64,000 nt of DNA from an uncultured Pelagibacteraceae bacterium (GTDB taxonomy: Bacteria; Pseudomonadota; Alphaproteobacteria; Pelagibacterales; Pelagibacteraceae), in NCBI GenBank assembly GCA_902515355.1, contig CABXUA010000001.1:40048-104047 (forward strand). The letters run 5' to 3'. The first letter of the stretch is position 1. The number at the start of each line of letters is the position of its first letter. This document shows, piece by piece, positions 1 to 64,000 of this stretch. A program made the position numbers and the translations under genes. A model generated the notes under the pieces. The model had not been told where the DNA came from. It was given only the letters and a program-made list of their open reading frames with translations, and did not search any database.

Positions 1-237
1 AACTGGGAGAGATTTTTCTAGACCAGCTCCCCTTTTGCTCTCTAAACTAGTTCTATTTGCTTTGTCGTAAGATGTTTTGTAAATAAATCCAATTCCAAGT
101 TTTTGAGTTATCTCCTTTAACTTACTAGCAGTATTTATCGCATGTTGTTCATTTTCTAACTGACAAGGTCCTGCTATAAGAATGAATTGATTAGTATTTG
201 AAATATTCAGCTTACCGCATTTAATCGTTTTGCCCAT
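1..237 (-). CDS. kdsA: 3-deoxy-8-phosphooctulonate synthase (KDO-8-P synthase), N-terminal part
   Basis: The first 79 residues of KdsA are present and the rest lies beyond the left edge. The enzyme condenses phosphoenolpyruvate with arabinose-5-phosphate to give KDO-8-phosphate, the precursor of the lipopolysaccharide inner-core sugar. Diagnostic motifs are IAGPCQLE near residue 21 and [12 protein letters not shown] near residue 53, both substrate-binding segments of the KDO8P/DAHP synthase family. The ATG (237-235) overlaps the TGA of pyrG in a TGATG arrangement, so the two genes are probably translationally coupled. The pyrG-kdsA pairing is common in alphaproteobacteria. Identity is secure; only the length cannot be judged. 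Confidence 0.93.
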
Positions 238-1862
238 CAGTTCAAACCTTTCCTTTTTTCAGCTGCTTTAATAAAAGAAGAAAATAACGGATGTGGAGTA
301 AAAGGTCTTGACTTAAATTCTGGATGAAACTGAACACCTATAAACCAAGGATGATTTTTTAATTCTATAATTTCAGGCAAAGTTCCGTCTGGAGATAAAG
401 CAGAGAAAATCAATCCTTTTTTTTCAAATTCATTTTTATATTTGATATTAACTTCATATCTGTGTCTGTGTCTTTCTTTTATTCTTTTTGTTGAATAAAT
501 CCTAGAAATTAAGGAATTATTTTTTAATACAGCGTCATATAAACCTAACCTCATAGTTCCACCTAAATTTTTTTCAGTACCTTTAATAATCTTTTTACCT
601 TTTTGCCATTCTTCTAATAAACCCACAACAGGAGTGCAAATATTGCCAAATTCACTAGTTGATGCATTTTTTATGTTTAATAAATTTCTCGCAGCTTCTA
701 TTATCGCCATTTGCATACCAAAACAAATTCCAAAGAAAGGTATATTATTTAATCTTGCGTATTTTATGGCAGCAATTTTACCTTCACTACCTCTTTTTCC
801 AAATCCACCAGGAATAAGTATTCCTGAGACATCTTTTAATAATGGCTTTACTTGTTGGATTTTAAGGTTTTCTGAGTCAATTCTTTTTAAATTAACTTTA
901 AGGTTATTAGATATTCCACCATGTGTTAAAGCTTCATCTAAAGATTTGTAGGCATCTTTTAAATTAACATATTTGCCTATGATACCTATATTTACGTCTT
1001 TTCTTGAACCCAATACTTTTGAAGTAATATTTTTCCATTTTGACAAGTCGGGTGTTTTTTTTGTCTTGATTTTAAAGAATGATAACACTCTCTGATCTAA
1101 TTTTTCTTTATAAAAACTTATTGGCGCCTCATAAATTGTTTTAACATCGACTGTTTCTATTACATTTTCAATTTGAACGTTACAGAATAAAGATATTTTT
1201 TTTCTTTCTGCAGTTGGGATTTTTTTTTCTGATCTACAAATAATTATATCTGGTTGGATTCCTAAACTTCTTAATTCTTTTACAGAATGTTGGGTAGGTT
1301 TTGTTTTTAATTCGCCAGATGCTTTAAGGTAAGGAACTAAAGTAAGATGAATAAATAAACTATTATCTTTCCCTTCTTCATTCGAAAACTGTCTTATTGC
1401 TTCTAAAAATGGTAAACTTTCGATATCTCCTACAGTGCCACCAATTTCACAAATTATAAAATCTTCATTTTTAACGTTTTGAGAAATAAATTTTTTAATT
1501 CGATTTGTGACATGGGGTACAACTTGAACAGTGCCACCTAAATAATCTCCTTTTCTCTCTTTTTTAATTATGTCGCTATAGATCCCACCAGTTGTGATAT
1601 TGTCGGATTGTGTTGCTGAAATTCCAGTAAATCTTTCGTAATGACCTATATCCAAGTCTGTCTCTGCTCCATCATCTGTAACAAAGACTTCCCCGTGCTG
1701 AAATGGATTCATTGTTCCAGGATCTACGTTTAAATAAGGATCTAATTTTCTTACTCTTACTTTATAACCCCTCAATTGAAGTAGTGAAGCTAATGAAGCT
1801 GAAGAGAGACCTTTACCTAATGATGAAACCACGCCGCCAGTTACGAAAATATATCGCGCCAT
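237..1862 (-). CDS. pyrG: CTP synthase
   Basis: CTP synthase aminates UTP to CTP using ATP and glutamine. The 541-residue length is normal for the family. The N-terminal amidoligase domain begins [18 protein letters not shown], which carries the ATP-binding P-loop, and contains the [12 protein letters not shown] segment. The C-terminal class I glutamine amidotransferase domain shows the oxyanion loop IPGGFGKRG, the nucleophile Cys in FFGICFGMQ and the His-Glu pair in GVQFHPEF. It lies between secG (39 bp upstream) and kdsA (overlapping), in the alphaproteobacterial order tpiA-secG-pyrG-kdsA. All expected catalytic elements are visible. Confidence 0.98.
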
Positions 1863-1901
1863 GGAAGTATGTTATACTATATTATTTTTAAATGACAAAG
1901 C

Positions 1902-2204
1902 TTATTTAGAAGACTCTGGAATTTGAGGAAGACTTGAGTCTTGTTTTTCTTCTTTTTCAAGAACAGATTGAACTTCGCGAATCTCGTCTCTGGAAATAAC
2001 TACTAGTGCAATGCTGGTAATAATAAACAAAGCAGCAACAATAGAAGTAAATTTAGTCAAAAAACTTCCAACCGATCTTGCGGATGTGAAACTATCTTGT
2101 GAAACGCCTAAACCAAGAGCTCCACCCTCCGATCTTTGCAATAAAATAACTATTACGAGTATTACTGCCAAGATTACATTAACTGCAATTAAAATATTTT
2201 CCAT
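1902..2204 (-). CDS. secG: Protein-export membrane protein SecG
   Basis: This 100-residue protein is the small accessory subunit of the SecYEG translocon in the inner membrane. It has two hydrophobic segments, about residues 3-22 and 50-69. They are joined by the SecG-typical loop LLQRSEGGALGLG followed by the Ser/Gly-rich FTSARSVGSF. The C-terminal tail is charged and rich in Glu and Lys. The start lies 5 bp after the tpiA stop, so the two are probably one transcript. Identification rests on topology, the QRSEGGALG motif and the neighbours tpiA and pyrG. Confidence 0.93.
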   Translation of the reverse strand: MENILIAVNVILAVILVIVILLQRSEGGALGLGVSQDSFTSARSVGSFLTKFTSIVAALFIITSIALVVISRDEIREVQSVLEKEEKQDSSLPQIPESSK

Positions 2205-2209
2205 AGCAT

Positions 2210-2971
2210 CTATCTATAGTAATTTTTTATTATATCAATGAATTTTTTAGATGTTTTTGAAGCTCCGCCAATTAAAAAACCATCTAAAATTTTAATTGAA
2301 TTAAATTGTTGAATATTTGTGCTATCTACAGAACCTCCATAAAGAACTTTGATAGAATTATTTCTTTTAAAGATTTTTTTCAAACTTTTTTTAATAAAAA
2401 AAATAGTTTTTGATAATTCGGAAATCTTAGGAATTTTACCTGTACCAATAGACCATATTGGTTCATAAGCAATTATAATATTTCCTTTATTAAATTTTTT
2501 TTCTAAAACGTTTGACAATTGTTTCTTTAAAACCTTGTTAGTAAATTTTTTATTTTTTTGAGTTTTGTTTTCTCCGATACAAAATATTACATTAATTTTA
2601 TTTTTTAAGGCGAATGTAACTTTTTTTTTAAGTATTGAATCATTATCTCCTTCAGCTCTATTATCTGAATGTCCTATAATTACATATTTTGCCCCAAGTT
2701 TTTTGATCATATATGGGCTGATCGCTCCAGTATCAGAACTAAATTTTTCTTTATAAAAACAGTTTTGAGCACCAATAAGAACTCTTTTGTTTTTAAGTGC
2801 CTTAGAAAATGTTTCTAACAATGTGAAAGGCGGAGTAATTATTGCTTTATATTTTTTATTGTATTTTTTATCCAAATTTACAAATGCGTTAATCTTATTT
2901 ACTATATTTATTGATTTGGGAACTCCAAACATTTTCCAATTTCCAACAAAGTATCTCATCTTATTTGCCAT
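2210..2971 (-). CDS. tpiA: Triosephosphate isomerase
   Basis: TpiA interconverts dihydroxyacetone phosphate and glyceraldehyde-3-phosphate. The 253 residues form a TIM barrel with Lys13 in NWKMFG, the catalytic His101 in IIGHSDNR, the catalytic Glu in IAYEPIWSIGTG (loop 6) and the phosphate-binding LYGGSV. One point is odd: the usual GHSERR motif reads GHSDNR, so the near-invariant Glu97 (reference numbering) is Asp and the next Arg is Asn. The fold and other catalytic residues are intact, so the enzyme is probably active. It is transcribed divergently from the ppiD-like gene across a 55-bp spacer. Confidence 0.96.
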   Translation of the reverse strand: MANKMRYFVGNWKMFGVPKSINIVNKINAFVNLDKKYNKKYKAIITPPFTLLETFSKALKNKRVLIGAQNCFYKEKFSSDTGAISPYMIKKLGAKYVIIGHSDNRAEGDNDSILKKKVTFALKNKINVIFCIGENKTQKNKKFTNKVLKKQLSNVLEKKFNKGNIIIAYEPIWSIGTGKIPKISELSKTIFFIKKSLKKIFKRNNSIKVLYGGSVDSTNIQQFNSIKILDGFLIGGASKTSKKFIDIIKNYYR

Positions 2972-3026
2972 AATTATGAATTTGATCTATAGGTGTATAA
3001 AATTATTACTTTAATAGAATATAAAA

Positions 3027-4481
3027 ATGTTTTCATCAATAGGAAAATTTTCTAAGTCAATATCAATCAAAATTTTGGTTGGGATCATCATTTTGCCTTT
3101 TGTCTTTTGGGGTATGGGCGATATATTTAGAGGTGGAAATCAAAATATTCTAGCTACTATCGACTCAGATAAAATTAGTTCTAAAGAATTTTTCAATTAT
3201 TTGAATAGATTAAATCTGACAGAAAAAGAACAGAAAGATTTAACTAAAACGAATTTAATGGAAAGAATTCTTTCAGAGTATATTGGTAAGACAATAATTG
3301 ATTTAGAAATAGAAGATTTTGGAATTATTTTAACAGACTCGTCACTTAAAGATTATATAATTAATGACAAAACTTTTTATAAAAACAAAAAGTTTTCCAG
3401 AGCTGAATATGAAAAATTTTTATTAAAGAGTGGTTTGTCAGCTCCTAGTTTTGAAAAAAATATTTCAGATCAAGAAAAGAAGAGACAGTTATTATCTTAT
3501 TTAGCACAAGGATTATATGTTTCAGATTTTTTAATCCAGAGTTCTTTCAGCAAAGAAAATCAAATTAAAAATATTAAATACATAAATTTAAATAATTACT
3601 ATGACAAAAGAACAATTACAAAGGAGGAGATAAATAAAACCTACATAGAAAACAAAAATTTATTTCAACAAACTTATAAAAGCATAAATTTTATAGAACT
3701 TAAACCTGATAAACTTGTCGGCGATAAGGATTATTCCGAGAATTATTTCAAAAAAATTGATAAAATAGAAAATGATATCTTGGACGGTGTTACTCTTGAG
3801 TTGGTGGCAAATAATAATAATTTAACAGTTATTAAAACAGATGAAGTGAATAACCAAAAAAACAATATATTGGGAATTAAGGAAACATCTATTGACGATG
3901 ATTTATTTAATGAATTTTTTAAAATTAAAAGTTTAAATTCTCCTGAGTTAATAAATTTTAAAAATAAATATTATATTGCTCAAATTTCTTCACAAAATAA
4001 AATTGCAGGAAAAATTAATGACAGGCCAGTTAATGACGCAATAATTAAACAAATAAAAATTAAAAATATAATAGAAAACAACATTAAAATCTCGAAGGAA
4101 ATTTCAAAAGGAGACTTTAAAGAATCGAATATGGAAGAATATGCAAAGAAAAATAGTATTGATGTAAAAAAAACTCAATTAAAAAATCTTAAAAATAATG
4201 AGATTTTTAGTGAAGATATAATTAAAGAAATATTCAAAATGAATGATAAACAAATAAATTTAATTACTGATAGTACCTTATCAAAAAATTTTATAGTTTA
4301 TATTGATAATACAAAAAAAATATCAATAGAAAAAAATTCTAAGGATTATGAAAAGTATAAATCTCAAGCTAAATTAAATTTAGCAAGAGATATATATAAT
4401 GTTTATGATAAAAGTATAAATAATAAGTATAAAATTGATGTAAATAACAAGGCACTTGAAAGAATTAAAAACTCATTTTAA
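3027..4481 (+). CDS. PpiD/SurA-like periplasmic folding chaperone, membrane anchored
   Basis: This 484-residue protein has a short cytoplasmic N-terminus, one membrane anchor at about residues 15-31 (ISIKILVGIIILPFVFWG), and a long Lys/Asn-rich periplasmic part. The start MFSSIGKFSKS and the following ILATIDSDKISSKEFFNYLNRL match the SurA_N/PpiD architecture, in which a SurA-like helical domain handles outer-membrane and secreted proteins. It is shorter than E. coli PpiD (about 620 residues), and no clear parvulin rotamase signature could be picked out, so it may act as a chaperone without isomerase activity. It sits between tpiA and trpE as in many alphaproteobacteria. Its TAA overlaps the trpE ATG (TAATG), implying coupling. 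Confidence 0.8.
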   Translation: MFSSIGKFSKSISIKILVGIIILPFVFWGMGDIFRGGNQNILATIDSDKISSKEFFNYLNRLNLTEKEQKDLTKTNLMERILSEYIGKTIIDLEIEDFGIILTDSSLKDYIINDKTFYKNKKFSRAEYEKFLLKSGLSAPSFEKNISDQEKKRQLLSYLAQGLYVSDFLIQSSFSKENQIKNIKYINLNNYYDKRTITKEEINKTYIENKNLFQQTYKSINFIELKPDKLVGDKDYSENYFKKIDKIENDILDGVTLELVANNNNLTVIKTDEVNNQKNNILGIKETSIDDDLFNEFFKIKSLNSPELINFKNKYYIAQISSQNKIAGKINDRPVNDAIIKQIKIKNIIENNIKISKEISKGDFKESNMEEYAKKNSIDVKKTQLKNLKNNEIFSEDIIKEIFKMNDKQINLITDSTLSKNFIVYIDNTKKISIEKNSKDYEKYKSQAKLNLARDIYNVYDKSINNKYKIDVNNKALERIKNSF

Positions 4482-5938
4482 TGAAACTAAATACTAGTTT
4501 TGTAAACTTCAAAAAAAACCATAAAAATAAAAAAGATCAAATTTTATTTTTTTCTAGAAAATGTAAAGATTATTCAAAAATCGAAAATTTATTTAAATTT
4601 CTTTTAGTCGAAAAAAACAGCTTTATTTTTGAGTCTGTTGAAAAAGGAAAAATTAGAGGCAGATATACAATAATAGGTCTGAACCCTGATAAGACATGGG
4701 ATATTAATAAAAACATTATAACTTACATAACTGAAGATAAAAAAAGAAAGATTAAGTCTAAACCCCTTAATTTTTTAAATAATTTATTAAATAATTTTAA
4801 TAATAAGATTCCAAAGGAATTGCCTAATATGGCCTCTATGTTAGTTGGTTATTTTTCTTATGATGTAATCAAATATTTAGAAAAAATTCCAAATAAATGT
4901 AAAGATGACCTCAATATTCCTGACGTTAGGCTGACGAGACCTAGAACTTTAATTATCTATGATAATTTAAAAAAAAAAATATATTATATAGAAAATATTT
5001 ATTCTGATATTCCAATTAAGAACTATTATGAAAAATATCAAAAAATCAAAGATAATTTTAACATGTTTCAAGAATATGAAAATATTAAACTACCTGATAA
5101 GTTTATCTTCAAATCAAATAAAAATAAAATAAAATCAAATATTTCAAAAAATAAATATAAATCTATAGTAATTAAAGCTAAAGATCATATAGCTAAAGGA
5201 GATATTTTTCAGGTGGTACTTAGTCAAAGATTTGAAAGAAAATTTGAAAAACACCCATTGGAAATTTATAACCATCTAAGAAAATCTAATCCCTCACCAT
5301 TTATGTTTTACTTTAACTATGAAGACTTCAAAGTTATAGGTAGTAGTCCCGAAATATTAGTAAGATTAAGAAATAATAAGATAACTGTAAGACCTATAGC
5401 CGGAACTAGACCTAGAGGCAAAAATAAGTTTCATGACAAAAAATATAAAAATGAGCTTCTCAAAGATAAGAAAGAACTTGCAGAGCACTTAATGTTATTA
5501 GACTTAGGTCGAAACGATGTGGGCAAAGTCTCTAAAATTAACACTGTCAAAGTTACCGAAAGTTTTAAAATAGAAAAATATTCTCATGTAATGCACATCG
5601 TATCTAACGTTGTAGGTACTTTTAACAACAAAACCTCAATTTTTGAAACACTTTTGTCAGGTTTTCCTGCTGGCACAGTTAGCGGCGCACCGAAAATAAG
5701 AGCTATGGAAATAATTGATAATTTAGAAAAAAACAAAAGGAAACTTTATGCTGGCGGGATTGGCTATTTTACCCCAAATAAAGAATTTGATACTTGTATA
5801 GCTCTCAGAACAGCCTTGATAAAGAATAATAAGTTTTATGTTCAATCTGGCGCAGGAATTGTTGCTGACAGCAATCCAGAAAGAGAATATCAAGAAACAG
5901 TAAATAAAGCCAAAGCCTTGATGAAAGCGATTGATTAA
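4481..5938 (+). CDS. trpE: Anthranilate synthase component I
   Basis: TrpE converts chorismate to anthranilate using ammonia supplied by TrpG, the first committed step of tryptophan synthesis. The 485 residues carry the N-terminal feedback-binding motif as [19 protein letters not shown]. The chorismate-binding domain is clear: [23 protein letters not shown], the conserved His in [25 protein letters not shown] and [14 protein letters not shown]. It starts at the TAATG overlap with the ppiD-like gene and its stop abuts the trpG start. No attenuator-type leader is seen, consistent with its internal position in the operon, so feedback inhibition is the visible control. Confidence 0.97.
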
Positions 5939-6508
5939 ATGAAAGTTTTGCTAATAGATAATTACGATAGTTTTACTTACAACTTATATCACTACCTTTC
6001 TCATTTAGGATGTAGTGTCGATGTATTTAGAAATGATAAAATAGATTCAAATAAAATAAAAAGAAATAAGTATAAAAAAATTGTAATATCTCCAGGACCA
6101 GGAAATCCCAATCAAACAGGAAACTGTTTGAAGATTGTTAAGAATCTTCATAAAAGAATTCCAATTCTTGGTGTATGTTTGGGCCATCAGATCATTGGAC
6201 AGGTTTTTGGGGCAAAAATTATTAGAGCAAGGAATCTAATGCATGGTAAAATGAGTAAAATTAATCATAAAAAATTAGGTATATTTAAAAATTTTAAAAA
6301 TAATTTTTTGGCTACTAGATACCACAGTTTAGTAATTGATAGGAAAAAATTGCCAAAATCTCTTATTATTACTGCGGAAACAAAGAATAAAACTATTATG
6401 GGGATAATGCATAAAAGATATAACATTCATGGAGTACAATTTCATCCTGAAAGTATTAACACTAAGGTAGGACTGAAATTGATAAATAACTTTCTAAAAT
6501 ATAAATAA
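5939..6508 (+). CDS. trpG: Anthranilate synthase component II (glutamine amidotransferase)
   Basis: TrpG hydrolyses glutamine and channels ammonia to TrpE. The 189 residues form a class I glutamine amidotransferase. Visible motifs are LLIDNYDSFTYNL at the N-terminus, the oxyanion segment VISPGPGNP, the Cys nucleophile in GVCLGHQIIGQ and the His-Glu pair in HGVQFHPESI. The ATG immediately follows the trpE stop and the next gene, trpD, starts one base after its own stop. PabA is the close alternative, but the trpE-trpG-trpD-trpC order decides for TrpG, perhaps serving folate synthesis as well. Confidence 0.95.
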   Translation: MKVLLIDNYDSFTYNLYHYLSHLGCSVDVFRNDKIDSNKIKRNKYKKIVISPGPGNPNQTGNCLKIVKNLHKRIPILGVCLGHQIIGQVFGAKIIRARNLMHGKMSKINHKKLGIFKNFKNNFLATRYHSLVIDRKKLPKSLIITAETKNKTIMGIMHKRYNIHGVQFHPESINTKVGLKLINNFLKYK

Positions 6509-6509
6509 A

Positions 6510-7502
6510 ATGGACAAAATTATCAATAAACTAAAAAATAAAGAGAACTTAAGTTTTGAAGAAAGCAAGTCTGCTTTTGAAAAAATTATGTCAGGAAAAG
6601 TTAAGGAAGAACTAATTCATGATTTTTTAATTTATTCATCTACCAAAGGAGAAACATCTGAGGAAATCGCTGGGGGTGTTTATGTTTTGAGAAACAAAGC
6701 AAATAACGTAAATGTGTCTGAAGATACAATAGACACATGTGGGACTGGAGGTGATGGAAAGAATACTTTAAATATTTCAACTGCAGCAGCACTTTTATTA
6801 TCAAGTTTTAACATTAAAGTAGCAAAACATGGAAATAAATCTGTATCATCAAAGTGTGGGTCAGCTGATGTACTAGATAAATTAAATATAGATATTAATC
6901 TTGGGCCTAAAGAAGTAGAGGCAAGTATAGACAAAAACAATTTTGGTTTTATGTTTGCTCCAGGCTATCATTCAGCCATGAAATATGTTGGGCCTGTAAG
7001 AAAAAAAATCGGCAAAAGAACAATATTTAATTTGATTGGTCCATTAAGTAGTCCAGCTAAAGTGAAAAGACAAGTAGTTGGGGTATTTAATAAAGATTTA
7101 CTTAAGATTTTTGGTGAAGCACTAAAAAATTTGGATTTAAATAAAGCAATAATAGTAAATAGTGAAGATGGTTTAGATGAAATTTCACCCTATGCTAATA
7201 CTAAAGTAGTTGAATTAGAAAACGAAAATATTAAAGAATATATTTTAAACCCTAAAGATTTAAACATTAAAGCAGGTAATTTTGAAAACTTAATTGGAAA
7301 AGGACCAGAATATAACGCTGAACAAATTAAGGAAATATTTAAAGGAAAAGATAACGATTTTTCTATTGCAGTTTGTTTAAATGCTGCAGCAGGTCTTTTG
7401 GTTGCTGAAAAATCAACAAATTTTAAAGAAGGTTATGAAAACCTGAGAAAACATATTCTATCAGGAAAAGTTATTAATCATCTTTCTAAACTAATTAAAT
7501 GA
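6510..7502 (+). CDS. trpD: Anthranilate phosphoribosyltransferase
   Basis: TrpD transfers phosphoribose from PRPP to anthranilate. The 330-residue length is typical. Signature segments are DTCGTGGDGKNTLNIST (PRPP/anthranilate loop), KHGNKSVSSKCGSADVL, the FMFAPGYHSAM helix and RTIFNLIGPLSSP. The gene ends four bases into trpC (ATGA-type overlap), so the two are probably translationally coupled. Neither trpF nor trpB/trpA follows, so the later tryptophan genes must lie elsewhere. Confidence 0.97.
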   Translation: MDKIINKLKNKENLSFEESKSAFEKIMSGKVKEELIHDFLIYSSTKGETSEEIAGGVYVLRNKANNVNVSEDTIDTCGTGGDGKNTLNISTAAALLLSSFNIKVAKHGNKSVSSKCGSADVLDKLNIDINLGPKEVEASIDKNNFGFMFAPGYHSAMKYVGPVRKKIGKRTIFNLIGPLSSPAKVKRQVVGVFNKDLLKIFGEALKNLDLNKAIIVNSEDGLDEISPYANTKVVELENENIKEYILNPKDLNIKAGNFENLIGKGPEYNAEQIKEIFKGKDNDFSIAVCLNAAAGLLVAEKSTNFKEGYENLRKHILSGKVINHLSKLIK

Positions 7503-8293
7503 ACAATACTTTAGAAAAAATAATTTCTGATAAAAAAGAAAGCATTAAAAAATATAAAAATTCTTTTTCAATTTTAGACCTAAAAAATAAAATTTCTAAT
7601 TATAATAAATATTTTAATTTTAAAGATAAACTTAATCAAAAAAAAATTTCGGTAGTTGCAGAGATAAAAAAAGCGAGTCCATCTGCTGGTATTATTGTTA
7701 AAAATTTTGATCCGAAAGTTATTGCTAAACAATACTATGATTCTGGGGCTGATTGTCTTTCTGTTTTAACTGAAGAGAACTATTTCAAAGGTAAATTAGA
7801 TGATATTTACGAAATTAAAAAAGTAATAAAATTACCTATTTTGTGTAAAGATTTTTTAATAGAACCTTACCAGGTATATTTAGCTAAAAGTTTTGGTGCT
7901 GATGCTATTTTAATTATTTTATCTGCCGTAAACGAAAAAATTGCTAAAGAAATTTATAATACCGCAGAAAATTTAAATATGAGCACTATAGTTGAAGTGC
8001 ATACTGAAGAAGAAGCAAAAAATGCACTTAATTTTAAGAACGCAATTATTGGCATTAATAATAGAAATCTAAAAACACTGAAAACAGATATTCAAAAAAC
8101 TTATGATTTACATAAAGTGTTATCCAGCCATCCAGGACCGTTGCTTTGTGAAAGTGGAATTAAATCAGAAATAGAAGTTAAACAAATAGTAAAAAAAACT
8201 GGAATAAATAATTTTCTAATCGGTGAATCACTACTTAAAGATATTGATAAAAACTCTCATCTTTTATCTAAGATACTTCAAATAAAGCCGTGA
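7499..8293 (+). CDS. trpC: Indole-3-glycerol phosphate synthase
   Basis: TrpC closes the indole ring from carboxyphenylaminodeoxyribulose phosphate. The 264 residues form a stand-alone TIM-barrel IGPS without the fused TrpF domain found in enterobacteria. Motifs in order are VVAEIKKASPSAGII (substrate Lys), SVLTEENYFKGKLDDI, ILCKDFLIEPYQV (catalytic Lys), TIVEVHTEEEA, IGINNRNLKTL and LLCESGIKSE. The start overlaps the end of trpD. In many alphaproteobacteria moaC/moeA follow; here only about 70 bp separate trpC from lexA. Confidence 0.97.
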   Translation: MNNTLEKIISDKKESIKKYKNSFSILDLKNKISNYNKYFNFKDKLNQKKISVVAEIKKASPSAGIIVKNFDPKVIAKQYYDSGADCLSVLTEENYFKGKLDDIYEIKKVIKLPILCKDFLIEPYQVYLAKSFGADAILIILSAVNEKIAKEIYNTAENLNMSTIVEVHTEEEAKNALNFKNAIIGINNRNLKTLKTDIQKTYDLHKVLSSHPGPLLCESGIKSEIEVKQIVKKTGINNFLIGESLLKDIDKNSHLLSKILQIKP

Positions 8294-8315
8294 TTTAAGG
8301 CTAATTTAGCATTGA

Positions 8316-8321
8316 TATTAT
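8316..8321 (+). promoter_or_regulatory. lexA: Possible -10 element for lexA
   Basis: TATTAT lies five bases upstream of the SOS box and is the best -10 candidate in the short trpC-lexA spacer. No convincing -35 partner was found at 16-18 bp. Position relative to the operator would let bound LexA block promoter escape. This is a weak call by eye. Confidence 0.3.
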
Positions 8322-8325
8322 AGTA

Positions 8326-8340
8326 GAACTTTTGTAGAAC
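8326..8340 (+). promoter_or_regulatory. LexA operator (SOS box), GAAC-N7-GAAC
   Basis: GAAC at 8326-8329 and GAAC at 8337-8340 are separated by exactly seven bases. Read on the other strand this is GTTC-N7-GTTC, the direct-repeat SOS box known for alphaproteobacterial LexA and unlike the palindromic E. coli box. It lies 22 bp before the lexA start used here, so it is most simply the autoregulatory operator. The match to both half-sites and to the spacing is perfect; binding itself is inferred. Confidence 0.8.
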
Positions 8341-8362
8341 ATAAATGTACGAGGTTTGTTCT

Positions 8363-9037
8363 ATGCTTACAAAAAAACAAAAAAACTTATTAATTTATAT
8401 AAATAAGAAGATTAGATCGTCAGGGATTTCTCCCTCTTACGAAGAAATGAAAAATTCTCTCAACCTTAAGTCGAAATCAGGTATTCATAGGTTAATTTCT
8501 GCACTAGAGGAAAGAGGGTTTGTCAAAAGACTAGCTCATAAAGCAAGAGCACTCGAAGTTGTTAAATTACCTGAAAATGCAAGTGCTAACGACATATTCA
8601 ACTCATTTACACCTAGTGTTATAAAAGGCGGCTTAGACAAAAGTAAAAAAACTTCAAGCCAAGTTTCTGTCTTAGGAAGTATAGCTGCAGGGACCCCGAT
8701 TGAAGCTATACAACAAGAGGTTGATAAAGTAGCATTACCAGAAGACTTACAAAATAATGGAGAGCATTTTGGTTTAAAAATTAAAGGAGACTCAATGGTT
8801 GAGGCTGGTATTAATGACGGAGACACAGTCATCATTAAAAAAGCTTCTAACGCAGACAACGGGCAAATAGCTGTTGTATTAATTGACGATCAAGAAGCTA
8901 CTTTAAAAAGAATTAGAAAAAAAGGTAATACTATTGCTTTAGAAAGTGCAAACAAAAATTACGATACAAAAATCTATGCTGCCAGTAGAATAAAAATCCA
9001 GGGAAAACTGGTCTCTTTGTATAGAAACTTTCATTAA
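8363..9037 (+). CDS. lexA: LexA repressor
   Basis: LexA represses DNA-repair genes until RecA filaments trigger its self-cleavage. From ATG 8363 the protein has 224 residues: an N-terminal winged helix (MLTKKQKNLL, then SGISPSYEEMK, SGIHRLISALEERG) and an S24 peptidase domain. The cleavage site is Ala109-Gly110 in SIAAGTP, with catalytic Ser144 in GDSMVEAG and Lys182 in ATLKRI. An in-frame ATG at 8345 would add six residues. The downstream start is preferred because GAGG (8351-8354) lies eight bases before it and because family members begin MLTKKQ. A perfect SOS box sits just upstream. Confidence 0.96.
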   Translation: MLTKKQKNLLIYINKKIRSSGISPSYEEMKNSLNLKSKSGIHRLISALEERGFVKRLAHKARALEVVKLPENASANDIFNSFTPSVIKGGLDKSKKTSSQVSVLGSIAAGTPIEAIQQEVDKVALPEDLQNNGEHFGLKIKGDSMVEAGINDGDTVIIKKASNADNGQIAVVLIDDQEATLKRIRKKGNTIALESANKNYDTKIYAASRIKIQGKLVSLYRNFH

Positions 9038-9056
9038 AATAGTCTAATTAATTTAA

Positions 9057-10445
9057 ATGACTTTTATTTGTAGGTTTGCTCCCTCACCTACGGGACCTCT
9101 GCATATTGGCGGTGTAAGAACTGCACTATTCAATTGGCTACTAGCTAAAAAAAACAAAGGGAAATTTTATTTAAGAATAGAAGATACTGATAAAGAAAGA
9201 TCGAAAGACGAATTTAGAAAACAAATTATTTCCTCATTAAATTGGTTGGGTATAAAACACGATGGTAAAGAATATATACAATCTAAAAATATTAAAAAAC
9301 ATAAAGAAATAGCTGATGAGTTAATAAAGAAAGGATTCGCATACTATTGCTACTGTTCAGAAGATGAAATTAATGAACAAAAAGAAAAATGTAAAAAACA
9401 AGGGATACCTTATGTTTACAATAGAAAATGGAGAGATGCCAAAGATCTTAAAATTCCAGAGAATGTTAAACCAGTTGTTAGATTTAAAAGTAAAATTTCT
9501 GGAATGTCCTCAATTAAAGATTTAGTTCAAGGTGAAATGAGTCTTTCCAATCTAACAATTGAAGATTTTATAATTTTAAGACAAGATAACACTCCTACTT
9601 ACCAACTTTCTGCTACAGTTGATGATCATGAAATGGGAATAACTCATGTTATTAGAGGTGATGATCACAAGATTAATACCTTTAAACAAAAACAAATATA
9701 CAGTGCTTTGAATTGGGCTGTACCTGAATTTGCTCACATACCATTAATTCATAGTGAAACGGGGAAAAAACTTTCTAAAAGAGATAAAGCTTCTACAATT
9801 GACGATTATATTAAAACAGGAATTTTGTCAGATGCTCTTAGAAATTATTTATTGAGGTTGGGTTGGGCTCACAAAGATAAAGAAATTTTTTCCTTAGAGG
9901 AAAGCATTAATCTTTTTGATTTAAAAGGAGTTGGTAAATCTCCATCTAAACTTGATATGAGCAGAATTCTCTCCATTAATGAGTATTATATTAAGCACAT
10001 AGAAGAAAAAAAATTATTTGAATTATTGAAAAACTATTGTGAAAAATTCAACAAACCAGTCAAATCTTCTAAATCTAGCGTAATTTTAAAATCAATTAAT
10101 TTTTTAAAAAATAAAGCTAAAACACTTGAAGATATTTATCAGAATGCCCGATACATTCTTAATGATGAAGTTAAGATATCAGCAGAGGATAAAAATCTAA
10201 TCAATCAGTCTTCTAAGGCTATATTAAAGGACTTTCTTGATTCTTTTGAGAAAATTAAAAAAATAGATAAGAATAGTTTAGAAGAAATAATCAATAAATT
10301 GATAAAAGCTCATAAAACAAATTTTAAAGGTGTTGGGCAACCGTTGAGAATTGTTCTCACTGGTTCTAAATTTGGTCCAGCCGTTTACGATATTCTTCGC
10401 TCACTAGATAAAGAAGAAATTATTAAAAGACTTAAAAATATTTAA
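9057..10445 (+). CDS. gltX: Glutamate--tRNA ligase
   Basis: This class I aminoacyl-tRNA synthetase charges glutamate onto tRNA-Glu. The 462 residues contain the HIGH motif as PLHIGG (residues 14-19) in RFAPSPTGPLHIGGVRTALFN, the DxE-type RIEDTDKERS, and the KMSKS motif as GKKLSKRDKAS. A C-terminal helical anticodon-binding domain ends with GQPLRIVLTGSKFGPAVYDIL. It follows lexA by 19 bp on the same strand. In related genomes comEC often lies between lexA and gltX and gltA follows gltX; neither is present here. Confidence 0.96.
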   Translation: MTFICRFAPSPTGPLHIGGVRTALFNWLLAKKNKGKFYLRIEDTDKERSKDEFRKQIISSLNWLGIKHDGKEYIQSKNIKKHKEIADELIKKGFAYYCYCSEDEINEQKEKCKKQGIPYVYNRKWRDAKDLKIPENVKPVVRFKSKISGMSSIKDLVQGEMSLSNLTIEDFIILRQDNTPTYQLSATVDDHEMGITHVIRGDDHKINTFKQKQIYSALNWAVPEFAHIPLIHSETGKKLSKRDKASTIDDYIKTGILSDALRNYLLRLGWAHKDKEIFSLEESINLFDLKGVGKSPSKLDMSRILSINEYYIKHIEEKKLFELLKNYCEKFNKPVKSSKSSVILKSINFLKNKAKTLEDIYQNARYILNDEVKISAEDKNLINQSSKAILKDFLDSFEKIKKIDKNSLEEIINKLIKAHKTNFKGVGQPLRIVLTGSKFGPAVYDILRSLDKEEIIKRLKNI

Positions 10446-10462
10446 TTCAATCTGCGTCCTTT

Positions 10463-10492
10463 AAGTTTATTGAAATTCAACTCAATAAATTT
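10463..10492 (+). repeat. Inverted repeat (11-bp stem, 8-nt loop) between gltX and the ATP-grasp gene
   Basis: The arm 10463-10473 (AAGTTTATTGA) is complementary to 10482-10492 (TCAATAAATTT), with one G-U pair. There is no T-run after it, so it is not a good intrinsic terminator. It could be an operator or a leader hairpin for the gene starting at 10504. The AT-rich arms make a chance origin possible. Confidence 0.35.
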
Positions 10493-10503
10493 ATAAAAAC
10501 ATC

Positions 10504-11427
10504 ATGAAAAAAATATATGTGATACATGAAAATGATGAATGGATTGAACCATTACGAAAAAGTTTTATTAAAATAGGCGCTCCATATACAGAGTGGCATA
10601 TGGACAAAAAAAAATTTGATCTTAAAGAAAAATGTCCAGATGGCATTTTTTATAATCGTATGAGTGCTAGTTCACATTCTCGAGGTCATAGATATGCGCC
10701 TGAAAAAACTAAAGAGGTTTTAGAATGGCTTGAAAAAAACAATAAAAGAATAATAAATAATTCAAGAGCTTTAGAGCTTGAAATAAGTAAATTGAAACAA
10801 TACCAAGAACTTAAAAAATTTAAAATAAGATTTCCTAAAACATTTTCTGCTGAAAATAAAGAAGAGCTTATTGAAAAATCAAAAAATTTTGATACACCTT
10901 TTATTACAAAACATAATAGAGGTGGTAGAGGTCTCGGTGTAAAATATTTTGAAAATACTCATGATCTTAAAAAATATACTTATGGAAATAATTTTGAGGA
11001 ATCCATTGATAAAATTACTTTGCTTCAAGAATATATTTTTTCTGAAAAACAAATAATCACGAGAGTTGAATTTGTGAAAGGTAAATTTTTATATGCTGTT
11101 CAGGTCGATACTTCGGATGGTTTTCAGTTGTGTCCAGCGGATCCATGTAATGTGGAAGAAAATTTTTGTCCCACTAATTCTGATGGTAATAAATTCATGA
11201 TTATAAAGAATTATCATAACCCAGAAATACAAAAATATGAGAAATTACTATCTGAAAATAATATCGAAATAGCTGGGATAGAATATATAGTCGATAAAGA
11301 GGGCTTGCACTTTACTTATGATATCAATACTAATACAAATTATAATTCTATCGCTGAAGAAAAAAGTAATATTAAAGGAATGGATTCTATTGCGAGTTTT
11401 CTAAATAGTGAACTAAAACTGAACTAG
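10504..11427 (+). CDS. ATP-grasp ligase of unknown substrate (RimK/glutathione-synthase-like)
   Basis: This 307-residue protein looks like a carboxylate-amine ligase of the ATP-grasp fold. It has an N-terminal pre-ATP-grasp region (KIYVIHENDEW; PDGIFYNRMSASSHSRGHR). A glycine-rich nucleotide loop follows (TKHNRGGRGLGVKYF, about residue 136) with the LLQEYI adenine-contact strand. The Mg-binding end has an acidic/Asn triad in YDINTNTNYN (Asp273, Asn275, Asn277). A Cys-containing insert, CPADPCNVEENFCP, is distinctive. RimK-type glutamate ligases are the nearest family I can name, but the substrate is unknown. It occupies the place where gltA usually follows gltX, and its last 41 bases overlap the convergent lpxB. 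Confidence 0.72.
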   Translation: MKKIYVIHENDEWIEPLRKSFIKIGAPYTEWHMDKKKFDLKEKCPDGIFYNRMSASSHSRGHRYAPEKTKEVLEWLEKNNKRIINNSRALELEISKLKQYQELKKFKIRFPKTFSAENKEELIEKSKNFDTPFITKHNRGGRGLGVKYFENTHDLKKYTYGNNFEESIDKITLLQEYIFSEKQIITRVEFVKGKFLYAVQVDTSDGFQLCPADPCNVEENFCPTNSDGNKFMIIKNYHNPEIQKYEKLLSENNIEIAGIEYIVDKEGLHFTYDINTNTNYNSIAEEKSNIKGMDSIASFLNSELKLN

Positions 11428-12526
11428 CAATTTGAGAAGATCTTTCTGATTTAAAATTATTAATTATTCTCTGGGTTTTTTTTACCTGATTTTCTAATCT
11501 TGTCTTATCGTTTAAAAGAAAGTCAACAGTTTCAAATATATTGGAAGAATTACATTTAGATTGTAGTAATTCAGGAATGATTTCTTCGTTGGCTGCAATA
11601 TTAATAATATTTGCATATTTAACTTTAACCAGCATTTTCACTATAAAATAATTAATTAAACCCATTTTGTAGATAATTATGGAAGGTATTTTTGCATTAC
11701 AAATTTCTAAAGAAATTGTTCCAGATTTTGCTACTGCAAACATTGATGATTGAAGAATATGAGATTTTATCTTATCGTCGCTTATTGCGCCACAATTTTT
11801 AAATCCTTCTTTAAGTAATAGATTTTGAATTAGTTGTACATGTTCAGCTGTTGAGTGAAAAACAAAAAATAAATCTTTGTGTTTTTCGTTCATCTTTTTA
11901 ACGAATTCAAATAATACTGGAATTAAAATATTTATTTCTGATAATCTACTTCCTGGATAAATAGAAAATATTTTTTTGTTATCTTTGATTATTTGAGTAA
12001 TATCAACTTTACTTTTGCTCTGCTCTTCCAACAAAGGGTGGCCTGTGAATGTTGACTGTATACCCTCTTTATCGAAGTATTTTTTCTCAAATGGGAACAA
12101 TAATAAAACATGGTCTAAAAATGATTTAAGTTGCTTAATTCTATGTTCTCTCCAAACCCAAACTTGAGGTGCTACAAAATGAATTGTTTTTATACTCGGA
12201 TCTTTTTTTTTAACTTCTTTGGCTACCCGTAATGTAAAATCAGGACTATCTACAGAAAACAAAACATCGGGTTTAAATTTAAGTATCTTTTCAACTGTCT
12301 CATTTATTTTACTTTTTATTTTAAAAATATTTAATAAAACTCTCGTAAATCCTAAGTAAGTAACTTCTTTTAAATCATAAAGAGATTTAATCCCTAAAGC
12401 TTTTAAATTTTCACCTCCAACAGATAAATATTCTATATCTGAATTTGAATTTTTTAGTTGAGAAATCACTTTTGAAGCTAATTTATCTCCTGAAGGTTCG
12501 CCTGTTAAAATAAAGATTTTCTTCAT
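11387..12526 (-). CDS. lpxB: Lipid-A-disaccharide synthase
   Basis: LpxB joins UDP-2,3-diacylglucosamine to lipid X, forming the lipid A disaccharide at the inner membrane. The 379 residues begin with the GT19 signature KIFILTGEPSGDKLASKVI. They continue with YLGFTRVLLNI, FSVDSPDFTLRVA, HFVAPQVWVWREHR, LLFPFEKKYF, FTGHPLLEE, IYPGSRLSEI and VAKSGTISLEICN. The start overlaps the stop of the upstream dehydrogenase by four bases (ATGA). Its 3' end overlaps the convergent ATP-grasp gene by 41 bp. Confidence 0.96.
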   Translation of the reverse strand: MKKIFILTGEPSGDKLASKVISQLKNSNSDIEYLSVGGENLKALGIKSLYDLKEVTYLGFTRVLLNIFKIKSKINETVEKILKFKPDVLFSVDSPDFTLRVAKEVKKKDPSIKTIHFVAPQVWVWREHRIKQLKSFLDHVLLLFPFEKKYFDKEGIQSTFTGHPLLEEQSKSKVDITQIIKDNKKIFSIYPGSRLSEINILIPVLFEFVKKMNEKHKDLFFVFHSTAEHVQLIQNLLLKEGFKNCGAISDDKIKSHILQSSMFAVAKSGTISLEICNAKIPSIIIYKMGLINYFIVKMLVKVKYANIINIAANEEIIPELLQSKCNSSNIFETVDFLLNDKTRLENQVKKTQRIINNFKSERSSQIASSVLVHYLENSQ

Positions 12527-13581
12527 TTAAACATTCTCCAAATACTACCGTCATCAGAAATTAGATTAATTTCTCCCGTAGTTTTATGAATTTTGATATC
12601 TCGTATCCTTCCAATATTTCCTTTGAATATTGTTTGTTCGACTACAAAAGATTCTTTAAAACTGATTTTTCTTAATGATTGATCTTTTAATGCAGTAACT
12701 AGTGCATCACCGTTCCATTCCTTAAATTCTTCACCTTTGTAAATTGCAATCGCACTAACTGCTATAGATGGAACCCAATATTTTATAGCTTTGGTAAATC
12801 CAGGTTTCCACTTTGGGCCTATTTTTGTTCCGCTATAATTTGTTCCGCCCCATCCTAATATTTTCCAACCGTAATTTTCTCCATATTTTACTGTCCCAAA
12901 CCAATCACCTCCCTTTGCACCATGATTGCTCAAATAAATTTTGTCATCAAATGGTGATAAAGCCATCCCTTGAGGATTTCTTACACCTATCTGATAAATT
13001 TCAGGTAACCAATTTTTTTTATCTTTAAATTTAGGATTATCTTCTGGAATAGAGCCATCTAAATTAATTCGAATTATACTACCAGGATGTTTTTGAGGAT
13101 CCTGCGCAATCATGCCCTTACCTCTTTCACCAGCTGTTATATAAAGTTTATTATTTTTAATAACCAATCTTGAACCAAAATGATATCCAGAGTTTATAGG
13201 AGGTTCAGCTCTAAAAATATTTTTAAAAACTATATTCTTATTGTTGAAGACACCTTTTGCAACTGAAGTGCTAGAATATCGATTTCCTCTGTTTTCAGAA
13301 TACGAAACATAAACACTTCCGCTATGGTATAAAACATCTAACAGACCACCTTGGCCGTCTTCTAATATAGACAAATTGTGTTTAATAACTGATTTTGTTT
13401 TATCTTTTAAATTTATAGTCAAAAGATTTCCAGGTTTTTCTGTAACCAAAATATTATTTTCGTCAATAAAAGATAAACTCCATGGCTTGTTTAAACCGTC
13501 AAATACTTTGACAAGCTTAATTTCTGAAGATTGTAAATTTGAAATATTAAATAAAAAAAGAAATATAATTAATTTTTTCAT
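12523..13581 (-). CDS. PQQ-type sugar dehydrogenase (glucose/sorbosone dehydrogenase family), exported
   Basis: This 352-residue protein begins with a signal peptide (KKLIIFLFLFNISNLQSS, cleavage near residue 19), so it is probably periplasmic. The rest is a six-bladed propeller of the GSDH/YliI type: LNKPWSLSFID, ILVTEKPGNL, EDGQGGLLDV, the catalytic-His motif GYHFGSRL (His134), YITAGERGKGMIAQDP and WLPEIYQIGVRNPQGMA. Family members oxidise aldoses with PQQ; the substrate here is unknown. It is inserted between lpxI and lpxB with four-base overlaps on both sides, an unusual place suggesting expression with lipid A synthesis. No PQQ biosynthesis gene is in the window. Confidence 0.85.
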   Translation of the reverse strand: MKKLIIFLFLFNISNLQSSEIKLVKVFDGLNKPWSLSFIDENNILVTEKPGNLLTINLKDKTKSVIKHNLSILEDGQGGLLDVLYHSGSVYVSYSENRGNRYSSTSVAKGVFNNKNIVFKNIFRAEPPINSGYHFGSRLVIKNNKLYITAGERGKGMIAQDPQKHPGSIIRINLDGSIPEDNPKFKDKKNWLPEIYQIGVRNPQGMALSPFDDKIYLSNHGAKGGDWFGTVKYGENYGWKILGWGGTNYSGTKIGPKWKPGFTKAIKYWVPSIAVSAIAIYKGEEFKEWNGDALVTALKDQSLRKISFKESFVVEQTIFKGNIGRIRDIKIHKTTGEINLISDDGSIWRMFK

Positions 13582-14372
13582 CTAATTAAGATATACATTT
13601 TATTTTTATTAGCAAAATTTATACATTTTCGTCTCTCTAAAAAAACATTTTGATTACTTTTTAAAACTATACCTTTTAACCCAGCTGATTTGCACTGTTT
13701 AAAAGTTTTCAATCCAACTGTTGGTAAGTCAATTCTTAAATCTTGTTTTTTTTTTGGAAATTTAACTAAGACACCATTTTTTTTAATTTTTTTATTTTTG
13801 GATTTTTTTAATAATTTTTGAGTTCCGCCATTTCCTTCAATAGCAATTAATTTTTTATTTCTAACTACTGCGCCTTGGCTATAATTATATTTATTTAATT
13901 TGCTTAATATTAAAATAGCTTTGTTAATATCTGCTTTATCAAATTTATTTGGCTTAACTTTAGTATAGTTGCCTTTCTTTAAAGATAGCTCAGGATTATA
14001 AAATAATGAATTTATAGTTTTAATTTTTTCTTTTTTTAAAATATTGATTATTTCATTTAAAATAGCTGCATCGCCCAGTTTAGAACTTTTAATAATTCTA
14101 GGCATATAATAAAAACCTTTGAAATCAAGCCTTAATTTGGAAAATTTAGGTTTATTAACTTTGCCTGCGAAAAGCACCTTTTTACATTTATTTTCTTTTA
14201 ATAGATTTATGATTTTTCCAAATTGACCTATGGATATTCGATAAGAATTTTTATCTTTTTTGAAAAAATTATTTTTACTTAAATCTACAATAAGGTATTT
14301 AAATTTTTTTCTTTTAATTTTTTTTAATATTTCTCTAGGAAAGTCAGTATCTCCAAATATTAATCCAATCAT
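13578..14372 (-). CDS. lpxI: UDP-2,3-diacylglucosamine pyrophosphatase LpxI
   Basis: LpxI (DUF1009 family) hydrolyses UDP-2,3-diacylglucosamine to lipid X. It replaces LpxH in most alphaproteobacteria. The 264 residues show the family's N-terminal MIGLIFGDTDFPREI, the central KVLFAGKVNKPKFSKL, LGDAAILNEII and the C-terminal RIDLPTVGLKTFKQCKSAGLKGI. The Asp in DLPTVG is a conserved candidate metal ligand. The ATG lies directly against the lpxA stop, and the position between lpxA and lpxB is the canonical one for this gene. Confidence 0.93.
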   Translation of the reverse strand: MIGLIFGDTDFPREILKKIKRKKFKYLIVDLSKNNFFKKDKNSYRISIGQFGKIINLLKENKCKKVLFAGKVNKPKFSKLRLDFKGFYYMPRIIKSSKLGDAAILNEIINILKKEKIKTINSLFYNPELSLKKGNYTKVKPNKFDKADINKAILILSKLNKYNYSQGAVVRNKKLIAIEGNGGTQKLLKKSKNKKIKKNGVLVKFPKKKQDLRIDLPTVGLKTFKQCKSAGLKGIVLKSNQNVFLERRKCINFANKNKMYILIR

Positions 14373-15154
14373 TATTTAACTAATGGCGTGCAAATAGGTC
14401 TTTTTTTATCTTTTGCTATAAAATCTACTACTTCTTTAACTAAATCATTATCATTAAATTCACCGTTAACTTTAGCTAAATTTTCATGTAGCTTCTCAGA
14501 AGAGAATATTTTTTTATAAGCAGTATCTAATTCTAAAATTTTCTTATTTTCATATTTTTTTCTTCTTAATCCAATTAAATTGATACCTTGTAAGTAATTT
14601 CTGTTGCCAAATGATAGGCCAAATGGAATAACATCTTTAAGCACTCCTGTCATACCTCCAATCATTGCCAATCTTCCTATTCTTGTAAATTGTTGTACCG
14701 CTGAATTTCCACCGATAACTACTGAGTCTTCAAGTGTAACATGGCCTCCTAAAGGGACATTATTGGCTATTACAACGTTATTACCAACTTTACAATCATG
14801 AGCGATGTGAGATGAAATCATAAATAGACAATTATTACCTATTATTGTTTTACCTCCTCCACCTTCTGTTCCTGGGTTTATGGTAACATATTCCCTTATC
14901 ATATTGTTTTCGCCAATTATTAAACTATTTGACTCTCCCTTGTATTTTAAATCTTGAGGAATAGTTCCTATGCTTGCAAAGGGAAAAATTTTGGTTCCTT
15001 TACCTATTGTTGTATTTCCCTCTATGTGAACATTTGAAATCAATTCAACACTTTCAGACAATTCAACATTAGGACCTACATAACAAAAAGGTCCAATTTT
15101 TACTTTTTTTCCAATTGTCGCATTTTTATCGACAACACTTGAATCATGTATCAT
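14372..15154 (-). CDS. lpxA: UDP-N-acetylglucosamine acyltransferase
   Basis: LpxA adds the first 3-hydroxyacyl chain from acyl-ACP to UDP-GlcNAc, the first step of lipid A synthesis. The 260 residues are a left-handed beta-helix of hexapeptide repeats (IGKKVKIGPFCYVGPNVEL onward) with the catalytic His region FMISSHIAHDCKVGNN and the GGHVTLEDSVVIGG turn. A C-terminal helical part begins at IGLRRKKYENKK. It lies directly downstream of fabZ and its stop overlaps the lpxI start by one base. Confidence 0.97.
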   Translation of the reverse strand: MIHDSSVVDKNATIGKKVKIGPFCYVGPNVELSESVELISNVHIEGNTTIGKGTKIFPFASIGTIPQDLKYKGESNSLIIGENNMIREYVTINPGTEGGGGKTIIGNNCLFMISSHIAHDCKVGNNVVIANNVPLGGHVTLEDSVVIGGNSAVQQFTRIGRLAMIGGMTGVLKDVIPFGLSFGNRNYLQGINLIGLRRKKYENKKILELDTAYKKIFSSEKLHENLAKVNGEFNDNDLVKEVVDFIAKDKKRPICTPLVK

Positions 15155-15607
15155 TTATTTCCTATCGACTATAGTTGCAGACCATTGAGCGTCAGCCATT
15201 TTTTTTTCTCCAACCTTTGCTATTCCTTTATATTTCCAAACTCTACCATGTGATCTAACTGCCTCAATTTCTAAGTGAAGTTCGCAGTCAGGTATTACTG
15301 GATTTCTAAATTTTGCTTTTTCTACACTCATTAAATAAACCAATTTATTTTCATATTCTTTTGGATCAATTCCGTGTGCAGTTAAAGCTGCAGCTGCTTG
15401 CCCAAAAGCTTCAACTATAAGAACGCCAGGCATAACAGGCTGCCCAGGAAAATGGCCTTGTACAAAAAAAGCGTCTTTATTTACATTTACGATCGCTGTT
15501 GCAGATTTTAAAGGAACAATGTTTATTAATTTATCAATTAATAACATAGGTTCTCTATGTGGTAACAAATTCTCTATTTCTTTTTTATTTATAGAATCTT
15601 TGCCCAT
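15155..15607 (-). CDS. fabZ: 3-hydroxyacyl-[acyl-carrier-protein] dehydratase FabZ
   Basis: FabZ removes water from 3-hydroxyacyl-ACP in fatty acid elongation and competes with LpxA/LpxD for that substrate. The 150-residue hot-dog protein carries IENLLPHREPMLLIDKL, the catalytic His in GHFPGQPVMPGVLIVEAFGQ and the catalytic Glu in the same segment, then YLMSVEKAKFRNPVIPD. Its position between lpxD and lpxA is the usual proteobacterial one and lets lipid A and phospholipid synthesis be co-regulated. Confidence 0.97.
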   Translation of the reverse strand: MGKDSINKKEIENLLPHREPMLLIDKLINIVPLKSATAIVNVNKDAFFVQGHFPGQPVMPGVLIVEAFGQAAAALTAHGIDPKEYENKLVYLMSVEKAKFRNPVIPDCELHLEIEAVRSHGRVWKYKGIAKVGEKKMADAQWSATIVDRK

Positions 15608-15610
15608 TAT

Positions 15611-16570
15611 TTATTTTTTTAAAAAATCTTTAAGTGGGACTGCCGGATAACCCATAACTACTACATTGTCCTCTATATTTTTAACAACTCCACTCCCGCC
15701 TCCAATTTTTACATTATTTCCTATTTTAAGATGTCCTGAAACACCAGCTTGACCGCCAATAGAAACATTGTCACCTATGGTTGAGCTTCCTGCAAAACCA
15801 ACTTGACCTGCAATCATACAATTTTTTCCTAATTTTACATTGTGAGCAACATGAACTTGGTTATCCAAAAAAGTATTTTCTCCTATCACTGTATCATCAA
15901 CTGAACCTCTATCTATCGTACATGAAGAGCCTATTTCCACATAATTTTTTAATATTACTCTACCGATGTGTGGAAATCTAAAATTTTTCCCCTTGATTGG
16001 AATAAAACCAAAACCTTTTAAGCCTATTTTCGAGCCGTCCTGAATTACAACTTCGTCTCCAACGATAGTATTTTTAATCATAACTTGAGATCCTATTACA
16101 CAATTTTTTCCTATAGAAACTTTACTTTCAATTATTGTATTGCTTCCAATAATGGTGTTTTTACCAATTTTAACTTTTTTTCCAATTAAAACATTGTTAC
16201 CAAATTTTACTTTAGGATATTTAGATTTTGTTGGTTTAGATAGACTTTTGTCTGGATAGTCAATATCTGAATTAGGGTAAAACTTTTTTGTAACTTTCGC
16301 AAGTTCAAATAAAACATTTTTTACTAAAATAACAACACAATTATTTGGCAAATATTCTTTTAATTTTTCAGTTGTAATGCAACAACCTGCTTTTGTTTTT
16401 TCAGCAAGTTCTTTATAATTTATAGTATCAAAAAAAGTAAGATCTGATTTTTTGGCATTATTAAGTGTTTTTATATTTGAAATTTTAATTTTTTTTTCTC
16501 TATATGTCTTACCAAATAGGTCTGACAGCAGGAAAGGTCCTTTTTTCTCAAAGAAATTATTTTCTAACAT
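15611..16570 (-). CDS. lpxD: UDP-3-O-acylglucosamine N-acyltransferase
   Basis: LpxD adds the N-linked 3-hydroxyacyl chain in lipid A synthesis. The 319 residues have the N-terminal uridine-binding domain (KISNIKTLNNAKKSDLTFFD), then a hexapeptide-repeat beta-helix (FGNNVLIGKKVKIGKNTIIG onward). The catalytic His region is QVHVAHNVKLGKNCMIAGQ, followed by GFAGSSTIGDNVSIGGQ and the terminal VVMGYPAVPLKDF. It lies between skp and fabZ with spacers of three to five bases. Confidence 0.97.
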   Translation of the reverse strand: MLENNFFEKKGPFLLSDLFGKTYREKKIKISNIKTLNNAKKSDLTFFDTINYKELAEKTKAGCCITTEKLKEYLPNNCVVILVKNVLFELAKVTKKFYPNSDIDYPDKSLSKPTKSKYPKVKFGNNVLIGKKVKIGKNTIIGSNTIIESKVSIGKNCVIGSQVMIKNTIVGDEVVIQDGSKIGLKGFGFIPIKGKNFRFPHIGRVILKNYVEIGSSCTIDRGSVDDTVIGENTFLDNQVHVAHNVKLGKNCMIAGQVGFAGSSTIGDNVSIGGQAGVSGHLKIGNNVKIGGGSGVVKNIEDNVVVMGYPAVPLKDFLKK

Positions 16571-16575
16571 TTAGT

Positions 16576-17103
16576 TTAATTGAGTTTTAAAGACTTTAAT
16601 TCTTTGTTTAAAATTTCAATTATTTGAGGAGTAATATCTAATTTTACATCTCCTAATAAAATGCTTTTTCTATCTAAAACAATTCTTATTTTATTCTCTT
16701 CCATATATTTCTTTATTATAGGATTTAATGTTTTTAATAAGTCGGTCCTAGCCTTGGCTCTAAGATTTGCGATATTTTTTATAAGATCTTGCTTTCTTTT
16801 TTGTAAGCTAGCTACTTTTTTTCTTAAAGCTTCGACTTTTTTTTGATATTCTTCGTTTGTTATAAGTTTCTTTTGAGAAATGATTTCTGTCTCTTCTTTC
16901 TTTAAAGCTTCTTCTTCTTTTACAAATTTTTTATTCTCATTTTCAAATTTTTTTTTTAAAAAATCTTGCGCTCCTTTTCCTGCCTTACTTTCATTTAAAA
17001 CTTTACTAAAATCAATATAATAAGGTGTGTCTGCAAAAGCAAAAGCGGTTGTTAATAACGGTAGAATAACAATGATTAAAAATATTTTTTTAAATTTTTT
17101 CAC
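16576..17103 (-). CDS. skp: Skp/OmpH-like periplasmic chaperone
   Basis: This 175-residue protein has a signal peptide (KKFKKIFLIIVILPLLTTAFAFA, cleavage after about residue 24). A coiled-coil, Lys/Glu-rich body follows (KKKFENENKKFVKEEEALKKE and similar), as in the trimeric OmpH/Skp holdase that carries unfolded outer-membrane proteins to BamA. The final segment KIRIVLDRKSILLGDVKLDITPQI is typical of OmpH proteins. The start codon is GTG (CAC at 17101-17103 on the plus strand). Position directly after bamA supports the call; sequence divergence is normal for this family. Confidence 0.88.
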   Translation of the reverse strand: MKKFKKIFLIIVILPLLTTAFAFADTPYYIDFSKVLNESKAGKGAQDFLKKKFENENKKFVKEEEALKKEETEIISQKKLITNEEYQKKVEALRKKVASLQKRKQDLIKNIANLRAKARTDLLKTLNPIIKKYMEENKIRIVLDRKSILLGDVKLDITPQIIEILNKELKSLKLN

Positions 17104-17106
17104 AAA

Positions 17107-19332
17107 TTAAAATGATGTTCCAAGGTTAAAAGTAAATGACTGCGTCTGATCAGTATCAGCTTTAGATAAATCTTGAGACAAAATAAATGACATAGGTCCT
17201 ATTGGGGAAAGCCAACTTGTGTTAATGCCAACTGAAGATCTTATTTTGTTAGAATCATCTATAGTGCTATCATAGTCCACGCCCCATACATTACCTATAT
17301 CTAAAAAAAGACCAACATCTGTCTTTGTCCTCTCTGGAAATAAATTAGGTAGGTTTGTTTCAATATTTATTGCTGCTGCATAATTTCCTCCAACATAATC
17401 ACTTCCGTCCAATGGACCAACTTTGTTGGGTTTAAATCCTCTTAGCCTTGTACTTGGTAATTTCGCTCTTTTGCTTAGTCTAACGTCCTCTCCTTGAAGG
17501 CCATGTATACTTGATCCAAAAAATTTAAACGAACCAACTACGTCTTCGCCAAAAGAATTATATTTACTAGATGTGAACCTATTACGTAAGTAAGGAGAGT
17601 CAGCATAAACTGGAAGAGTTTGACCAAAGGAAACAATGCTACCACTCGTTGGCATATATGCTCTATCTCTAGTATCAAGTCTTACTGCATAGTCAAAAGC
17701 TAGATCTGTAAAAGTTCCTGCTTGCTTTTTTAATGAGTCTGATGCTGTACTATCTACTTCCAAATCGTCATAGTTTAAATTCACTGCCGTGCTTAAATAA
17801 ACATCTTTATACTGTTCGAATGTTGTATTTATACCCATAGATGCTAAGTTATTTTTATATCCAGCATCAGGTTTATCATTTGTAGTATTACTAACAATCC
17901 ATCCAACTGAATTGCCTGAAAAATTATAATTAGGATCTATTACTTTTACTTGACCTTTTAAACTTTCTTCATCAGCTTCAACAGAGGTAGATAGCTCAAT
18001 CCCTCGACCTAAATAATTATTTTCTTTAATGGTAAAAGCAATAGAACCACCATTTGTACCTACTCCTGCTCCTGCACTAATTTCTCCAGTAGGCTGTTCT
18101 TCAACAAATATATCTATTACTTTGGAATTCTTTATTGAGCCATCTGTCACGTTTCTTTCAACTTCTGAAAAAATACCTCTTGCTTTAATTTTCGCTATAG
18201 ATTGTTTTAGCTTAAGCAAACTAAAAGGATCTCCTTCGTCAAGTAGAAGTTCAGACCTTATAACTGACTCATTAGTCACTGTGTTCCCTTTAATATTAAT
18301 TTTTTCAACAACTTTCTTTTCTCCTTCAAAAATATTAATTTGAACCTCTATATTGTCTTTAACTATTATTTCACTTACAGAATGTTCAACGAATTGAACA
18401 TCTTTTTTTGCAATTAGTAAGTCAACTTCGTCTAATAGTTTTTTTACTGTAAAAGGTGAATAATAATTGCCCACAACTTTTTTAAATTTTTTATTAAGAG
18501 GCATAAAAATTGATTTATCAATAGCTGAGTCTACATTCGTACTAATTTTTTGAATTCTATATCTTGTACCTGCATCGATATTATATGTTAAAGTTGTTGA
18601 ACTATCAGTTTCAATTTCTGCATTACTAGACAGAACTTGGACGTCATAGTATCCGAGTGATTTATAATAATTGCTTAAAAGTCTTTTATCGAGTTCAATA
18701 TTTTGACTATTTAAGTAAACATTTTTTGTTAACACTTTCCAAAATTTATGTTCTTGAGAAACGATTATGTCTCTTAATCTTCTGTCTCTAATTTTTTTAT
18801 CTCCAATGAAATAAATTTTCGAAATTTTTGTTTTTTCACCTCTGTTAATAAAGAAAAAAAGGTTAATTCTATTTTCAGAAATTTCCTCAATTTTTGATTC
18901 AATTTTTGTAAAATTGAAACCCATTGATAAATACAATTTTTTTATTAGATCTATATCTTCTTTTATAATATTTTTTATATATGGGCTGTTTTTTTTTGTT
19001 TGTATTCTATCTTTTAGTTCCCTTATTCTTTCCTCTTTTAGTTCACCTTCTACAGTAATAGAATTTATAATCGGGTATTCTTTAACAATAATTTCTAAAA
19101 CACCATTATTAATAGATGCTTTTATGTCATCAAAAAAATTTGTTGAGTATAAATTTTTTATAATTTTATTAAGATCCTTTTTTTCATAGTTTGAAGGAAC
19201 GGATATTTCTCCATAAACGAGTATGGTTTCTTTGCTAATTCTTTCATTACCTTGCACATTAACTTTATTTACTATTTCTGAAAAAGAATTAGTTGAAAAA
19301 AAAAGTAAAAATATGATTATATATTTTTTCAT
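17107..19332 (-). CDS. bamA: Outer membrane protein assembly factor BamA
   Basis: BamA inserts beta-barrel proteins into the outer membrane. The 741 residues comprise a signal peptide (KKYIIIFLLFFSTNSFS), a run of POTRA domains (VNKVNVQGNERISKETI onward; the last includes VEKINIKGNTVTNESVIRSELLLDEGDPF) and a C-terminal Omp85 barrel. Barrel signatures are RLRGFKPNKVGP (the conserved loop-6 RGF) and a terminal Phe (FTFNLGTSF). The start immediately follows the dxr stop. The intramembrane protease gene rseP, often found between dxr and bamA, is absent here. Confidence 0.97.
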   Translation of the reverse strand: MKKYIIIFLLFFSTNSFSEIVNKVNVQGNERISKETILVYGEISVPSNYEKKDLNKIIKNLYSTNFFDDIKASINNGVLEIIVKEYPIINSITVEGELKEERIRELKDRIQTKKNSPYIKNIIKEDIDLIKKLYLSMGFNFTKIESKIEEISENRINLFFFINRGEKTKISKIYFIGDKKIRDRRLRDIIVSQEHKFWKVLTKNVYLNSQNIELDKRLLSNYYKSLGYYDVQVLSSNAEIETDSSTTLTYNIDAGTRYRIQKISTNVDSAIDKSIFMPLNKKFKKVVGNYYSPFTVKKLLDEVDLLIAKKDVQFVEHSVSEIIVKDNIEVQINIFEGEKKVVEKINIKGNTVTNESVIRSELLLDEGDPFSLLKLKQSIAKIKARGIFSEVERNVTDGSIKNSKVIDIFVEEQPTGEISAGAGVGTNGGSIAFTIKENNYLGRGIELSTSVEADEESLKGQVKVIDPNYNFSGNSVGWIVSNTTNDKPDAGYKNNLASMGINTTFEQYKDVYLSTAVNLNYDDLEVDSTASDSLKKQAGTFTDLAFDYAVRLDTRDRAYMPTSGSIVSFGQTLPVYADSPYLRNRFTSSKYNSFGEDVVGSFKFFGSSIHGLQGEDVRLSKRAKLPSTRLRGFKPNKVGPLDGSDYVGGNYAAAINIETNLPNLFPERTKTDVGLFLDIGNVWGVDYDSTIDDSNKIRSSVGINTSWLSPIGPMSFILSQDLSKADTDQTQSFTFNLGTSF

Positions 19333-20496
19333 TTAATATTTGTTTTTATTTATAATTTTTAAAATTGTTAATCTTGACCATTGATCTATTAAATAAATAT
19401 TACCTAATTTAGTTGGATTGTATATAGCATATTTTTTGTAGTTTTTGTCTTTTAAAAGTGAAAATAGATGCTTTAAAATTGAAGTGAACCTTATTTTTTT
19501 TTTTAAGAAATGATCAACTAATATTTCATTAGCTGCATTGATAATTATTGGTGTCGAAATATAGTTGTTCAATTTGGGTATAAGTTTTAATGCTGGAAAT
19601 TTTCTTTCATCAGGCTCAAAAAATTCAAGGTTTTTGATTTTATTTTTTTTTTCAATAAAATTATTTATATCAAACTTTGAGTCAAAAATAGCATTGGATA
19701 TTGGTACCGTCATATCAGGCTCATGATATAAAAATTTTGTAATACCGCTTTTGAATCTTATTATTGCATGTACCAATGACTGAGGATGAATAATTATTTG
19801 ATATTTTTTTAGTTCAAATGGAAATATTTTTAGTGCTTCTATTAATTCTAATATCTTATTCATTAAAGTTGAAGAATCTACTGAAATTTTCTTTCCCATA
19901 GACCATTTAGGGTGCTTAATAGCATCTTTAGGTTTAATATTTTTAAATTTATTTTTTGGTAAATTAAGAAAAGGGCCACCAGAGGCAGTTATATAAATTT
20001 TTTCTATCTCATTTTTGTTATGATTTTCTAAAAGTTTCATTATAGAGAAGTGTTCTGAATCTATTGGTACAATTTTAGTTTTATATTTTTTTGCGAGATT
20101 ATTAATTATCTGCCAACCACATATAACTGACTCTTTATTAGCTAGAAGAATTTTTTTACTTTTTTTAACGAGACTAATCGTGGGTTTTAATCCAGCTATA
20201 CCAGGTATTGACGTAATAGTTATATCAATTTTCTTTAATAAAGATAAATTATCATAACTATTAAGAATTTTAGTTTTTTTATTTTTAAATTTTTTTTTAA
20301 TTTTTAAAAAAATAAAGTTATTTGTCACTACAAAATATTTGGGTTTAAATTTTATAATTTGATCACAAATACTTTTGTAATTCTTGTTTGCTGACAAAAG
20401 TTGAACATCAAATAAATTGTTTTTCTTTTTGATTATATTTAAAGATGTAGTTCCAATAGAACCTGTGGATCCTAAAATTGCAATTTTTTTTTTCAT
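19333..20496 (-). CDS. dxr: 1-deoxy-D-xylulose 5-phosphate reductoisomerase
   Basis: Dxr (IspC) makes 2-C-methyl-erythritol 4-phosphate, the committed step of the MEP isoprenoid pathway that supplies UppS downstream. The 387 residues have the NADPH loop AILGSTGSIGTTSL, the metal/substrate segment PIDSEHFSIMK, the flexible loop ASGGPF, HPKWSMGKKISVDSSTLMNK and the C-terminal FFEPDERKFPALKL. The ATG overlaps the cdsA stop by four bases. The stop abuts the bamA ATG with no room for rseP. Confidence 0.97.
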   Translation of the reverse strand: MKKKIAILGSTGSIGTTSLNIIKKKNNLFDVQLLSANKNYKSICDQIIKFKPKYFVVTNNFIFLKIKKKFKNKKTKILNSYDNLSLLKKIDITITSIPGIAGLKPTISLVKKSKKILLANKESVICGWQIINNLAKKYKTKIVPIDSEHFSIMKLLENHNKNEIEKIYITASGGPFLNLPKNKFKNIKPKDAIKHPKWSMGKKISVDSSTLMNKILELIEALKIFPFELKKYQIIIHPQSLVHAIIRFKSGITKFLYHEPDMTVPISNAIFDSKFDINNFIEKKNKIKNLEFFEPDERKFPALKLIPKLNNYISTPIIINAANEILVDHFLKKKIRFTSILKHLFSLLKDKNYKKYAIYNPTKLGNIYLIDQWSRLTILKIINKNKY

Positions 20497-21149
20497 GTAA
20501 CAATTGAATATAATAGATAAGATAAAATAGAAATAAACATTAAGCCATCTATTCGGTCAAAAACACCTCCATGGCCAGGCAAGATTTTGCCAGTATCTTT
20601 TATTTTATCCATTCTTTTAAAATAAGAAATTGTTAAATCTCCAGCTTGAGCTACCGTTGAAAGTATAAAAGTAATAAAAATTTCATTAATACCAAACAAA
20701 AAACTAACAGTAAATTTTGAGTTAATTGGTTGAAGAATATATTCATTAAAAGCAAACAAACATACTAAAGATAAAAAATAAGATCCGAACACTCCAGATA
20801 TTGTTTTCTTTGGACTTATATTTGTTAGTTTTTTCCATTTAAATATTTTTCCAAAAATGTATCCGCCGATATCAGAACTTACACAAACAGCAATTGAATA
20901 AAATAAAATATATTTTGAATATAGATTTTCATTTGCTAAATAATAAATAGAGTAAAGTGATAAAATTAATACAAAAAATAAGAATATCTTTGTGAAGTTT
21001 TTTTTAAAAGTATTTAATAATTCATGTAATCCAGCAAAAAGAACGAATAACAAATAAAATGTTAACGGAACCCCTCCAATTATGAGGAGGTAAATAGATA
21101 TAGGTAAAGCTATTAATGAAGTTAAAATCCTTTTTTGAAAGTTGGTCAT
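20493..21149 (-). CDS. cdsA: Phosphatidate cytidylyltransferase
   Basis: CdsA makes CDP-diacylglycerol from phosphatidate and CTP for all phospholipid synthesis. The 218-residue protein is an integral membrane enzyme with several hydrophobic segments (residues about 10-75, 80-120 and 195-217). It has the family's C-terminal signature as LPGHGGVFDRIDGLMF and the upstream DIGGYIFGKIFKWKKL and SPKKTISGVFGS motifs. It is shorter than E. coli CdsA, as is usual in alphaproteobacteria. Overlaps of four bases join it to uppS and dxr. Confidence 0.95.
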   Translation of the reverse strand: MTNFQKRILTSLIALPISIYLLIIGGVPLTFYLLFVLFAGLHELLNTFKKNFTKIFLFFVLILSLYSIYYLANENLYSKYILFYSIAVCVSSDIGGYIFGKIFKWKKLTNISPKKTISGVFGSYFLSLVCLFAFNEYILQPINSKFTVSFLFGINEIFITFILSTVAQAGDLTISYFKRMDKIKDTGKILPGHGGVFDRIDGLMFISILSYLLYSIVT

Positions 21150-21823
21150 ATTTTACCAAAGTTTCTTTTTATAGATCTAAAATGTTTAATAATTCTTCTT
21201 AAATCACTAGAATTAAAATCAGGCCATAGTTTATCAAGAAAGTAAAGTTCTGAATAAGCTAGTTGCCATAACATAAAATTACTTAAGCGTTTTTGCCCCC
21301 CGGTTCTGATTAAAATGTCTGGGTCTGGTAGTTTTCCTGTGTATAAATGTTTGCTAATTTTAGACTCATTAATTGACGATCGATTTCCTTTTAGCTTAAT
21401 AAATGCATTTTTTATTTCACTCTTAGAACCATAGTTTAAGGCTAAATTTACTATTAGTTTTTTATTTTTTTTAGTTTTTTTAATTGTGTCTTTTAATATT
21501 TTTTTTAATGGATGTGAAAAAGAGGAAATGCTTCCTAAAATATTTATTTTAATGCCATTTTTAATTACATTTTTAATTTCTTTTTTAAAATAAGATCCAA
21601 TTAGATTGAATAAGAAATTAATTTCGGTTTTAGGTCTTTTCCAGTTTTCAGTAGAAAAAACATAAAAAGTAATAATAGGAATTTTTAGTCTTAAGGATGA
21701 TTGTACTACCTTTTCAACAGTCTTGACTCCCTGAAGGTGCCCGAAGTTTCTTCCTTTTTTTTTCTTTTTACCCCACCTACCATTACCATCCATAATAAAG
21801 GCAACGTGGTTGAGATTATTCAT
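21146..21823 (-). CDS. uppS: Undecaprenyl pyrophosphate synthase
   Basis: UppS builds the C55 lipid carrier for peptidoglycan and surface polysaccharides by cis-condensation of isopentenyl units. The 225 residues include the substrate loop VAFIMDGNGRWGKKKK, HLQGVKTVEKVV, the conserved FSTENWKRPKTEI, LALNYGSKSEI and the terminal LPDPDILIRTGGQKRLSNF with LWQLAYSELYFLDKLWPDF. It is coupled by four-base overlaps to frr upstream and cdsA downstream. Confidence 0.97.
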   Translation of the reverse strand: MNNLNHVAFIMDGNGRWGKKKKKGRNFGHLQGVKTVEKVVQSSLRLKIPIITFYVFSTENWKRPKTEINFLFNLIGSYFKKEIKNVIKNGIKINILGSISSFSHPLKKILKDTIKKTKKNKKLIVNLALNYGSKSEIKNAFIKLKGNRSSINESKISKHLYTGKLPDPDILIRTGGQKRLSNFMLWQLAYSELYFLDKLWPDFNSSDLRRIIKHFRSIKRNFGKI

Positions 21824-22380
21824 ATTTGAGATATTTCTTTTTCTTTTTCAGCTGAGATTTTTTCTATATTTGCAATATTGTCATCGGTAAACTTCTGAAT
21901 ATTTTTTTCTAATGACTTACTAACATCTTCACTTATTTTTTTTGCATTTAAGAGTTTCTTGAGTTCCTCGTTGGCTTCTCTTCTAATATTTCTAATTGAT
22001 ACTTTACTTTTTTCCCCCATTCCTTTTAATACTTTTATTAATTCTTTCCTTCTTTCTTCAGTAAGATCTGGAATTCGAATTCTAATAATCTGCCCATCTA
22101 CTTGGGGGTTTACTCCTAAATCGGATTCTTTAATCGCTTTGTCTACAAGAACTGCGTTTCCCTGATCCCAAACCTGGACAGATATCATTCTCGCTTCTGG
22201 GACGTTTACTGTAGCAATTTGATTTATTGGCATTTGTTGTCCGTATACATCTACTTTAATTGTATCAAGCATAGAGGCATTGGCTCTTCCAGTCCTCAAG
22301 GTTCCAATATCCTTTCTAAAAGACTGAATAGTTTTATCCATCTTAGCAGAATAATTTTTCTCATTAAACTCCGAACTCAT
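21820..22380 (-). CDS. frr: Ribosome recycling factor
   Basis: RRF splits post-termination ribosomes together with EF-G. The 186 residues are full length and show LRTGRANASMLDTIKVDVYG, INQIATVNVPEARMISVQVWD, LGVNPQVDGQIIRIRIPDLTEERRK (split here by eye) and NIRREANEELKKL. It starts three bases after the tsf stop. In most bacteria pyrH (UMP kinase) lies between tsf and frr; it is missing here. Confidence 0.97.
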   Translation of the reverse strand: MSSEFNEKNYSAKMDKTIQSFRKDIGTLRTGRANASMLDTIKVDVYGQQMPINQIATVNVPEARMISVQVWDQGNAVLVDKAIKESDLGVNPQVDGQIIRIRIPDLTEERRKELIKVLKGMGEKSKVSIRNIRREANEELKKLLNAKKISEDVSKSLEKNIQKFTDDNIANIEKISAEKEKEISQI

Positions 22381-22383
22381 TTG

Positions 22384-23229
22384 TTAAACTCCTTCGCCTA
22401 CCTTGTATCTTACGAACTCTAGAACTTTTATATCTTTTAGTATATCAGAAACTTTCATTTTGGGATCCATTATCCATATTTGATTTAACAGTGTATTATC
22501 AGAAATAAATTTATTTAATTTTCCTTGAGAGATTTTATCTATCATTTCAGGTTTTTTTCCTGAATTTATCAATTCAGCTTTTATAATTTCTAGTTCTTTG
22601 TCTATTATTTCTTTTTTTAAGTCATTCTTGTCTATTGCTACAGGACTACTTGCAGCTACATGCATCGCCAATTTTGTTCCTAATTCGTTATTTTCTTCTT
22701 TAATATTTTGAAGCTTTACGACAGAAATTATTTTTCCAATATTTTTTTCAATAGATCCATGAACATAGTAATAATTTTTACCATCAGATTTATTAAAAAA
22801 TCTTGCTCTTCTTAGTGTAATTTTTTCTCCTATTTTTGAGATTAAATCAATCAAGTTGTCTTTAACTGAAACTTTATTCTTCATATTGGCAGAATTTATT
22901 TTTTCTAAATCACCTTTTTTATTGAAGCAAATTTCCGAGATTTCCTTACAAAAATTTATAAAATCTTTATTTTTAGCAACAAAATCTGTTTCACTATTTA
23001 TTTCTACAATAGAAATTTCACCTGCTTTTTCGTTAACTAATGATAGCCCCTCTGATGCAGTTCTCGACATTTTTTTAGATGCCTTTGCTATTCCTTTTTT
23101 TCTTAGATATTCAATGGATTTTTCTATATCCCCTCCATTTTCATCGATTGCATTCTTGCAGTCTTTAAAACCTACACCAGTTAGTTCTCTGAGTTTCTTG
23201 ATGTTTTCTAAAAGATCTTTATTTGGCAT
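22384..23229 (-). CDS. tsf: Elongation factor Ts
   Basis: EF-Ts is the nucleotide exchange factor of EF-Tu. From ATG 23229 the protein has 281 residues: the N-terminal UBA-like module (LRELTGVGFKDCKNAIDENGG, with GDIEKSIEYLRKKGIAKA) and the core with EINSETDFVAKNKDF and KLAMHVAASSPVAI. An in-frame ATG at 23301 would add 24 basic residues and run 53 bases into rpsB. The family N-terminus and the non-overlapping fit favour 23229. It is cotranscribed with rpsB, 19 bp upstream. Confidence 0.96.
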   Translation of the reverse strand: MPNKDLLENIKKLRELTGVGFKDCKNAIDENGGDIEKSIEYLRKKGIAKASKKMSRTASEGLSLVNEKAGEISIVEINSETDFVAKNKDFINFCKEISEICFNKKGDLEKINSANMKNKVSVKDNLIDLISKIGEKITLRRARFFNKSDGKNYYYVHGSIEKNIGKIISVVKLQNIKEENNELGTKLAMHVAASSPVAIDKNDLKKEIIDKELEIIKAELINSGKKPEMIDKISQGKLNKFISDNTLLNQIWIMDPKMKVSDILKDIKVLEFVRYKVGEGV

Positions 23230-23248
23230 TTTAAAAGGAAGTAATATT

Positions 23249-24013
23249 TTATTTTTTCTTTTTTGATTTTGAATCGTTTTTTTTAATTGATTTCTTTTCA
23301 ATTTCTTTTTTTTCGTCTATCTTTTCAATAGATTTTGAAGCATCCACGATTGTATTTTTAATAAGATCACAATATAGATTTATTGATCTTCTAGCGTCGT
23401 CATTTCCTGGAATAGGAAATTGAATATCTGTAGGATCTGAATTCGTGTCTAATATTGCTACTATAGGTATTTTTAACTTAATCGCCTCTTTTACTGCTAA
23501 AGACTCTATGTTTGTATCAATTATAAAAATCATATCAGGAATTTTTTTCATATTTTCTATTCCGCCAAGTGATCGTTGCAACTTATCTCTTTCTTTCCCT
23601 AATTTTAATATTTCTTTTTTTGTAAAACCAATGTCGTCTTTAGATAATTGCTCGTTTAAAAGCTTCATTCTTTTTATAGAATTTTGTATTGTGTTCCAAT
23701 TTGTTAACATTCCACCTAACCATCTGTAATTCACAAAAAATTGTTCTGTTTCATTCGCTAGATCACTTATTTGTTCAGAGGCTTGTTTCTTTGTAGATAC
23801 AAGTAAAATTTTTCCACCTTTAGCGATACATTTATGAATTTCTGATAAAGCGTTCTTTAAAAAAACAACGGTTTGAGTTAAATCAATAATATGGATAGAA
23901 TTCTTGTCTCCAAAAATATAATCTTTCATTTTCGGATTCCATCTTAAAGTTTTATGACCAAGATGAACTCCGGCTTCCAATAATTGTTTTATATTTACTT
24001 CAGGTATTCTCAT
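23249..24013 (-). CDS. rpsB: 30S ribosomal protein S2
   Basis: S2 binds the 30S head-body junction. The 254 residues contain the family hallmarks NIKQLLEAGVHLGHKTLRWNPKM, the IHIIDLTQTV strand, FVNYRWLGGMLTNWNTI and PDMIFIIDTNIESLAVKEA, with IPGNDDARRSINLYC. A Lys/Glu-rich tail (about residues 225-254) is unstructured. The gene heads the rpsB-tsf-frr-uppS-cdsA-dxr-bamA run and has its own promoter candidate and a structured leader that may mediate autogenous control. Confidence 0.97.
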   Translation of the reverse strand: MRIPEVNIKQLLEAGVHLGHKTLRWNPKMKDYIFGDKNSIHIIDLTQTVVFLKNALSEIHKCIAKGGKILLVSTKKQASEQISDLANETEQFFVNYRWLGGMLTNWNTIQNSIKRMKLLNEQLSKDDIGFTKKEILKLGKERDKLQRSLGGIENMKKIPDMIFIIDTNIESLAVKEAIKLKIPIVAILDTNSDPTDIQFPIPGNDDARRSINLYCDLIKNTIVDASKSIEKIDEKKEIEKKSIKKNDSKSKKKK

Positions 24014-24083
24014 ATTTTCCGGTTAAATCCACCACAGCTATTCCAAAATTGGACCGGTAGGGCAATTGCCCTTAATTGCTGTG
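24014..24083 (-). ncRNA. Structured rpsB mRNA leader with predicted pseudoknot over the ribosome-binding region
   Basis: On the minus-strand RNA three helices can form. P1 pairs CACAGC (24083-24078) with GCUGUG (24038-24033). P2 is AGGGC/GCCCU around an AAUU loop within 24059-24072. P3 pairs CCGGU (24057-24053), inside the P1 loop, with ACCGG (24023-24019), outside it, making an H-type pseudoknot. ACCGGA is the only Shine-Dalgarno-like sequence before the rpsB ATG (24013), so P3 would hide it. A structured rpsB leader has been reported in alphaproteobacteria including Pelagibacter. Autoregulation by S2 is inferred; a match to that published motif was not tested. Confidence 0.65.
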
Positions 24084-24099
24084 TGCGAAATTATGTTTT

Positions 24100-24126
24100 A
24101 GTATATTCAAAAATAGAAAAAATCAA
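24100..24126 (-). promoter_or_regulatory. Candidate promoter for the rpsB-tsf operon
   Basis: On the minus strand, TTGATT (24126-24121) and TATACT (24105-24100) are 15 bp apart, close to sigma-70 -35/-10 elements although the spacing is short. They lie just downstream of the dnaE stop and would start transcription near 24093, giving a leader of about 80 bases containing the whole predicted pseudoknot. Confidence 0.4.
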
Positions 24127-24130
24127 GTGA

Positions 24131-27100
24131 CTAAAAGCTTATTTTTTTAACGTATTGCTTGTTTTTAACATTATTGAAGGTATTTAAATCGAATTTTCTT
24201 GTCTTTTCAAGTTCAAAAGCAAAACTTTTATTTTTATCATTGATGATGAAGTTTATTTTTGTACTTCCAGTCTCTTTTAAAACTTCTTTTAATTCCTCAA
24301 TATCGTAATCATGGCTTAATTCAATGGATACATTTTTATATGGTTTTCTTATCATCTCACTTAAATCTAAAATTTTTCTTATGTTTATTCTTTGTTGAGC
24401 GCTTTCTCCAAGAATTTTGTCTTTCTGTAAGGTTAAAATAAATGATCCGGACTCTTTTAATTTATCCCTATTGGCTGTTAAGAGTTCAGAAAAAAGAAAT
24501 AATTCAAACTCACTGCTATTATCGCTAAATTTTACTATTGCAAAAGGAGTACCTTTTGAACTCTTTTTTTCTTGAATAGACATAATAGTTCCCGCAACAA
24601 GAGCTTCCTTTGAGTCTTTTGTTAAAAATTCTTTATATGATTTAATTTGTAATTGTGAAAATAATTCTTTGTATTCATTTAATGGATGGTCTGAAATATA
24701 GAATCCTAATGAATTAAATTCTTCAGCTAACAACTCTTTTTTTGTCCAAGGTTTTTCTGCTTTAAAATCAAATAAATCTTTTTCTGATTCATTTGTTAAA
24801 TCAAAAAGATTGCTCTGTTTGCTTTTTTTATCATCATTAATGCTTTTTATAGTTAATATAATTTTTGGTATTGAAGAAAATATTTTTTTCCTATTTTTTT
24901 CTATATCGTCAAACGCTCCTGCTTTGACTAATCCTTCAAGCTGAAGTTTGTTAACATTTTTAGGATCTACGCGTCTAATAAAATCCGTAAAAGATTTATA
25001 TTTCCCGTTTTTTTCTCTTTCAGTTACAATATTTGAGATAGCTTCAAAACCAACATTTTTAATTGCCCCCAAACCATAATAAATTTTATTTTTTCCAGCT
25101 TTAAATTCAGCATAACAATTATTTATGCTGGGTCTTATCACTTCAACCCCTAATCTCTTTAACTCTTCAACAAATTCTCTTAATTTGTCTGTGCTTGTCA
25201 ATTCAGTGGACATTGTTGCAGCAATAAAATCTTCCTTGTGATATGTTTTTAAATAAGCAGTTTGGTACGCTATAAGCGCATAAGCTGCCGCATGACTTTT
25301 ATTAAATCCGTATTCAGCAAAGGGTTCTATTTTTGTAAATATAAAATTTGCTAATTCTTTGTCTATCCCATTTTTAATTGCTCCATTAACGAATCTCTCT
25401 TTTTGTCTTTCAAGCTCTGCTCTCTTTTTTTTTCCCATTGCTCTTCTCAAAATATCCGCTTCTCCTGCTGTAAAACCTGCTAAAGTTTGTGCTATTTGCA
25501 TTACTTGTTCTTGATAAATAATTATTCCGTAAGTTGGTTTTAATATTTTTTCTAACTTAGGGTGGATGTAATCTGGAGTTTTCAAACCATTTTTACAATC
25601 ATTATAAATTGGAATGTTGTTCATTGGTCCTGGTCTATAAAGTGCTACCAAAGCAATTATGTCTTCAAATTTATTTGGTTTCATTTGACGAAGCGACTCT
25701 CTTACTCCAGTACTTTCAAGCTGAAATAAACCGGTTGTTTCTCCTGTAGATAAAAGTTTGAATATATTGTCGTCTTTAAGGTTAATTTTGCTTATGTCCA
25801 CTTTAATATTCTTTTTTGCTAACATTTTTAAAGTTTTATCAATAACTGTTAACGTCTTTAATCCAAGGATATCAAATTTTACTAAACCCGCATTTTCTGA
25901 TGAGTGCATATCAAATTGAGTTGAAGGCAAAAATAAATTAGAGGAGTGATCTTTGTAAAGAGGAACTTGTTCTGATAATTTTTCCCCTGCAATAACTACT
26001 CCAGCTGCGTGCGTAGCCATATTTCTATTAAGTCCTTCTAGTTTAAGGGATAGTTCTATTAATTTTTCAACTTTTTTGTTGTTTTTTATTTCTTCTTTAA
26101 ATCTAGGCTCTCTATCAATAGACTCCTTTAAAGATAGTGGGCGAGATGGATCAAAAGGAATCATTTTACAAATTTTGTCTACATGGCCATATGGTAAACC
26201 TAAAACTCTACCAACATCTCTTAAAGCCATCCTAGCTTTCAATTTTCCAAAAGTGATGATATGTGCGACACCACCTTTATATTTTGATTTTAAATATTGA
26301 AATATTAAATCTCTCTTTTCCTCACAAAAATCTATATCAAAATCTGGCATGGAAATTCTATCAGGGTTTAAAAACCTTTCAAAAATAAGATCAAATTCAA
26401 TAGGATCTAAATCAGTAATATCTAGAGAGTATGCTACCAGTGAACCAGCGCCCGAACCTCTTCCTGGTCCAACTGGAATATTGTTATTTTTAGCCCATTT
26501 TATATAATCTGAAACTATTAAAAAATAACCAGAATAATTCATTTTTGTAATTATATTTAATTCGTGTAAAAGCCTATCTTCATAAATTTTAATAATTTTT
26601 TCTTTATTAATAATTTTATTTTTTTTTAATATAAAATTTTTTAATCTATTATTTAAACCATTTTTAGCTTGAGAATTGAGTTCCTCTTCAACGGTAAGAT
26701 TTTTTTTAATCTCTAGTGACGGGAGAATTGGATTTGATTTTTTAGGTTTAAAGTTAAATCTATAAGGAAAATTATAATTATTTTCTAGAGCTTCAGGTAT
26801 ATCTTTAAATATTTTTTTTAAATCGTCATTACTTTTTAAATAATGTTGATCATTATACCTTTTTCTTTTTGAGTCATTAATAAAATTTTTTTCGCCAATA
26901 CAAATAAGTGCGTCATGAGCCTCAGAAAGATTTTTTTCTAAATAAAAAACTTCTTGAGTAGCAATCAAAGGAATATCTAATTTTTTAGATAAATTAATTA
27001 AAAATTTTTCGTAAGAATTTTCTCCAGCCTCTTCATGTCTTTGTATCTCAATATATATTCTGTCTTTCAACGAAATTTTTAGTCTTTTTATGTTCTCTTC

Positions 27101-27550
27101 AATTTTTTTTAATTTGTTTTTTTTAAATAATTCACCAAATAAATCAAATTGGTTTCCAGTTAATATAATTAAATCTTGGTTTAAATTAACTAATTCATCA
27201 AAATTACAATGAGGATCATTTTCTTTGTTAGAGTCTAAGTAGCTTTTAGAAGATAATTTTATAAGATTTTTATAACCGAGTTCTGTTTTTGCAAAAATGG
27301 GAATTTTTCCAATTGTTCCCTCTAATAAAAAATTTATCTGGGTTCCAATAATTGGTTGGGTGCCGACTTTACTAATCTTTTCAGAAAATTCCAAAGCTCC
27401 ACATAAATTATAGCTATCGCATATGCCAATTGCTTTTATTTGTTTTTCCTTACAAGTTAAAACTAAATCATCTATTCTTATTGCACCTTCGCAAATAGAA
27501 TATTGAGTATGAATTTTAAAATTATTAAATTTTTGGTTAACTTCGACCAT
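24131..27550 (-). CDS. dnaE: DNA polymerase III subunit alpha
   Basis: DnaE is the replicative polymerase catalytic subunit. The 1139 residues run in order: N-terminal PHP domain (KIHTQYSICEGAI; GICDSYNLCGALEF), the polymerase core with PVGPGRGSGAGSLVAY and the catalytic aspartates in PDFDIDFCEEKRD, THAAGVVIAG, LYRPGPM, EYGFNKSHAAAYALIAYQTAYLK (read as two parts), then the helix-hairpin-helix region and an OB fold (LVAGTIMSIQEKKSSKGTPFA). Length is slightly below E. coli (1160). It overlaps the end of lolD by 14 bp. The lolC-lolD-dnaE order is usual for alphaproteobacteria. Confidence 0.97.
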   Translation of the reverse strand: MVEVNQKFNNFKIHTQYSICEGAIRIDDLVLTCKEKQIKAIGICDSYNLCGALEFSEKISKVGTQPIIGTQINFLLEGTIGKIPIFAKTELGYKNLIKLSSKSYLDSNKENDPHCNFDELVNLNQDLIILTGNQFDLFGELFKKNKLKKIEENIKRLKISLKDRIYIEIQRHEEAGENSYEKFLINLSKKLDIPLIATQEVFYLEKNLSEAHDALICIGEKNFINDSKRKRYNDQHYLKSNDDLKKIFKDIPEALENNYNFPYRFNFKPKKSNPILPSLEIKKNLTVEEELNSQAKNGLNNRLKNFILKKNKIINKEKIIKIYEDRLLHELNIITKMNYSGYFLIVSDYIKWAKNNNIPVGPGRGSGAGSLVAYSLDITDLDPIEFDLIFERFLNPDRISMPDFDIDFCEEKRDLIFQYLKSKYKGGVAHIITFGKLKARMALRDVGRVLGLPYGHVDKICKMIPFDPSRPLSLKESIDREPRFKEEIKNNKKVEKLIELSLKLEGLNRNMATHAAGVVIAGEKLSEQVPLYKDHSSNLFLPSTQFDMHSSENAGLVKFDILGLKTLTVIDKTLKMLAKKNIKVDISKINLKDDNIFKLLSTGETTGLFQLESTGVRESLRQMKPNKFEDIIALVALYRPGPMNNIPIYNDCKNGLKTPDYIHPKLEKILKPTYGIIIYQEQVMQIAQTLAGFTAGEADILRRAMGKKKRAELERQKERFVNGAIKNGIDKELANFIFTKIEPFAEYGFNKSHAAAYALIAYQTAYLKTYHKEDFIAATMSTELTSTDKLREFVEELKRLGVEVIRPSINNCYAEFKAGKNKIYYGLGAIKNVGFEAISNIVTEREKNGKYKSFTDFIRRVDPKNVNKLQLEGLVKAGAFDDIEKNRKKIFSSIPKIILTIKSINDDKKSKQSNLFDLTNESEKDLFDFKAEKPWTKKELLAEEFNSLGFYISDHPLNEYKELFSQLQIKSYKEFLTKDSKEALVAGTIMSIQEKKSSKGTPFAIVKFSDNSSEFELFLFSELLTANRDKLKESGSFILTLQKDKILGESAQQRINIRKILDLSEMIRKPYKNVSIELSHDYDIEELKEVLKETGSTKINFIINDKNKSFAFELEKTRKFDLNTFNNVKNKQYVKKISF

Positions 27551-28226
27551 TAACTCTTTTTATATGACCGTTAGAAATACTCAACTTGTAATCTGCTTTG
27601 TTAGCAAGCTCTCTATTGTGGGTTGCAAACAATACCGCTTTCTTCAATTTTTTAAGTTTAATAAAATATGAGAATATATCTTGTGAAGTTTTAAAATCTA
27701 AATTACCAGTGGGTTCATCAGCTAGTACTAAGTCTGTTTCAGCTATAATTGATCTTGCAATTGCAACTCTTTGTTGTTCCCCTCCGGATAATTCGCTTGG
27801 AAAATGACTTGCTCTCTCCAAAAGATTGACTTGTCTTAAAATATTTTTTGCTTTCCTTAATGAACTTCCATAATTTTCACCTCTAATAATAAGTGGCATC
27901 AAAACATTTTCAATAGTAGTAAAATCGGAAAGTAAATTGTTGTCTTGAAATATTATTGATATTTTTTTTTTCCTTATTTGATCTTTTTCGCTTTCTCCAA
28001 AATTTTTTGAATCTTTTCCTAGAAAAAATATTTTACCAGAAGAAGGCTTGTCTAATAATGAAAGCAAGTGTAAGAATGACGATTTCCCAGATCCTGAAGG
28101 TCCTACAAGTGCTACTAGTTCTCCAGGTTTTATACCTAAACTTACGTCTTGAAAAACTTTAATTTGACCGTTTCTATGATCAAAAGTTTTTTTTAGTTTT
28201 TTTACTTCTATCAAGTACTTATTCAT
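27537..28226 (-). CDS. lolD: Lipoprotein-releasing ABC transporter ATP-binding protein LolD
   Basis: LolD energises release of outer-membrane lipoproteins from the inner membrane. The 229 residues carry Walker A GPSGSGKSS (42-50), the Q-loop FQDNNLLSDFTTIENV, the signature LSGGEQQRVAIARS, Walker B LVLADEPTGNLD and the switch His in ATHNRE. Such MacB/LolD ATPases are similar, but the direct partner (28219-29448) is a LolC/E permease, which settles the call. The ATG overlaps the permease stop by eight bases. Confidence 0.93.
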   Translation of the reverse strand: MNKYLIEVKKLKKTFDHRNGQIKVFQDVSLGIKPGELVALVGPSGSGKSSFLHLLSLLDKPSSGKIFFLGKDSKNFGESEKDQIRKKKISIIFQDNNLLSDFTTIENVLMPLIIRGENYGSSLRKAKNILRQVNLLERASHFPSELSGGEQQRVAIARSIIAETDLVLADEPTGNLDFKTSQDIFSYFIKLKKLKKAVLFATHNRELANKADYKLSISNGHIKRVNGRS

Positions 28227-29448
28227 ATTTTAAAGCCTTAATTGTATCCATTTTTGATACAGCTTTTGCCGGAAAAAAAGATGCAACTGCGGTAACAATA
28301 ATTGAAAAAAGAAATATAATTAAAATTGATATTGGATTTATTTCACTTGGTAATTTGTCTAGATAATAAATATCCTCAGGAAAAATTTCTAAATTAAAAG
28401 TTGATGATATAAAAAACCTGATATCTTCAATATAAAATGAGAAAATAACTCCAAATATTACACCGGCTATTGAAGCTAAAAAACCAATTGTAAAACCCGT
28501 CAAGAAAAAAGACTTTGTTATTGACTGATTGCTTAAACCTAAGGTTTTAAATATAGCAATTTCTTTAGTTTTATTTTTTATCAGTATTGTTAATCCTGAA
28601 ATTATATTAAAGGCAGCTACTATAATTATTAATGTGAGTATTATAAACATTATGTTTCTCTCTAGCTTGAGGGCTGCAAAAAAGGACTTATTTAAATCCG
28701 TCCAAGAATAAACATAATAATTTTCATTAATCATTTCTATTTTTTTTTTATAAAAATCTGCTTTAAGAGGATCATCTAATTTAATTTCCAAGTTCAAATC
28801 TTTCTCTGTTTTATCAAAAAATGATAAAGAATCATTTAAATTTAAAAATACTACGCCTTGATCAAATTCATAAAACCCGCTACTAAAAACTGCTACTATT
28901 TCAAAACTTTCTTGCATTGGTAATCCACCCATAGGTGTGGATATAAAGGCAGATGACATTAGATTAATACTATCTCCAACTACCACTCCTAAATTTATAG
29001 CTAATTGTTTGCCTAAAATAATTTTACCAACTTCAAAGTCTTGAAGATTTCCGTCTATCAAATTATTTTCTATTGATTTTATATTTTCACTCTTTTTGTT
29101 TATTCCTTTTACAAAAACTCCTTTTACTAAATCGTTGTTTACAACGACTGCTTCTCCACCAAAAGTCTCTGTAATTTTAAAGAATTGATATTCTCTTTTT
29201 AATTTGAGTTTAAAAGATTGATCTATATCTGAACTGTAAGGCTTGATTACTATGTGAGGATTAAATCCTATAATTTTATTGGTGAGATCGTTTCTAAAAC
29301 CATTCATCACTGACATTACTATAATTAAAATAGCTACTCCCAGCATTATTCCTAGGAAAGAAAATATAGAAATGACTTTTAAAAATCCCTCTTTTTTTTT
29401 GGGCTTAAGATTTCTTGATGAAATTAATCTTTCAACTTTATTAAACAA
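28219..29448 (-). CDS. lolC: Lipoprotein-releasing ABC transporter permease LolC/LolE
   Basis: This 409-residue permease has the LolC/E layout. There is one N-terminal membrane segment after FNKVERLISSRNLKPKK (about residues 25-48), a large periplasmic domain containing GKQLAINLGVVVGDSINLM, and three C-terminal segments (about 267-290, 313-345, 374-396) with the FtsX-type AIFKTLGLSNQSI coupling helix. A single LolC/E gene with lolD is normal for alphaproteobacteria, where it acts as a homodimer. The best start is TTG at 29448, one base after the proS stop, because homologues begin with the FxxxER segment. Confidence 0.92.
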   Translation of the reverse strand: MFNKVERLISSRNLKPKKKEGFLKVISIFSFLGIMLGVAILIIVMSVMNGFRNDLTNKIIGFNPHIVIKPYSSDIDQSFKLKLKREYQFFKITETFGGEAVVVNNDLVKGVFVKGINKKSENIKSIENNLIDGNLQDFEVGKIILGKQLAINLGVVVGDSINLMSSAFISTPMGGLPMQESFEIVAVFSSGFYEFDQGVVFLNLNDSLSFFDKTEKDLNLEIKLDDPLKADFYKKKIEMINENYYVYSWTDLNKSFFAALKLERNIMFIILTLIIIVAAFNIISGLTILIKNKTKEIAIFKTLGLSNQSITKSFFLTGFTIGFLASIAGVIFGVIFSFYIEDIRFFISSTFNLEIFPEDIYYLDKLPSEINPISILIIFLFSIIVTAVASFFPAKAVSKMDTIKALKYE

Positions 29449-29449
29449 T

Positions 29450-30763
29450 TTAATTCTTAATTTTATCTTTTATTTCTTTAAGACTTAATATTTTCGTCTC
29501 ACCATTAATTTCCTTGAATTCAAATTTATCTCCTTGTGATTTGGATCCAATAATTATTTGGTAGGGAACTCCTATTAGGTCATGTTTTTTAAATTTTGCT
29601 GACATATTCTCATCAACATCATCCAACAATGCGTCAACATTTTGTTGCTTTAAATCTTGGTAAATTTTATTAGCTTTTGCTAAGTTTTCCTTATTATTTT
29701 TACTTATGCTTGGAATGATAACAATATCAAATGGAGAAATTAGCTTCGGCCACTTCATTATATCGTTGTTGTATTTGGCTTCTATTATTGCTCCAACCAA
29801 CCTGGATACCCCAATTCCGTATGAACCCATTTTAACAGAATTTTTGTTTCCATCTTGGGAATCAACAAAACAATTAAGCGGTTTAGAATACTTGTCACTG
29901 AAATAGAATATGTGACCAACCTCAATTCCTTTTGTAATTATTTGATTTGATTTATCAACCAGCTTATCAAATTCTCCTTTGTTAAACTTCTCATCTGTAA
30001 CAGCATAAAAAGAAGTAAATTCTTTTCTCATATTTTCTAGCGAGGTATCATTAAATTGAAATTTATTTAAATTTATTTCAAAAATTTTTTTATCAGTATA
30101 TATTTTGCTTTCTCCAGTTTCTGCCAAAATTACAAATTCATGTGAAAGATCTCCACCTATAGGTCCAGTATCTGCTGCCATTGGAATTGCCTCTAAACCT
30201 AATCTTTTAAATGTTTTTAAATAAGCATAAAACATTTTATTGTATGATTTTTTAGCAGATTCTTCGTCGATATCGAAAGAGTATGCGTCTTTCATAAAAA
30301 ATTCTCTACATCTCATTACACCAAATCTTGGTCGAACTTCATCTCTAAATTTCCATTGAATATGGTAAAGCATTTGAGGTAGAGATTTATAAGACTTAAT
30401 ACTAGAACGAAAAATCTCAGTTATAAGTTCTTCGTTAGTTGGTCCATATAACATCTCTCTGCCTTGGCGATCTTTTATTCTAAGCATCTCTTCTCCATAA
30501 TCATCATATCTTCCACTCTCTTTCCAAATATCTGCAGATTGAATGGTAGGCATTAACATTTCTTGAGCTCCAATGTTATTTTGTTCTTCTCTTACGATTA
30601 ATTCAATTTTTTTCATTATCTTAAAACCTAAGGGCAACCAAGAGTATATCCCTGAAGCTGACTGTCTAATCATTCCAGTTCTTAACATAAGTTGATGAGA
30701 CTTAATTTTGGCATCTGAGGGCAAATCTTTTGTTATTGGTATAAAAAGTTTTGAGAGTAGCAC
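29450..30763 (-). CDS. proS: Proline--tRNA ligase (short alphaproteobacterial type)
   Basis: ProRS charges tRNA-Pro. At 437 residues it is the short form that lacks the editing insertion between motifs 2 and 3 found in the 570-residue E. coli enzyme. Class II motifs are visible: RTGMIRQSASGIYSWLPLG (motif 1 region), YGPTNEELITEIFR, QWKFRDEVRPRFGVMRCREFFMKDAYSF (read in parts, motif 2), KMGSYGIGVSRLVGAI (motif 3), then the anticodon-binding domain. The start is GTG (30763-30761), with AAGGAG 11 bases upstream. It lies between rnj and lolC. Confidence 0.96.
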   Translation of the reverse strand: MLLSKLFIPITKDLPSDAKIKSHQLMLRTGMIRQSASGIYSWLPLGFKIMKKIELIVREEQNNIGAQEMLMPTIQSADIWKESGRYDDYGEEMLRIKDRQGREMLYGPTNEELITEIFRSSIKSYKSLPQMLYHIQWKFRDEVRPRFGVMRCREFFMKDAYSFDIDEESAKKSYNKMFYAYLKTFKRLGLEAIPMAADTGPIGGDLSHEFVILAETGESKIYTDKKIFEINLNKFQFNDTSLENMRKEFTSFYAVTDEKFNKGEFDKLVDKSNQIITKGIEVGHIFYFSDKYSKPLNCFVDSQDGNKNSVKMGSYGIGVSRLVGAIIEAKYNNDIMKWPKLISPFDIVIIPSISKNNKENLAKANKIYQDLKQQNVDALLDDVDENMSAKFKKHDLIGVPYQIIIGSKSQGDKFEFKEINGETKILSLKEIKDKIKN

Positions 30764-30821
30764 TATCCTATAATCTCCTTAAATTTATAAATATAACAAA
30801 TTACCATATATTATTTTTTCT

Positions 30822-32483
30822 CTAAATTCTTGCTATATTGATATTTGTAAAGGGTTTTTTACCTGTTTTAGCTTTTACTATTCTTCTACAATTCTGCTTC
30901 AACATTTCAATTAAGTTTTTTTCTTGGTTTTTATTAGTTAAGGAAAATGTTCTACATATATTAGAAATCTCATCTTCCATATCAAAAATAAAAGTTTCAG
31001 CCACTTCATCTTCTGGAATGCCTCTAAATGAGATTACTGGTTTTTTAATTCTTCCGTTATTAGAAACAATCAATGTTACTTCCAAATATCCATTTAGGGA
31101 TAGATTTTTTCTTTCTTTAACAGATAGAGAATCTTCATTTACTCCTATAGATCCATCTAAATAAATTTTCCCTGTTGGAGCCTTATCAATAATTTGAGGT
31201 TTAATCCCTGGGCTAAGTTGGATTAAATCTCCATTTTCAACTTGCAATGTTTGAGGTATCTGCATTTCTTTAGCAAAATTAATATGTTCCATCATATGTC
31301 TGTGCTCTCCATGAACAGGTATTACACATTTTGGTTTAACCCACTTATACATATCTTTAAGGTCATCTCTGTTTGGATGGCCTGATACATGAACAAATGC
31401 ATTTTCTTCAGTTATTATTTCAATATTTTTTTTTACGATTTCATTATGTAATTGATATAATTTTTTTTCATTGCCTGGAATTATTTTTGAAGAAAAAATG
31501 ATTGTATCACCTGACTCTAGAAATACATCAGGATGAGTACCATTTATTATTCTTTTTGTTGCTCCCATAGGTTCTCCTTGGCTTCCAGTGCACAGATATA
31601 TAATTTTATTTCTTGAAATTTTTTTTGCTTCTTTAGGATCTAGGGGTTGAATTACGTCTTTTAAATAACCACATTGTCTGGCTGCATTATATATTCTATT
31701 CATTGAGCGACCTACTAGTGAAATTTTTCTATTAGTTTTTTTGGCACAATAAAAAATTGACTCCATTCGTGCTACATTAGAAGCAAAGGAAGTTACAGCT
31801 ATTTTTTTAGTTTTTGTCTCTATGATCTTTAATAAGCTCTCTCTCACATCTGATTCAGATCCCGCTCTTCCAGGGCTGAAAACATTAGTCGAGTCACAAA
31901 TCATTGCCATTACATTATTATTACCAATTTCTTTCAATTTTTTTTCATCGATATTTTTTCCAATTAATGGATTTGGATCAATTTTCCAATCGCCAGTATG
32001 AAGAATTAGTCCAGCTGGAGTTTTTATACTAAGCCCATTCGGTTCTAAAATGGAATGAGTTAAAGTTACAAAATCTATTTCGAATGGACCTAAATTTATT
32101 TTTCCGTTTAATTGAACAATTTCTAAATGTTTAGATATATCAATTTTTTTTTCTTTAAATTTTTCTTTAATTAGTGTAGCCGTGAATGGTGTTGCATAAA
32201 TCTTACATTTAAGCTGTGGCCAGATATGAGATACCGAACCAATGTGATCTTCGTGAGCATGTGTCAAAACTATTCCTAGTAGATCATCTTTTTTATCCAA
32301 AATGAATCCAGGATCTGGATAAATCAGGTCTATTCCAGGTATTGAATCATCTGCAAAGGTAACACCCATGTCAACTATTATCCATTTCTGATCTTCTTCC
32401 TTGCCATAAGCATAAAGATTCATGTTGGCACCTATTTCTCCCGAACCTCCGAGAGGACAAAAAATAAATTTTTCTTTAGTCAT
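30822..32483 (-). CDS. rnj: Ribonuclease J
   Basis: RNase J is a beta-CASP metallo-beta-lactamase with 5'-exonuclease and endonuclease activity in RNA turnover. The 553 residues contain the metal motif THAHEDH (74-80), further ligands in HTGDWKID and MICDSTNVF, the beta-CASP insert (SFASNVARMESIF; GRSMNRIYNAARQCGYL) and the end motifs CTGSQGEPMGA and HVSGHPNRDDLKDM with PVHGEHRHM. Alphaproteobacteria have RNase J as well as RNase E. Its ATG overlaps the coaX stop by four bases, in the conserved birA-coaX-rnj-proS order. Confidence 0.96.
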   Translation of the reverse strand: MTKEKFIFCPLGGSGEIGANMNLYAYGKEEDQKWIIVDMGVTFADDSIPGIDLIYPDPGFILDKKDDLLGIVLTHAHEDHIGSVSHIWPQLKCKIYATPFTATLIKEKFKEKKIDISKHLEIVQLNGKINLGPFEIDFVTLTHSILEPNGLSIKTPAGLILHTGDWKIDPNPLIGKNIDEKKLKEIGNNNVMAMICDSTNVFSPGRAGSESDVRESLLKIIETKTKKIAVTSFASNVARMESIFYCAKKTNRKISLVGRSMNRIYNAARQCGYLKDVIQPLDPKEAKKISRNKIIYLCTGSQGEPMGATKRIINGTHPDVFLESGDTIIFSSKIIPGNEKKLYQLHNEIVKKNIEIITEENAFVHVSGHPNRDDLKDMYKWVKPKCVIPVHGEHRHMMEHINFAKEMQIPQTLQVENGDLIQLSPGIKPQIIDKAPTGKIYLDGSIGVNEDSLSVKERKNLSLNGYLEVTLIVSNNGRIKKPVISFRGIPEDEVAETFIFDMEDEISNICRTFSLTNKNQEKNLIEMLKQNCRRIVKAKTGKKPFTNINIARI

Positions 32484-33253
32484 ATTATCAAATGTTTATA
32501 AACTTTAATTATTCCTTTCATAGTAATGTTGTTATTTATTGTAGATTTTTTGTTAATATGTTTTTTAAATAATTTCGAATAACCGCCTGTTAATATTACT
32601 TTATATTTTATTTTACTAGTAGAAGTAATCTTTTTTATTATATTATTTATCAAACCTTTATAACCCCATAAAAAGCCGGCATTGAGCGCTTCTTTAGTAT
32701 TTTTTCCATAACTTTTAGCCTTTGATTTAAGTTTTAGCATTGGTAGAAGAGCTGCTGAATGATTCAAACTAATGATAGATAGTTTTACTCCTGGTGCAAT
32801 GACACCTCCATCATAAATTCCAGGTTTTTTTACTACATCAAATGTTGTTGCTGTGCCAAAATCAATTACTAAACAATTTGTTTTATAGGTATTATAAGAT
32901 CCAATAGCATTTACAATTCGATCTGAGCCAACCTGTTTAAAGCTTTTAACATTTAACTTAATTATTTTATTTATTTTTAATTCTTTAATCTCATAAGACT
33001 TGAGACCTTTCTTTCTTAGATAATATTTAAGGTTTTTATAAATTTGAGGAACAACACTTGAAAATAAAATTTTATTATTTAAATTCTTAACAAGAATTTT
33101 ATTAAAAATAGATTTTATATTTTTATTTTTATAGAGTTTTTTACTATCAATATTAAATGAATTTATAATGTTGAAATTTTTATTTAGTATTGATATTTTT
33201 GTAGAGGTATTTCCTATATCACCAACTAAGTATTTAATATTTTTTTTGGGCAA
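32480..33253 (-). CDS. coaX: Type III pantothenate kinase
   Basis: CoaX phosphorylates pantothenate, the first step of coenzyme A synthesis. It belongs to the ASKHA fold and is not feedback-inhibited by CoA. The 257 residues show the phosphate-1 loop VGDIGNTSTKISI, the QVGSDRIVNAIGSYN segment, the metal/phosphate motif VIDFGTATTFDVV, GGVIAPGVKLSI and the VILTGGYSKLF adenosine motif. The start is TTG at 33253 with AAAAGG a few bases upstream; no in-frame ATG lies before the GDIGNT motif. It lies between birA and rnj. Confidence 0.94.
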   Translation of the reverse strand: MPKKNIKYLVGDIGNTSTKISILNKNFNIINSFNIDSKKLYKNKNIKSIFNKILVKNLNNKILFSSVVPQIYKNLKYYLRKKGLKSYEIKELKINKIIKLNVKSFKQVGSDRIVNAIGSYNTYKTNCLVIDFGTATTFDVVKKPGIYDGGVIAPGVKLSIISLNHSAALLPMLKLKSKAKSYGKNTKEALNAGFLWGYKGLINNIIKKITSTSKIKYKVILTGGYSKLFKKHINKKSTINNNITMKGIIKVYKHLII

Positions 33254-33269
33254 ATTTTACCTTTTATTT

Positions 33270-33809
33270 TTAATATTGATTTTTATTAAAGTTAGAGAAA
33301 GTTTTTTCGTACGCTAGTTTTATTTTCATTAGAATTTCTTCATTTTTAAAATTACGATTAGAGCATTCTAAAAGTGAAATAGATTTAAATTTTTTATTTT
33401 TTGGGGATGTTATTGTATTAATGCCTATTCCAATAATTAAAAATTTCTTTTTTTTATACTCAATTACTTCTTGTAATATTCCACATATTTTTCTTCTCAT
33501 TATTAACAAGTCATTTGGCCATTTAATAGTTATATGTCGCACAGAATATTCGGAAAGCACTTTTTTTACAATGCGGGGGTTTAAAATTGAAAATTTATTA
33601 GCTTTTAACTTAATTGATTTTATTTCAAAAAATAAAGATAAAAACAAATTTCCTTTTTTCGATATCCAGCTTTTGCCCATGGTACCTTTGCCTTTTTTTT
33701 GTATATTAGTGGTAATTATACCGGGCGTTATCTTGTTTTTTCTTATAAGTTTGATGGCTTCGTCGTTAGTGCTATTTACACTATTAAATTTTATTAACTT
33801 AAGTTTCAT
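33270..33809 (-). CDS. birA: Biotin--[acetyl-CoA-carboxylase] ligase (minimal BirA)
   Basis: BirA attaches biotin to the carboxylase carrier protein. From ATG 33809 it has 179 residues, only the catalytic domain: SVNSTNDEAIKLI (substrate Ser-Thr-Asn), the biotinyl-AMP loop KKGKGTMGKSWIS in place of the usual GRGRRGR, and TIKWPNDLLIMRRKICGILQE with IIGIGIN. It lacks the N-terminal DNA-binding helix-turn-helix of E. coli BirA, so it cannot be a repressor, and the C-terminal SH3-like domain is short or absent. A longer reading to 33884 would run into nuoN; the chosen ATG forms TAATG with the nuoN stop. Confidence 0.9.
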   Translation of the reverse strand: MKLKLIKFNSVNSTNDEAIKLIRKNKITPGIITTNIQKKGKGTMGKSWISKKGNLFLSLFFEIKSIKLKANKFSILNPRIVKKVLSEYSVRHITIKWPNDLLIMRRKICGILQEVIEYKKKKFLIIGIGINTITSPKNKKFKSISLLECSNRNFKNEEILMKIKLAYEKTFSNFNKNQY

Positions 33810-35224
33810 TAAGAAGTGAATACCAAACTTACTATATTGTTTAAAGTTGAAGGATATAAAAAGAAAGTTGCTAATAGTATACAACTTAAAAATATTGTTC
33901 CAGTAATGCTGAAATTTCTAATTCTGTCAAAGGAGCCTGCAAATTCATCAAAATATATAATCTTTATTATTCTTAAATAATAAAAAGCTGATATTACAGT
34001 AGTTAATAATCCTACAATAGCTAAAAAATACATACCGTTTTCAATAACGGTCATAAATACATAAAATTTCGCAAAAAAACCTCCTAGAGGAGGTATTCCT
34101 GCTAATGAAAATAAGATAATTAAAAATGAAATAGCTACCAAAGGATGTTTTTTGGATATTCCAGATAAATCATAAATTTTTTCTGTATATTTCCCATTCT
34201 TTTTCATTAAAAAAATACAAGCAAACATTCCTATGCTCATTACAATATAAATTGTTATGTAAACAATTGAACTCATATAACCTGAGTCTGTTCCCGTAGC
34301 TACTCCAGCGAGAGCATAACCTATGTGACCTATGGAGCTATATGCCATTAATCTTTTTATATTATTTTGCCCTATTGCAGCCACGGCTCCTAATATCATT
34401 GAAGCAATTGAGATAAAAATGATTATAGTTTGCCACTCAACGAGTATGTTCTCAAATGGAGTTTGCATAAATCTTATCAATACAGCCAATCCGGCAACTT
34501 TTGGAGCTGCAGAAAAAAAGTTTGTTATTGAGGTTGGGGATCCTTCATATACATCAGGTGTCCACATATGAAAAGGCACTGCAGAAACTTTAAAGGCTAA
34601 GCCTACAAGTATAAATACCATTGCAAATATTGAGCCAACACTACTTGTATTTAATGAATTACTTATAATATCAAAATTAGTAGAGCCAGTAAAACCATAG
34701 AGCAAAGAACAGCCATAGAGAAGTAGTCCAGAGGATAAAGCGCTTAATACAAAATACTTAACTCCAGACTCTGTAGACCTAGTATTATCTCTGTCTATTG
34801 CAGCCAAAACATAAAGTGATAATGACTGAAGTTCTAGTCCTAGATAAAAAAGGATTAAATCATTCGAACTAACCATAAAAAACATACCTAAAATGGATAA
34901 AAGTATTATTATTGGGTATTCAAATTTGGCTATATTGTTGTCTTTAATAAATACTTGGGATGATAGCAGAATGAATATGGTCGAAATAATGATTAAAATT
35001 TTTATAAATTTTGCATACCCATCTCTAATAAAGCTATCTGTAAATATTTTCACTGAAGTACTCTCGGTATTTAAAATTATTACAATTAAAATTACTAATG
35101 CTATAAGAGATAAGTTAGTGACTAGGTTATAGCTTTTCTTAAAAAAAACTCCTACCATTAAAATTAAAAAAATTGAAATTGATAAAAAAATTTCAGGTAA
35201 TAAGATGTTTAAATTGTAAGTCAT
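33809..35224 (-). CDS. nuoN: NADH-quinone oxidoreductase subunit N
   Basis: NuoN is one of the three antiporter-like proton-pumping membrane subunits of complex I. The 471 residues are almost entirely transmembrane (about 14 helices). They have the typical FYLGLELQSLSLYVLAA, FKVSAVPFHMWTPDVYEGSP, the conserved Lys in AIGQNNIKRLMAYSSIGHIGY (read in parts) and LIILFSLAGIPPLGGFFAKF. The four-base ATGA overlap with nuoM and the one-base overlap with birA mark tight coupling at the end of the nuo operon. Confidence 0.97.
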   Translation of the reverse strand: MTYNLNILLPEIFLSISIFLILMVGVFFKKSYNLVTNLSLIALVILIVIILNTESTSVKIFTDSFIRDGYAKFIKILIIISTIFILLSSQVFIKDNNIAKFEYPIIILLSILGMFFMVSSNDLILFYLGLELQSLSLYVLAAIDRDNTRSTESGVKYFVLSALSSGLLLYGCSLLYGFTGSTNFDIISNSLNTSSVGSIFAMVFILVGLAFKVSAVPFHMWTPDVYEGSPTSITNFFSAAPKVAGLAVLIRFMQTPFENILVEWQTIIIFISIASMILGAVAAIGQNNIKRLMAYSSIGHIGYALAGVATGTDSGYMSSIVYITIYIVMSIGMFACIFLMKKNGKYTEKIYDLSGISKKHPLVAISFLIILFSLAGIPPLGGFFAKFYVFMTVIENGMYFLAIVGLLTTVISAFYYLRIIKIIYFDEFAGSFDRIRNFSITGTIFLSCILLATFFLYPSTLNNIVSLVFTS

Positions 35225-36717
35225 TTGCTTGCTGATAAATGATAAATTAAATCTTTTTCATAATTATCTATTAAACCATTAACGGAAACGTTCATAGTAT
35301 TTAATAATGGATCTGGATAAAAACCAAAAAAAATTACGATAGTTGCTAAAATAAATAATATTGTTCCCTCGGAAAAATTAACATCTTTTAAGGTTTTTAT
35401 TTCTGGGTTTTTTATTTGACCAAAAATAACTCTTTTGGATAACCAAAGCATATAAGCAGCACAAAGTACAACTCCAATTGTCGCCACTAAACCTATCAAA
35501 TAGTTTTTTTGAAAAATACCTATCAAAACCAAAAATTCTCCCAAAAATCCTGTGGTGCCTGGCAAACCTAGAGCTGCTAAAGCAAAAATAATAAAAACCA
35601 GTGAATACTTTGGAATAGAGTTAACTACACCACCATACGTTTCTATAAGTCTTGAATGAGATCTATCATACAAAACACCTACACATAAAAACAGCGCAGC
35701 CGAAATTAATCCGTGACTTAACATTTGAAACATACCTCCATCTATTCCTTGTTTGGTAAGTGTAAATATTCCAAGAGTGACATAACCCATGTGGGCTACC
35801 GAAGAATATGCTATCAATTTCTTCATATCTTCTTGCATCAGAGCTACTAATGAGGTGTAAATAATTGCAATTAAACTTAAAAAATAAATCATTGGTGTAA
35901 AATATTCTGTAGCAATTGGAAATAAAGGAATAGAAAATCTTAAAAAACCATATCCCCCCATCTTTAAAAGTATCGCTGCAAGTATAACTGAACCCGCTGT
36001 TGGAGCCTCTACATGAGCGTCTGGTAACCAAGTATGAACAGGCCACATTGGCATTTTTACAGCGAATGAGCTAAAAAATGCTAGCCATAATAAATGTTGG
36101 AATTCACTTGGAATTTTAATTTCATGAATACTGGTTATATCAGTCGTGCCTGTTATCCAATAAATTGAAATAATAGCTACCAACATTAAAACTGAACCAA
36201 GAAGAGTATAAAGAAAAAATTTAAATGCAGAATATACTCTTCGTTCACCACCCCAAATACCAATAATTAAAAACATTGGTATTAGACCAGCTTCAAAAAA
36301 TAAATAAAAGATAACAAGGTCTAATGAACAAAAAACTCCTATCATGAAAGTTTCAAGTACTAAAATTGCAATTAAAAATTCTTTAACTCTTTCCTTTACG
36401 CTGTTGATACAAGAAAAAATACAAATTGGAGTGATAAAGGCTGTTAAAAGTATAAACAATATAGATATACCATCTATTCCTAATTTAAACTTTATTAACC
36501 CGCTTATCCAATTTTTTTCTTCAATAAATTGAAATCCAGAGTAATTATTATCAAATGAAAACCATAGAAATAAAGACAAAAGAAGATTGGCTAGACTTGT
36601 GAAAATAGAAACATAGATCGCACTTTTATTATTGTCCTTTTGATATCTAAATAAAAAAATAAAAGTGGCGCCCAATAAAGGTAAAAAGATAATTAAAGAT
36701 AAAATAGGAAAATCCAT
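35221..36717 (-). CDS. nuoM: NADH-quinone oxidoreductase subunit M
   Basis: NuoM is an antiporter-like proton channel subunit of complex I. The 498 residues show the conserved Glu in YLFFEAGLIPMFLIIGIWGG, the FAVKMPMWPVHTWLPDAHVEAPT motif with its channel Lys (read in parts), QEDMKKLIAYSSVAHMGYV, and LPGTTGFLGEFLVLIGIF. There are about 14 hydrophobic helices. It starts one base before the nuoL gene ends its own frame, that is, directly after the nuoL stop, and overlaps nuoN by four bases. Confidence 0.98.
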   Translation of the reverse strand: MDFPILSLIIFLPLLGATFIFLFRYQKDNNKSAIYVSIFTSLANLLLSLFLWFSFDNNYSGFQFIEEKNWISGLIKFKLGIDGISILFILLTAFITPICIFSCINSVKERVKEFLIAILVLETFMIGVFCSLDLVIFYLFFEAGLIPMFLIIGIWGGERRVYSAFKFFLYTLLGSVLMLVAIISIYWITGTTDITSIHEIKIPSEFQHLLWLAFFSSFAVKMPMWPVHTWLPDAHVEAPTAGSVILAAILLKMGGYGFLRFSIPLFPIATEYFTPMIYFLSLIAIIYTSLVALMQEDMKKLIAYSSVAHMGYVTLGIFTLTKQGIDGGMFQMLSHGLISAALFLCVGVLYDRSHSRLIETYGGVVNSIPKYSLVFIIFALAALGLPGTTGFLGEFLVLIGIFQKNYLIGLVATIGVVLCAAYMLWLSKRVIFGQIKNPEIKTLKDVNFSEGTILFILATIVIFFGFYPDPLLNTMNVSVNGLIDNYEKDLIYHLSASK

Positions 36718-38625
36718 TTAGTATATAATCAAATAAGTTATTAAAGCTGATAAACCTATAAGCATAATAAAAGCATAATCATAAATATATCCGCTTTGAA
36801 ATTGAACTGCTTTGTCTGAAATAAGCTTTATAATTTTTGAAATTCCATTAGGACCAAATCGATCTATTGTTCCTTCATCTCCTTTTTTCCAAAATATGTA
36901 ACCAATTTTTTTAATTGGGTTGACTAAAATTATCTCATAAAACTCGTCAATATACCATTTGTTTAATAGAAAAGTATAAAGTTTTTTATATTTTTCTATA
37001 AATCCATCCAATATTTTTTTATCTTTAACAAATAAAAAATAAGACACTGGAATAGAAATTATTACGAGCAGAGGTGTTAGAACTAAAAACCAAAGAGGAA
37101 TATGATCGTGAGAAATATTTTCAATAAAAAAAATTGAATTTAGCCAAAAACTTTCACTATTTTCTCCAATAAATAATTCTTTAAAAAAATAACCTGAAAA
37201 TATTGCACCAAAAGCTAAAAAAATTAGTGGTAACAGCATAATCAAAGGAGATTCATGGGTTTCTTTAATAGGAATTTTTTTATTCATATATTTGCCGTGA
37301 AAAGTTTTAAATATTAATCTCCACGAATAAATTGAAGTTAAAAAAGCTGTAATAATTCCCACAGTTGCTGCTGAATTTCCTATAAAAGTATTTTTTAAAA
37401 ATGCAAATTCAATTATTGCGTCTTTTGAATAAAAGCCTGATAATAATGGGAATCCAGTTAAAGCTAAAGTTCCAATTAACATAAGTATCCAAGTATATGG
37501 AAGTTGTTTCCACACCCCACCCATATTTCTTATATCTTGATCATCTTTAAATGCGTGTATTACTGACCCAGATCCTAAAAATAACAATGCTTTAAAAAAT
37601 GCATGTGTAAATAAATGGAACATTGCTACATGATACGCTCCTACCCCTGTAGCAAAAAACATATATCCTAATTGACTGCACGTAGAATAAGCAATAATTC
37701 TCTTTATATCATTTTGTACTAATGCAACTGAAGCCGCAAATATAGCAGTAATCATACCTATTACTGCAACTACATTTAAAGCCACTGATGAGTACTCAAA
37801 TATAGGAGAACATCTAACAACTAAAAAAACTCCTGCTGTTACCATTGTGGCAGCATGAATTAATGCAGAAACAGGTGTCGGTCCTTCCATTGCGTCTGGT
37901 AACCAAGTATGAAGTAAAAATTGAGCAGATTTACCCATGGCACCTATGAAAAGTGAAAGACAGATTATCGTGATTAAATTATATTCAAAACCTAAAAAAT
38001 TTATTTCTTTATTTGCTAAAGTAGGAATTAATCTAAAAACCTCATCATAATTAATAGTGCCTAAATGGTAAAATATTAGAAAAATTCCAACCGCTAGTCC
38101 AAAATCTCCTACTCTATTTACTATAAATGCTTTTATAGCAGCATTATTGGCAGAATTTCTTTTATACCAAAAGCCTATTAGTAAATAAGAGCACAAACCA
38201 ACTCCTTCCCATCCAAAGAATAATTGTAAGAAATTATCAGAAACTACAAGAGCTAACATTGAAAAAGTAAATAGCGAAAGATAAGACATAAATCTTGGTT
38301 TATAAGGATCATGACTCATGTATCCTATTGAATAAATATGAACAATTGATGAAACAAGCGTTACTACGACTAACATGATAGAGCTAAGAGGATCTATATT
38401 AATTGACCAATTCGCTACGAAATTTCCTGAACTGATCCATTCAAATATCTTAAAATTTCCGTAAGATCCTGCGGTTATGCCATTATAAAAAATTACAATT
38501 GATAAAATTGCTGAAGCTGAAACAAAAAAACTTGTTGCTATTTCTGAAAAAAAATTTCCTAATGATTTTCCAAAATAACCTAATATTGATCCTAATAAAG
38601 GCAGAAATAATACAGCGTATTCCAT
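36718..38625 (-). CDS. nuoL: NADH-quinone oxidoreductase subunit L
   Basis: NuoL is the distal proton-pumping subunit of complex I and carries the long lateral helix at its C-terminus. The 635 residues contain the SIGYMSHDPYKPRFMSYLSLF segment (read in parts), the conserved LFFGWEGVGLCSYLLIGFWY, LHTWLPDAMEGPTPVSALIHAATMV (read in parts), LVQNDIKRIIAYSTCSQLGYM and LTGFPLLSGFYSKD. The C-terminal amphipathic region and last membrane helix (about 612-634) are present. It starts directly after the nuoK stop. Confidence 0.98.
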   Translation of the reverse strand: MEYAVLFLPLLGSILGYFGKSLGNFFSEIATSFFVSASAILSIVIFYNGITAGSYGNFKIFEWISSGNFVANWSINIDPLSSIMLVVVTLVSSIVHIYSIGYMSHDPYKPRFMSYLSLFTFSMLALVVSDNFLQLFFGWEGVGLCSYLLIGFWYKRNSANNAAIKAFIVNRVGDFGLAVGIFLIFYHLGTINYDEVFRLIPTLANKEINFLGFEYNLITIICLSLFIGAMGKSAQFLLHTWLPDAMEGPTPVSALIHAATMVTAGVFLVVRCSPIFEYSSVALNVVAVIGMITAIFAASVALVQNDIKRIIAYSTCSQLGYMFFATGVGAYHVAMFHLFTHAFFKALLFLGSGSVIHAFKDDQDIRNMGGVWKQLPYTWILMLIGTLALTGFPLLSGFYSKDAIIEFAFLKNTFIGNSAATVGIITAFLTSIYSWRLIFKTFHGKYMNKKIPIKETHESPLIMLLPLIFLAFGAIFSGYFFKELFIGENSESFWLNSIFFIENISHDHIPLWFLVLTPLLVIISIPVSYFLFVKDKKILDGFIEKYKKLYTFLLNKWYIDEFYEIILVNPIKKIGYIFWKKGDEGTIDRFGPNGISKIIKLISDKAVQFQSGYIYDYAFIMLIGLSALITYLIIY

Positions 38626-38937
38626 TTATCCTTTCATTTCGTGAATATCTTCAACTCTTATTGAGCCTTTGTTTCTATAGAAAACAACTATAATCGCTAA
38701 GCCAATGGCAGCTTCTGCAGCGGCGACCGTTAATATTAACATGGTAAATATTTGTCCTAAAATATCTCCTGAAAAAATAGAAAATGAAATCAAATTTATA
38801 TTTACTGCTAATAATATTAATTCTACCGACATTAAAATTACTATAATATTTTTTCTATTTAAAAAGATCCCTATAATCCCAAGTGAAAAAATTATTGCTC
38901 CTAATGTTAGATAATGTCCTAATCCTATATCAATCAT
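38626..38937 (-). CDS. nuoK: NADH-quinone oxidoreductase subunit K
   Basis: NuoK is a small three-helix membrane subunit of complex I. From ATG 38937 it has 103 residues: [20 protein letters not shown], then the conserved Glu of helix 2 in [16 protein letters not shown] and the Glu of helix 3 in [19 protein letters not shown]. An upstream in-frame ATG (38958) would add seven charged residues and extend into nuoJ. The chosen start has AAGGAG nine bases upstream and gives the normal family length. Confidence 0.96.
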
Positions 38938-39559
38938 CAATCTTGACTCCTTTTTCAAATTCTACTTTTTTTAATTCAATAGAAGTTATTTTTTCTCTAG
39001 AAATTTGATTAATATAACTTTGTTTTTTTATATTATCTTTCTTTTGGTAAGTTAATACTATCGCTCCAATCATAGACAAAAGTAATATTATTCCTGAAAT
39101 TTGAAAGTATAAAATGTAATCTGTATACATTACTGTTCCTATAAGATGAGTGTTGGATATATTTTCATTTATAAATAAATTGCTACTACTCATAATATTC
39201 TTTTTGTATTTCCATCCCCCTAAAACTACTAATAATTCTAAGAAAATTATTACGCTAACAACTAAACCAAAAGGAATATGACTAGATTTTTTTCCTATAA
39301 ACCAGGATTGTTTTTGTTGTGCTACATTCAGCATCATCACTACAAATAAAAATAAAACTGCTACTGCACCTACATAGACAATCAAAATTATGATGCCTAA
39401 AAATTCTGCTCCAACCATAATAAATAAACAACCAATTGATATAAAATCTAGAATTAAGAAAAAAACTGAATTTATTGTGCTTCTAGATGTTATAACCATT
39501 AAGGCTGAAAAAATGGCTATAATAGAAAAAAAATAAAAGAAAATTGAATGAAATAACAT
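38930..39559 (-). CDS. nuoJ: NADH-quinone oxidoreductase subunit J
   Basis: NuoJ is a five-helix membrane subunit of complex I. The 209 residues have the typical [25 protein letters not shown] (read in parts) and [23 protein letters not shown], which includes the conserved pi-bulge helix, followed by a variable loop and a last helix [18 protein letters not shown] hydrophilic C-terminal tail of about 38 residues is Lys-rich. The end overlaps nuoK by eight bases. Confidence 0.96.
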
Positions 39560-39560
39560 C

Positions 39561-40046
39561 TTATCTGTAGATTTTGTCTAACTTAATATTTTTTGATAGT
39601 ACTGACTCCCACCTGTCTCCGTTATCTAACAGCTTCTCTTTATTATAATAAAGTTCTTCTCTTGTTTCTGTAGCAAATTCAAAATTCGGACCTTGAACTA
39701 TGGCGTCTACGGGACAAGACTCTTGACAAAGTCCACAATATATACACTTTAACATATCAATATCATACCTTGTAGTCTTTCTGCTCCCATCCTCACGCTC
39801 CGTTGACTCTATTGTAATAGCTTGAGCAGGACAAACAGCTTCACAAAGTTTACAAGCGATGCACCTTTCCTCTCCATTAGGATACCTTCTTAGTGCATGT
39901 TCTCCTCTAAATCGGGGACTTATCTTCCCTTTTTCATATGGATAATTAATTGTTTTTTTCGGTCTAAATATCTCTTTAATTGCAATAATAAAACCTGAGA
40001 TGAACTCTGCTAAAAATATTGTTTTTAAAAATCTATTCAGTTTCAT
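39561..40046 (-). CDS. nuoI: NADH-quinone oxidoreductase subunit I
   Basis: NuoI carries clusters N6a and N6b that pass electrons toward quinone. The 161 residues contain two classic 4Fe-4S motifs, [16 protein letters not shown] and [16 protein letters not shown], and the N-terminal [18 protein letters not shown] typical of the subunit. The short N-terminal helix lies at the membrane. It sits between nuoH and nuoJ with no spacer beyond one base. Confidence 0.98.
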
Positions 40047-41051
40047 TTAAAATTCTTTGGTTGGAAGCATATCAAAATAAAATAAAAAACTTGCTGTTAA
40101 AACTACATACAATAAAGAAAAAGGAAGAAAAATTTTCCATCCTAGTCTCATCAGTTGGTCATATCTATACCTTGGGACTATCGCCTTCACTATTGAAAAT
40201 AAAAAAAACAAAAATAATATTTTAAAAATTATCCAAATCGGTGAAGGAATTATATTAAAAGGATAAACATCTATTGGTGGTAACCATCCACCTAAAAATA
40301 ATATTGAACCCATTGCGCACATTAATAAAATATTAGCGTATTCACCTAACCAAAACATCGCATACATCATTCCAGAATATTCAGTTTGATAACCAGCAAC
40401 TAATTCTGCCTCGGCTTCTGGTAGATCAAAGGGTGGTCTATTTGTTTCAGCCAGCGCAGATATAAAAAATATTACAAACATTGGAAACAAAGGAATTACG
40501 AACCAAATATTTTTTTGAGCTAATACTATATCGGTAAGATTTAATGAGCCTACGCATAAAAGAACGTTTATAATTATAATTCCAATCGAAACCTCATAAG
40601 AAACCATTTGAGCTGCAGATCTTATTGCCCCTAAAAAGGGATATTTTGAATTTGAGGCCCAACCTCCCATTATTATTCCGTAAACTCCAAGAGACGAAAT
40701 TGCGAATAAGTAAAGAATTCCTATATTAATATCAGATAGAACTAAATTTTCTCCAAAAGGTATAACTGCCCACGCGACTAATGCTAATGTCATTGTTACT
40801 ATAGGAGCTAAAATAAATATTATTTTGTTTGCACTTGCAGGAATTATAATTTCTTTGAAAATATACTTTAAAGCATCTGCTAAAGTTTGAAAAAGACCAA
40901 AAGGACCAACCACGTTTGGACCCCTTCGTTTTTGAACTAAACCCCAAACTCTTCTATCTAACCAAACAATTAGGGCAACTGAAACTAGTATTGGCACTAC
41001 AAGAAAAAATATTTTGTAAATCTCGTTAAAAAATATATCTAAATATTCCAT
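40047..41051 (-). CDS. nuoH: NADH-quinone oxidoreductase subunit H
   Basis: NuoH forms part of the quinone-binding chamber of complex I. The 334 residues have eight membrane helices and the diagnostic segments [26 protein letters not shown] (read in parts), [29 protein letters not shown] and the highly conserved loop [20 protein letters not shown] followed by TEYSGM. It starts one base after the nuoG stop region and abuts nuoI. Confidence 0.98.
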
Positions 41052-41052
41052 T

Positions 41053-43107
41053 TTAATTATTAGTTCCTTCTTTTAGACTCTTAATTTTAACATTTCTACA
41101 GTCACTCATAGTTTTTGATGCTCTAGCTATTGAATTAGTAAAATAGTAATCAATTTCATTAATTAAAATTTTTTCATTAAAAAATTCTGAATTCAGTTTT
41201 TTGTTATTTTTAAATATTTTATTAGGTAAGCTATCAATTCCGGAGAAGTTTTTTATTTGACCAAGCGTTAATTTTTTAAGGTCTTCGTAGTTATGGAAAA
41301 GTTTTTCATTCTTTAATTTTTTAATTATTAAATTAAAAATTTTCCAGTCTTCTTTAGCTTGACCTGCAGGATAAGAAGCTTTTCTACATTCTTGTAACCT
41401 TCCCTCTAAGTTTATATACATGCCATCCTGCTCAGTGTATGCAGGACTAGGTAATATTATGTCCGCAATTTCTGCACCCCTATCTCCATGGCTACCTTGG
41501 TAAATAATAAATTCATTCTTTTTTACCAATTCGAAATTGTCTGAGCCTAGAAGATATATTAGTTCAAAATTATTATTCTTGATTTTTTTAAAGAATGTTC
41601 CCCCGTCATCTTTTTTTTCATTAAAAAATTGTAAGTCAATACATCCAACTGTTGATGCATTTTGAGACAAAATATTTAAAGCATTCCAATTTTTATTTAT
41701 AAAATTATTTTTAAATAAAAATTCTTTTATTTCCTCGAAAATAAATTTCCCGCTTTTCAGCTCTAGAGCGGACTCGCCAATAATAACGATCGGTTTTTTA
41801 GAAGATAAAAACTTCCTGCTAAATTCATTTTTTCCCCCAATTATTTCTTTAAAAGTCTCAGTTGTATCGCCGATAATATTATATTTGTAAGTAAGATCAC
41901 CTACATCCCCCAAAGAGTAAATAGGTGTCTTATTTTTTACAAAAGCTTTTCTTATTCTAGCATTAACCATTGTTGCCTCGTGTCTAGGATTACAACCAAT
42001 CAGTAAAATCAAATCTGATTTCTCTATGCCACTAATTGAGGAATTAAATAAATAATTAATTTTGTCAGATGAATTAATGTAAAAATTTCTTTCTCTAAAA
42101 TCGTAGTTAGTACAGTTAATAGTATTTAAAAACTTTTTAAAAGAAAAAATATTTTCTAAACTTACCATATCACCAACATGTGCTCCTATAAGTTTGGGAT
42201 CAGTGACATTTATTTTATTACATATTAGTTCGATAGCTTCTTCCCAAGTTGTCTTAGCCAGTTTACCATTCTTTTTGATGTAAGGAGTATCTAAACGTTG
42301 CTTTAATAATCCATCGCATGCATATCTTGTTTTATCAGAAATCCATTCTTCATTAATTTCATTATTAATTCTTGGTAAAATCCTTTTTACTTCCCAGCCA
42401 TAAGTATCAACTCTAATATTTGATCCAACGGCATCCATTACATCAATACTTTCAGTTTTTTTAAGCTCCCATGGTCTTGCTTCAAAAGCATAAGGTTTAG
42501 AAGTAAGTGCTCCTACAGGACATAGGTCAATAACATTAGCAGATAATTCTGACTCCATTGATTTCTCTAAGTAAGTAGTGATCTCCATATCTTCACCCCG
42601 ACCAATAGCTCCTAATTCAGAGACACCTGCAACTTCAGTAGCAAATCTTATACATCTGGTGCAATGAATGCACCTTGTCATCTGAGTTTTTATTAAAGGG
42701 CCCATGTATTTCTCTTTTACAAATCTTTTATTTTCTGAAAATCTAGATTTATCTACTCCATAGTATAGAGATTGGTCTTGTAAATCACATTCACCTCCCT
42801 GATCACAAACTGGACAATCTAAAGGATGATTGGCTAGTAAAAATTCCATAACACCTTTTCTAGCTTTTTCGACAAATTCAGTATTAGTTTTAATATTCAT
42901 TCCTTCAGTTGCTGGCATCGCACAAGATGCTATAGGTTTTGCAGATTTTTCCATTTCTACAAGACACATTCTACAGTTTCCAGCTATAGAAAGTTTTTCA
43001 TGATAACAAAATCTTGGTATTTCAACATTGGCAAGTTCACATGCCTGTAACACAGTCATGCCTTTATCGAATTCTATTTCTTTGCCGTTAATAGTAATTT
43101 TAGGCAT
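41053..43107 (-). CDS. nuoG: NADH-quinone oxidoreductase subunit G
   Basis: NuoG is the large Fe-S subunit of the peripheral arm. From ATG 43107 it has 684 residues. The N-terminal 2Fe-2S ferredoxin domain carries [18 protein letters not shown], followed by the His-Cys motif [19 protein letters not shown] (N5) and [18 protein letters not shown], then a molybdopterin-oxidoreductase-like domain without a cofactor ([37 protein letters not shown]). An upstream ATG at 43134 would overlap nuoF further. The chosen start has GGAG eight bases upstream and gives the usual [10 protein letters not shown] beginning. Confidence 0.96.
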
Positions 43108-44431
43108 TTTCTTTCTCCAATAAATGTTGATCAATTAAATAAGGGACATTTCTTTTCTTTTTAACTATTGGGGTTCCAGTACACTTTTTTTCTATTTCTT
43201 TTCTGAAATGTCTCAATAAACCTTGAACTGGCCAAGATGCTCCCTCACCAAAAGCACAAATAGTGTGTCCTTCAATCTGTTTTGTAACATCAGATAATAA
43301 ATCTATATCTCTATATGTGGACTCTCCCTTGGCTGTCCTTTCAAGTATTCTCCACATCCATCCAACACCCTCTCTACAAGGTGTACATTGACCACAACTT
43401 TCATGTTTATAAAATTTAGCTATTCTTGCCATACATTTAATAATGTCTTGCTCTTTGTTAATAACAACTATGCCAGCGGTTCCTAGTCCACTCTTAGCTT
43501 TAACTAAAGAGTCAAAATCCATAGTAATAGTTTCACATATATTTTTTGGTAGTAAAGGCATTGATGAACCACCTGGAATGACTGCTTGTAAATTATCCCA
43601 TCCTCCAACGACACCTCCTGCATATTTTTCTATTAAATCTTTCAAAGGTATGCCCATCTCTTCCTCAACATTACAAGGGTTGTTTACGTTACCTGATATG
43701 CAAAAGATTTTTGTGCCTGTATTTTTAGGTTTACCTATAGACGAAAACCATTTTGCACCTTTTCTTAAAATAGTAGGGACAACTGCAACAGTTTCTACAT
43801 TATTTACAATTGTGGGACATCCATATAGACCTACTAAAGCTGGGAAAGGAGGTTTTAATCTTGGTAACCCTTTGTTACCTTCTAAACTTTCGAGTAGCGC
43901 TGTCTCTTCTCCACAAATATATGCTCCTGCACCATAATGAATATATACTTCGAAATCCCATCCTGAACCGCATGCATTTTTACCTAGAAAATTTTTCTTA
44001 TAAGCTTGATCAATAGCCTCTTGAAGTCTCTTGCCCTCATTATAATACTCGCCTCTAACATAAATGTAACAAGTGTGTGCATTGACAGCAAAGCCTGCAA
44101 TTAAACAGCCCTCCAACAATTTTTGTGGTTCAAATCTTAAAATGTCTCTATCCTTACAAGTCCCAGGTTCAGACTCATCGGCGTTTATAACCAAATAATG
44201 TGGTCTTGAGCCTACTTCTTTCGGCGCAAAAGACCACTTTAATCCTGTTGGAAAACCTGCTCCTCCTCTACCTCTAAGTTCTGAAGATTTTACCTCATTA
44301 ATTATCCATTCCCTACCCTTTGATATGATTTCCTTGGTGTTATTCCAATCATTACGTTTAATAGAATTTTCTATTTCCCAACCAAAATCATTGTAAAGAT
44401 TTTTAAAAATTTTATTCTCTTCTTTGATCAT
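43100..44431 (-). CDS. nuoF: NADH-quinone oxidoreductase subunit F
   Basis: NuoF binds NADH, FMN and cluster N3 and is the electron entry point of complex I. The 443 residues show the FMN/NADH glycine-rich loop [43 protein letters not shown], the [22 protein letters not shown] segment (read in parts) and the N3 ligands in [16 protein letters not shown] plus a distal Cys in [13 protein letters not shown]. It overlaps nuoE by four bases upstream and nuoG by eight downstream. Confidence 0.98.
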
Positions 44432-45033
44432 TTTGAACTATTACCATTTAAATTTTTATCTTTCTCAGGCGAAGTATTTCTTCTTCCTCTGTAAGAACCA
44501 GGTTTTAAAGGCTTATCATTTAATAATGATTCTACAATTTTATTAGCATTATTTTCATTCAAATCTTCATAATAATCATTATTAACCTGCATCATCGGAG
44601 CGTTTACACATGCGCCTAAACACTCAACTTCCATCCAAGAACATCTTTTATTTTCAGAAAGTTTTCTTTCTTTTGAAGAAATTTTTTCTTTACATACTTT
44701 GACTAATTTATCTGCGCCTCTTATTAAGCATGGGCTTGTAGTACATACCTGAATGAAATATTTTCCAACAGGAGAGAGATTATACATGGAATAGAAGGTA
44801 GCTATCTCATAAACATTTATATAGGGAATAGATAAAAATTTTGCAATATATTTCATTGCTGCTAAAGGTATCCAATTATCATTTTGTTTTTGAGCTAAAT
44901 ACAGTAATGGCATAACTGCGCTTTTCTTATTGTTGTTAGGATATTTTTTCAAAATTTCATCTACAATTTTCTGATTTTTATCAGAAAATTTAAAAATATT
45001 TGGTTGTTCGTTATAAACTTCTTTTAAACTCAT
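44428..45033 (-). CDS. nuoE: NADH-quinone oxidoreductase subunit E
   Basis: NuoE carries the 2Fe-2S cluster N1a in a thioredoxin-like domain next to NuoF. From ATG 45033 it has 201 residues, with the four Cys ligands in [13 protein letters not shown] and [14 protein letters not shown] and the helical N-terminal region [20 protein letters not shown] longer frame reaching 45159 is only the alternate reading of nuoD. ATG 45033 overlaps the nuoD stop by four bases and has GAGG six bases upstream. The tail ends in a Lys/Asn-rich segment. Confidence 0.96.
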
Positions 45034-46205
45034 CGATCGACCTCGCCAAAAACAATGTCTAATGAACCTAGAACAGCAGGAACATCTGCTAACATATGAC
45101 CACGTATTAAATAATCCATTGCTTGCAAATGAGAAAACCCTGGGGCTCTTATTTTGCATCTGTATGGTTTATTGCTTCCATCAGAAATTAAATATACTCC
45201 AAATTCACCTTTTGGAGCTTCTACTGCTGTGTAAACATCTCCAGCTGGTACCCTAAATCCCTCAGTAAAGAGTTTGAAATGGTGAATGAGAGCTTCCATG
45301 GAATCTTTTAATTCATCTCTACTAGGAGGTGAAATTTTCCCGTCTATTGATTTAACGGGCCCTTTTGGTAGATTTTTTAAACATTGTTTTATTATTTTTA
45401 CACTTTCTCTCATTTCTTCAACTCTGCAGAGATAGCGGTCATAACAATCTCCATTTTTTCCAATTGGGATTTTAAATTCTAAATCTTTATAACATTCATA
45501 AGGTTGAGATTTTCTTAAATCCCACGGTACCCCTGATCCTCTTAACATGACACCAGAGAAGCTGTGACTTAATGCTTCCTGCTTTGTTACGATTCCAATT
45601 TCAACATTCCTTTGTTTAAATATTCTATTATCAGTTAATAAACTTTCTAAATCATCTATAGTCTTAGGAAATTTGTCACAAAATTTATCTATATCTTCGT
45701 ATAATTTAGTTGGAAGATCTTGATGAACTCCGCCTGTTCTAAAAAAATTTGCGTGCAGTCTTGATCCTGAAGCCCTCTCATAAAATGTCATAAGTGTTTC
45801 TCTTTCTTCAAATCCCCACAAAGAGGGTGTTAAAGCACCAACATCTAATGCTTGAGTAGTTATATTTAATATATGGCTTAATATTCGACCAATTTCGCAA
45901 AAAATTACTCTAATGTATTTTGCCCTAATTGGAATTTCTAAATTTAATAATTTTTCCGTTGCTAGTGCGAAAGCATGTTCTTGGTTCATCGGAGCCACAT
46001 AATCTAATCTATCGAAATACGGTAATGCTTGAGAGTAGGTTTTATGTTCAATTAATTTTTCTGTTCCTCTATGCAGTAAACCTATGTGTGGATCTGCTTT
46101 TTCAACAATCTCTCCATCTAATTCTAATATAAGTCTAAGAACCCCATGGGCTGCAGGATGTTGTGGACCAAAATTAAGATTTAATGTTTTATTCTTTTTT
46201 TTCAT
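45030..46205 (-). CDS. nuoD: NADH-quinone oxidoreductase subunit D
   Basis: NuoD is the 49-kDa-type subunit of the quinone site, related to NiFe-hydrogenase large subunits but without the metal ligands. The 391 residues begin [21 protein letters not shown]. They include [65 protein letters not shown]-like spacing ([20 protein letters not shown]) and the C-terminal [14 protein letters not shown]. It is separate from nuoC, as in alphaproteobacteria, and overlaps it by 17 bases. Confidence 0.98.
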
Positions 46206-46806
46206 TATTAGATTTTTTTTTTATTTCTTTTAAATACTTTGTTCCTTCCCAAGGACTTTCAAAATCAAAATTTCTGTAGTTTTGTTCAAGTTTAACAGGC
46301 TCGTAGATTACTTTTTTTTCCTTTTCGCTATATCTTACCTCGTTAAATCCTGTTAGAGGAAAATCTTTTCTTAATGGATGACCTTTAAAACCATAATCTG
46401 TTAAAATTCTTCTAAGGTCGGGGTGATTTGTAAATTTTATTCCGTACATATCAAACACTTCCCTTTCCATCCAATTGGCAGATGGAAAAATTTTAACAAT
46501 TGATGGAATGCTTTTGCTTGATTCAAAGTCTATGCAAAGTTTAATTCTTAAATTTTTTTCATGTGAGAGTAATAAATAAATTAGTCTAAATCTTTTATCT
46601 CTCTCAGGAAAATCAACTCCAGCTATATCTATTAGTTGCTTAAATTTACAATTATCATTTGATTTTAGAAATTGTACAATCGAAAACAAATTTTCCACAT
46701 CTAATTCCAACATTATTTCGTTAAAACTTATAGTGGACTTTTTTATTTTGCTTGCTAACTCTGAGTTAACTGCTTTTTCAAGTTCTTGAATATCCTTTAT
46801 GAACAT
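46189..46806 (-). CDS. nuoC: NADH-quinone oxidoreductase subunit C
   Basis: NuoC is the 30-kDa-type peripheral-arm subunit. The 205 residues carry the family signature [26 protein letters not shown] followed by [21 protein letters not shown] (both read in parts), and the N-terminal [21 protein letters not shown]. The Lys-rich C-terminal end overlaps the nuoD start by 17 bases. It is not fused to nuoD, unlike in E. coli. Confidence 0.97.
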
Positions 46807-46809
46807 AAA

Positions 46810-47346
46810 TTATCTTTTAACACTACCTTCTCTTCTAATTTTTTTTTGAAGTTGAAGTACTCCATATAACAAAGCTTCTGCCGATGGTGGACAACCTGGA
46901 ACATAAATATCTACTGGCACAATTTTATCGCATCCTCTTACAACTGAATAAGAGTAGTGATAATAACCTCCTCCATTAGCGCAACTTCCCATGGATATTA
47001 CGTATCTTGGTTCTGGCATTTGATCATAAACTTTTCTTAAAGCTGGAGCCATTTTATTTGTTAACGTGCCTGCAACTATCATAACATCGGATTGTCTTGG
47101 CGAAGCTCTTGGAGCTGCTCCGAATCTTTCAAGATCATACCTTGGCATTGAAGTCTGCATCATTTCTACAGCACAACAAGCGAGCCCAAAAGTCATCCAG
47201 TGAAGTGAGCCGGTTCTAGCCCAATTGATTAAATTATCTGTAGAAGTTGTGATAAAACCTTTTTCACTAAAATCTTTAGCGATTTGTTTAAAGTTTTCTG
47301 GAATTTGATCTTCTTTATTTTTAAAAAAATTTGAATTTATTCCCAT
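46810..47346 (-). CDS. nuoB: NADH-quinone oxidoreductase subunit B
   Basis: NuoB holds cluster N2, the final Fe-S centre before quinone. From ATG 47346 it has 178 residues. Motifs are [20 protein letters not shown] (tandem Cys ligands), [59 protein letters not shown] (Cys) and [20 protein letters not shown] (Cys). An ATG at 47367 would add seven residues. The later start is preferred because AAGGAG lies seven bases upstream, within the end of nuoA. Confidence 0.97.
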
Positions 47347-47705
47347 TCCAAAGCTCCTTTTTTCCATTCATAGATAAACCCAATAGTTAATACACCTAAA
47401 AAAATCATCATTGACCAAAAACCTAGTGTTCCTATATTGCCGAGTGAGATAGCCCAAGGAAAAAGGAAAGCTATTTCTAAATCAAAAATTATAAAGAGTA
47501 TTGCGACTAGATAAAACCTCACGTCAAATTCTAATCTCGAATCTTCAAAGGCTTCAAAACCACATTCATAAGCTGAGAGTTTTTCTGGATCAGGGTTACT
47601 TGGAGAGGCTAAATAATTAGCTAATAAAAAACCAATGCTTAATAATAAAGCAATAAATAAAAATAATATTATTGATAAGTATTCTGTTAAAAAATTATAA
47701 ATCAT
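47337..47705 (-). CDS. nuoA: NADH-quinone oxidoreductase subunit A
   Basis: NuoA is a small three-helix membrane subunit and the first gene of the nuo operon. The 122 residues show helix 1 ([20 protein letters not shown]), the conserved loop [37 protein letters not shown] (read in parts; Cys and acidic residues near the quinone site), and helix 3 ([16 protein letters not shown]). The region upstream (47706-47847) separates it from tRNA-Asp and contains two inverted repeats. Confidence 0.97.
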
Positions 47706-47719
47706 TTTTTTAATATCTA

Positions 47720-47742
47720 CCCTAATACCATTTGGCTTAGGG
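47720..47742 (-). repeat. Inverted repeat (6-bp stem, 11-nt loop) in the nuoA leader
   Basis: CCCTAA (47720-47725) and TTAGGG (47737-47742) are perfect inverse complements separated by 11 bases, ending 14 bases before the nuoA ATG. In the nuo mRNA the 3' arm (UUAGGG) is the nearest purine-rich stretch to the start codon, so a hairpin could limit ribosome access. The stem is short and this is a tentative call. Confidence 0.3.
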
Positions 47743-47780
47743 ATTCTTATATTAAGTTATGATGTATATATAACATCTCA

Positions 47781-47800
47781 GTCACTTGTGTACAGGTAAC
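47781..47800. promoter_or_regulatory. Imperfect 20-bp palindrome between tRNA-Asp and nuoA, possible operator
   Basis: GTCACTTGTG and TACAGGTAAC match as inverted arms at seven of ten positions around a centre at 47790/47791. With no loop it is more likely a DNA-binding site for a dimeric regulator than an RNA hairpin. It lies about 75 bp upstream of nuoA in the only spacer large enough to hold the nuo promoter. The regulator is unknown. Confidence 0.3.
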
Positions 47801-47847
47801 AGAAGATCGCATTATCGTAACTTTAACTGAAAATGATTATCAACTAG

Positions 47848-47924
47848 TGGCGGGAGTGACGGGACTCGAACCCGCGACCTCCTGCGTGACAGGCAGGCGC
47901 TCTAACCAACTGAGCTACACCCCC
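47848..47924 (-). tRNA. tRNA-Asp (anticodon GTC)
   Basis: A complete 77-nt cloverleaf is encoded. The acceptor GGGGGTG (47924-47918) pairs with CACTCCC with one G-U. The D-arm is GCTCAGTTGGTTAGAGC, the anticodon loop reads CTGTCAC with GTC, and the T-arm contains GGTTCGAGTCC. The 3' CCA is encoded (47850-47848). It lies just downstream of tRNA-Val and upstream of nuoA, as in many alphaproteobacteria. Confidence 0.97.
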
Positions 47925-47938
47925 AATTCAGCTTAATT

Positions 47939-48014
47939 TGGTGGGCGGTAAAGGACTCGAACCTATGACCCTCTCGGTGTAAACGAGATGCTCTACCAAC
48001 TGAGCTAACCGCCC
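47939..48014 (-). tRNA. tRNA-Val (anticodon TAC)
   Basis: A complete 76-nt cloverleaf is encoded. The acceptor GGGCGGT (48014-48008) pairs perfectly with ACCGCCC. The D-arm is GCTCAGTTGGTAGAGC, the anticodon stem TCTCG/CGAGA encloses TTTACAC with anticodon TAC, and the T-loop is TTCGAGT. CCA is encoded (47941-47939). Fourteen bases separate it from tRNA-Asp, so the two are probably one transcript. Confidence 0.97.
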
Positions 48015-48032
48015 TAAATTAAACAGAACCGA

Positions 48033-48061
48033 GATATACAACATAAATTTTATAATGTAAA
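48033..48061 (-). promoter_or_regulatory. Candidate promoter of the tRNA-Val/tRNA-Asp transcript
   Basis: On the minus strand TTTACA (48061-48056) and TATATC (48038-48033) are separated by 17 bp, a good sigma-70-like pair. Transcription would start near 48026, about a dozen bases before the mature 5' end of tRNA-Val. The surrounding sequence is very AT-rich, so other starts are possible. Confidence 0.45.
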
Positions 48062-48114
48062 AAGTAAAAAATACTAATTTAAGTTTATGACTATAAGCTG
48101 TATTATTAATAAAA

Positions 48115-48627
48115 ATGATTATTCAATGTAAATCTTGTAATAAGAAATTTACGGTACCGGATAGCGCAATTACGGCAAAAGGTAGGTTGGTACAATGTAG
48201 CTCATGTGGTAATCAATGGACACAATATCCAATAACCTCAAAAAAAGAAATAATACCTCCTGTAATTAGAAAGAGTACCAAATCTACTTCTTCGAAAAGA
48301 AAAAAAACTAAAGATATTGATGTATACTCTAATGAGTATTTACAAAAAAAACATGGAATAAAAATCATAGATCCCTCTAGTATAAACAAGAAAACAATTC
48401 AAAAGAAAAACAAGTCAAAATTTAGTAAGAGAGCAAGTTCAGGTTTAGGATTTTATAGTTATTTGGTTTTAATTTCTGTAACGCTAATTTTTTTATTTGG
48501 TACTTTTAACCTAACAAAAGATATTTTAATTTATAATTACCCTTTCTTAGAAAGCTACATAATATATTTTTATGAAACATTGAATAATATCAGCTTAATT
48601 TTCTCAGATATGATTTCAAATTACTAA
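48115..48627 (+). CDS. Zinc-ribbon single-pass membrane protein (MJ0042-type zinc finger)
   Basis: This 170-residue protein begins with a zinc ribbon of the MJ0042/zinc_ribbon_5 kind: Cys5 and Cys8 in CKSCNKKF, Cys28 and Cys31 in VQCSSCGNQW. A Lys/Ser-rich linker follows (about 40-110), then one membrane helix (about 116-133, YLVLISVTLIFLFGTF) and a hydrophobic C-terminal stretch. Such proteins are widespread in alphaproteobacteria but their function is unsettled; metal-dependent regulation or envelope roles are guesses. It is divergent from tRNA-Val and followed seven bases later by a small ORF. Confidence 0.8.
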   Translation: MIIQCKSCNKKFTVPDSAITAKGRLVQCSSCGNQWTQYPITSKKEIIPPVIRKSTKSTSSKRKKTKDIDVYSNEYLQKKHGIKIIDPSSINKKTIQKKNKSKFSKRASSGLGFYSYLVLISVTLIFLFGTFNLTKDILIYNYPFLESYIIYFYETLNNISLIFSDMISNY

Positions 48628-48633
48628 ATTTAT

Positions 48634-48798
48634 ATGAAAGATAATTTTCATGTTAATGAAATATTAGAGGCTGTAGATTTATTATTAAATTCTAAATCAA
48701 AGAAAGACACAACAACAAAATTAAAAACTAATCAAGTCTTACCTCCTGAAACTGAAAATATTATTTCTCAAGCTGAAAAATTTATCAAAACTAAATAA
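48634..48798 (+). CDS. Small hypothetical protein (54 residues)
   Basis: ATG 48634 opens a 54-residue frame (MKDNFHVNEILEAVDLLLNS... ending EKFIKTK) that fits exactly between the zinc-ribbon gene (six bases upstream) and the end of the convergent fusion gene at 48799. An amphipathic helix is likely at about residues 7-18 and another near the C-terminus. I do not recognise a family. The tight fit in a compact genome and the balanced composition support a real gene co-transcribed with its neighbour. Confidence 0.5.
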   Translation: MKDNFHVNEILEAVDLLLNSKSKKDTTTKLKTNQVLPPETENIISQAEKFIKTK

Positions 48799-51345
48799 TT
48801 ATTTTTCTAAGTCTTTTATATTAATAATTTGTTTTGATAGATGTGAATTTTTTGATTTGATCTCTTTAAAAAAATTCCAAGCCAAAACTAACATTGTATT
48901 GTTATTATCTTGAATTTTAGATTTATTTTTTATCGGTATTTTTACTCCTGGGATAAATTTTCCTTGTTTTAGTTTATTATCTTCTACAACAAAATCTAAC
49001 TCATCGGAAATACCAAAAAAATTTAATGCAGTGGTAGCTTTAGCTGGAGAACCATAACCGATTATTCTATTACCTCTTTTTTTAATATCATTAATTTTTC
49101 TAATTACATTTTTCCTAATACTGTAAACTTTTTTTCCGAAGTTTTCATAAGTTTTGAATTTTTTTATCCCATATTTTTCTTCATCAATTAAAGTCTTTTT
49201 AACACTTCCGTCTGCTTTAATATTTTTTCCTTTCTTTATAAAAACTCTTATTGAACCGCCATGAGTTTCAACTTCTTCAACTTTATAAATTTTTGCATCA
49301 AATTGTTTAAAGAAATTATTTAATGACGTTAAAGACCAGTAATTATAATGTTCATGATAAATATTATCAAAAGTAAGATCTTTTAAAGTTCTTATTAAAT
49401 ATTGTACCTCTATAATTATTGTTCCATTTTTACTTAAAAGATTTAACATGCATTGAGCCATTTCTTTTAAGTTATCTGAATGAGCAAAAACATTTGAAGC
49501 TAATATCAAGTCAGCATTTTTCTTAATTTTTTTTATATTTTTCTTAGTCAAAAAACCATTGTATGTTTTAATTTTATTTTTATTAGCAAGCTTTGATAAA
49601 TTTTTAGCTGGTTCAATGCCTAATATATTTTTAAAACCTAAATCTTTAAAGGGTTTTAAGGCAATTCCATCATTGCTGCCTACATCAATAATATAAGACT
49701 TTTTAGCTTTTAATTTAAGTTCTTTTATATATTTGTTTGCAGCATTAATAAAATGATTTCTAAATGTTTTAGAAGTTGAAGAAGTATATAAATAATTATT
49801 AAACATTTTTTTCGGGTCTACAGCTACAGAAAGTTGGCAATTATAACAATTGTCACAATAATTTACTTCTAATGGATATAATTCACATTTTTCATTTTTA
49901 GTTTTTAATAAATTATTTGCTAATGGTTGATATCCCAGGGAAACAACTCGTCTAAGTTTTGTATTTCCACAAACTCTACAATCAAATTTGTAACAACCCA
50001 ATAACAAATTTTTTTCTTTTTCGTCTACAAAAACATGTTTTATTGTGTGAGTAACTCCATAATTTTCATGTTCACGCTCGCCTCTTACTAGGTTTAAAAA
50101 AGTACTATCTTTTGTAAAAACCATGGTGTGAGCGACATTAGGTTTTATAATTGACAATTGTCCTTCGTTAACAACTTGAGTAATTTTTGGGGATTTTGGA
50201 TTTAGTATATCTTGAAATATTTCGATAATTTGACCTTTCGTAAATAAACATTTTTGTTCTTGTTGAGGGTGATAATGATTAGCTCTTATAGTTCCTTTTT
50301 TTGAATTAATTAAACCTATCATATTTATAGGTTCTGTAAGCTCGTGGTTACTAATTTTTCCTCTAGCATCAGAAAATTCTTTTTCTCCATCTTTTACGTG
50401 CTCAAGGTCTTTGATTAAATTTTGCTTTGACCACTTTTGAATCATTTCTTTTATGCTCTCTTCAAGACCATATTTAAACTTGAAACCTTTTTTTAACAAT
50501 TTTTTGTTTGATAAAGAGAAACCAAGGTTTGGAACCTCGTCATTAGTTTCTTTTAAGATTATATTTGGATTATATTTTCTACAAATTTCTGCTACTTCTT
50601 TTACTGTAACTGTATCTTTTGTTAAATTAAATAAATCATTTGAAATATCATCTCTTTCTTCCATAAATTTAAAGCATCTTGCGACATCAATAAGCGGAAC
50701 CAAACTTTTAACTTGTCTTCCTCCCGCATAAAGTTTTAAAGTTCCATTTTGAGATGTTATTTGGGAGAAAAAATTTGACATTATGTCTATTCTTGCCGTA
50801 TCTGTAGAATAACCATATACAGATCCTAACCTTAATATTATATATTTTTTTCCTGAAGACTTAAGTTGTTTTTCATTATAATCTTTAGATTTTCCATAAG
50901 ACAATACAGGATTAGTTTCCTCATCTTCTGATATATCATTTTTTACTTTTTCTATTCCCTCGTATACTACATGTGTTGAAGGAACAATAATTTTACAATT
51001 ATCACCCATTACATCAATTATGTTTTGAGTTCCTTCTTCAGCAACTACTTTTATTTTTTCGTCTTTTTCATTGCTACTTTGACTTTGTACTCTTGGAACG
51101 TCAGTAATTCCTGCTAAGTGATGAATTATATCAGCATCTGCACAATGCTTTTTTATTAAATCTTTATCCAAAATATCTCCATGGATAAAATCCATATTCC
51201 ATTTTCTTAATTGATGAATTCTTTCTGAAATAAATCTATTATCAATTACTGTTATAGTATCATTCCAACTATATCCTGAGTAAATCTTGCACAATTCTGT
51301 GCCTATATATCCTAAGCCACCAGTGATAACTATTTTTTTTCCCAT
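48799..51345 (-). CDS. Trifunctional deoxysugar enzyme: NAD-dependent epimerase/dehydratase + cupin + C-methyltransferase
   Basis: The single 848-residue frame joins three units. Residues 1-310 are a short-chain dehydrogenase/epimerase: GGLGYIG at 9-15, STHVVYEG, catalytic Tyr150/Lys154 in YGKSK. Residues about 325-450 look like a cupin with HYHP at 357-360, EQKC, and KPNVAHTMVF. Residues about 455-848 match NDP-sugar C-methyltransferases: zinc ligands Cys456, Cys459, Cys497 and Cys500, SAM motif DVGSNDG, NIYHEHYNYWS, and RIIGYGSPAKATT. Each part is known in NDP-deoxysugar synthesis; the combined reaction is inferred. Its divergent neighbour is a glycosyltransferase, suggesting a surface-glycan cassette. 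Confidence 0.82.
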   Translation of the reverse strand: MGKKIVITGGLGYIGTELCKIYSGYSWNDTITVIDNRFISERIHQLRKWNMDFIHGDILDKDLIKKHCADADIIHHLAGITDVPRVQSQSSNEKDEKIKVVAEEGTQNIIDVMGDNCKIIVPSTHVVYEGIEKVKNDISEDEETNPVLSYGKSKDYNEKQLKSSGKKYIILRLGSVYGYSTDTARIDIMSNFFSQITSQNGTLKLYAGGRQVKSLVPLIDVARCFKFMEERDDISNDLFNLTKDTVTVKEVAEICRKYNPNIILKETNDEVPNLGFSLSNKKLLKKGFKFKYGLEESIKEMIQKWSKQNLIKDLEHVKDGEKEFSDARGKISNHELTEPINMIGLINSKKGTIRANHYHPQQEQKCLFTKGQIIEIFQDILNPKSPKITQVVNEGQLSIIKPNVAHTMVFTKDSTFLNLVRGEREHENYGVTHTIKHVFVDEKEKNLLLGCYKFDCRVCGNTKLRRVVSLGYQPLANNLLKTKNEKCELYPLEVNYCDNCYNCQLSVAVDPKKMFNNYLYTSSTSKTFRNHFINAANKYIKELKLKAKKSYIIDVGSNDGIALKPFKDLGFKNILGIEPAKNLSKLANKNKIKTYNGFLTKKNIKKIKKNADLILASNVFAHSDNLKEMAQCMLNLLSKNGTIIIEVQYLIRTLKDLTFDNIYHEHYNYWSLTSLNNFFKQFDAKIYKVEEVETHGGSIRVFIKKGKNIKADGSVKKTLIDEEKYGIKKFKTYENFGKKVYSIRKNVIRKINDIKKRGNRIIGYGSPAKATTALNFFGISDELDFVVEDNKLKQGKFIPGVKIPIKNKSKIQDNNNTMLVLAWNFFKEIKSKNSHLSKQIINIKDLEK

Positions 51346-51392
51346 TAATTTAAATTTACTTATATAAAATTTTATTATAACTCAATTAATAT

Positions 51393-52283
51393 ATGAATAT
51401 TTATGACTGTTTTATGTATTTTGATGAAGATTTACTCCTAGATTTAAGGCTTAATATTCTGGATAAATATGTGAAAAAATTCATTATTACCGAGGCTACT
51501 TACACTCATAATGGAACGCCAAAAAAGCTAAACTTTAATTTAAACAACTTTGCTAAATTTAAAGACAAAATATCATATATAGTTATTGATAGTCCGCCTC
51601 CTGATATTAAAGAAATAAATAAAAATGACTCAGAAGAAATAAGAGGGGAAAAGCTAATACTTAATGGCATGGCAAGAGATTACTTTCAAAGAGAGAACTT
51701 GTCTAAAGGGTTGAATGATGCACTAGAAGACGATTTTATTATGATAAGTGATTTGGATGAAATTCCAAATTTGGATGGATTAGATTTTGAGAGAAACAAA
51801 GATCAAGTTATTATTTTCAAACAAAAAATGTTTTATTATAAATTAAACTTATTTTACAAAGAGTTTAATTGGTATGGATCTAAAGCGTGTAGAAAAAAAA
51901 AATTTATATCTCCTCAATGGTTAAGGAATATTAAATCAAAGAAATATCCCAAATGGAGATTTGATTTAATTTTTTCCAAAAAAAAATATACTAATATTTT
52001 TCATGTAGAGAACGGTGGTTGGCATTTTACGTGTTTAAAAAAAGCTGAGGATTTAGAAAAAAAATTATTAAATTTTGCGCATCACTATGAATATGAAGAA
52101 AGTGGATTGAATATAAAAGATATAAAAAAATTAATTGAAGAGAAAAGAGTTATGTATGACCACAATGTAGATAAAAAAGAATTTAAGTGGTCAGGGAGCA
52201 CTAAATTGAGAAAATTAGACCTTCATCAATTACCAAGTTATATATCTAAGAACTTATCTAAATATAGAGAGTGGCTAGATTAA
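51393..52283 (+). CDS. Glycosyltransferase family 17-like protein
   Basis: The 296 residues start MNIYDCFMYFDEDLLLDLRL and continue FIITEATYTHNG, a pattern I associate with GT17 (N-acetylglucosaminyltransferase-like) proteins. A putative metal-binding DxD sits at Asp120-Asp122 in MISDLDEIPNL. The segments FNWYGSKACRK and NGGWHFTCLKKAED also match the family. No signal peptide or membrane helix is seen, so it should act in the cytoplasm on a sugar or glycolipid acceptor. It is divergent from the epimerase-methyltransferase fusion across 47 bp and convergent with lon (one base apart). Donor and acceptor are unknown. Confidence 0.82.
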   Translation: MNIYDCFMYFDEDLLLDLRLNILDKYVKKFIITEATYTHNGTPKKLNFNLNNFAKFKDKISYIVIDSPPPDIKEINKNDSEEIRGEKLILNGMARDYFQRENLSKGLNDALEDDFIMISDLDEIPNLDGLDFERNKDQVIIFKQKMFYYKLNLFYKEFNWYGSKACRKKKFISPQWLRNIKSKKYPKWRFDLIFSKKKYTNIFHVENGGWHFTCLKKAEDLEKKLLNFAHHYEYEESGLNIKDIKKLIEEKRVMYDHNVDKKEFKWSGSTKLRKLDLHQLPSYISKNLSKYREWLD

Positions 52284-52284
52284 A

Positions 52285-54672
52285 CTAATGTTTTCTAGTT
52301 GTAGAAGTTTTTTGATTATTTTTTTTGGAAATTTGTTCTACCTCAACCCACTCAACTCTTTTTAGACTTTTTGTAAGAGCTATTTTAAGCACTTCATCAA
52401 CATTTTTAACCGGCTTAATTTCAATATTTTTTTTTATTATTTCAGGTATTTCTATTAAATCTTTTTGGTTTTCGAAAGGTATAAGAACTTTCTTAATTCC
52501 AGCTCTATGTGCTGCTAATAACTTTTCTTTTAAACCACCTATTGGCAAAACAATTCCTCTTAAAGTAATTTCTCCAGTCATCGCCACATCTTTGTTTACT
52601 GGTATTTCAGTTATAGCAGAAATTATAGAAGTAACCATGGCTACTCCGGCAGAAGGTCCATCCTTAGGTATAGCACCTTCGGGAACATGAATATGAAAAT
52701 CTTTTTTTTCAAAAATCGGAGGTATAATCCCATAATCTAAACTTTTTGATCTTATATAAGATTTTGCAGCTTTTACGGACTCCTGCATTACTTCCCCAAG
52801 TTTACCAGTAATTTGCATTTTACCTTTGCCTGACATAATTACAGACTCAATTTTCAATATTTCTCCCCCTACTTCAGTCCAAGCTAGTCCTGTAACTACA
52901 CCCACTCTGTTCTGTTCCTCTATCTCGCCATATTTAAATTTTTCTACACCAAGGTATTTTGTAAGATCTTTTTCTTTTATAGGATTGTTAACTTTTTCCT
53001 TTGCATCTATTCTTTTGACAGTTTTTCTAGCGATTTTTGATATCTCTCTCTCTAAATTTCTTACTCCCGCCTCTCTTGTGTAATTTCTGATAATTTTTCT
53101 ATTTAGGTTTTCTTTTATAGATAACTCATTTTTTTTTAATCCAGCATTTTCTTTTTGTTTTGGAATTAAATATTTTTGAGAAATGCTTACTTTTTCATCT
53201 TCTGTATAACCTGGTAATCTAATCAGCTCCATTCTATCTAGTAAAGGAGGTAAAATATTTAAAGTATTAGCAGTAGTAACAAACATTACATCTGATAAAT
53301 CATAATCAACTTCTAAATAATGATCATTAAATTCTTTATTTTGCTCTGGATCTAAAGCCTCTAACAAAGCTGAAGATGGATCCCCTCTATAATCGTTTCC
53401 TACTTTGTCAATTTCGTCTAATAAAAAAAGTGGATTTTTTGTACCTGCTTTTTTCATCATTTGAATAATTTTACCTGGAAGAGAGCCAATGTAAGTTCTT
53501 CTGTGTCCTCTAATTTCAGCCTCATCTCTAGTACCGCCTAAAGAAATTCTAATAAATTTTCTTCCAGTTGCTCTAGCTATTGATTTTCCAAGTGAAGTTT
53601 TTCCTACTCCCGGTGGACCAACCAAACAAAGTATCGGACCTTTCATTTTCTCAGTTCTTTTTTGAACTGCTAAAAATTCAATTATTCTCTCCTTAACTTT
53701 TTCTAAACCAAAATGGTCTTCATCTAAAATTTTTTGAGCATTTTTGAGGTCTGTATTAATTTTGCTTTTGAAACTCCATGGCAACTCTGTCATCCAATCA
53801 AGATAATTTCTGACAACTGTTGCCTCAGCAGACATCGGACTCATTGATTTTAATTTTTTCAATTCTGAGAGGCATTTTTCCTGAACTAATTTTGGCATTT
53901 TAGCTTTTGCAATAGCTTTTGTTAAATTTGAAATTTCATCTTTTCCTTCATCTATTTCTCCTAATTCTTTTTGAATAGCTTTGAGTTGTTCATTTAAATA
54001 ATACTCTCTTTGAGTTTTTTCCATTTGATTTTTAACTCTTCCTCTTATCTTTTTTTCAACAGAAACAACGCTTGTTTCTTTGTCAATAAATTCATATATC
54101 TTTTCAAGTCTCTTTCTTAAATCTGCTAGTTCTAACAATTCTTGTTTTTGAGAAATTTCTAAATTTAAATTGGAAGCAATGTTATCTGCTATCTCACTAG
54201 AGTCTTTTAATTTTTTTATTCCATCTATTACTTCAGATAAATCTCTTTTGTTTAGTATTAGAAGTTTTTCAAATTTTTTTACAAGTGATTGTGCGTATGT
54301 ATCAGAATCTTTATTTTTGTTTGTTTCTTCAATAGTTTCTGATTCACAGCTGAGAAAATTCTCTTTTTCATCTTTAAAAATTTCCAATATCTTTACTCTT
54401 TTAATGCCTTCAACTAAAACTTTCACCGTGCCGTCAGGTAGTTTTAATAATTGAAGAACTTTGCTTAAACAACCATAACCGTAAATATCTTTTTCCTCAG
54501 GTTCATCAATTTCCGAATTTTTTTGCGCAGATAATACTATTGATTTATCGTTTTTCATGACCTCTTGAAGAGCCTTTATAGATCTTTCTCTCCCTACAAA
54601 TAAAGGAACAACCATTGAAGGAAAAATTACTATATCTCGTAGAGGTAAGAGCGGTTTTTTATTTATAGCCAT
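52285..54672 (-). CDS. lon: ATP-dependent protease Lon
   Basis: Lon degrades misfolded and regulatory proteins in the cytoplasm. The 795 residues comprise the N-terminal substrate domain ([23 protein letters not shown], read in parts), a coiled-coil region, and the AAA+ module with Walker [16 protein letters not shown] and Walker [11 protein letters not shown]. The C-terminal Ser-Lys protease has its Ser in [11 protein letters not shown] and its Lys in [14 protein letters not shown]. The upstream spacer carries a heat-shock-like promoter candidate very close to the start codon. The order tig-clpP-clpX-lon is the usual one; hupB, which often follows, is absent. Confidence 0.98.
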
Positions 54673-54680
54673 AATACCTA

Positions 54681-54709
54681 TATATGATAATCAGAATTGA
54701 AATATCAAG
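54681..54709 (-). promoter_or_regulatory. Candidate heat-shock-type promoter for lon
   Basis: On the minus strand CTTGAT (54709-54704) and CATATA (54686-54681) are 17 bp apart, resembling alphaproteobacterial RpoH promoters (CTTG... with a C-rich TAT-type -10). Lon is a classical heat-shock gene. Transcription would begin within a few bases of the ATG at 54672, giving a very short or absent leader. The same CTTGATAT core occurs before clpX. Confidence 0.4.
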
Positions 54710-54735
54710 ATACTTATTTATCTATAGTGTGACTA

Positions 54736-55989
54736 TTATGCTGCAGATGTTGATTGTTTTTTTCCGTAGGTAACTATAGGCTCTTTATCACCTTTTGCTG
54801 CAGCCTTGTCTATGCTTACTTTAGTAACATTGTCGTTTTCTGGTAATTCAAACATGGTTTTTAAAAGTATATTTTCCAGAATTGACCTTAATCCTCTCGC
54901 TCCAGTTTTTTTATTAATTGCCTTTTTGGCGATTTCAGAAAGAGCATCTTCTTGAAATTCAAGCTCAACATTTTCGAACTCAAACAATCTTTTATACTGT
55001 TTGATTAAAGAATTTTTTGGTTCTTTAAGAATTTTTATTAATGATTTTTCATCTAAATCATTTAGTGTCGCAATAATTGGCATTCTGCCTATAAACTCCG
55101 GTATAAGTCCGTACTTAATTAAGTCCTCTGGCTCTAAGTTTTTCATAATTTCTGCTAAAGGTTGTTCCTCATAGTCTTTTACTTGAGCACCAAAACCTAT
55201 TGAAGTACCTTTGCCTCTCCTCTCAATAATTTTATCTAATCCTGCAAAAGCACCGCCACAAATAAATAAAATATTTGTAGTGTCTACCTGTAAAAACTCT
55301 TGCTGAGGATGTTTTCTTCCCCCTTGAGGAGGAACGCTGGCTACTGTTCCTTCCATGATTTTTAAAAGTGCTTGTTGTACTCCTTCACCTGAAACATCTC
55401 TAGTGATTGAAGGATTTTCTGATTTTCTACTAATTTTATCTACTTCATCAATGTAAACTATTCCCCTTTGAGCTTTCTCTACATTGTAATCTGCCGCTTG
55501 TAATAACTTTAAAATAATATTTTCAACATCTTCTCCAACATATCCAGCCTCTGTTAAAGTTGTTGCATCAGCCATAGTGAAAGGCACATCTAATATTCTT
55601 GCTAATGTTTGTGCTAAAAGGGTTTTTCCACAACCAGTTGGACCAACTAATAAGATATTTGATTTTGATAATTCGACATCTTTGTTGTTTTTTGTTTCAT
55701 GATTTAATCTTTTATAATGATTGTGTACTGCTACAGACAGAACCTCTTTAGCAAATTTTTGCCCAATAACATAATCGTTTAATACGTTACAAATTTCTTT
55801 TGGTGTAGGAACTCCATCCTGATGTTTTATTAAAGAACTTTTGTTTTCCTCTTTGATAATATCCATACAAAGTTCAACGCATTCATCACAAATGAATACT
55901 GTAGGTCCAGCAATTAATTTTCTCACCTCATGCTGGCTTTTTCCACAAAATGAACAGTAAAGTATATTTTTATTATTTTTATCAGACAT
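54736..55989 (-). CDS. clpX: ATP-dependent Clp protease ATP-binding subunit ClpX
   Basis: ClpX unfolds substrates and feeds them to ClpP. The 417 residues begin with the C4 zinc-binding domain (Cys12, Cys15, Cys34, Cys37 in YCSFCGKS and [10 protein letters not shown]). The AAA+ module follows: [56 protein letters not shown] and the sensor-2 [11 protein letters not shown] 79-bp spacer containing a perfect inverted repeat separates it from clpP, so it may have its own promoter. Confidence 0.98.
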
Positions 55990-56000
55990 AACGAATCAAT

Positions 56001-56038
56001 TACTTGATATTAAATCTTCAGAATCTTCATATCAAGTA
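56001..56038. repeat. Perfect 10-bp inverted repeat in the clpX leader
   Basis: TACTTGATAT (56001-56010) and ATATCAAGTA (56029-56038) are exact inverse complements separated by 18 bases. The repeat starts 12 bases upstream of the clpX ATG (55989). No T-run follows on either strand, so it is not an intrinsic terminator. Each arm contains CTTGATAT, also found before lon, so the arms may be a dimeric-regulator site or overlap a heat-shock -35 element. Confidence 0.5.
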
Positions 56039-56068
56039 TAAGTTGTTTTAACGGCTATATATTGTGTA

Positions 56069-56680
56069 TTATTTTCTCTTTTCCACTACTGAGTCTATAA
56101 GACCAAATTTTTTTGCTTCATCCGCCGTCATAAAATTGTCTCTCTCAAGAGCGCTGGAAATTTCTTCAACTGACTTTCCTGTGTGCTTAGCATAAATTTT
56201 ATTTAATCTATTTTTAAGATCAAGAATTTCTTTAGCGTGAATTTGAATATCTGTAGCTTGTCCTTGAAAGCCGGAAGAAGGTTGGTGAACCATTATTCTA
56301 GAATTAGGCAAAGAAAATCTTTTTCCTTTTTCTCCAGCAGCTAATAAGAAAGAACCCATAGATGATGCCTGTCCAATACACAAAGTTGAAACTGGTGAAT
56401 TTATGTATTGCATAGTATCATAAATACCTAGCCCAGCAGTTACAAGACCACCAGGACTATTAATATAAAAATTAATTCCTTTCTTTGGATTTTCAGACTC
56501 GAGAAACAACAATTGCGCTGTTACTAAAGATGCAACATTATCATTAACTGGGCCAACTAAAAAAACTATTCTTTCTTTTAAAAGTCTTGAATATATATCA
56601 AAAGCCCTTTCCCCTTTAGCAGTTTGTTCAACAACCATTGGTATAAGTGAATTCATTTGCTCTTCAATTTTGCGACTCAT
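56069..56680 (-). CDS. clpP: ATP-dependent Clp protease proteolytic subunit ClpP
   Basis: ClpP is the Ser protease barrel of the ClpXP complex. From ATG 56680 it has 203 residues with [30 protein letters not shown] (read in parts), the catalytic Ser107 in [11 protein letters not shown], His132 in IMVHQPSSG, and the Asp in [11 protein letters not shown]. An in-frame TTG at 56698 would add six residues; the ATG gives the normal family length. It lies downstream of tig by about 25 bp and upstream of clpX. Confidence 0.97.
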
Positions 56681-56705
56681 AGTAATGGTCTTATACAACT
56701 ATTAG

Positions 56706-58037
56706 TTACTTTTTACTAATTTTTTTTGTTTTTGCTTTATTTTTAGAGCCATTAAAATCTGAAATAACCTTTTCTGCTTCCTGAGTTGATAATTGTTTTG
56801 ATGTTAATTTTATTTTAGATTTCAAAAGTTTAATAATTTTTTCTTCATAAATTGCACCTTTTAAACTTTGAGCAACATGAGGATTTTTTTTATAATACTC
56901 AATCACCATTTTTTCTTGACCTGGCATTCCCCTTATTTGTTTTTGTATTTCAGCATCTATTTCTGCATCAGTAACTTTAAGATTATTTTTTTCCCCATAT
57001 TCATTTAAAACTAGACCAAGTTTAATTCTTGATTTTGCTAGTTTTTCATTTGCATCTTTGTGTTTGTCTTTATCTTTATCTTTAAGATTTCTTGTCATTG
57101 TAGCAATTTCATTATCTACCAGGTTTTTTGGTAGATCAAATTTATGAGATTTTTCTAACTGATCTAAAATTTCTTTTTTAGTAATAGAGTCTAGAGCTTG
57201 CTTATATTGAGAAATAATTTGTTTTTCTATTAATTTTTTTAGATCTATTAAATCTTTAGCTCCCATAAGTTTTGCAAAATTATCATCGACTAATGTCTCT
57301 CTAGGTTTTTTTAAACCAATAATTTTACACTCAAATAGAGTTTTTTTATTTGCCAATTCTTCTTTAGGGTGGTTGGATGGAAGTACCGCTTGAACTTTCT
57401 TCGTCTCATTTTTTTTAACGCCAATTAACTGTTTGTCAAAATCTTTGAGAAATAAATCTTTTCCCAATTCAATTTGAACGCCCTTACCTTCGCTCCCTTC
57501 AAATTTATTCCCGTCTACAGTTGCAGAATAGTCAAAAATTAATTGATCTCCTTTTTCTGATTTGTCGTCTTTATTTTTATCAATAAAATTTTTATGTTGT
57601 TTAGCGATTTCTTTTAGCTTTTCCTCTACGAGTTTATTGTTTGTTTTAACCGTATATTCGGTAGCTTGAAATTTATCGAAAGGTTTTAATTCAAATTCAG
57701 GCAATGAGTCAATTTCTAGAGTATAGTTTAAGTCTTTACCTTCTCCAAAAGTTTTAAGATCAATTTTTGGTTGTCCAGCTACTTTAATTTTATTTTGTTC
57801 GATGGCTTTAGCAGAAGACTCTTTTAATAACTTGTCAATTACATCGCCGTAAACGGCTTTTCCAAATTGACTTTTTATTACTGAAGGTGGAACTTTACCT
57901 GGTCTAAAGCCTTTAAGACTTACTTCAGACTGAAGTTCTAGAAGCCTTTCCTCAATTTTTTTCTTGATAGTTTTCTTATCAATAATAATTGATAAACTTG
58001 TTTTTAAACCTTTTTTTGACTGTACTTCTACTTTCAT
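56706..58037 (-). CDS. tig: Trigger factor
   Basis: Trigger factor is the ribosome-bound chaperone and FKBP-type prolyl isomerase. From ATG 58037 it has 443 residues: the ribosome-binding domain with GFRPGKVPPSVI, the FKBP domain (KGDQLIFDYSATVDGNKFEGSEGKGV, read in parts) and the helical C-terminal domain ending in a Lys-rich tail. A longer frame to 58085 is read through tRNA-Leu and is rejected. The ATG lies only six bases after the encoded CCA of tRNA-Leu (58044), so a processed mRNA would be almost leaderless. No Shine-Dalgarno sequence is visible. Confidence 0.96.
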   Translation of the reverse strand: MKVEVQSKKGLKTSLSIIIDKKTIKKKIEERLLELQSEVSLKGFRPGKVPPSVIKSQFGKAVYGDVIDKLLKESSAKAIEQNKIKVAGQPKIDLKTFGEGKDLNYTLEIDSLPEFELKPFDKFQATEYTVKTNNKLVEEKLKEIAKQHKNFIDKNKDDKSEKGDQLIFDYSATVDGNKFEGSEGKGVQIELGKDLFLKDFDKQLIGVKKNETKKVQAVLPSNHPKEELANKKTLFECKIIGLKKPRETLVDDNFAKLMGAKDLIDLKKLIEKQIISQYKQALDSITKKEILDQLEKSHKFDLPKNLVDNEIATMTRNLKDKDKDKHKDANEKLAKSRIKLGLVLNEYGEKNNLKVTDAEIDAEIQKQIRGMPGQEKMVIEYYKKNPHVAQSLKGAIYEEKIIKLLKSKIKLTSKQLSTQEAEKVISDFNGSKNKAKTKKISKK

Positions 58038-58043
58038 ATTTTT

Positions 58044-58128
58044 TGGTGGGCAAGAAGAGACTCGAACTCTTAAGCCTTGCGGCACTAGTTCCTAAGACTA
58101 GCGCGTATACCAATTCCGCCACTTGCCC
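58044..58128 (-). tRNA. tRNA-Leu (anticodon TAG)
   Basis: An 85-nt class II tRNA is encoded. The acceptor GGGCAAG (58128-58122) pairs with CTTGCCC. A long variable arm follows the anticodon stem. The anticodon loop CTTAGGA gives anticodon TAG, and GGTTC-type T-loop sequence AGTTCGAGTCT is present. CCA is encoded (58046-58044). It stands immediately upstream of tig on the same strand. Confidence 0.96.
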
Positions 58129-58148
58129 AATATTGTTTAGCGATGTGT

Positions 58149-59222
58149 TTATATATCAATTTCCTTTTTTGCGAAACTATAAACTCTAAAATAAATTATC
58201 AAATAAACAATTAAAAGAAAGAAGAACCAATATCTACAAATAAAAGGATTCTCTTTAAAGAAAATTGCAGGCAAAATTAAAACAAAATAAACCAGATTAA
58301 TAATTAAAGAATTAAGATAATTACAATCTATAAATTTTTTTGTTTTCTCTAGACATTTGAATAATAGCATATGAAAATGGTTATTATCGGGAATTAGAGG
58401 TGATTTTTTTAAATATATTTTTCTAAAAAAAGAAAAAAATACCTCAAAAAATAAATAAAATAAAAGTATACAAAAGAAAAAAGATGAAATTTGAGGATTT
58501 AAATTGTTTGTCTCTATAACATTTAAGGCAATTAGAGAACCAAATAAATAAGACCCGCTGTCCCCCAAAAAAATCTTCGCTTTAGGAAAATTGAACAATA
58601 AAAAAGAGAAAAAAATTGCAATTTGACCCGTTATAATTAAAGCAAGTTCCATATTTTGATTGTCAATATTAATTAGCAAAAGTATAAAATTTATCAATAT
58701 TGAGTGAATTACGAGTAGGCCATTAAAACCATCTATCAAATTTGCTCCATTAATAACAAATAAAAAACACAACAAAATAAATGAAACTTCAAAAAATCTA
58801 TTTGATGTCCAAGATTTTAAAAAACCAATGTCTATATTATCGATATTAATGGAGAGAAAAATTATACTTAAAGTTAAAGCTACAATCATAAAAATTAACC
58901 TAATTTTAGGGTTGGTTTTAATCTTTATGTCATCTAAAAATCCTAAAGAAAAAAAAATTATAGATAAAAATAAATAATCACTAAGTATTCGACCAAACAA
59001 AAAATTATAAATAAAAATAAAAAACATCAAAGAAATGAATGATGCTAATCCTCCACCTCTGGATATAGGCTCTACATGAAAGGCTTGGGGTTTATCAAAA
59101 TCCTGATCCAACAAAATCCCATTTCCAATTTTGCTGGAAGTTTTTTGTACAATTAAAGTTACAAAAAAACCTACTAGCGTTACGATTGACAAAAAACTTT
59201 GTGTAGCCTGCTCTGAAAACAT
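58149..59222 (-). CDS. Polyprenyl-phosphate phospho-sugar transferase (WecA/MraY-like, GT4)
   Basis: This 357-residue integral membrane protein has about ten or eleven hydrophobic helices. Motifs of the family are PISRGGGLASF, the metal-binding LGFLDDIK (Asp97, Asp98), NGANLIDGFNGL, FLGDSGSYLFGSL and the cytoplasmic NNHFHMLLF with its His residues. Such enzymes move an N-acetylhexosamine phosphate onto undecaprenyl phosphate to start an O-antigen-like or other surface polymer. MraY itself is usually in the murein cluster, so a WecA-like role is more likely. It precedes tRNA-Leu by about 20 bp and follows the EamA gene directly. Confidence 0.87.
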   Translation of the reverse strand: MFSEQATQSFLSIVTLVGFFVTLIVQKTSSKIGNGILLDQDFDKPQAFHVEPISRGGGLASFISLMFFIFIYNFLFGRILSDYLFLSIIFFSLGFLDDIKIKTNPKIRLIFMIVALTLSIIFLSINIDNIDIGFLKSWTSNRFFEVSFILLCFLFVINGANLIDGFNGLLVIHSILINFILLLINIDNQNMELALIITGQIAIFFSFLLFNFPKAKIFLGDSGSYLFGSLIALNVIETNNLNPQISSFFFCILLFYLFFEVFFSFFRKIYLKKSPLIPDNNHFHMLLFKCLEKTKKFIDCNYLNSLIINLVYFVLILPAIFFKENPFICRYWFFFLLIVYLIIYFRVYSFAKKEIDI

Positions 59223-60115
59223 TATTTTCTTACCAATTTATCATTTTTTTTTACAATATATATACCTGAAACTATTATAATTAATGAAACTAGTACTCTC
59301 CAAGTGATTTCTTCACTCATAATTATATATCCAAAGAATACACCAAATAGTGGAATTAAATAGGCAACTTGAGTTTGAAATACTAGACCAACCTTAGTTA
59401 ATAAATGAAACCTTAACATCCAAGCTATTCCAGTTGGAAAAACTCCTAAATATATTAAAGCTAGAGTTGACTCTATAGATGGATTTAAGTTCGACCAAGG
59501 TTCTTGTAATAAACATAGTGGAAAAAGGAAAATCAAAGACCATAATATAGTTGAGGTAGACACATTTTCGTTCCCTTTATTTTTTAGAAATTTAAGAGTT
59601 AATATTCCTCCAACTACATAAAAAGTAGATCCAACTAAAATTATTAATGCATAAAGAAAGTTGCTCTCAGATATTACTAACTTATCAAAAAATAAAAAAA
59701 CTACTCCAGTAAAACCAAAAATAACTCCAATTAATTTAAAAAAATTTAGTTTTTCATTTTTTGTGAAAAAATGAGCTAATATTGTTCCGCTCAATGGAGT
59801 TGTACTCATTAATATTGCAGCTAAATAGCTCTGAACTTTGTTAGTTCCATAAGCAATTAATAAAAATGGAATTACAATGTTGCATAGCCCAACCAAAGAA
59901 TACATTTTCCAATCTTTTGAAAAAGCTAATATTTTAATATTTTTATAAGAACAGTAAAAAGCCAAAGCTATTGATGCAAAGAAAACTCTAACAAAAACAA
60001 GAGTAAAAGTGTCATAAGTATATGTGGCTATTTTGATATTAAAAAAAGCTGATCCCCAAATTGCTCCAAGCAAAATTAATAATAAAACATCTATGGTTCT
60101 AGCTTCTTTTTTCAT
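59222..60115 (-). CDS. EamA-family (drug/metabolite transporter superfamily) permease
   Basis: The 297 residues form about ten membrane helices in two EamA repeats. The first starts LLLILLGAIWGSAFFNIKIATYTYD. The second includes VGSTFYVVGGILTLKFL, LIYLGVFPTGIAWMLRFHLL and LIPLFGVFFGYIIMSEEITW. These carriers export or import metabolites such as amino acids, and the substrate cannot be predicted. Its stop overlaps the start of the WecA-like gene by one base. It is divergent from glnA across 122 bp. Confidence 0.88.
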   Translation of the reverse strand: MKKEARTIDVLLLILLGAIWGSAFFNIKIATYTYDTFTLVFVRVFFASIALAFYCSYKNIKILAFSKDWKMYSLVGLCNIVIPFLLIAYGTNKVQSYLAAILMSTTPLSGTILAHFFTKNEKLNFFKLIGVIFGFTGVVFLFFDKLVISESNFLYALIILVGSTFYVVGGILTLKFLKNKGNENVSTSTILWSLIFLFPLCLLQEPWSNLNPSIESTLALIYLGVFPTGIAWMLRFHLLTKVGLVFQTQVAYLIPLFGVFFGYIIMSEEITWRVLVSLIIIVSGIYIVKKNDKLVRK

Positions 60116-60174
60116 TTCAAGCTTAGATTGTATTATGTGAATAGTGCATATCAGTCATTCTAAATATTATATTA

Positions 60175-60203
60175 TTGAAATTTTTTGTTCTGTTATGTTT
60201 AAT
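60175..60203 (+). promoter_or_regulatory. Candidate sigma-70-type promoter of glnA
   Basis: TTGAAA (60175-60180) and TTTAAT (60198-60203) are exactly 17 bp apart, with transcription expected near 60210 and a leader of under 30 bases. AAGGA (60225-60229) is the Shine-Dalgarno sequence, eight bases before the ATG. No sigma-54 GG-N10-GC element was found, so nitrogen control, if any, does not use that route here. Confidence 0.5.
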
Positions 60204-60237
60204 ACAATTTTAGTAAAACTTACAAAGGAATTTTTTC

Positions 60238-61644
60238 ATGGGAAAAAAAGATGTCTTAAAATTGATGAAAGATAAAGAGGTGGAATTTGTAGACCTAAGG
60301 TTTACTGATCCTAGAGGTAAACTTCAACATTTAACAATGGACGCAACAATTGTTGATGATGATATGCTTGAAGAAGGAGTTTTTTTTGACGGGTCCTCAA
60401 TAGCAGGATGGAAAGCAATTAATGAGTCAGATATGATACTAAAACCTGACTTATCAAGAACAATCATAGATCCTTTTAATTCGCATAGTACTTTAAATAT
60501 TTTTTGCGACATTTTAGACGCTGTTAAAAAAGATCCTTATGAAAGAGATCCAAGAGGAACAGCTAAAAAAGCTGAAGCTTATTTAAATAAATCTGGTATT
60601 GGCGACAAAGCATATTTTGGTCCAGAACCAGAGTTCTTCGTCTTTGATGATGTTAGATACAAAAATGATATGAATGAAACAAGTTTTACAATTGATAGCT
60701 CTGAGGGTCCTTATAATACAGGAAAGAAATATGAGAATGGTAATATGGCTCATCGTCCTGGAATAAAAGGAGGTTATTTTCCAGTTCCTCCTGTTGATAG
60801 CGCGCAAGATATGCGAGGAGAATATTTAAAAGCTTTAAGAGATATGGGAATTAAAGTTGAAAAACATCATCACGAAGTTGCTCCAAGTCAACATGAATTA
60901 GGTATGTATTTTGGGACACTAACTAATCAAGCAGACAACATACAATTATATAAATATGCAGTGCAAATGGTTTCTCACTCGTTTGGTAAAACTGCTACTT
61001 TTATGCCTAAACCTGTCAAAGGAGATAATGGTTCAGGAATGCACTGCCATCAATCAATTTGGAAAGGCAGTACGCCGGTTTTCTCTGGAGATAAGTATGC
61101 AGGACTTTCTCAAAACGCGCTTTATTATATAGGTGGAATATTAAAACACGCTAAAGCCATTAATGCTTTCTCAAACGCAACAACAAATAGTTATAAAAGA
61201 TTAATACCAGGATTTGAAGCTCCGGTTCTACTAGCTTACTCGGCACGAAATAGATCTGCTTCTTGTAGAATACCTATAACTTTAAGTAAAAAAGCAGCTC
61301 GTTGTGAAGTAAGATTTCCTGATGCGGCTGGAAACCCATATTTAACTTTTGCCTCTATGCTTATGGCTGGAATTGATGGAATTAAAAATAAAATTGATCC
61401 AGGAAAATCTCTAGATAAAGATTTATATACATTATCAGAAAATGAAGTTAAGAAAATCCCAACTGTTTGTGGCTCTTTAAGAGAAGCGATGGAAAATTTA
61501 GATAAAGACAGAAAATTTTTAACTCAAGGTTCTGTTTTTACTGACGATCAAATTGATGCTTACATAGCTCTAAAATTTGAGGAAATTTATAAATTCGAGC
61601 ACACGCCACATCCGATTGAGTTTGAAATGTATTACAGTGGCTAA
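60238..61644 (+). CDS. glnA: Glutamine synthetase, type I
   Basis: GlnA makes glutamine from glutamate, ammonia and ATP. The 468 residues match the GSI-beta class. Features are [32 protein letters not shown] (metal ligands), the [10 protein letters not shown] signature and [10 protein letters not shown]. Tyr397 in [11 protein letters not shown] is at the position of the adenylylation site of E. coli GlnA. No glnB lies next to it, unlike in many alphaproteobacteria, consistent with reports that SAR11 lacks PII control; this window alone cannot prove that. It is monocistronic and convergent with a small ORF two bases away. Confidence 0.98.
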
Positions 61645-61646
61645 TA

Positions 61647-61835
61647 CTAAATTTTATTTTTTAAAATCTTTTGATCAGCTATTTTATTTTTATTCACGCC
61701 CTCTTTAATCGTGTACTCAAGCGTTCCATTAGCTCCGGCCTCAACAGATTTTTTTACATTTTTAAAAAGTTTTATTTCTTTTTCTTTAGCTTCTCTTTCT
61801 TTTGCAAACTTTTCTAAATGTTTAGTGTCTCTCAT
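61647..61835 (-). CDS. Small hypothetical protein (62 residues), Lys/Glu-rich
   Basis: The 62-residue frame begins MRDTKHLEKFAKEREAKEKE, is predicted to be helical over residues 3-32, and then has KSVEAGANGTLEYTIKEG, which is more strand-like. I recognise no family. It starts eight bases after the sufA stop on the same strand and ends two bases from the convergent glnA stop, filling the gap neatly. Co-transcription with the suf genes is likely; a role in that pathway is not shown. Confidence 0.5.
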   Translation of the reverse strand: MRDTKHLEKFAKEREAKEKEIKLFKNVKKSVEAGANGTLEYTIKEGVNKNKIADQKILKNKI

Positions 61836-61843
61836 AATAGTTA

Positions 61844-62179
61844 TTATACCTTAAAAGACTCTCCACATCCACAACGTTCTGTCTCATTTGGGTTTTTAAA
61901 GACAAATTGCGAGGAAAATTCCTCTTTTTTATAATCCATTTCTGTTCCTAAAAGATACATTATTGCTTTGGGATCTATTAAAACTTTGACCCCTTTATCT
62001 TCAACTACTTCTTCATTAGGTTTTACCTCTTTAGCATATTCCATTATATAAGAAAGCCCTGCACAACCACCTGACTTGACTCCTACCCTTACGCCAATTG
62101 TTGTTTTATCTGCGTTAGACATTATTTGTTTAATTCTATTAGCAGCATTTTCACTTAATTTTATAACTTGCTCTCTCAT
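61844..62179 (-). CDS. sufA: Iron-sulfur cluster assembly A-type carrier (SufA/IscA family)
   Basis: A-type carriers deliver Fe-S clusters to target proteins. From ATG 62179 it has 111 residues, with the three conserved cysteines: Cys39 in GVKSGGCAGLSYIMEY and Cys103/Cys105 in ERCGCGESF. A frame starting at 62239 only reads the end of sufT in another phase. The chosen ATG overlaps the sufT stop by four bases. Placement at the end of a suf operon favours SufA over ErpA or IscA. Confidence 0.92.
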   Translation of the reverse strand: MREQVIKLSENAANRIKQIMSNADKTTIGVRVGVKSGGCAGLSYIMEYAKEVKPNEEVVEDKGVKVLIDPKAIMYLLGTEMDYKKEEFSSQFVFKNPNETERCGCGESFKV

Positions 62180-62478
62180 AAATTTAATTCTAATTTTGCT
62201 GCTTCCGACATCTTTGATTTGTCCCACGGAGGGTCCCAAACAAGATTTAGTTTTACGTCGGAAACACCTTTCACTTTCAATATATATTCCTTAACCTGTT
62301 TTGGCAAACTGTCTGCTACTGGACAATTAGGAGTAGTTAGTGTCATATCTACCTTAACTACATTCTTATGGTCAATTTCTATCTTGTATATAAGTCCTAA
62401 TTCGTAAATATTTACAGGTATTTCAGGGTCGTAGACTTTCTTAATTTCTTTAATAATTTTTTCTTTTAAATCACTCAT
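62176..62478 (-). CDS. sufT: SUF-associated MIP18/DUF59 protein (SufT-like)
   Basis: The 100 residues match the MIP18/DUF59 family: VYDPEIPVNIYELGLIYKIEI, the conserved Cys in TLTTPNCPVADSLP, and the ending LNLVWDPPWDKSKMSEAAK. SufT-type proteins help Fe-S cluster maturation, probably as accessory transfer factors. It lies between sufU and sufA with six-base and overlapping junctions, which supports the role. Confidence 0.9.
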   Translation of the reverse strand: MSDLKEKIIKEIKKVYDPEIPVNIYELGLIYKIEIDHKNVVKVDMTLTTPNCPVADSLPKQVKEYILKVKGVSDVKLNLVWDPPWDKSKMSEAAKLELNL

Positions 62479-62484
62479 GTTTAT

Positions 62485-62946
62485 TTATTCAGTGACAGTT
62501 GTCTCTTTTTTTCCTTCAGCAGCATGTATAAACGTATGCCAAGCTAAAGTAGCACACTTAACTCTCATAGGAAATCGTTTTACTCCAGAAAGAGACATCA
62601 TTGTAGTATTTTCATCCTGAGTTAAACTATTTATACTAATTTTAGAGCCCTCCTTAAGCATATTTAAGAAATGTTCTAAGATTTTTTTTGCTACATTGAA
62701 TTGTTTGCCTTTTATAGTTTCTGTCATAATAGAAGCTGATGCCATTGAAATAGCGCAACCTTCTCCTTCAAATGAAATATCTTCAACTTTTTTTTCGTTA
62801 TCTAATTTTACGAAAACATGAACTTTATCTCCACAAAGAGGGTTGTGTCCTTTTGCATCTTTGTTAAACCCATGACATTTTTTTTTATTTCTTGGATTCT
62901 TGCCATGATCTAAAACTATTTCTTGATATAATTCTTTAATATCCAT
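62485..62946 (-). CDS. sufU: SufU-type Fe-S assembly protein (IscU-like)
   Basis: The 153 residues follow the SufU/IscU fold: LYQEIVLDHGKNPRN, Cys38 and Asp40 in PLCGDKV, Cys64 in EGEGCAISMAS and Cys131 in RVKCATLAW. The insert between Cys64 and Cys131, with GVKRFPMRVKCATLAWH, is of the SufU type. In such proteins zinc is bound and sulfur is accepted from SufS. It starts directly after the sufS stop. Confidence 0.92.
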   Translation of the reverse strand: MDIKELYQEIVLDHGKNPRNKKKCHGFNKDAKGHNPLCGDKVHVFVKLDNEKKVEDISFEGEGCAISMASASIMTETIKGKQFNVAKKILEHFLNMLKEGSKISINSLTQDENTTMMSLSGVKRFPMRVKCATLAWHTFIHAAEGKKETTVTE

Positions 62947-64000
62947 TTAAGTATTAAATACCTTATTACATTTTTTTATAGAACTACTTAATACATCTAT
63001 ATCTTCCTTAGTGTTATAAATGCCAAAAGATGCTCTTGCAGATGCAGTTATTCCCATTTTTTCATGTAAAATTTGACAGCAGTGGTGGCCTGCTCTTATA
63101 GCCACTCCATCTTCATCAAGAATTGTTGCTATATCGTGTGGATGAATTCCTTTAATTGTAAAAGAAATTATTGAGCCTCTGTTTTTTGGCTCACCAATAA
63201 TTCTAACAGTATTATTTTTTTTAATTTCTTCTAGACCGTATTCCAAAATTTCCTTTTCATGTTGCAAAATATTTTTTATACCTACATCTTTTATAAATCT
63301 TATCGATTCTGAAAAACCTACAACTTCTGCAGTTTGTAAAGTTCCTGCTTCATATTTTGTAGGGCTACCAGGGAAAGTGATACTATCTTTTTTAACTTCT
63401 TCAATCATGCCTCCACCACCTTGGTAAGGAGGTAGTACATCTAGCCATTTCTTTTTAGCGTATAAAACACCCACTCCAGTTGGTCCATACATTTTGTGGC
63501 ATGAAATTGCATAAAAATCGCAACCTAATTTTTGCATATCTATTTCTAAGTGCGGTGCTCCTTGACAGCCATCTACTAGAACTGGAATTTTTTTCTCGCG
63601 GGCCAAATCTACGATCTCTTTTATCGGCATAATATAACCAGTAACATTGGATAGATGCGTAATTGAAATAATTTTTGTTTTGTTAGTTATCATTTTTTTT
63701 ATTTCATCAATATCTACTTCTCCTTTATCATTACATTTTGCAAATTTTATAATAGCTCCCTTTTTTTCTCTTAAAAAATGCCATGGAACATAATTAGCAT
63801 GATGTTCTAATTCTGTTATTAAAATTTCATCACCTGAATTTATAAATTTCTCACCAAATGATGATGCTACTAAATTAATTGCTTCTGTAGCATTTTTTGT
63901 AAATATTATTTCTTCTCTTGATTTTGCATTAATATATTCTTTCATCAAATCTCTTGTTTCCTCAAACCTGTTGGTTGCAGTAACAGCTAAAGAATGAACG
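62947..64000 (-). CDS. sufS: Cysteine desulfurase SufS, 5' end beyond the window
   Basis: SufS removes sulfur from cysteine with PLP and passes it to SufU. About 351 residues are visible and the frame remains open to the right edge (VHSLAVTATNRFEETRDLM just inside it). Motifs are IIFTKNATEAINLVA, HHANYVPW, VLVDGCQGAPH, the PLP Lys in YAISCHKMYGPTGVG, the active Cys region IRAGHHCCQILHEKMG and ASARASFGIYNT. RAGHHCCQ is typical of the SufS/CsdA type II group. Upstream sufBCD genes are expected outside the window. Confidence 0.95.
   Translation of the reverse strand, partial: VHSLAVTATNRFEETRDLMKEYINAKSREEIIFTKNATEAINLVASSFGEKFINSGDEILITELEHHANYVPWHFLREKKGAIIKFAKCNDKGEVDIDEIKKMITNKTKIISITHLSNVTGYIMPIKEIVDLAREKKIPVLVDGCQGAPHLEIDMQKLGCDFYAISCHKMYGPTGVGVLYAKKKWLDVLPPYQGGGGMIEEVKKDSITFPGSPTKYEAGTLQTAEVVGFSESIRFIKDVGIKNILQHEKEILEYGLEEIKKNNTVRIIGEPKNRGSIISFTIKGIHPHDIATILDEDGVAIRAGHHCCQILHEKMGITASARASFGIYNTKEDIDVLSSSIKKCNKVFNT

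Follow-up and report, generated by a model that had tools for sequence, protein, structure and literature searches.

A conserved, uncharacterised ATP-grasp ligase family of SAR11 bacteria, with a tentative link to sulfur metabolism

The open reading frame at positions 10504–11427 of the window (the whole stretch of 64,000 nucleotides that was analysed, part of contig C1 in the 75% complete, 0.77 Mb assembly of an uncultured Pelagibacteraceae bacterium) encodes a genuine member of a conserved and uncharacterised ATP-grasp subfamily, and its apparent replacement of citrate synthase is an artefact of position. The product is very probably a ligase of the RimK-like superfamily, and probably an active one, as judged from its Pfam score, its profile and fold matches, the conservation of the residues for ATP and Mg, and the dN/dS ratio of the gene. 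By the established chemistry of ATP-grasp enzymes, a carboxylate would be phosphorylated and its acyl group transferred to an amine. Since the chemistry of the superfamily is well known, the interest of this protein lies in its substrate, and it derives from a hint of sulfur metabolism among relatives and from lineages apparently devoid of glutathione genes. No description of the family was found in the literature covered, most subscription papers being outside its scope.

The gene and its locus

The gene lies between gltX and a convergent lpxB:

9057–10445, plus strand: gltX, the upstream neighbour, separated by a gap of 58 bp (10446–10503) from the ATP-grasp reading frame
10504–11427, plus strand: ATP-grasp ligase reading frame of 307 aa, ATG to stop, with a match to PF08443 (RimK)
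11387–12526, minus strand: lpxB, the convergent downstream neighbour, overlapping the ATP-grasp reading frame by 41 bp at the stop ends

The first-pass annotation had reported an intact ATP-grasp frame of 307 residues after gltX, and this was borne out at the coordinates given above. The closest named homologue comes from a contig of AG-916-G03, an uncultured isolate of the Pelagibacteraceae, and is 95% identical, which places the host in SAR11; comparison with the nearest homologue gave a dN of 0.025 and a dS of 0.256 (dN/dS about 0.10). The reading frame is under strong purifying selection and is a real, intact gene; conservation and the dN/dS ratio exclude a chance frame or a pseudogene. 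The opposite strand contains many stops. A scan gave no information on promoters or terminators: it found 15 promoter-like sites, where 21.5 were expected, and no terminator. A phage origin was considered and rejected, as no relative was present among the IMG/VR viral contigs and the sole cyanophage match was partial, at 32% identity.

The same annotation had placed the ATP-grasp gene in the position of citrate synthase. Its observation that gltA is missing from the gltX–lpxB junction was correct; however, gltA has a locus of its own, as a single intact copy in the same assembly (G000:C8:18097-19143), which rules out a replacement of citrate synthase. At the junction, where the genes of relatives were named by eye from their translations, gltA adjoins lpxB in three deeper SAR11 lineages (G005, G032 and G009), gltX directly adjoins lpxB in G003 and G057, and a gene of 220 aa separates the two in G027. 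The ATP-grasp gene occupies this position in the window genome and in G114, and genus g2 shows there the order umuD-umuC-ATP-grasp-NMT1-like gene. The gltX/lpxB junction is thus a variable, insertion-prone site, and because its contents vary among SAR11 lineages the loss of gltA is best taken as one event and the presence of the ATP-grasp gene as another. Across the SAR11 loci L034, L035, L046, L129, L130, L132 and L133 the junction was seen to hold nothing, gltA, umuDC, a MocA-like gene, an HDAC-like gene or the 220-aa gene.

Family assignment and fold

The protein passes the gathering cut-off of the Pfam RimK model PF08443 (25.6 bits against 21), which is also matched by 20 of the 25 family members at E ≤ 1e-3. 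Among the NCBIfam models the highest score goes to the RimK subfamily, TIGR00768 (50.8 bits, far under its cut-off of 143.4), and TIGR02144 (LysX/ArgX) scores 30.6 bits, under its cut-off of 275.6. None of the NCBIfam models of substrate-specific ligases was over cut-off for the 307-aa protein, which rules out identity with a known ATP-grasp equivalog. The earlier description of the product as an uncharacterised ATP-grasp ligase agrees with the Pfam, NCBIfam and profile comparisons, in which no close relative of known substrate was found.

A profile built from 25 relatives matched LysX/ArgX, RimK and related structures over about residues 67–200 only, the best match being LysX/ArgX 3vpb (E 1.2e-10), with the similarity to LysX/ArgX limited to residues 74–188, and profile comparison also matched the RimK, LysX and MptN models. 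An hhalign comparison with E. coli RimK covered residues 68–203 (E 5.8e-10). An AlphaFold model built from four sequences reached a pLDDT of 61.7, its strands and helices being modelled with confidence as far as about residue 50 and the segment 178–239 being too weak for a reading of the pocket. The top Foldseek matches of this low-confidence model were LysX/ArgX, RimK, MdnC, PsnB and DcsG (E 2e-10 to 1e-8), but their TM-scores were low, around 0.3, as would follow if the domain packing of the model were unreliable.

The lead taken by RimK, LysX and ArgX in both sequence and fold comparisons, with a RimK subfamily as the nearest NCBIfam model, favours a modification of proteins of the RimK kind, in which amino acids would be added to a ribosomal or other protein and no small molecule would be made. 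This reading is improbable, given a score so far under the RimK cut-off, an aligned part that comprises the ATP-binding half only (residues 67–207), the replacement of the F-R-S-N stretch described below, and neighbourhoods in which a recurrent carrier protein or S6 was not noticed.

Conserved residues of the active site

Residue conservation was counted over an alignment of 25 diverse family members. The features recognised, all on the plus strand, are as follows:

10504–10788, plus strand: N-terminal region preceding the ATP-grasp domain (residues 1–95), with the family-invariant E9, W13, R52, S54, S56 and R60
10651–10704, plus strand: family signature YNRMSASSHSRGHRYAPE (residues 50–67), from the alignment and column counts
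10909–10950, plus strand: ATP-binding lysine and glycine loop KHNRGGRGLGVKYF (residues 136–149), aligned to E. coli RimK
11026–11037, plus strand: hinge QEYI (residues 175–178), with Q175 and Y177 invariant, from hhalign and column counts
11062–11064, plus strand: R187, counterpart of the Arg in RimK D-I-R, kept in 24/25
11122–11148, plus strand: F-Q-L-C-P-A-D-P-C (residues 207–215), the family motif where RimK has F-R-S-N
11281–11283, plus strand: E260, probable Mg ligand and counterpart of the Asp in RimK AGVD, 25/25
11317–11340, plus strand: YDINTNTN (residues 272–279), corresponding to RimK E-V-N; D273 and N275 probably bind Mg; D273, N275 and N279 in 25/25

Residues K96, K136, N138, Q175, Y177, E260, D273, N275 and N279 are invariant (25/25), and the glycine-loop residues G141, G143 and G145 are kept in 24/25, so that the residues for ATP binding are retained in 24–25 of the 25 relatives. 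The exception is G233, with an in-frame gap over the loop. This homologue (L088:7349-8251) lacks the loop through an assembly error or a real loss; in G345 and G1061, of the same genus, the loop is intact.

The glycine loop and the metal motif YDINTNTN, both pointed out in the first reading of the sequence, are present and kept in relatives. The cysteine-containing stretch, which had been taken for an unusual insert, is instead a family motif, F-x-L-C-P-A-[DE]-x-C, in which F207, L209, C210 and P211 are invariant (25/25) and C215 is found in 23/25. The second CP (residues 222–223) is not conserved, with C222 in 13/25. The CPA motif was placed opposite F-R-S-N by hand alignment; since the hhalign alignment stops immediately short of the motif and that with GshB is weak, its register may be off by about one residue. 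The signature YNRMSASSHSRGHRYAPE probably faces the substrate. By these sequence marks, YNRMSASSHxRGHR and FxLCPADxC, the family is a distinct one.

Distribution

The family is present in 37/147 Pelagibacteraceae genomes (5 of 14 genera), in 20 of the 289 Alphaproteobacteria genomes of a class sample, in 4/399 of a phylum sample under a stricter threshold, and in one of 274 genomes of another proteobacterial class, that of G677. Plasmid homologues occur in Pediococcus (43% identity) and Spirosoma (28%). In the tree the SAR11 members form one group (support 98/94), and the gene is therefore either old within SAR11 or was gained once there, and later moved between loci. Three paralogues were observed in the alphaproteobacterial genome G1059 (L114, L115 and L116), in metY/sulfate transporter, metZ-osmC and cydAB-like contexts.

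Gene neighbourhoods of relatives

The first-pass annotation had held that the substrate could not be guessed from neighbours; this is so for the window locus, but the neighbours of relatives hint at sulfur and thiol metabolism, with genes for sulfite reductase, O-succinyl- or O-acetylhomoserine sulfhydrylase and a sulfate transporter among them. In three genomes of genus g101 the ATP-grasp gene directly precedes cysI, and where the flank is long enough, in two of them, cysI is followed by a peroxiredoxin gene and metZ, with SUMT/cobA as well in G233, whose cysI product scores 684.6 bits against the NCBIfam model PRK13504 (cut-off 457). Family f135 shows the order metZ-osmC-ATP-grasp, and a second paralogue there is flanked by metY on one side and, on the other, by genes for CysP and a CysA-like ATPase. 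The order is lipB-lipA-ATP-grasp-cystathionine gamma-lyase in G677 and ATP-grasp-gshA-gshB-metY in the SAR11 genome G106, and in another SAR11 genome, G057, MsrB-like and peroxiredoxin-like (both named by eye) and MBL-fold proteins are encoded beside the gene. Enzymes of the PLP-dependent Cys/Met-metabolism family PF01053 lie within 5 kb in 4/22 lineages against 0.40 expected (P 5.8e-4), in a test made post hoc, once the neighbours had been seen, and with gene counts per genome tallied by hand. This enrichment is supportive, not proof; such a neighbour is absent in 18 of the 22 lineages, the window locus included. From these neighbourhoods, and from nothing at the window locus itself, a role in sulfur amino-acid or thiol metabolism can be put forward tentatively as the leading candidate.

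Its main rival is a general L-amino-acid or dicarboxylate ligase, which would conjugate imported Glu, Asp or a C4-dicarboxylate with an amino acid to give a dipeptide or a compatible solute. On Pediococcus plasmids and, independently, in the reduced alphaproteobacterial genome G358 (1.3 Mb), the gene immediately upstream of the ATP-grasp gene encodes a symporter of the GltP/DctA type, in Spirosoma two amino-acid permease genes follow the ATP-grasp gene, and the characterised RimK-like enzymes attach glutamate or similar amino acids. Such conjugation is slightly less likely than the sulfur role: the pairing with symporters or permeases is confined to few lineages, the symporters score under the NCBIfam thresholds of GltP and DctA and may carry cystine, and the cysI, metZ, metY and cysP neighbours would be left unexplained. 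On the plasmids of Pediococcus acidilactici (L070:8083-10921 and L072:6818-10921) a thioredoxin-like gene, the dicarboxylate/amino acid symporter gene and the ATP-grasp homologue are consecutive, and IS30 interrupts the symporter gene in one copy. In the divergent branch of Spirosoma and G634 a luciferase-like monooxygenase gene follows the ATP-grasp gene, directly in G634 and after the permease genes in Spirosoma; that of G634 is related to SfnG/SsuD, under cut-off.

Other neighbours in SAR11 and elsewhere, identified mostly by eye, are stress-related or unrelated (umuDC, katG, a photolyase-like gene, queA-tgt and a TRAP transporter). In AG-414-N03 and in genus g2 the umuD-umuC pair is the immediate neighbour of the ATP-grasp gene; in G032 the pair lies nearby. 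Its occurrence directly before or near the gene at different SAR11 sites (L034:11497-14110, L035:7871-10484, L033:2151-5020 and L040:5745-10390) suggests that umuD-umuC and the ATP-grasp gene form a travelling cassette in SAR11. The proximity of umuD-umuC, the patchy spread among Pelagibacteraceae and the variable gltX/lpxB junction would fit a passenger of stress islands, that is, an accessory gene swapped at variable SAR11 sites along with umuDC, photolyase-like, katG, Msr and peroxiredoxin genes, serving tolerance of damage or oxidants and having no fixed partner. This reading is quite unlikely; it is silent on the chemistry, and it is compatible with a thiol product.

Glutathione genes and proposed function

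Neither gshA nor gshB was found in the window genome or its nearest relative, G114, in 7/7 genus-g2 genomes tested or in G057; each of these genomes has the ATP-grasp gene. Although the window assembly is 75% complete, a true absence in this lineage is likely because G114 and all seven g2 genomes agree, and several SAR11 lineages appear to be without glutathione synthesis. Home-made glutathione is accordingly an unlikely substrate in the window lineage, the two genes being found neither in its genome nor in its closest relatives with the ATP-grasp gene. Both gshA/gshB and the ATP-grasp gene are present in G106, G005, G019, G032 and G048 (also in G130, which is 5% contaminated), and four genus-g1 genomes have none of the three. 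A simple replacement of gshAB is not supported, since genomes with both and with neither exist.

In the sulfur role proposed above, the enzyme would use ATP and Mg to convert a carboxylate into an acyl phosphate, which an amine (less likely a thiol) would attack to give an amide-type conjugate. In this way cysteine, or another sulfur amino acid related to it, could be joined to a further amino acid, yielding a small protective or storage thiol. A more specific proposal is a long shot: the family would make an undescribed Cys-containing thiol of low molecular weight (a dipeptide, for example) serving SAR11 and other glutathione-lacking bacteria, and the invariant CPA motif would contribute to catalysis or bind a metal. 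SAR11 bacteria are among the most abundant cell types of the ocean, and their dependence on reduced sulfur is well established. To our knowledge, which small thiol is used by SAR11 lineages apparently without glutathione synthesis is an open question, for which a conserved ATP-grasp ligase with some relatives in sulfur-assimilation operons offers a concrete and testable candidate.

Comparison with known systems

The graspetide macrocyclases MdnB, MdnC and PsnB, and DcsG, have a similar fold by Foldseek at 10–14% identity; around the family members viewed, in a survey that was not systematic, no RiPP precursor or cycloserine cluster was seen. The amino-group-carrier ligases LysX/ArgX provide the best profile match (3vpb) and the best fold match (5k2m). 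No LysW-type carrier gene was noticed by eye in the neighbourhoods listed, which covered reading frames above 60–100 aa, and a short carrier could have escaped notice.

With RimK, the S6--L-glutamate ligase, the protein has in common the order of the ATP-grasp domain, the glycine loop, the hinge, the Arg of D-I-R and the carboxylate/Asn metal motif. In contrast to RimK, it carries FxLCPADxC instead of F-R-S-N and an N-terminal signature of its own, its C-terminal half is unaligned, and no link to S6 was seen.

GshB differs in that its profile match is weak (E 0.043) and in that a genuine gshB, not found in the window assembly, coexists with the gene in some genomes; the window protein gave no match to the GSH-S_N domain (PF02951) or the glut_syn model. 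GshB is a member of the same superfamily and makes a thiol tripeptide, and in the SAR11 genome G106 its gene lies near the ATP-grasp gene.
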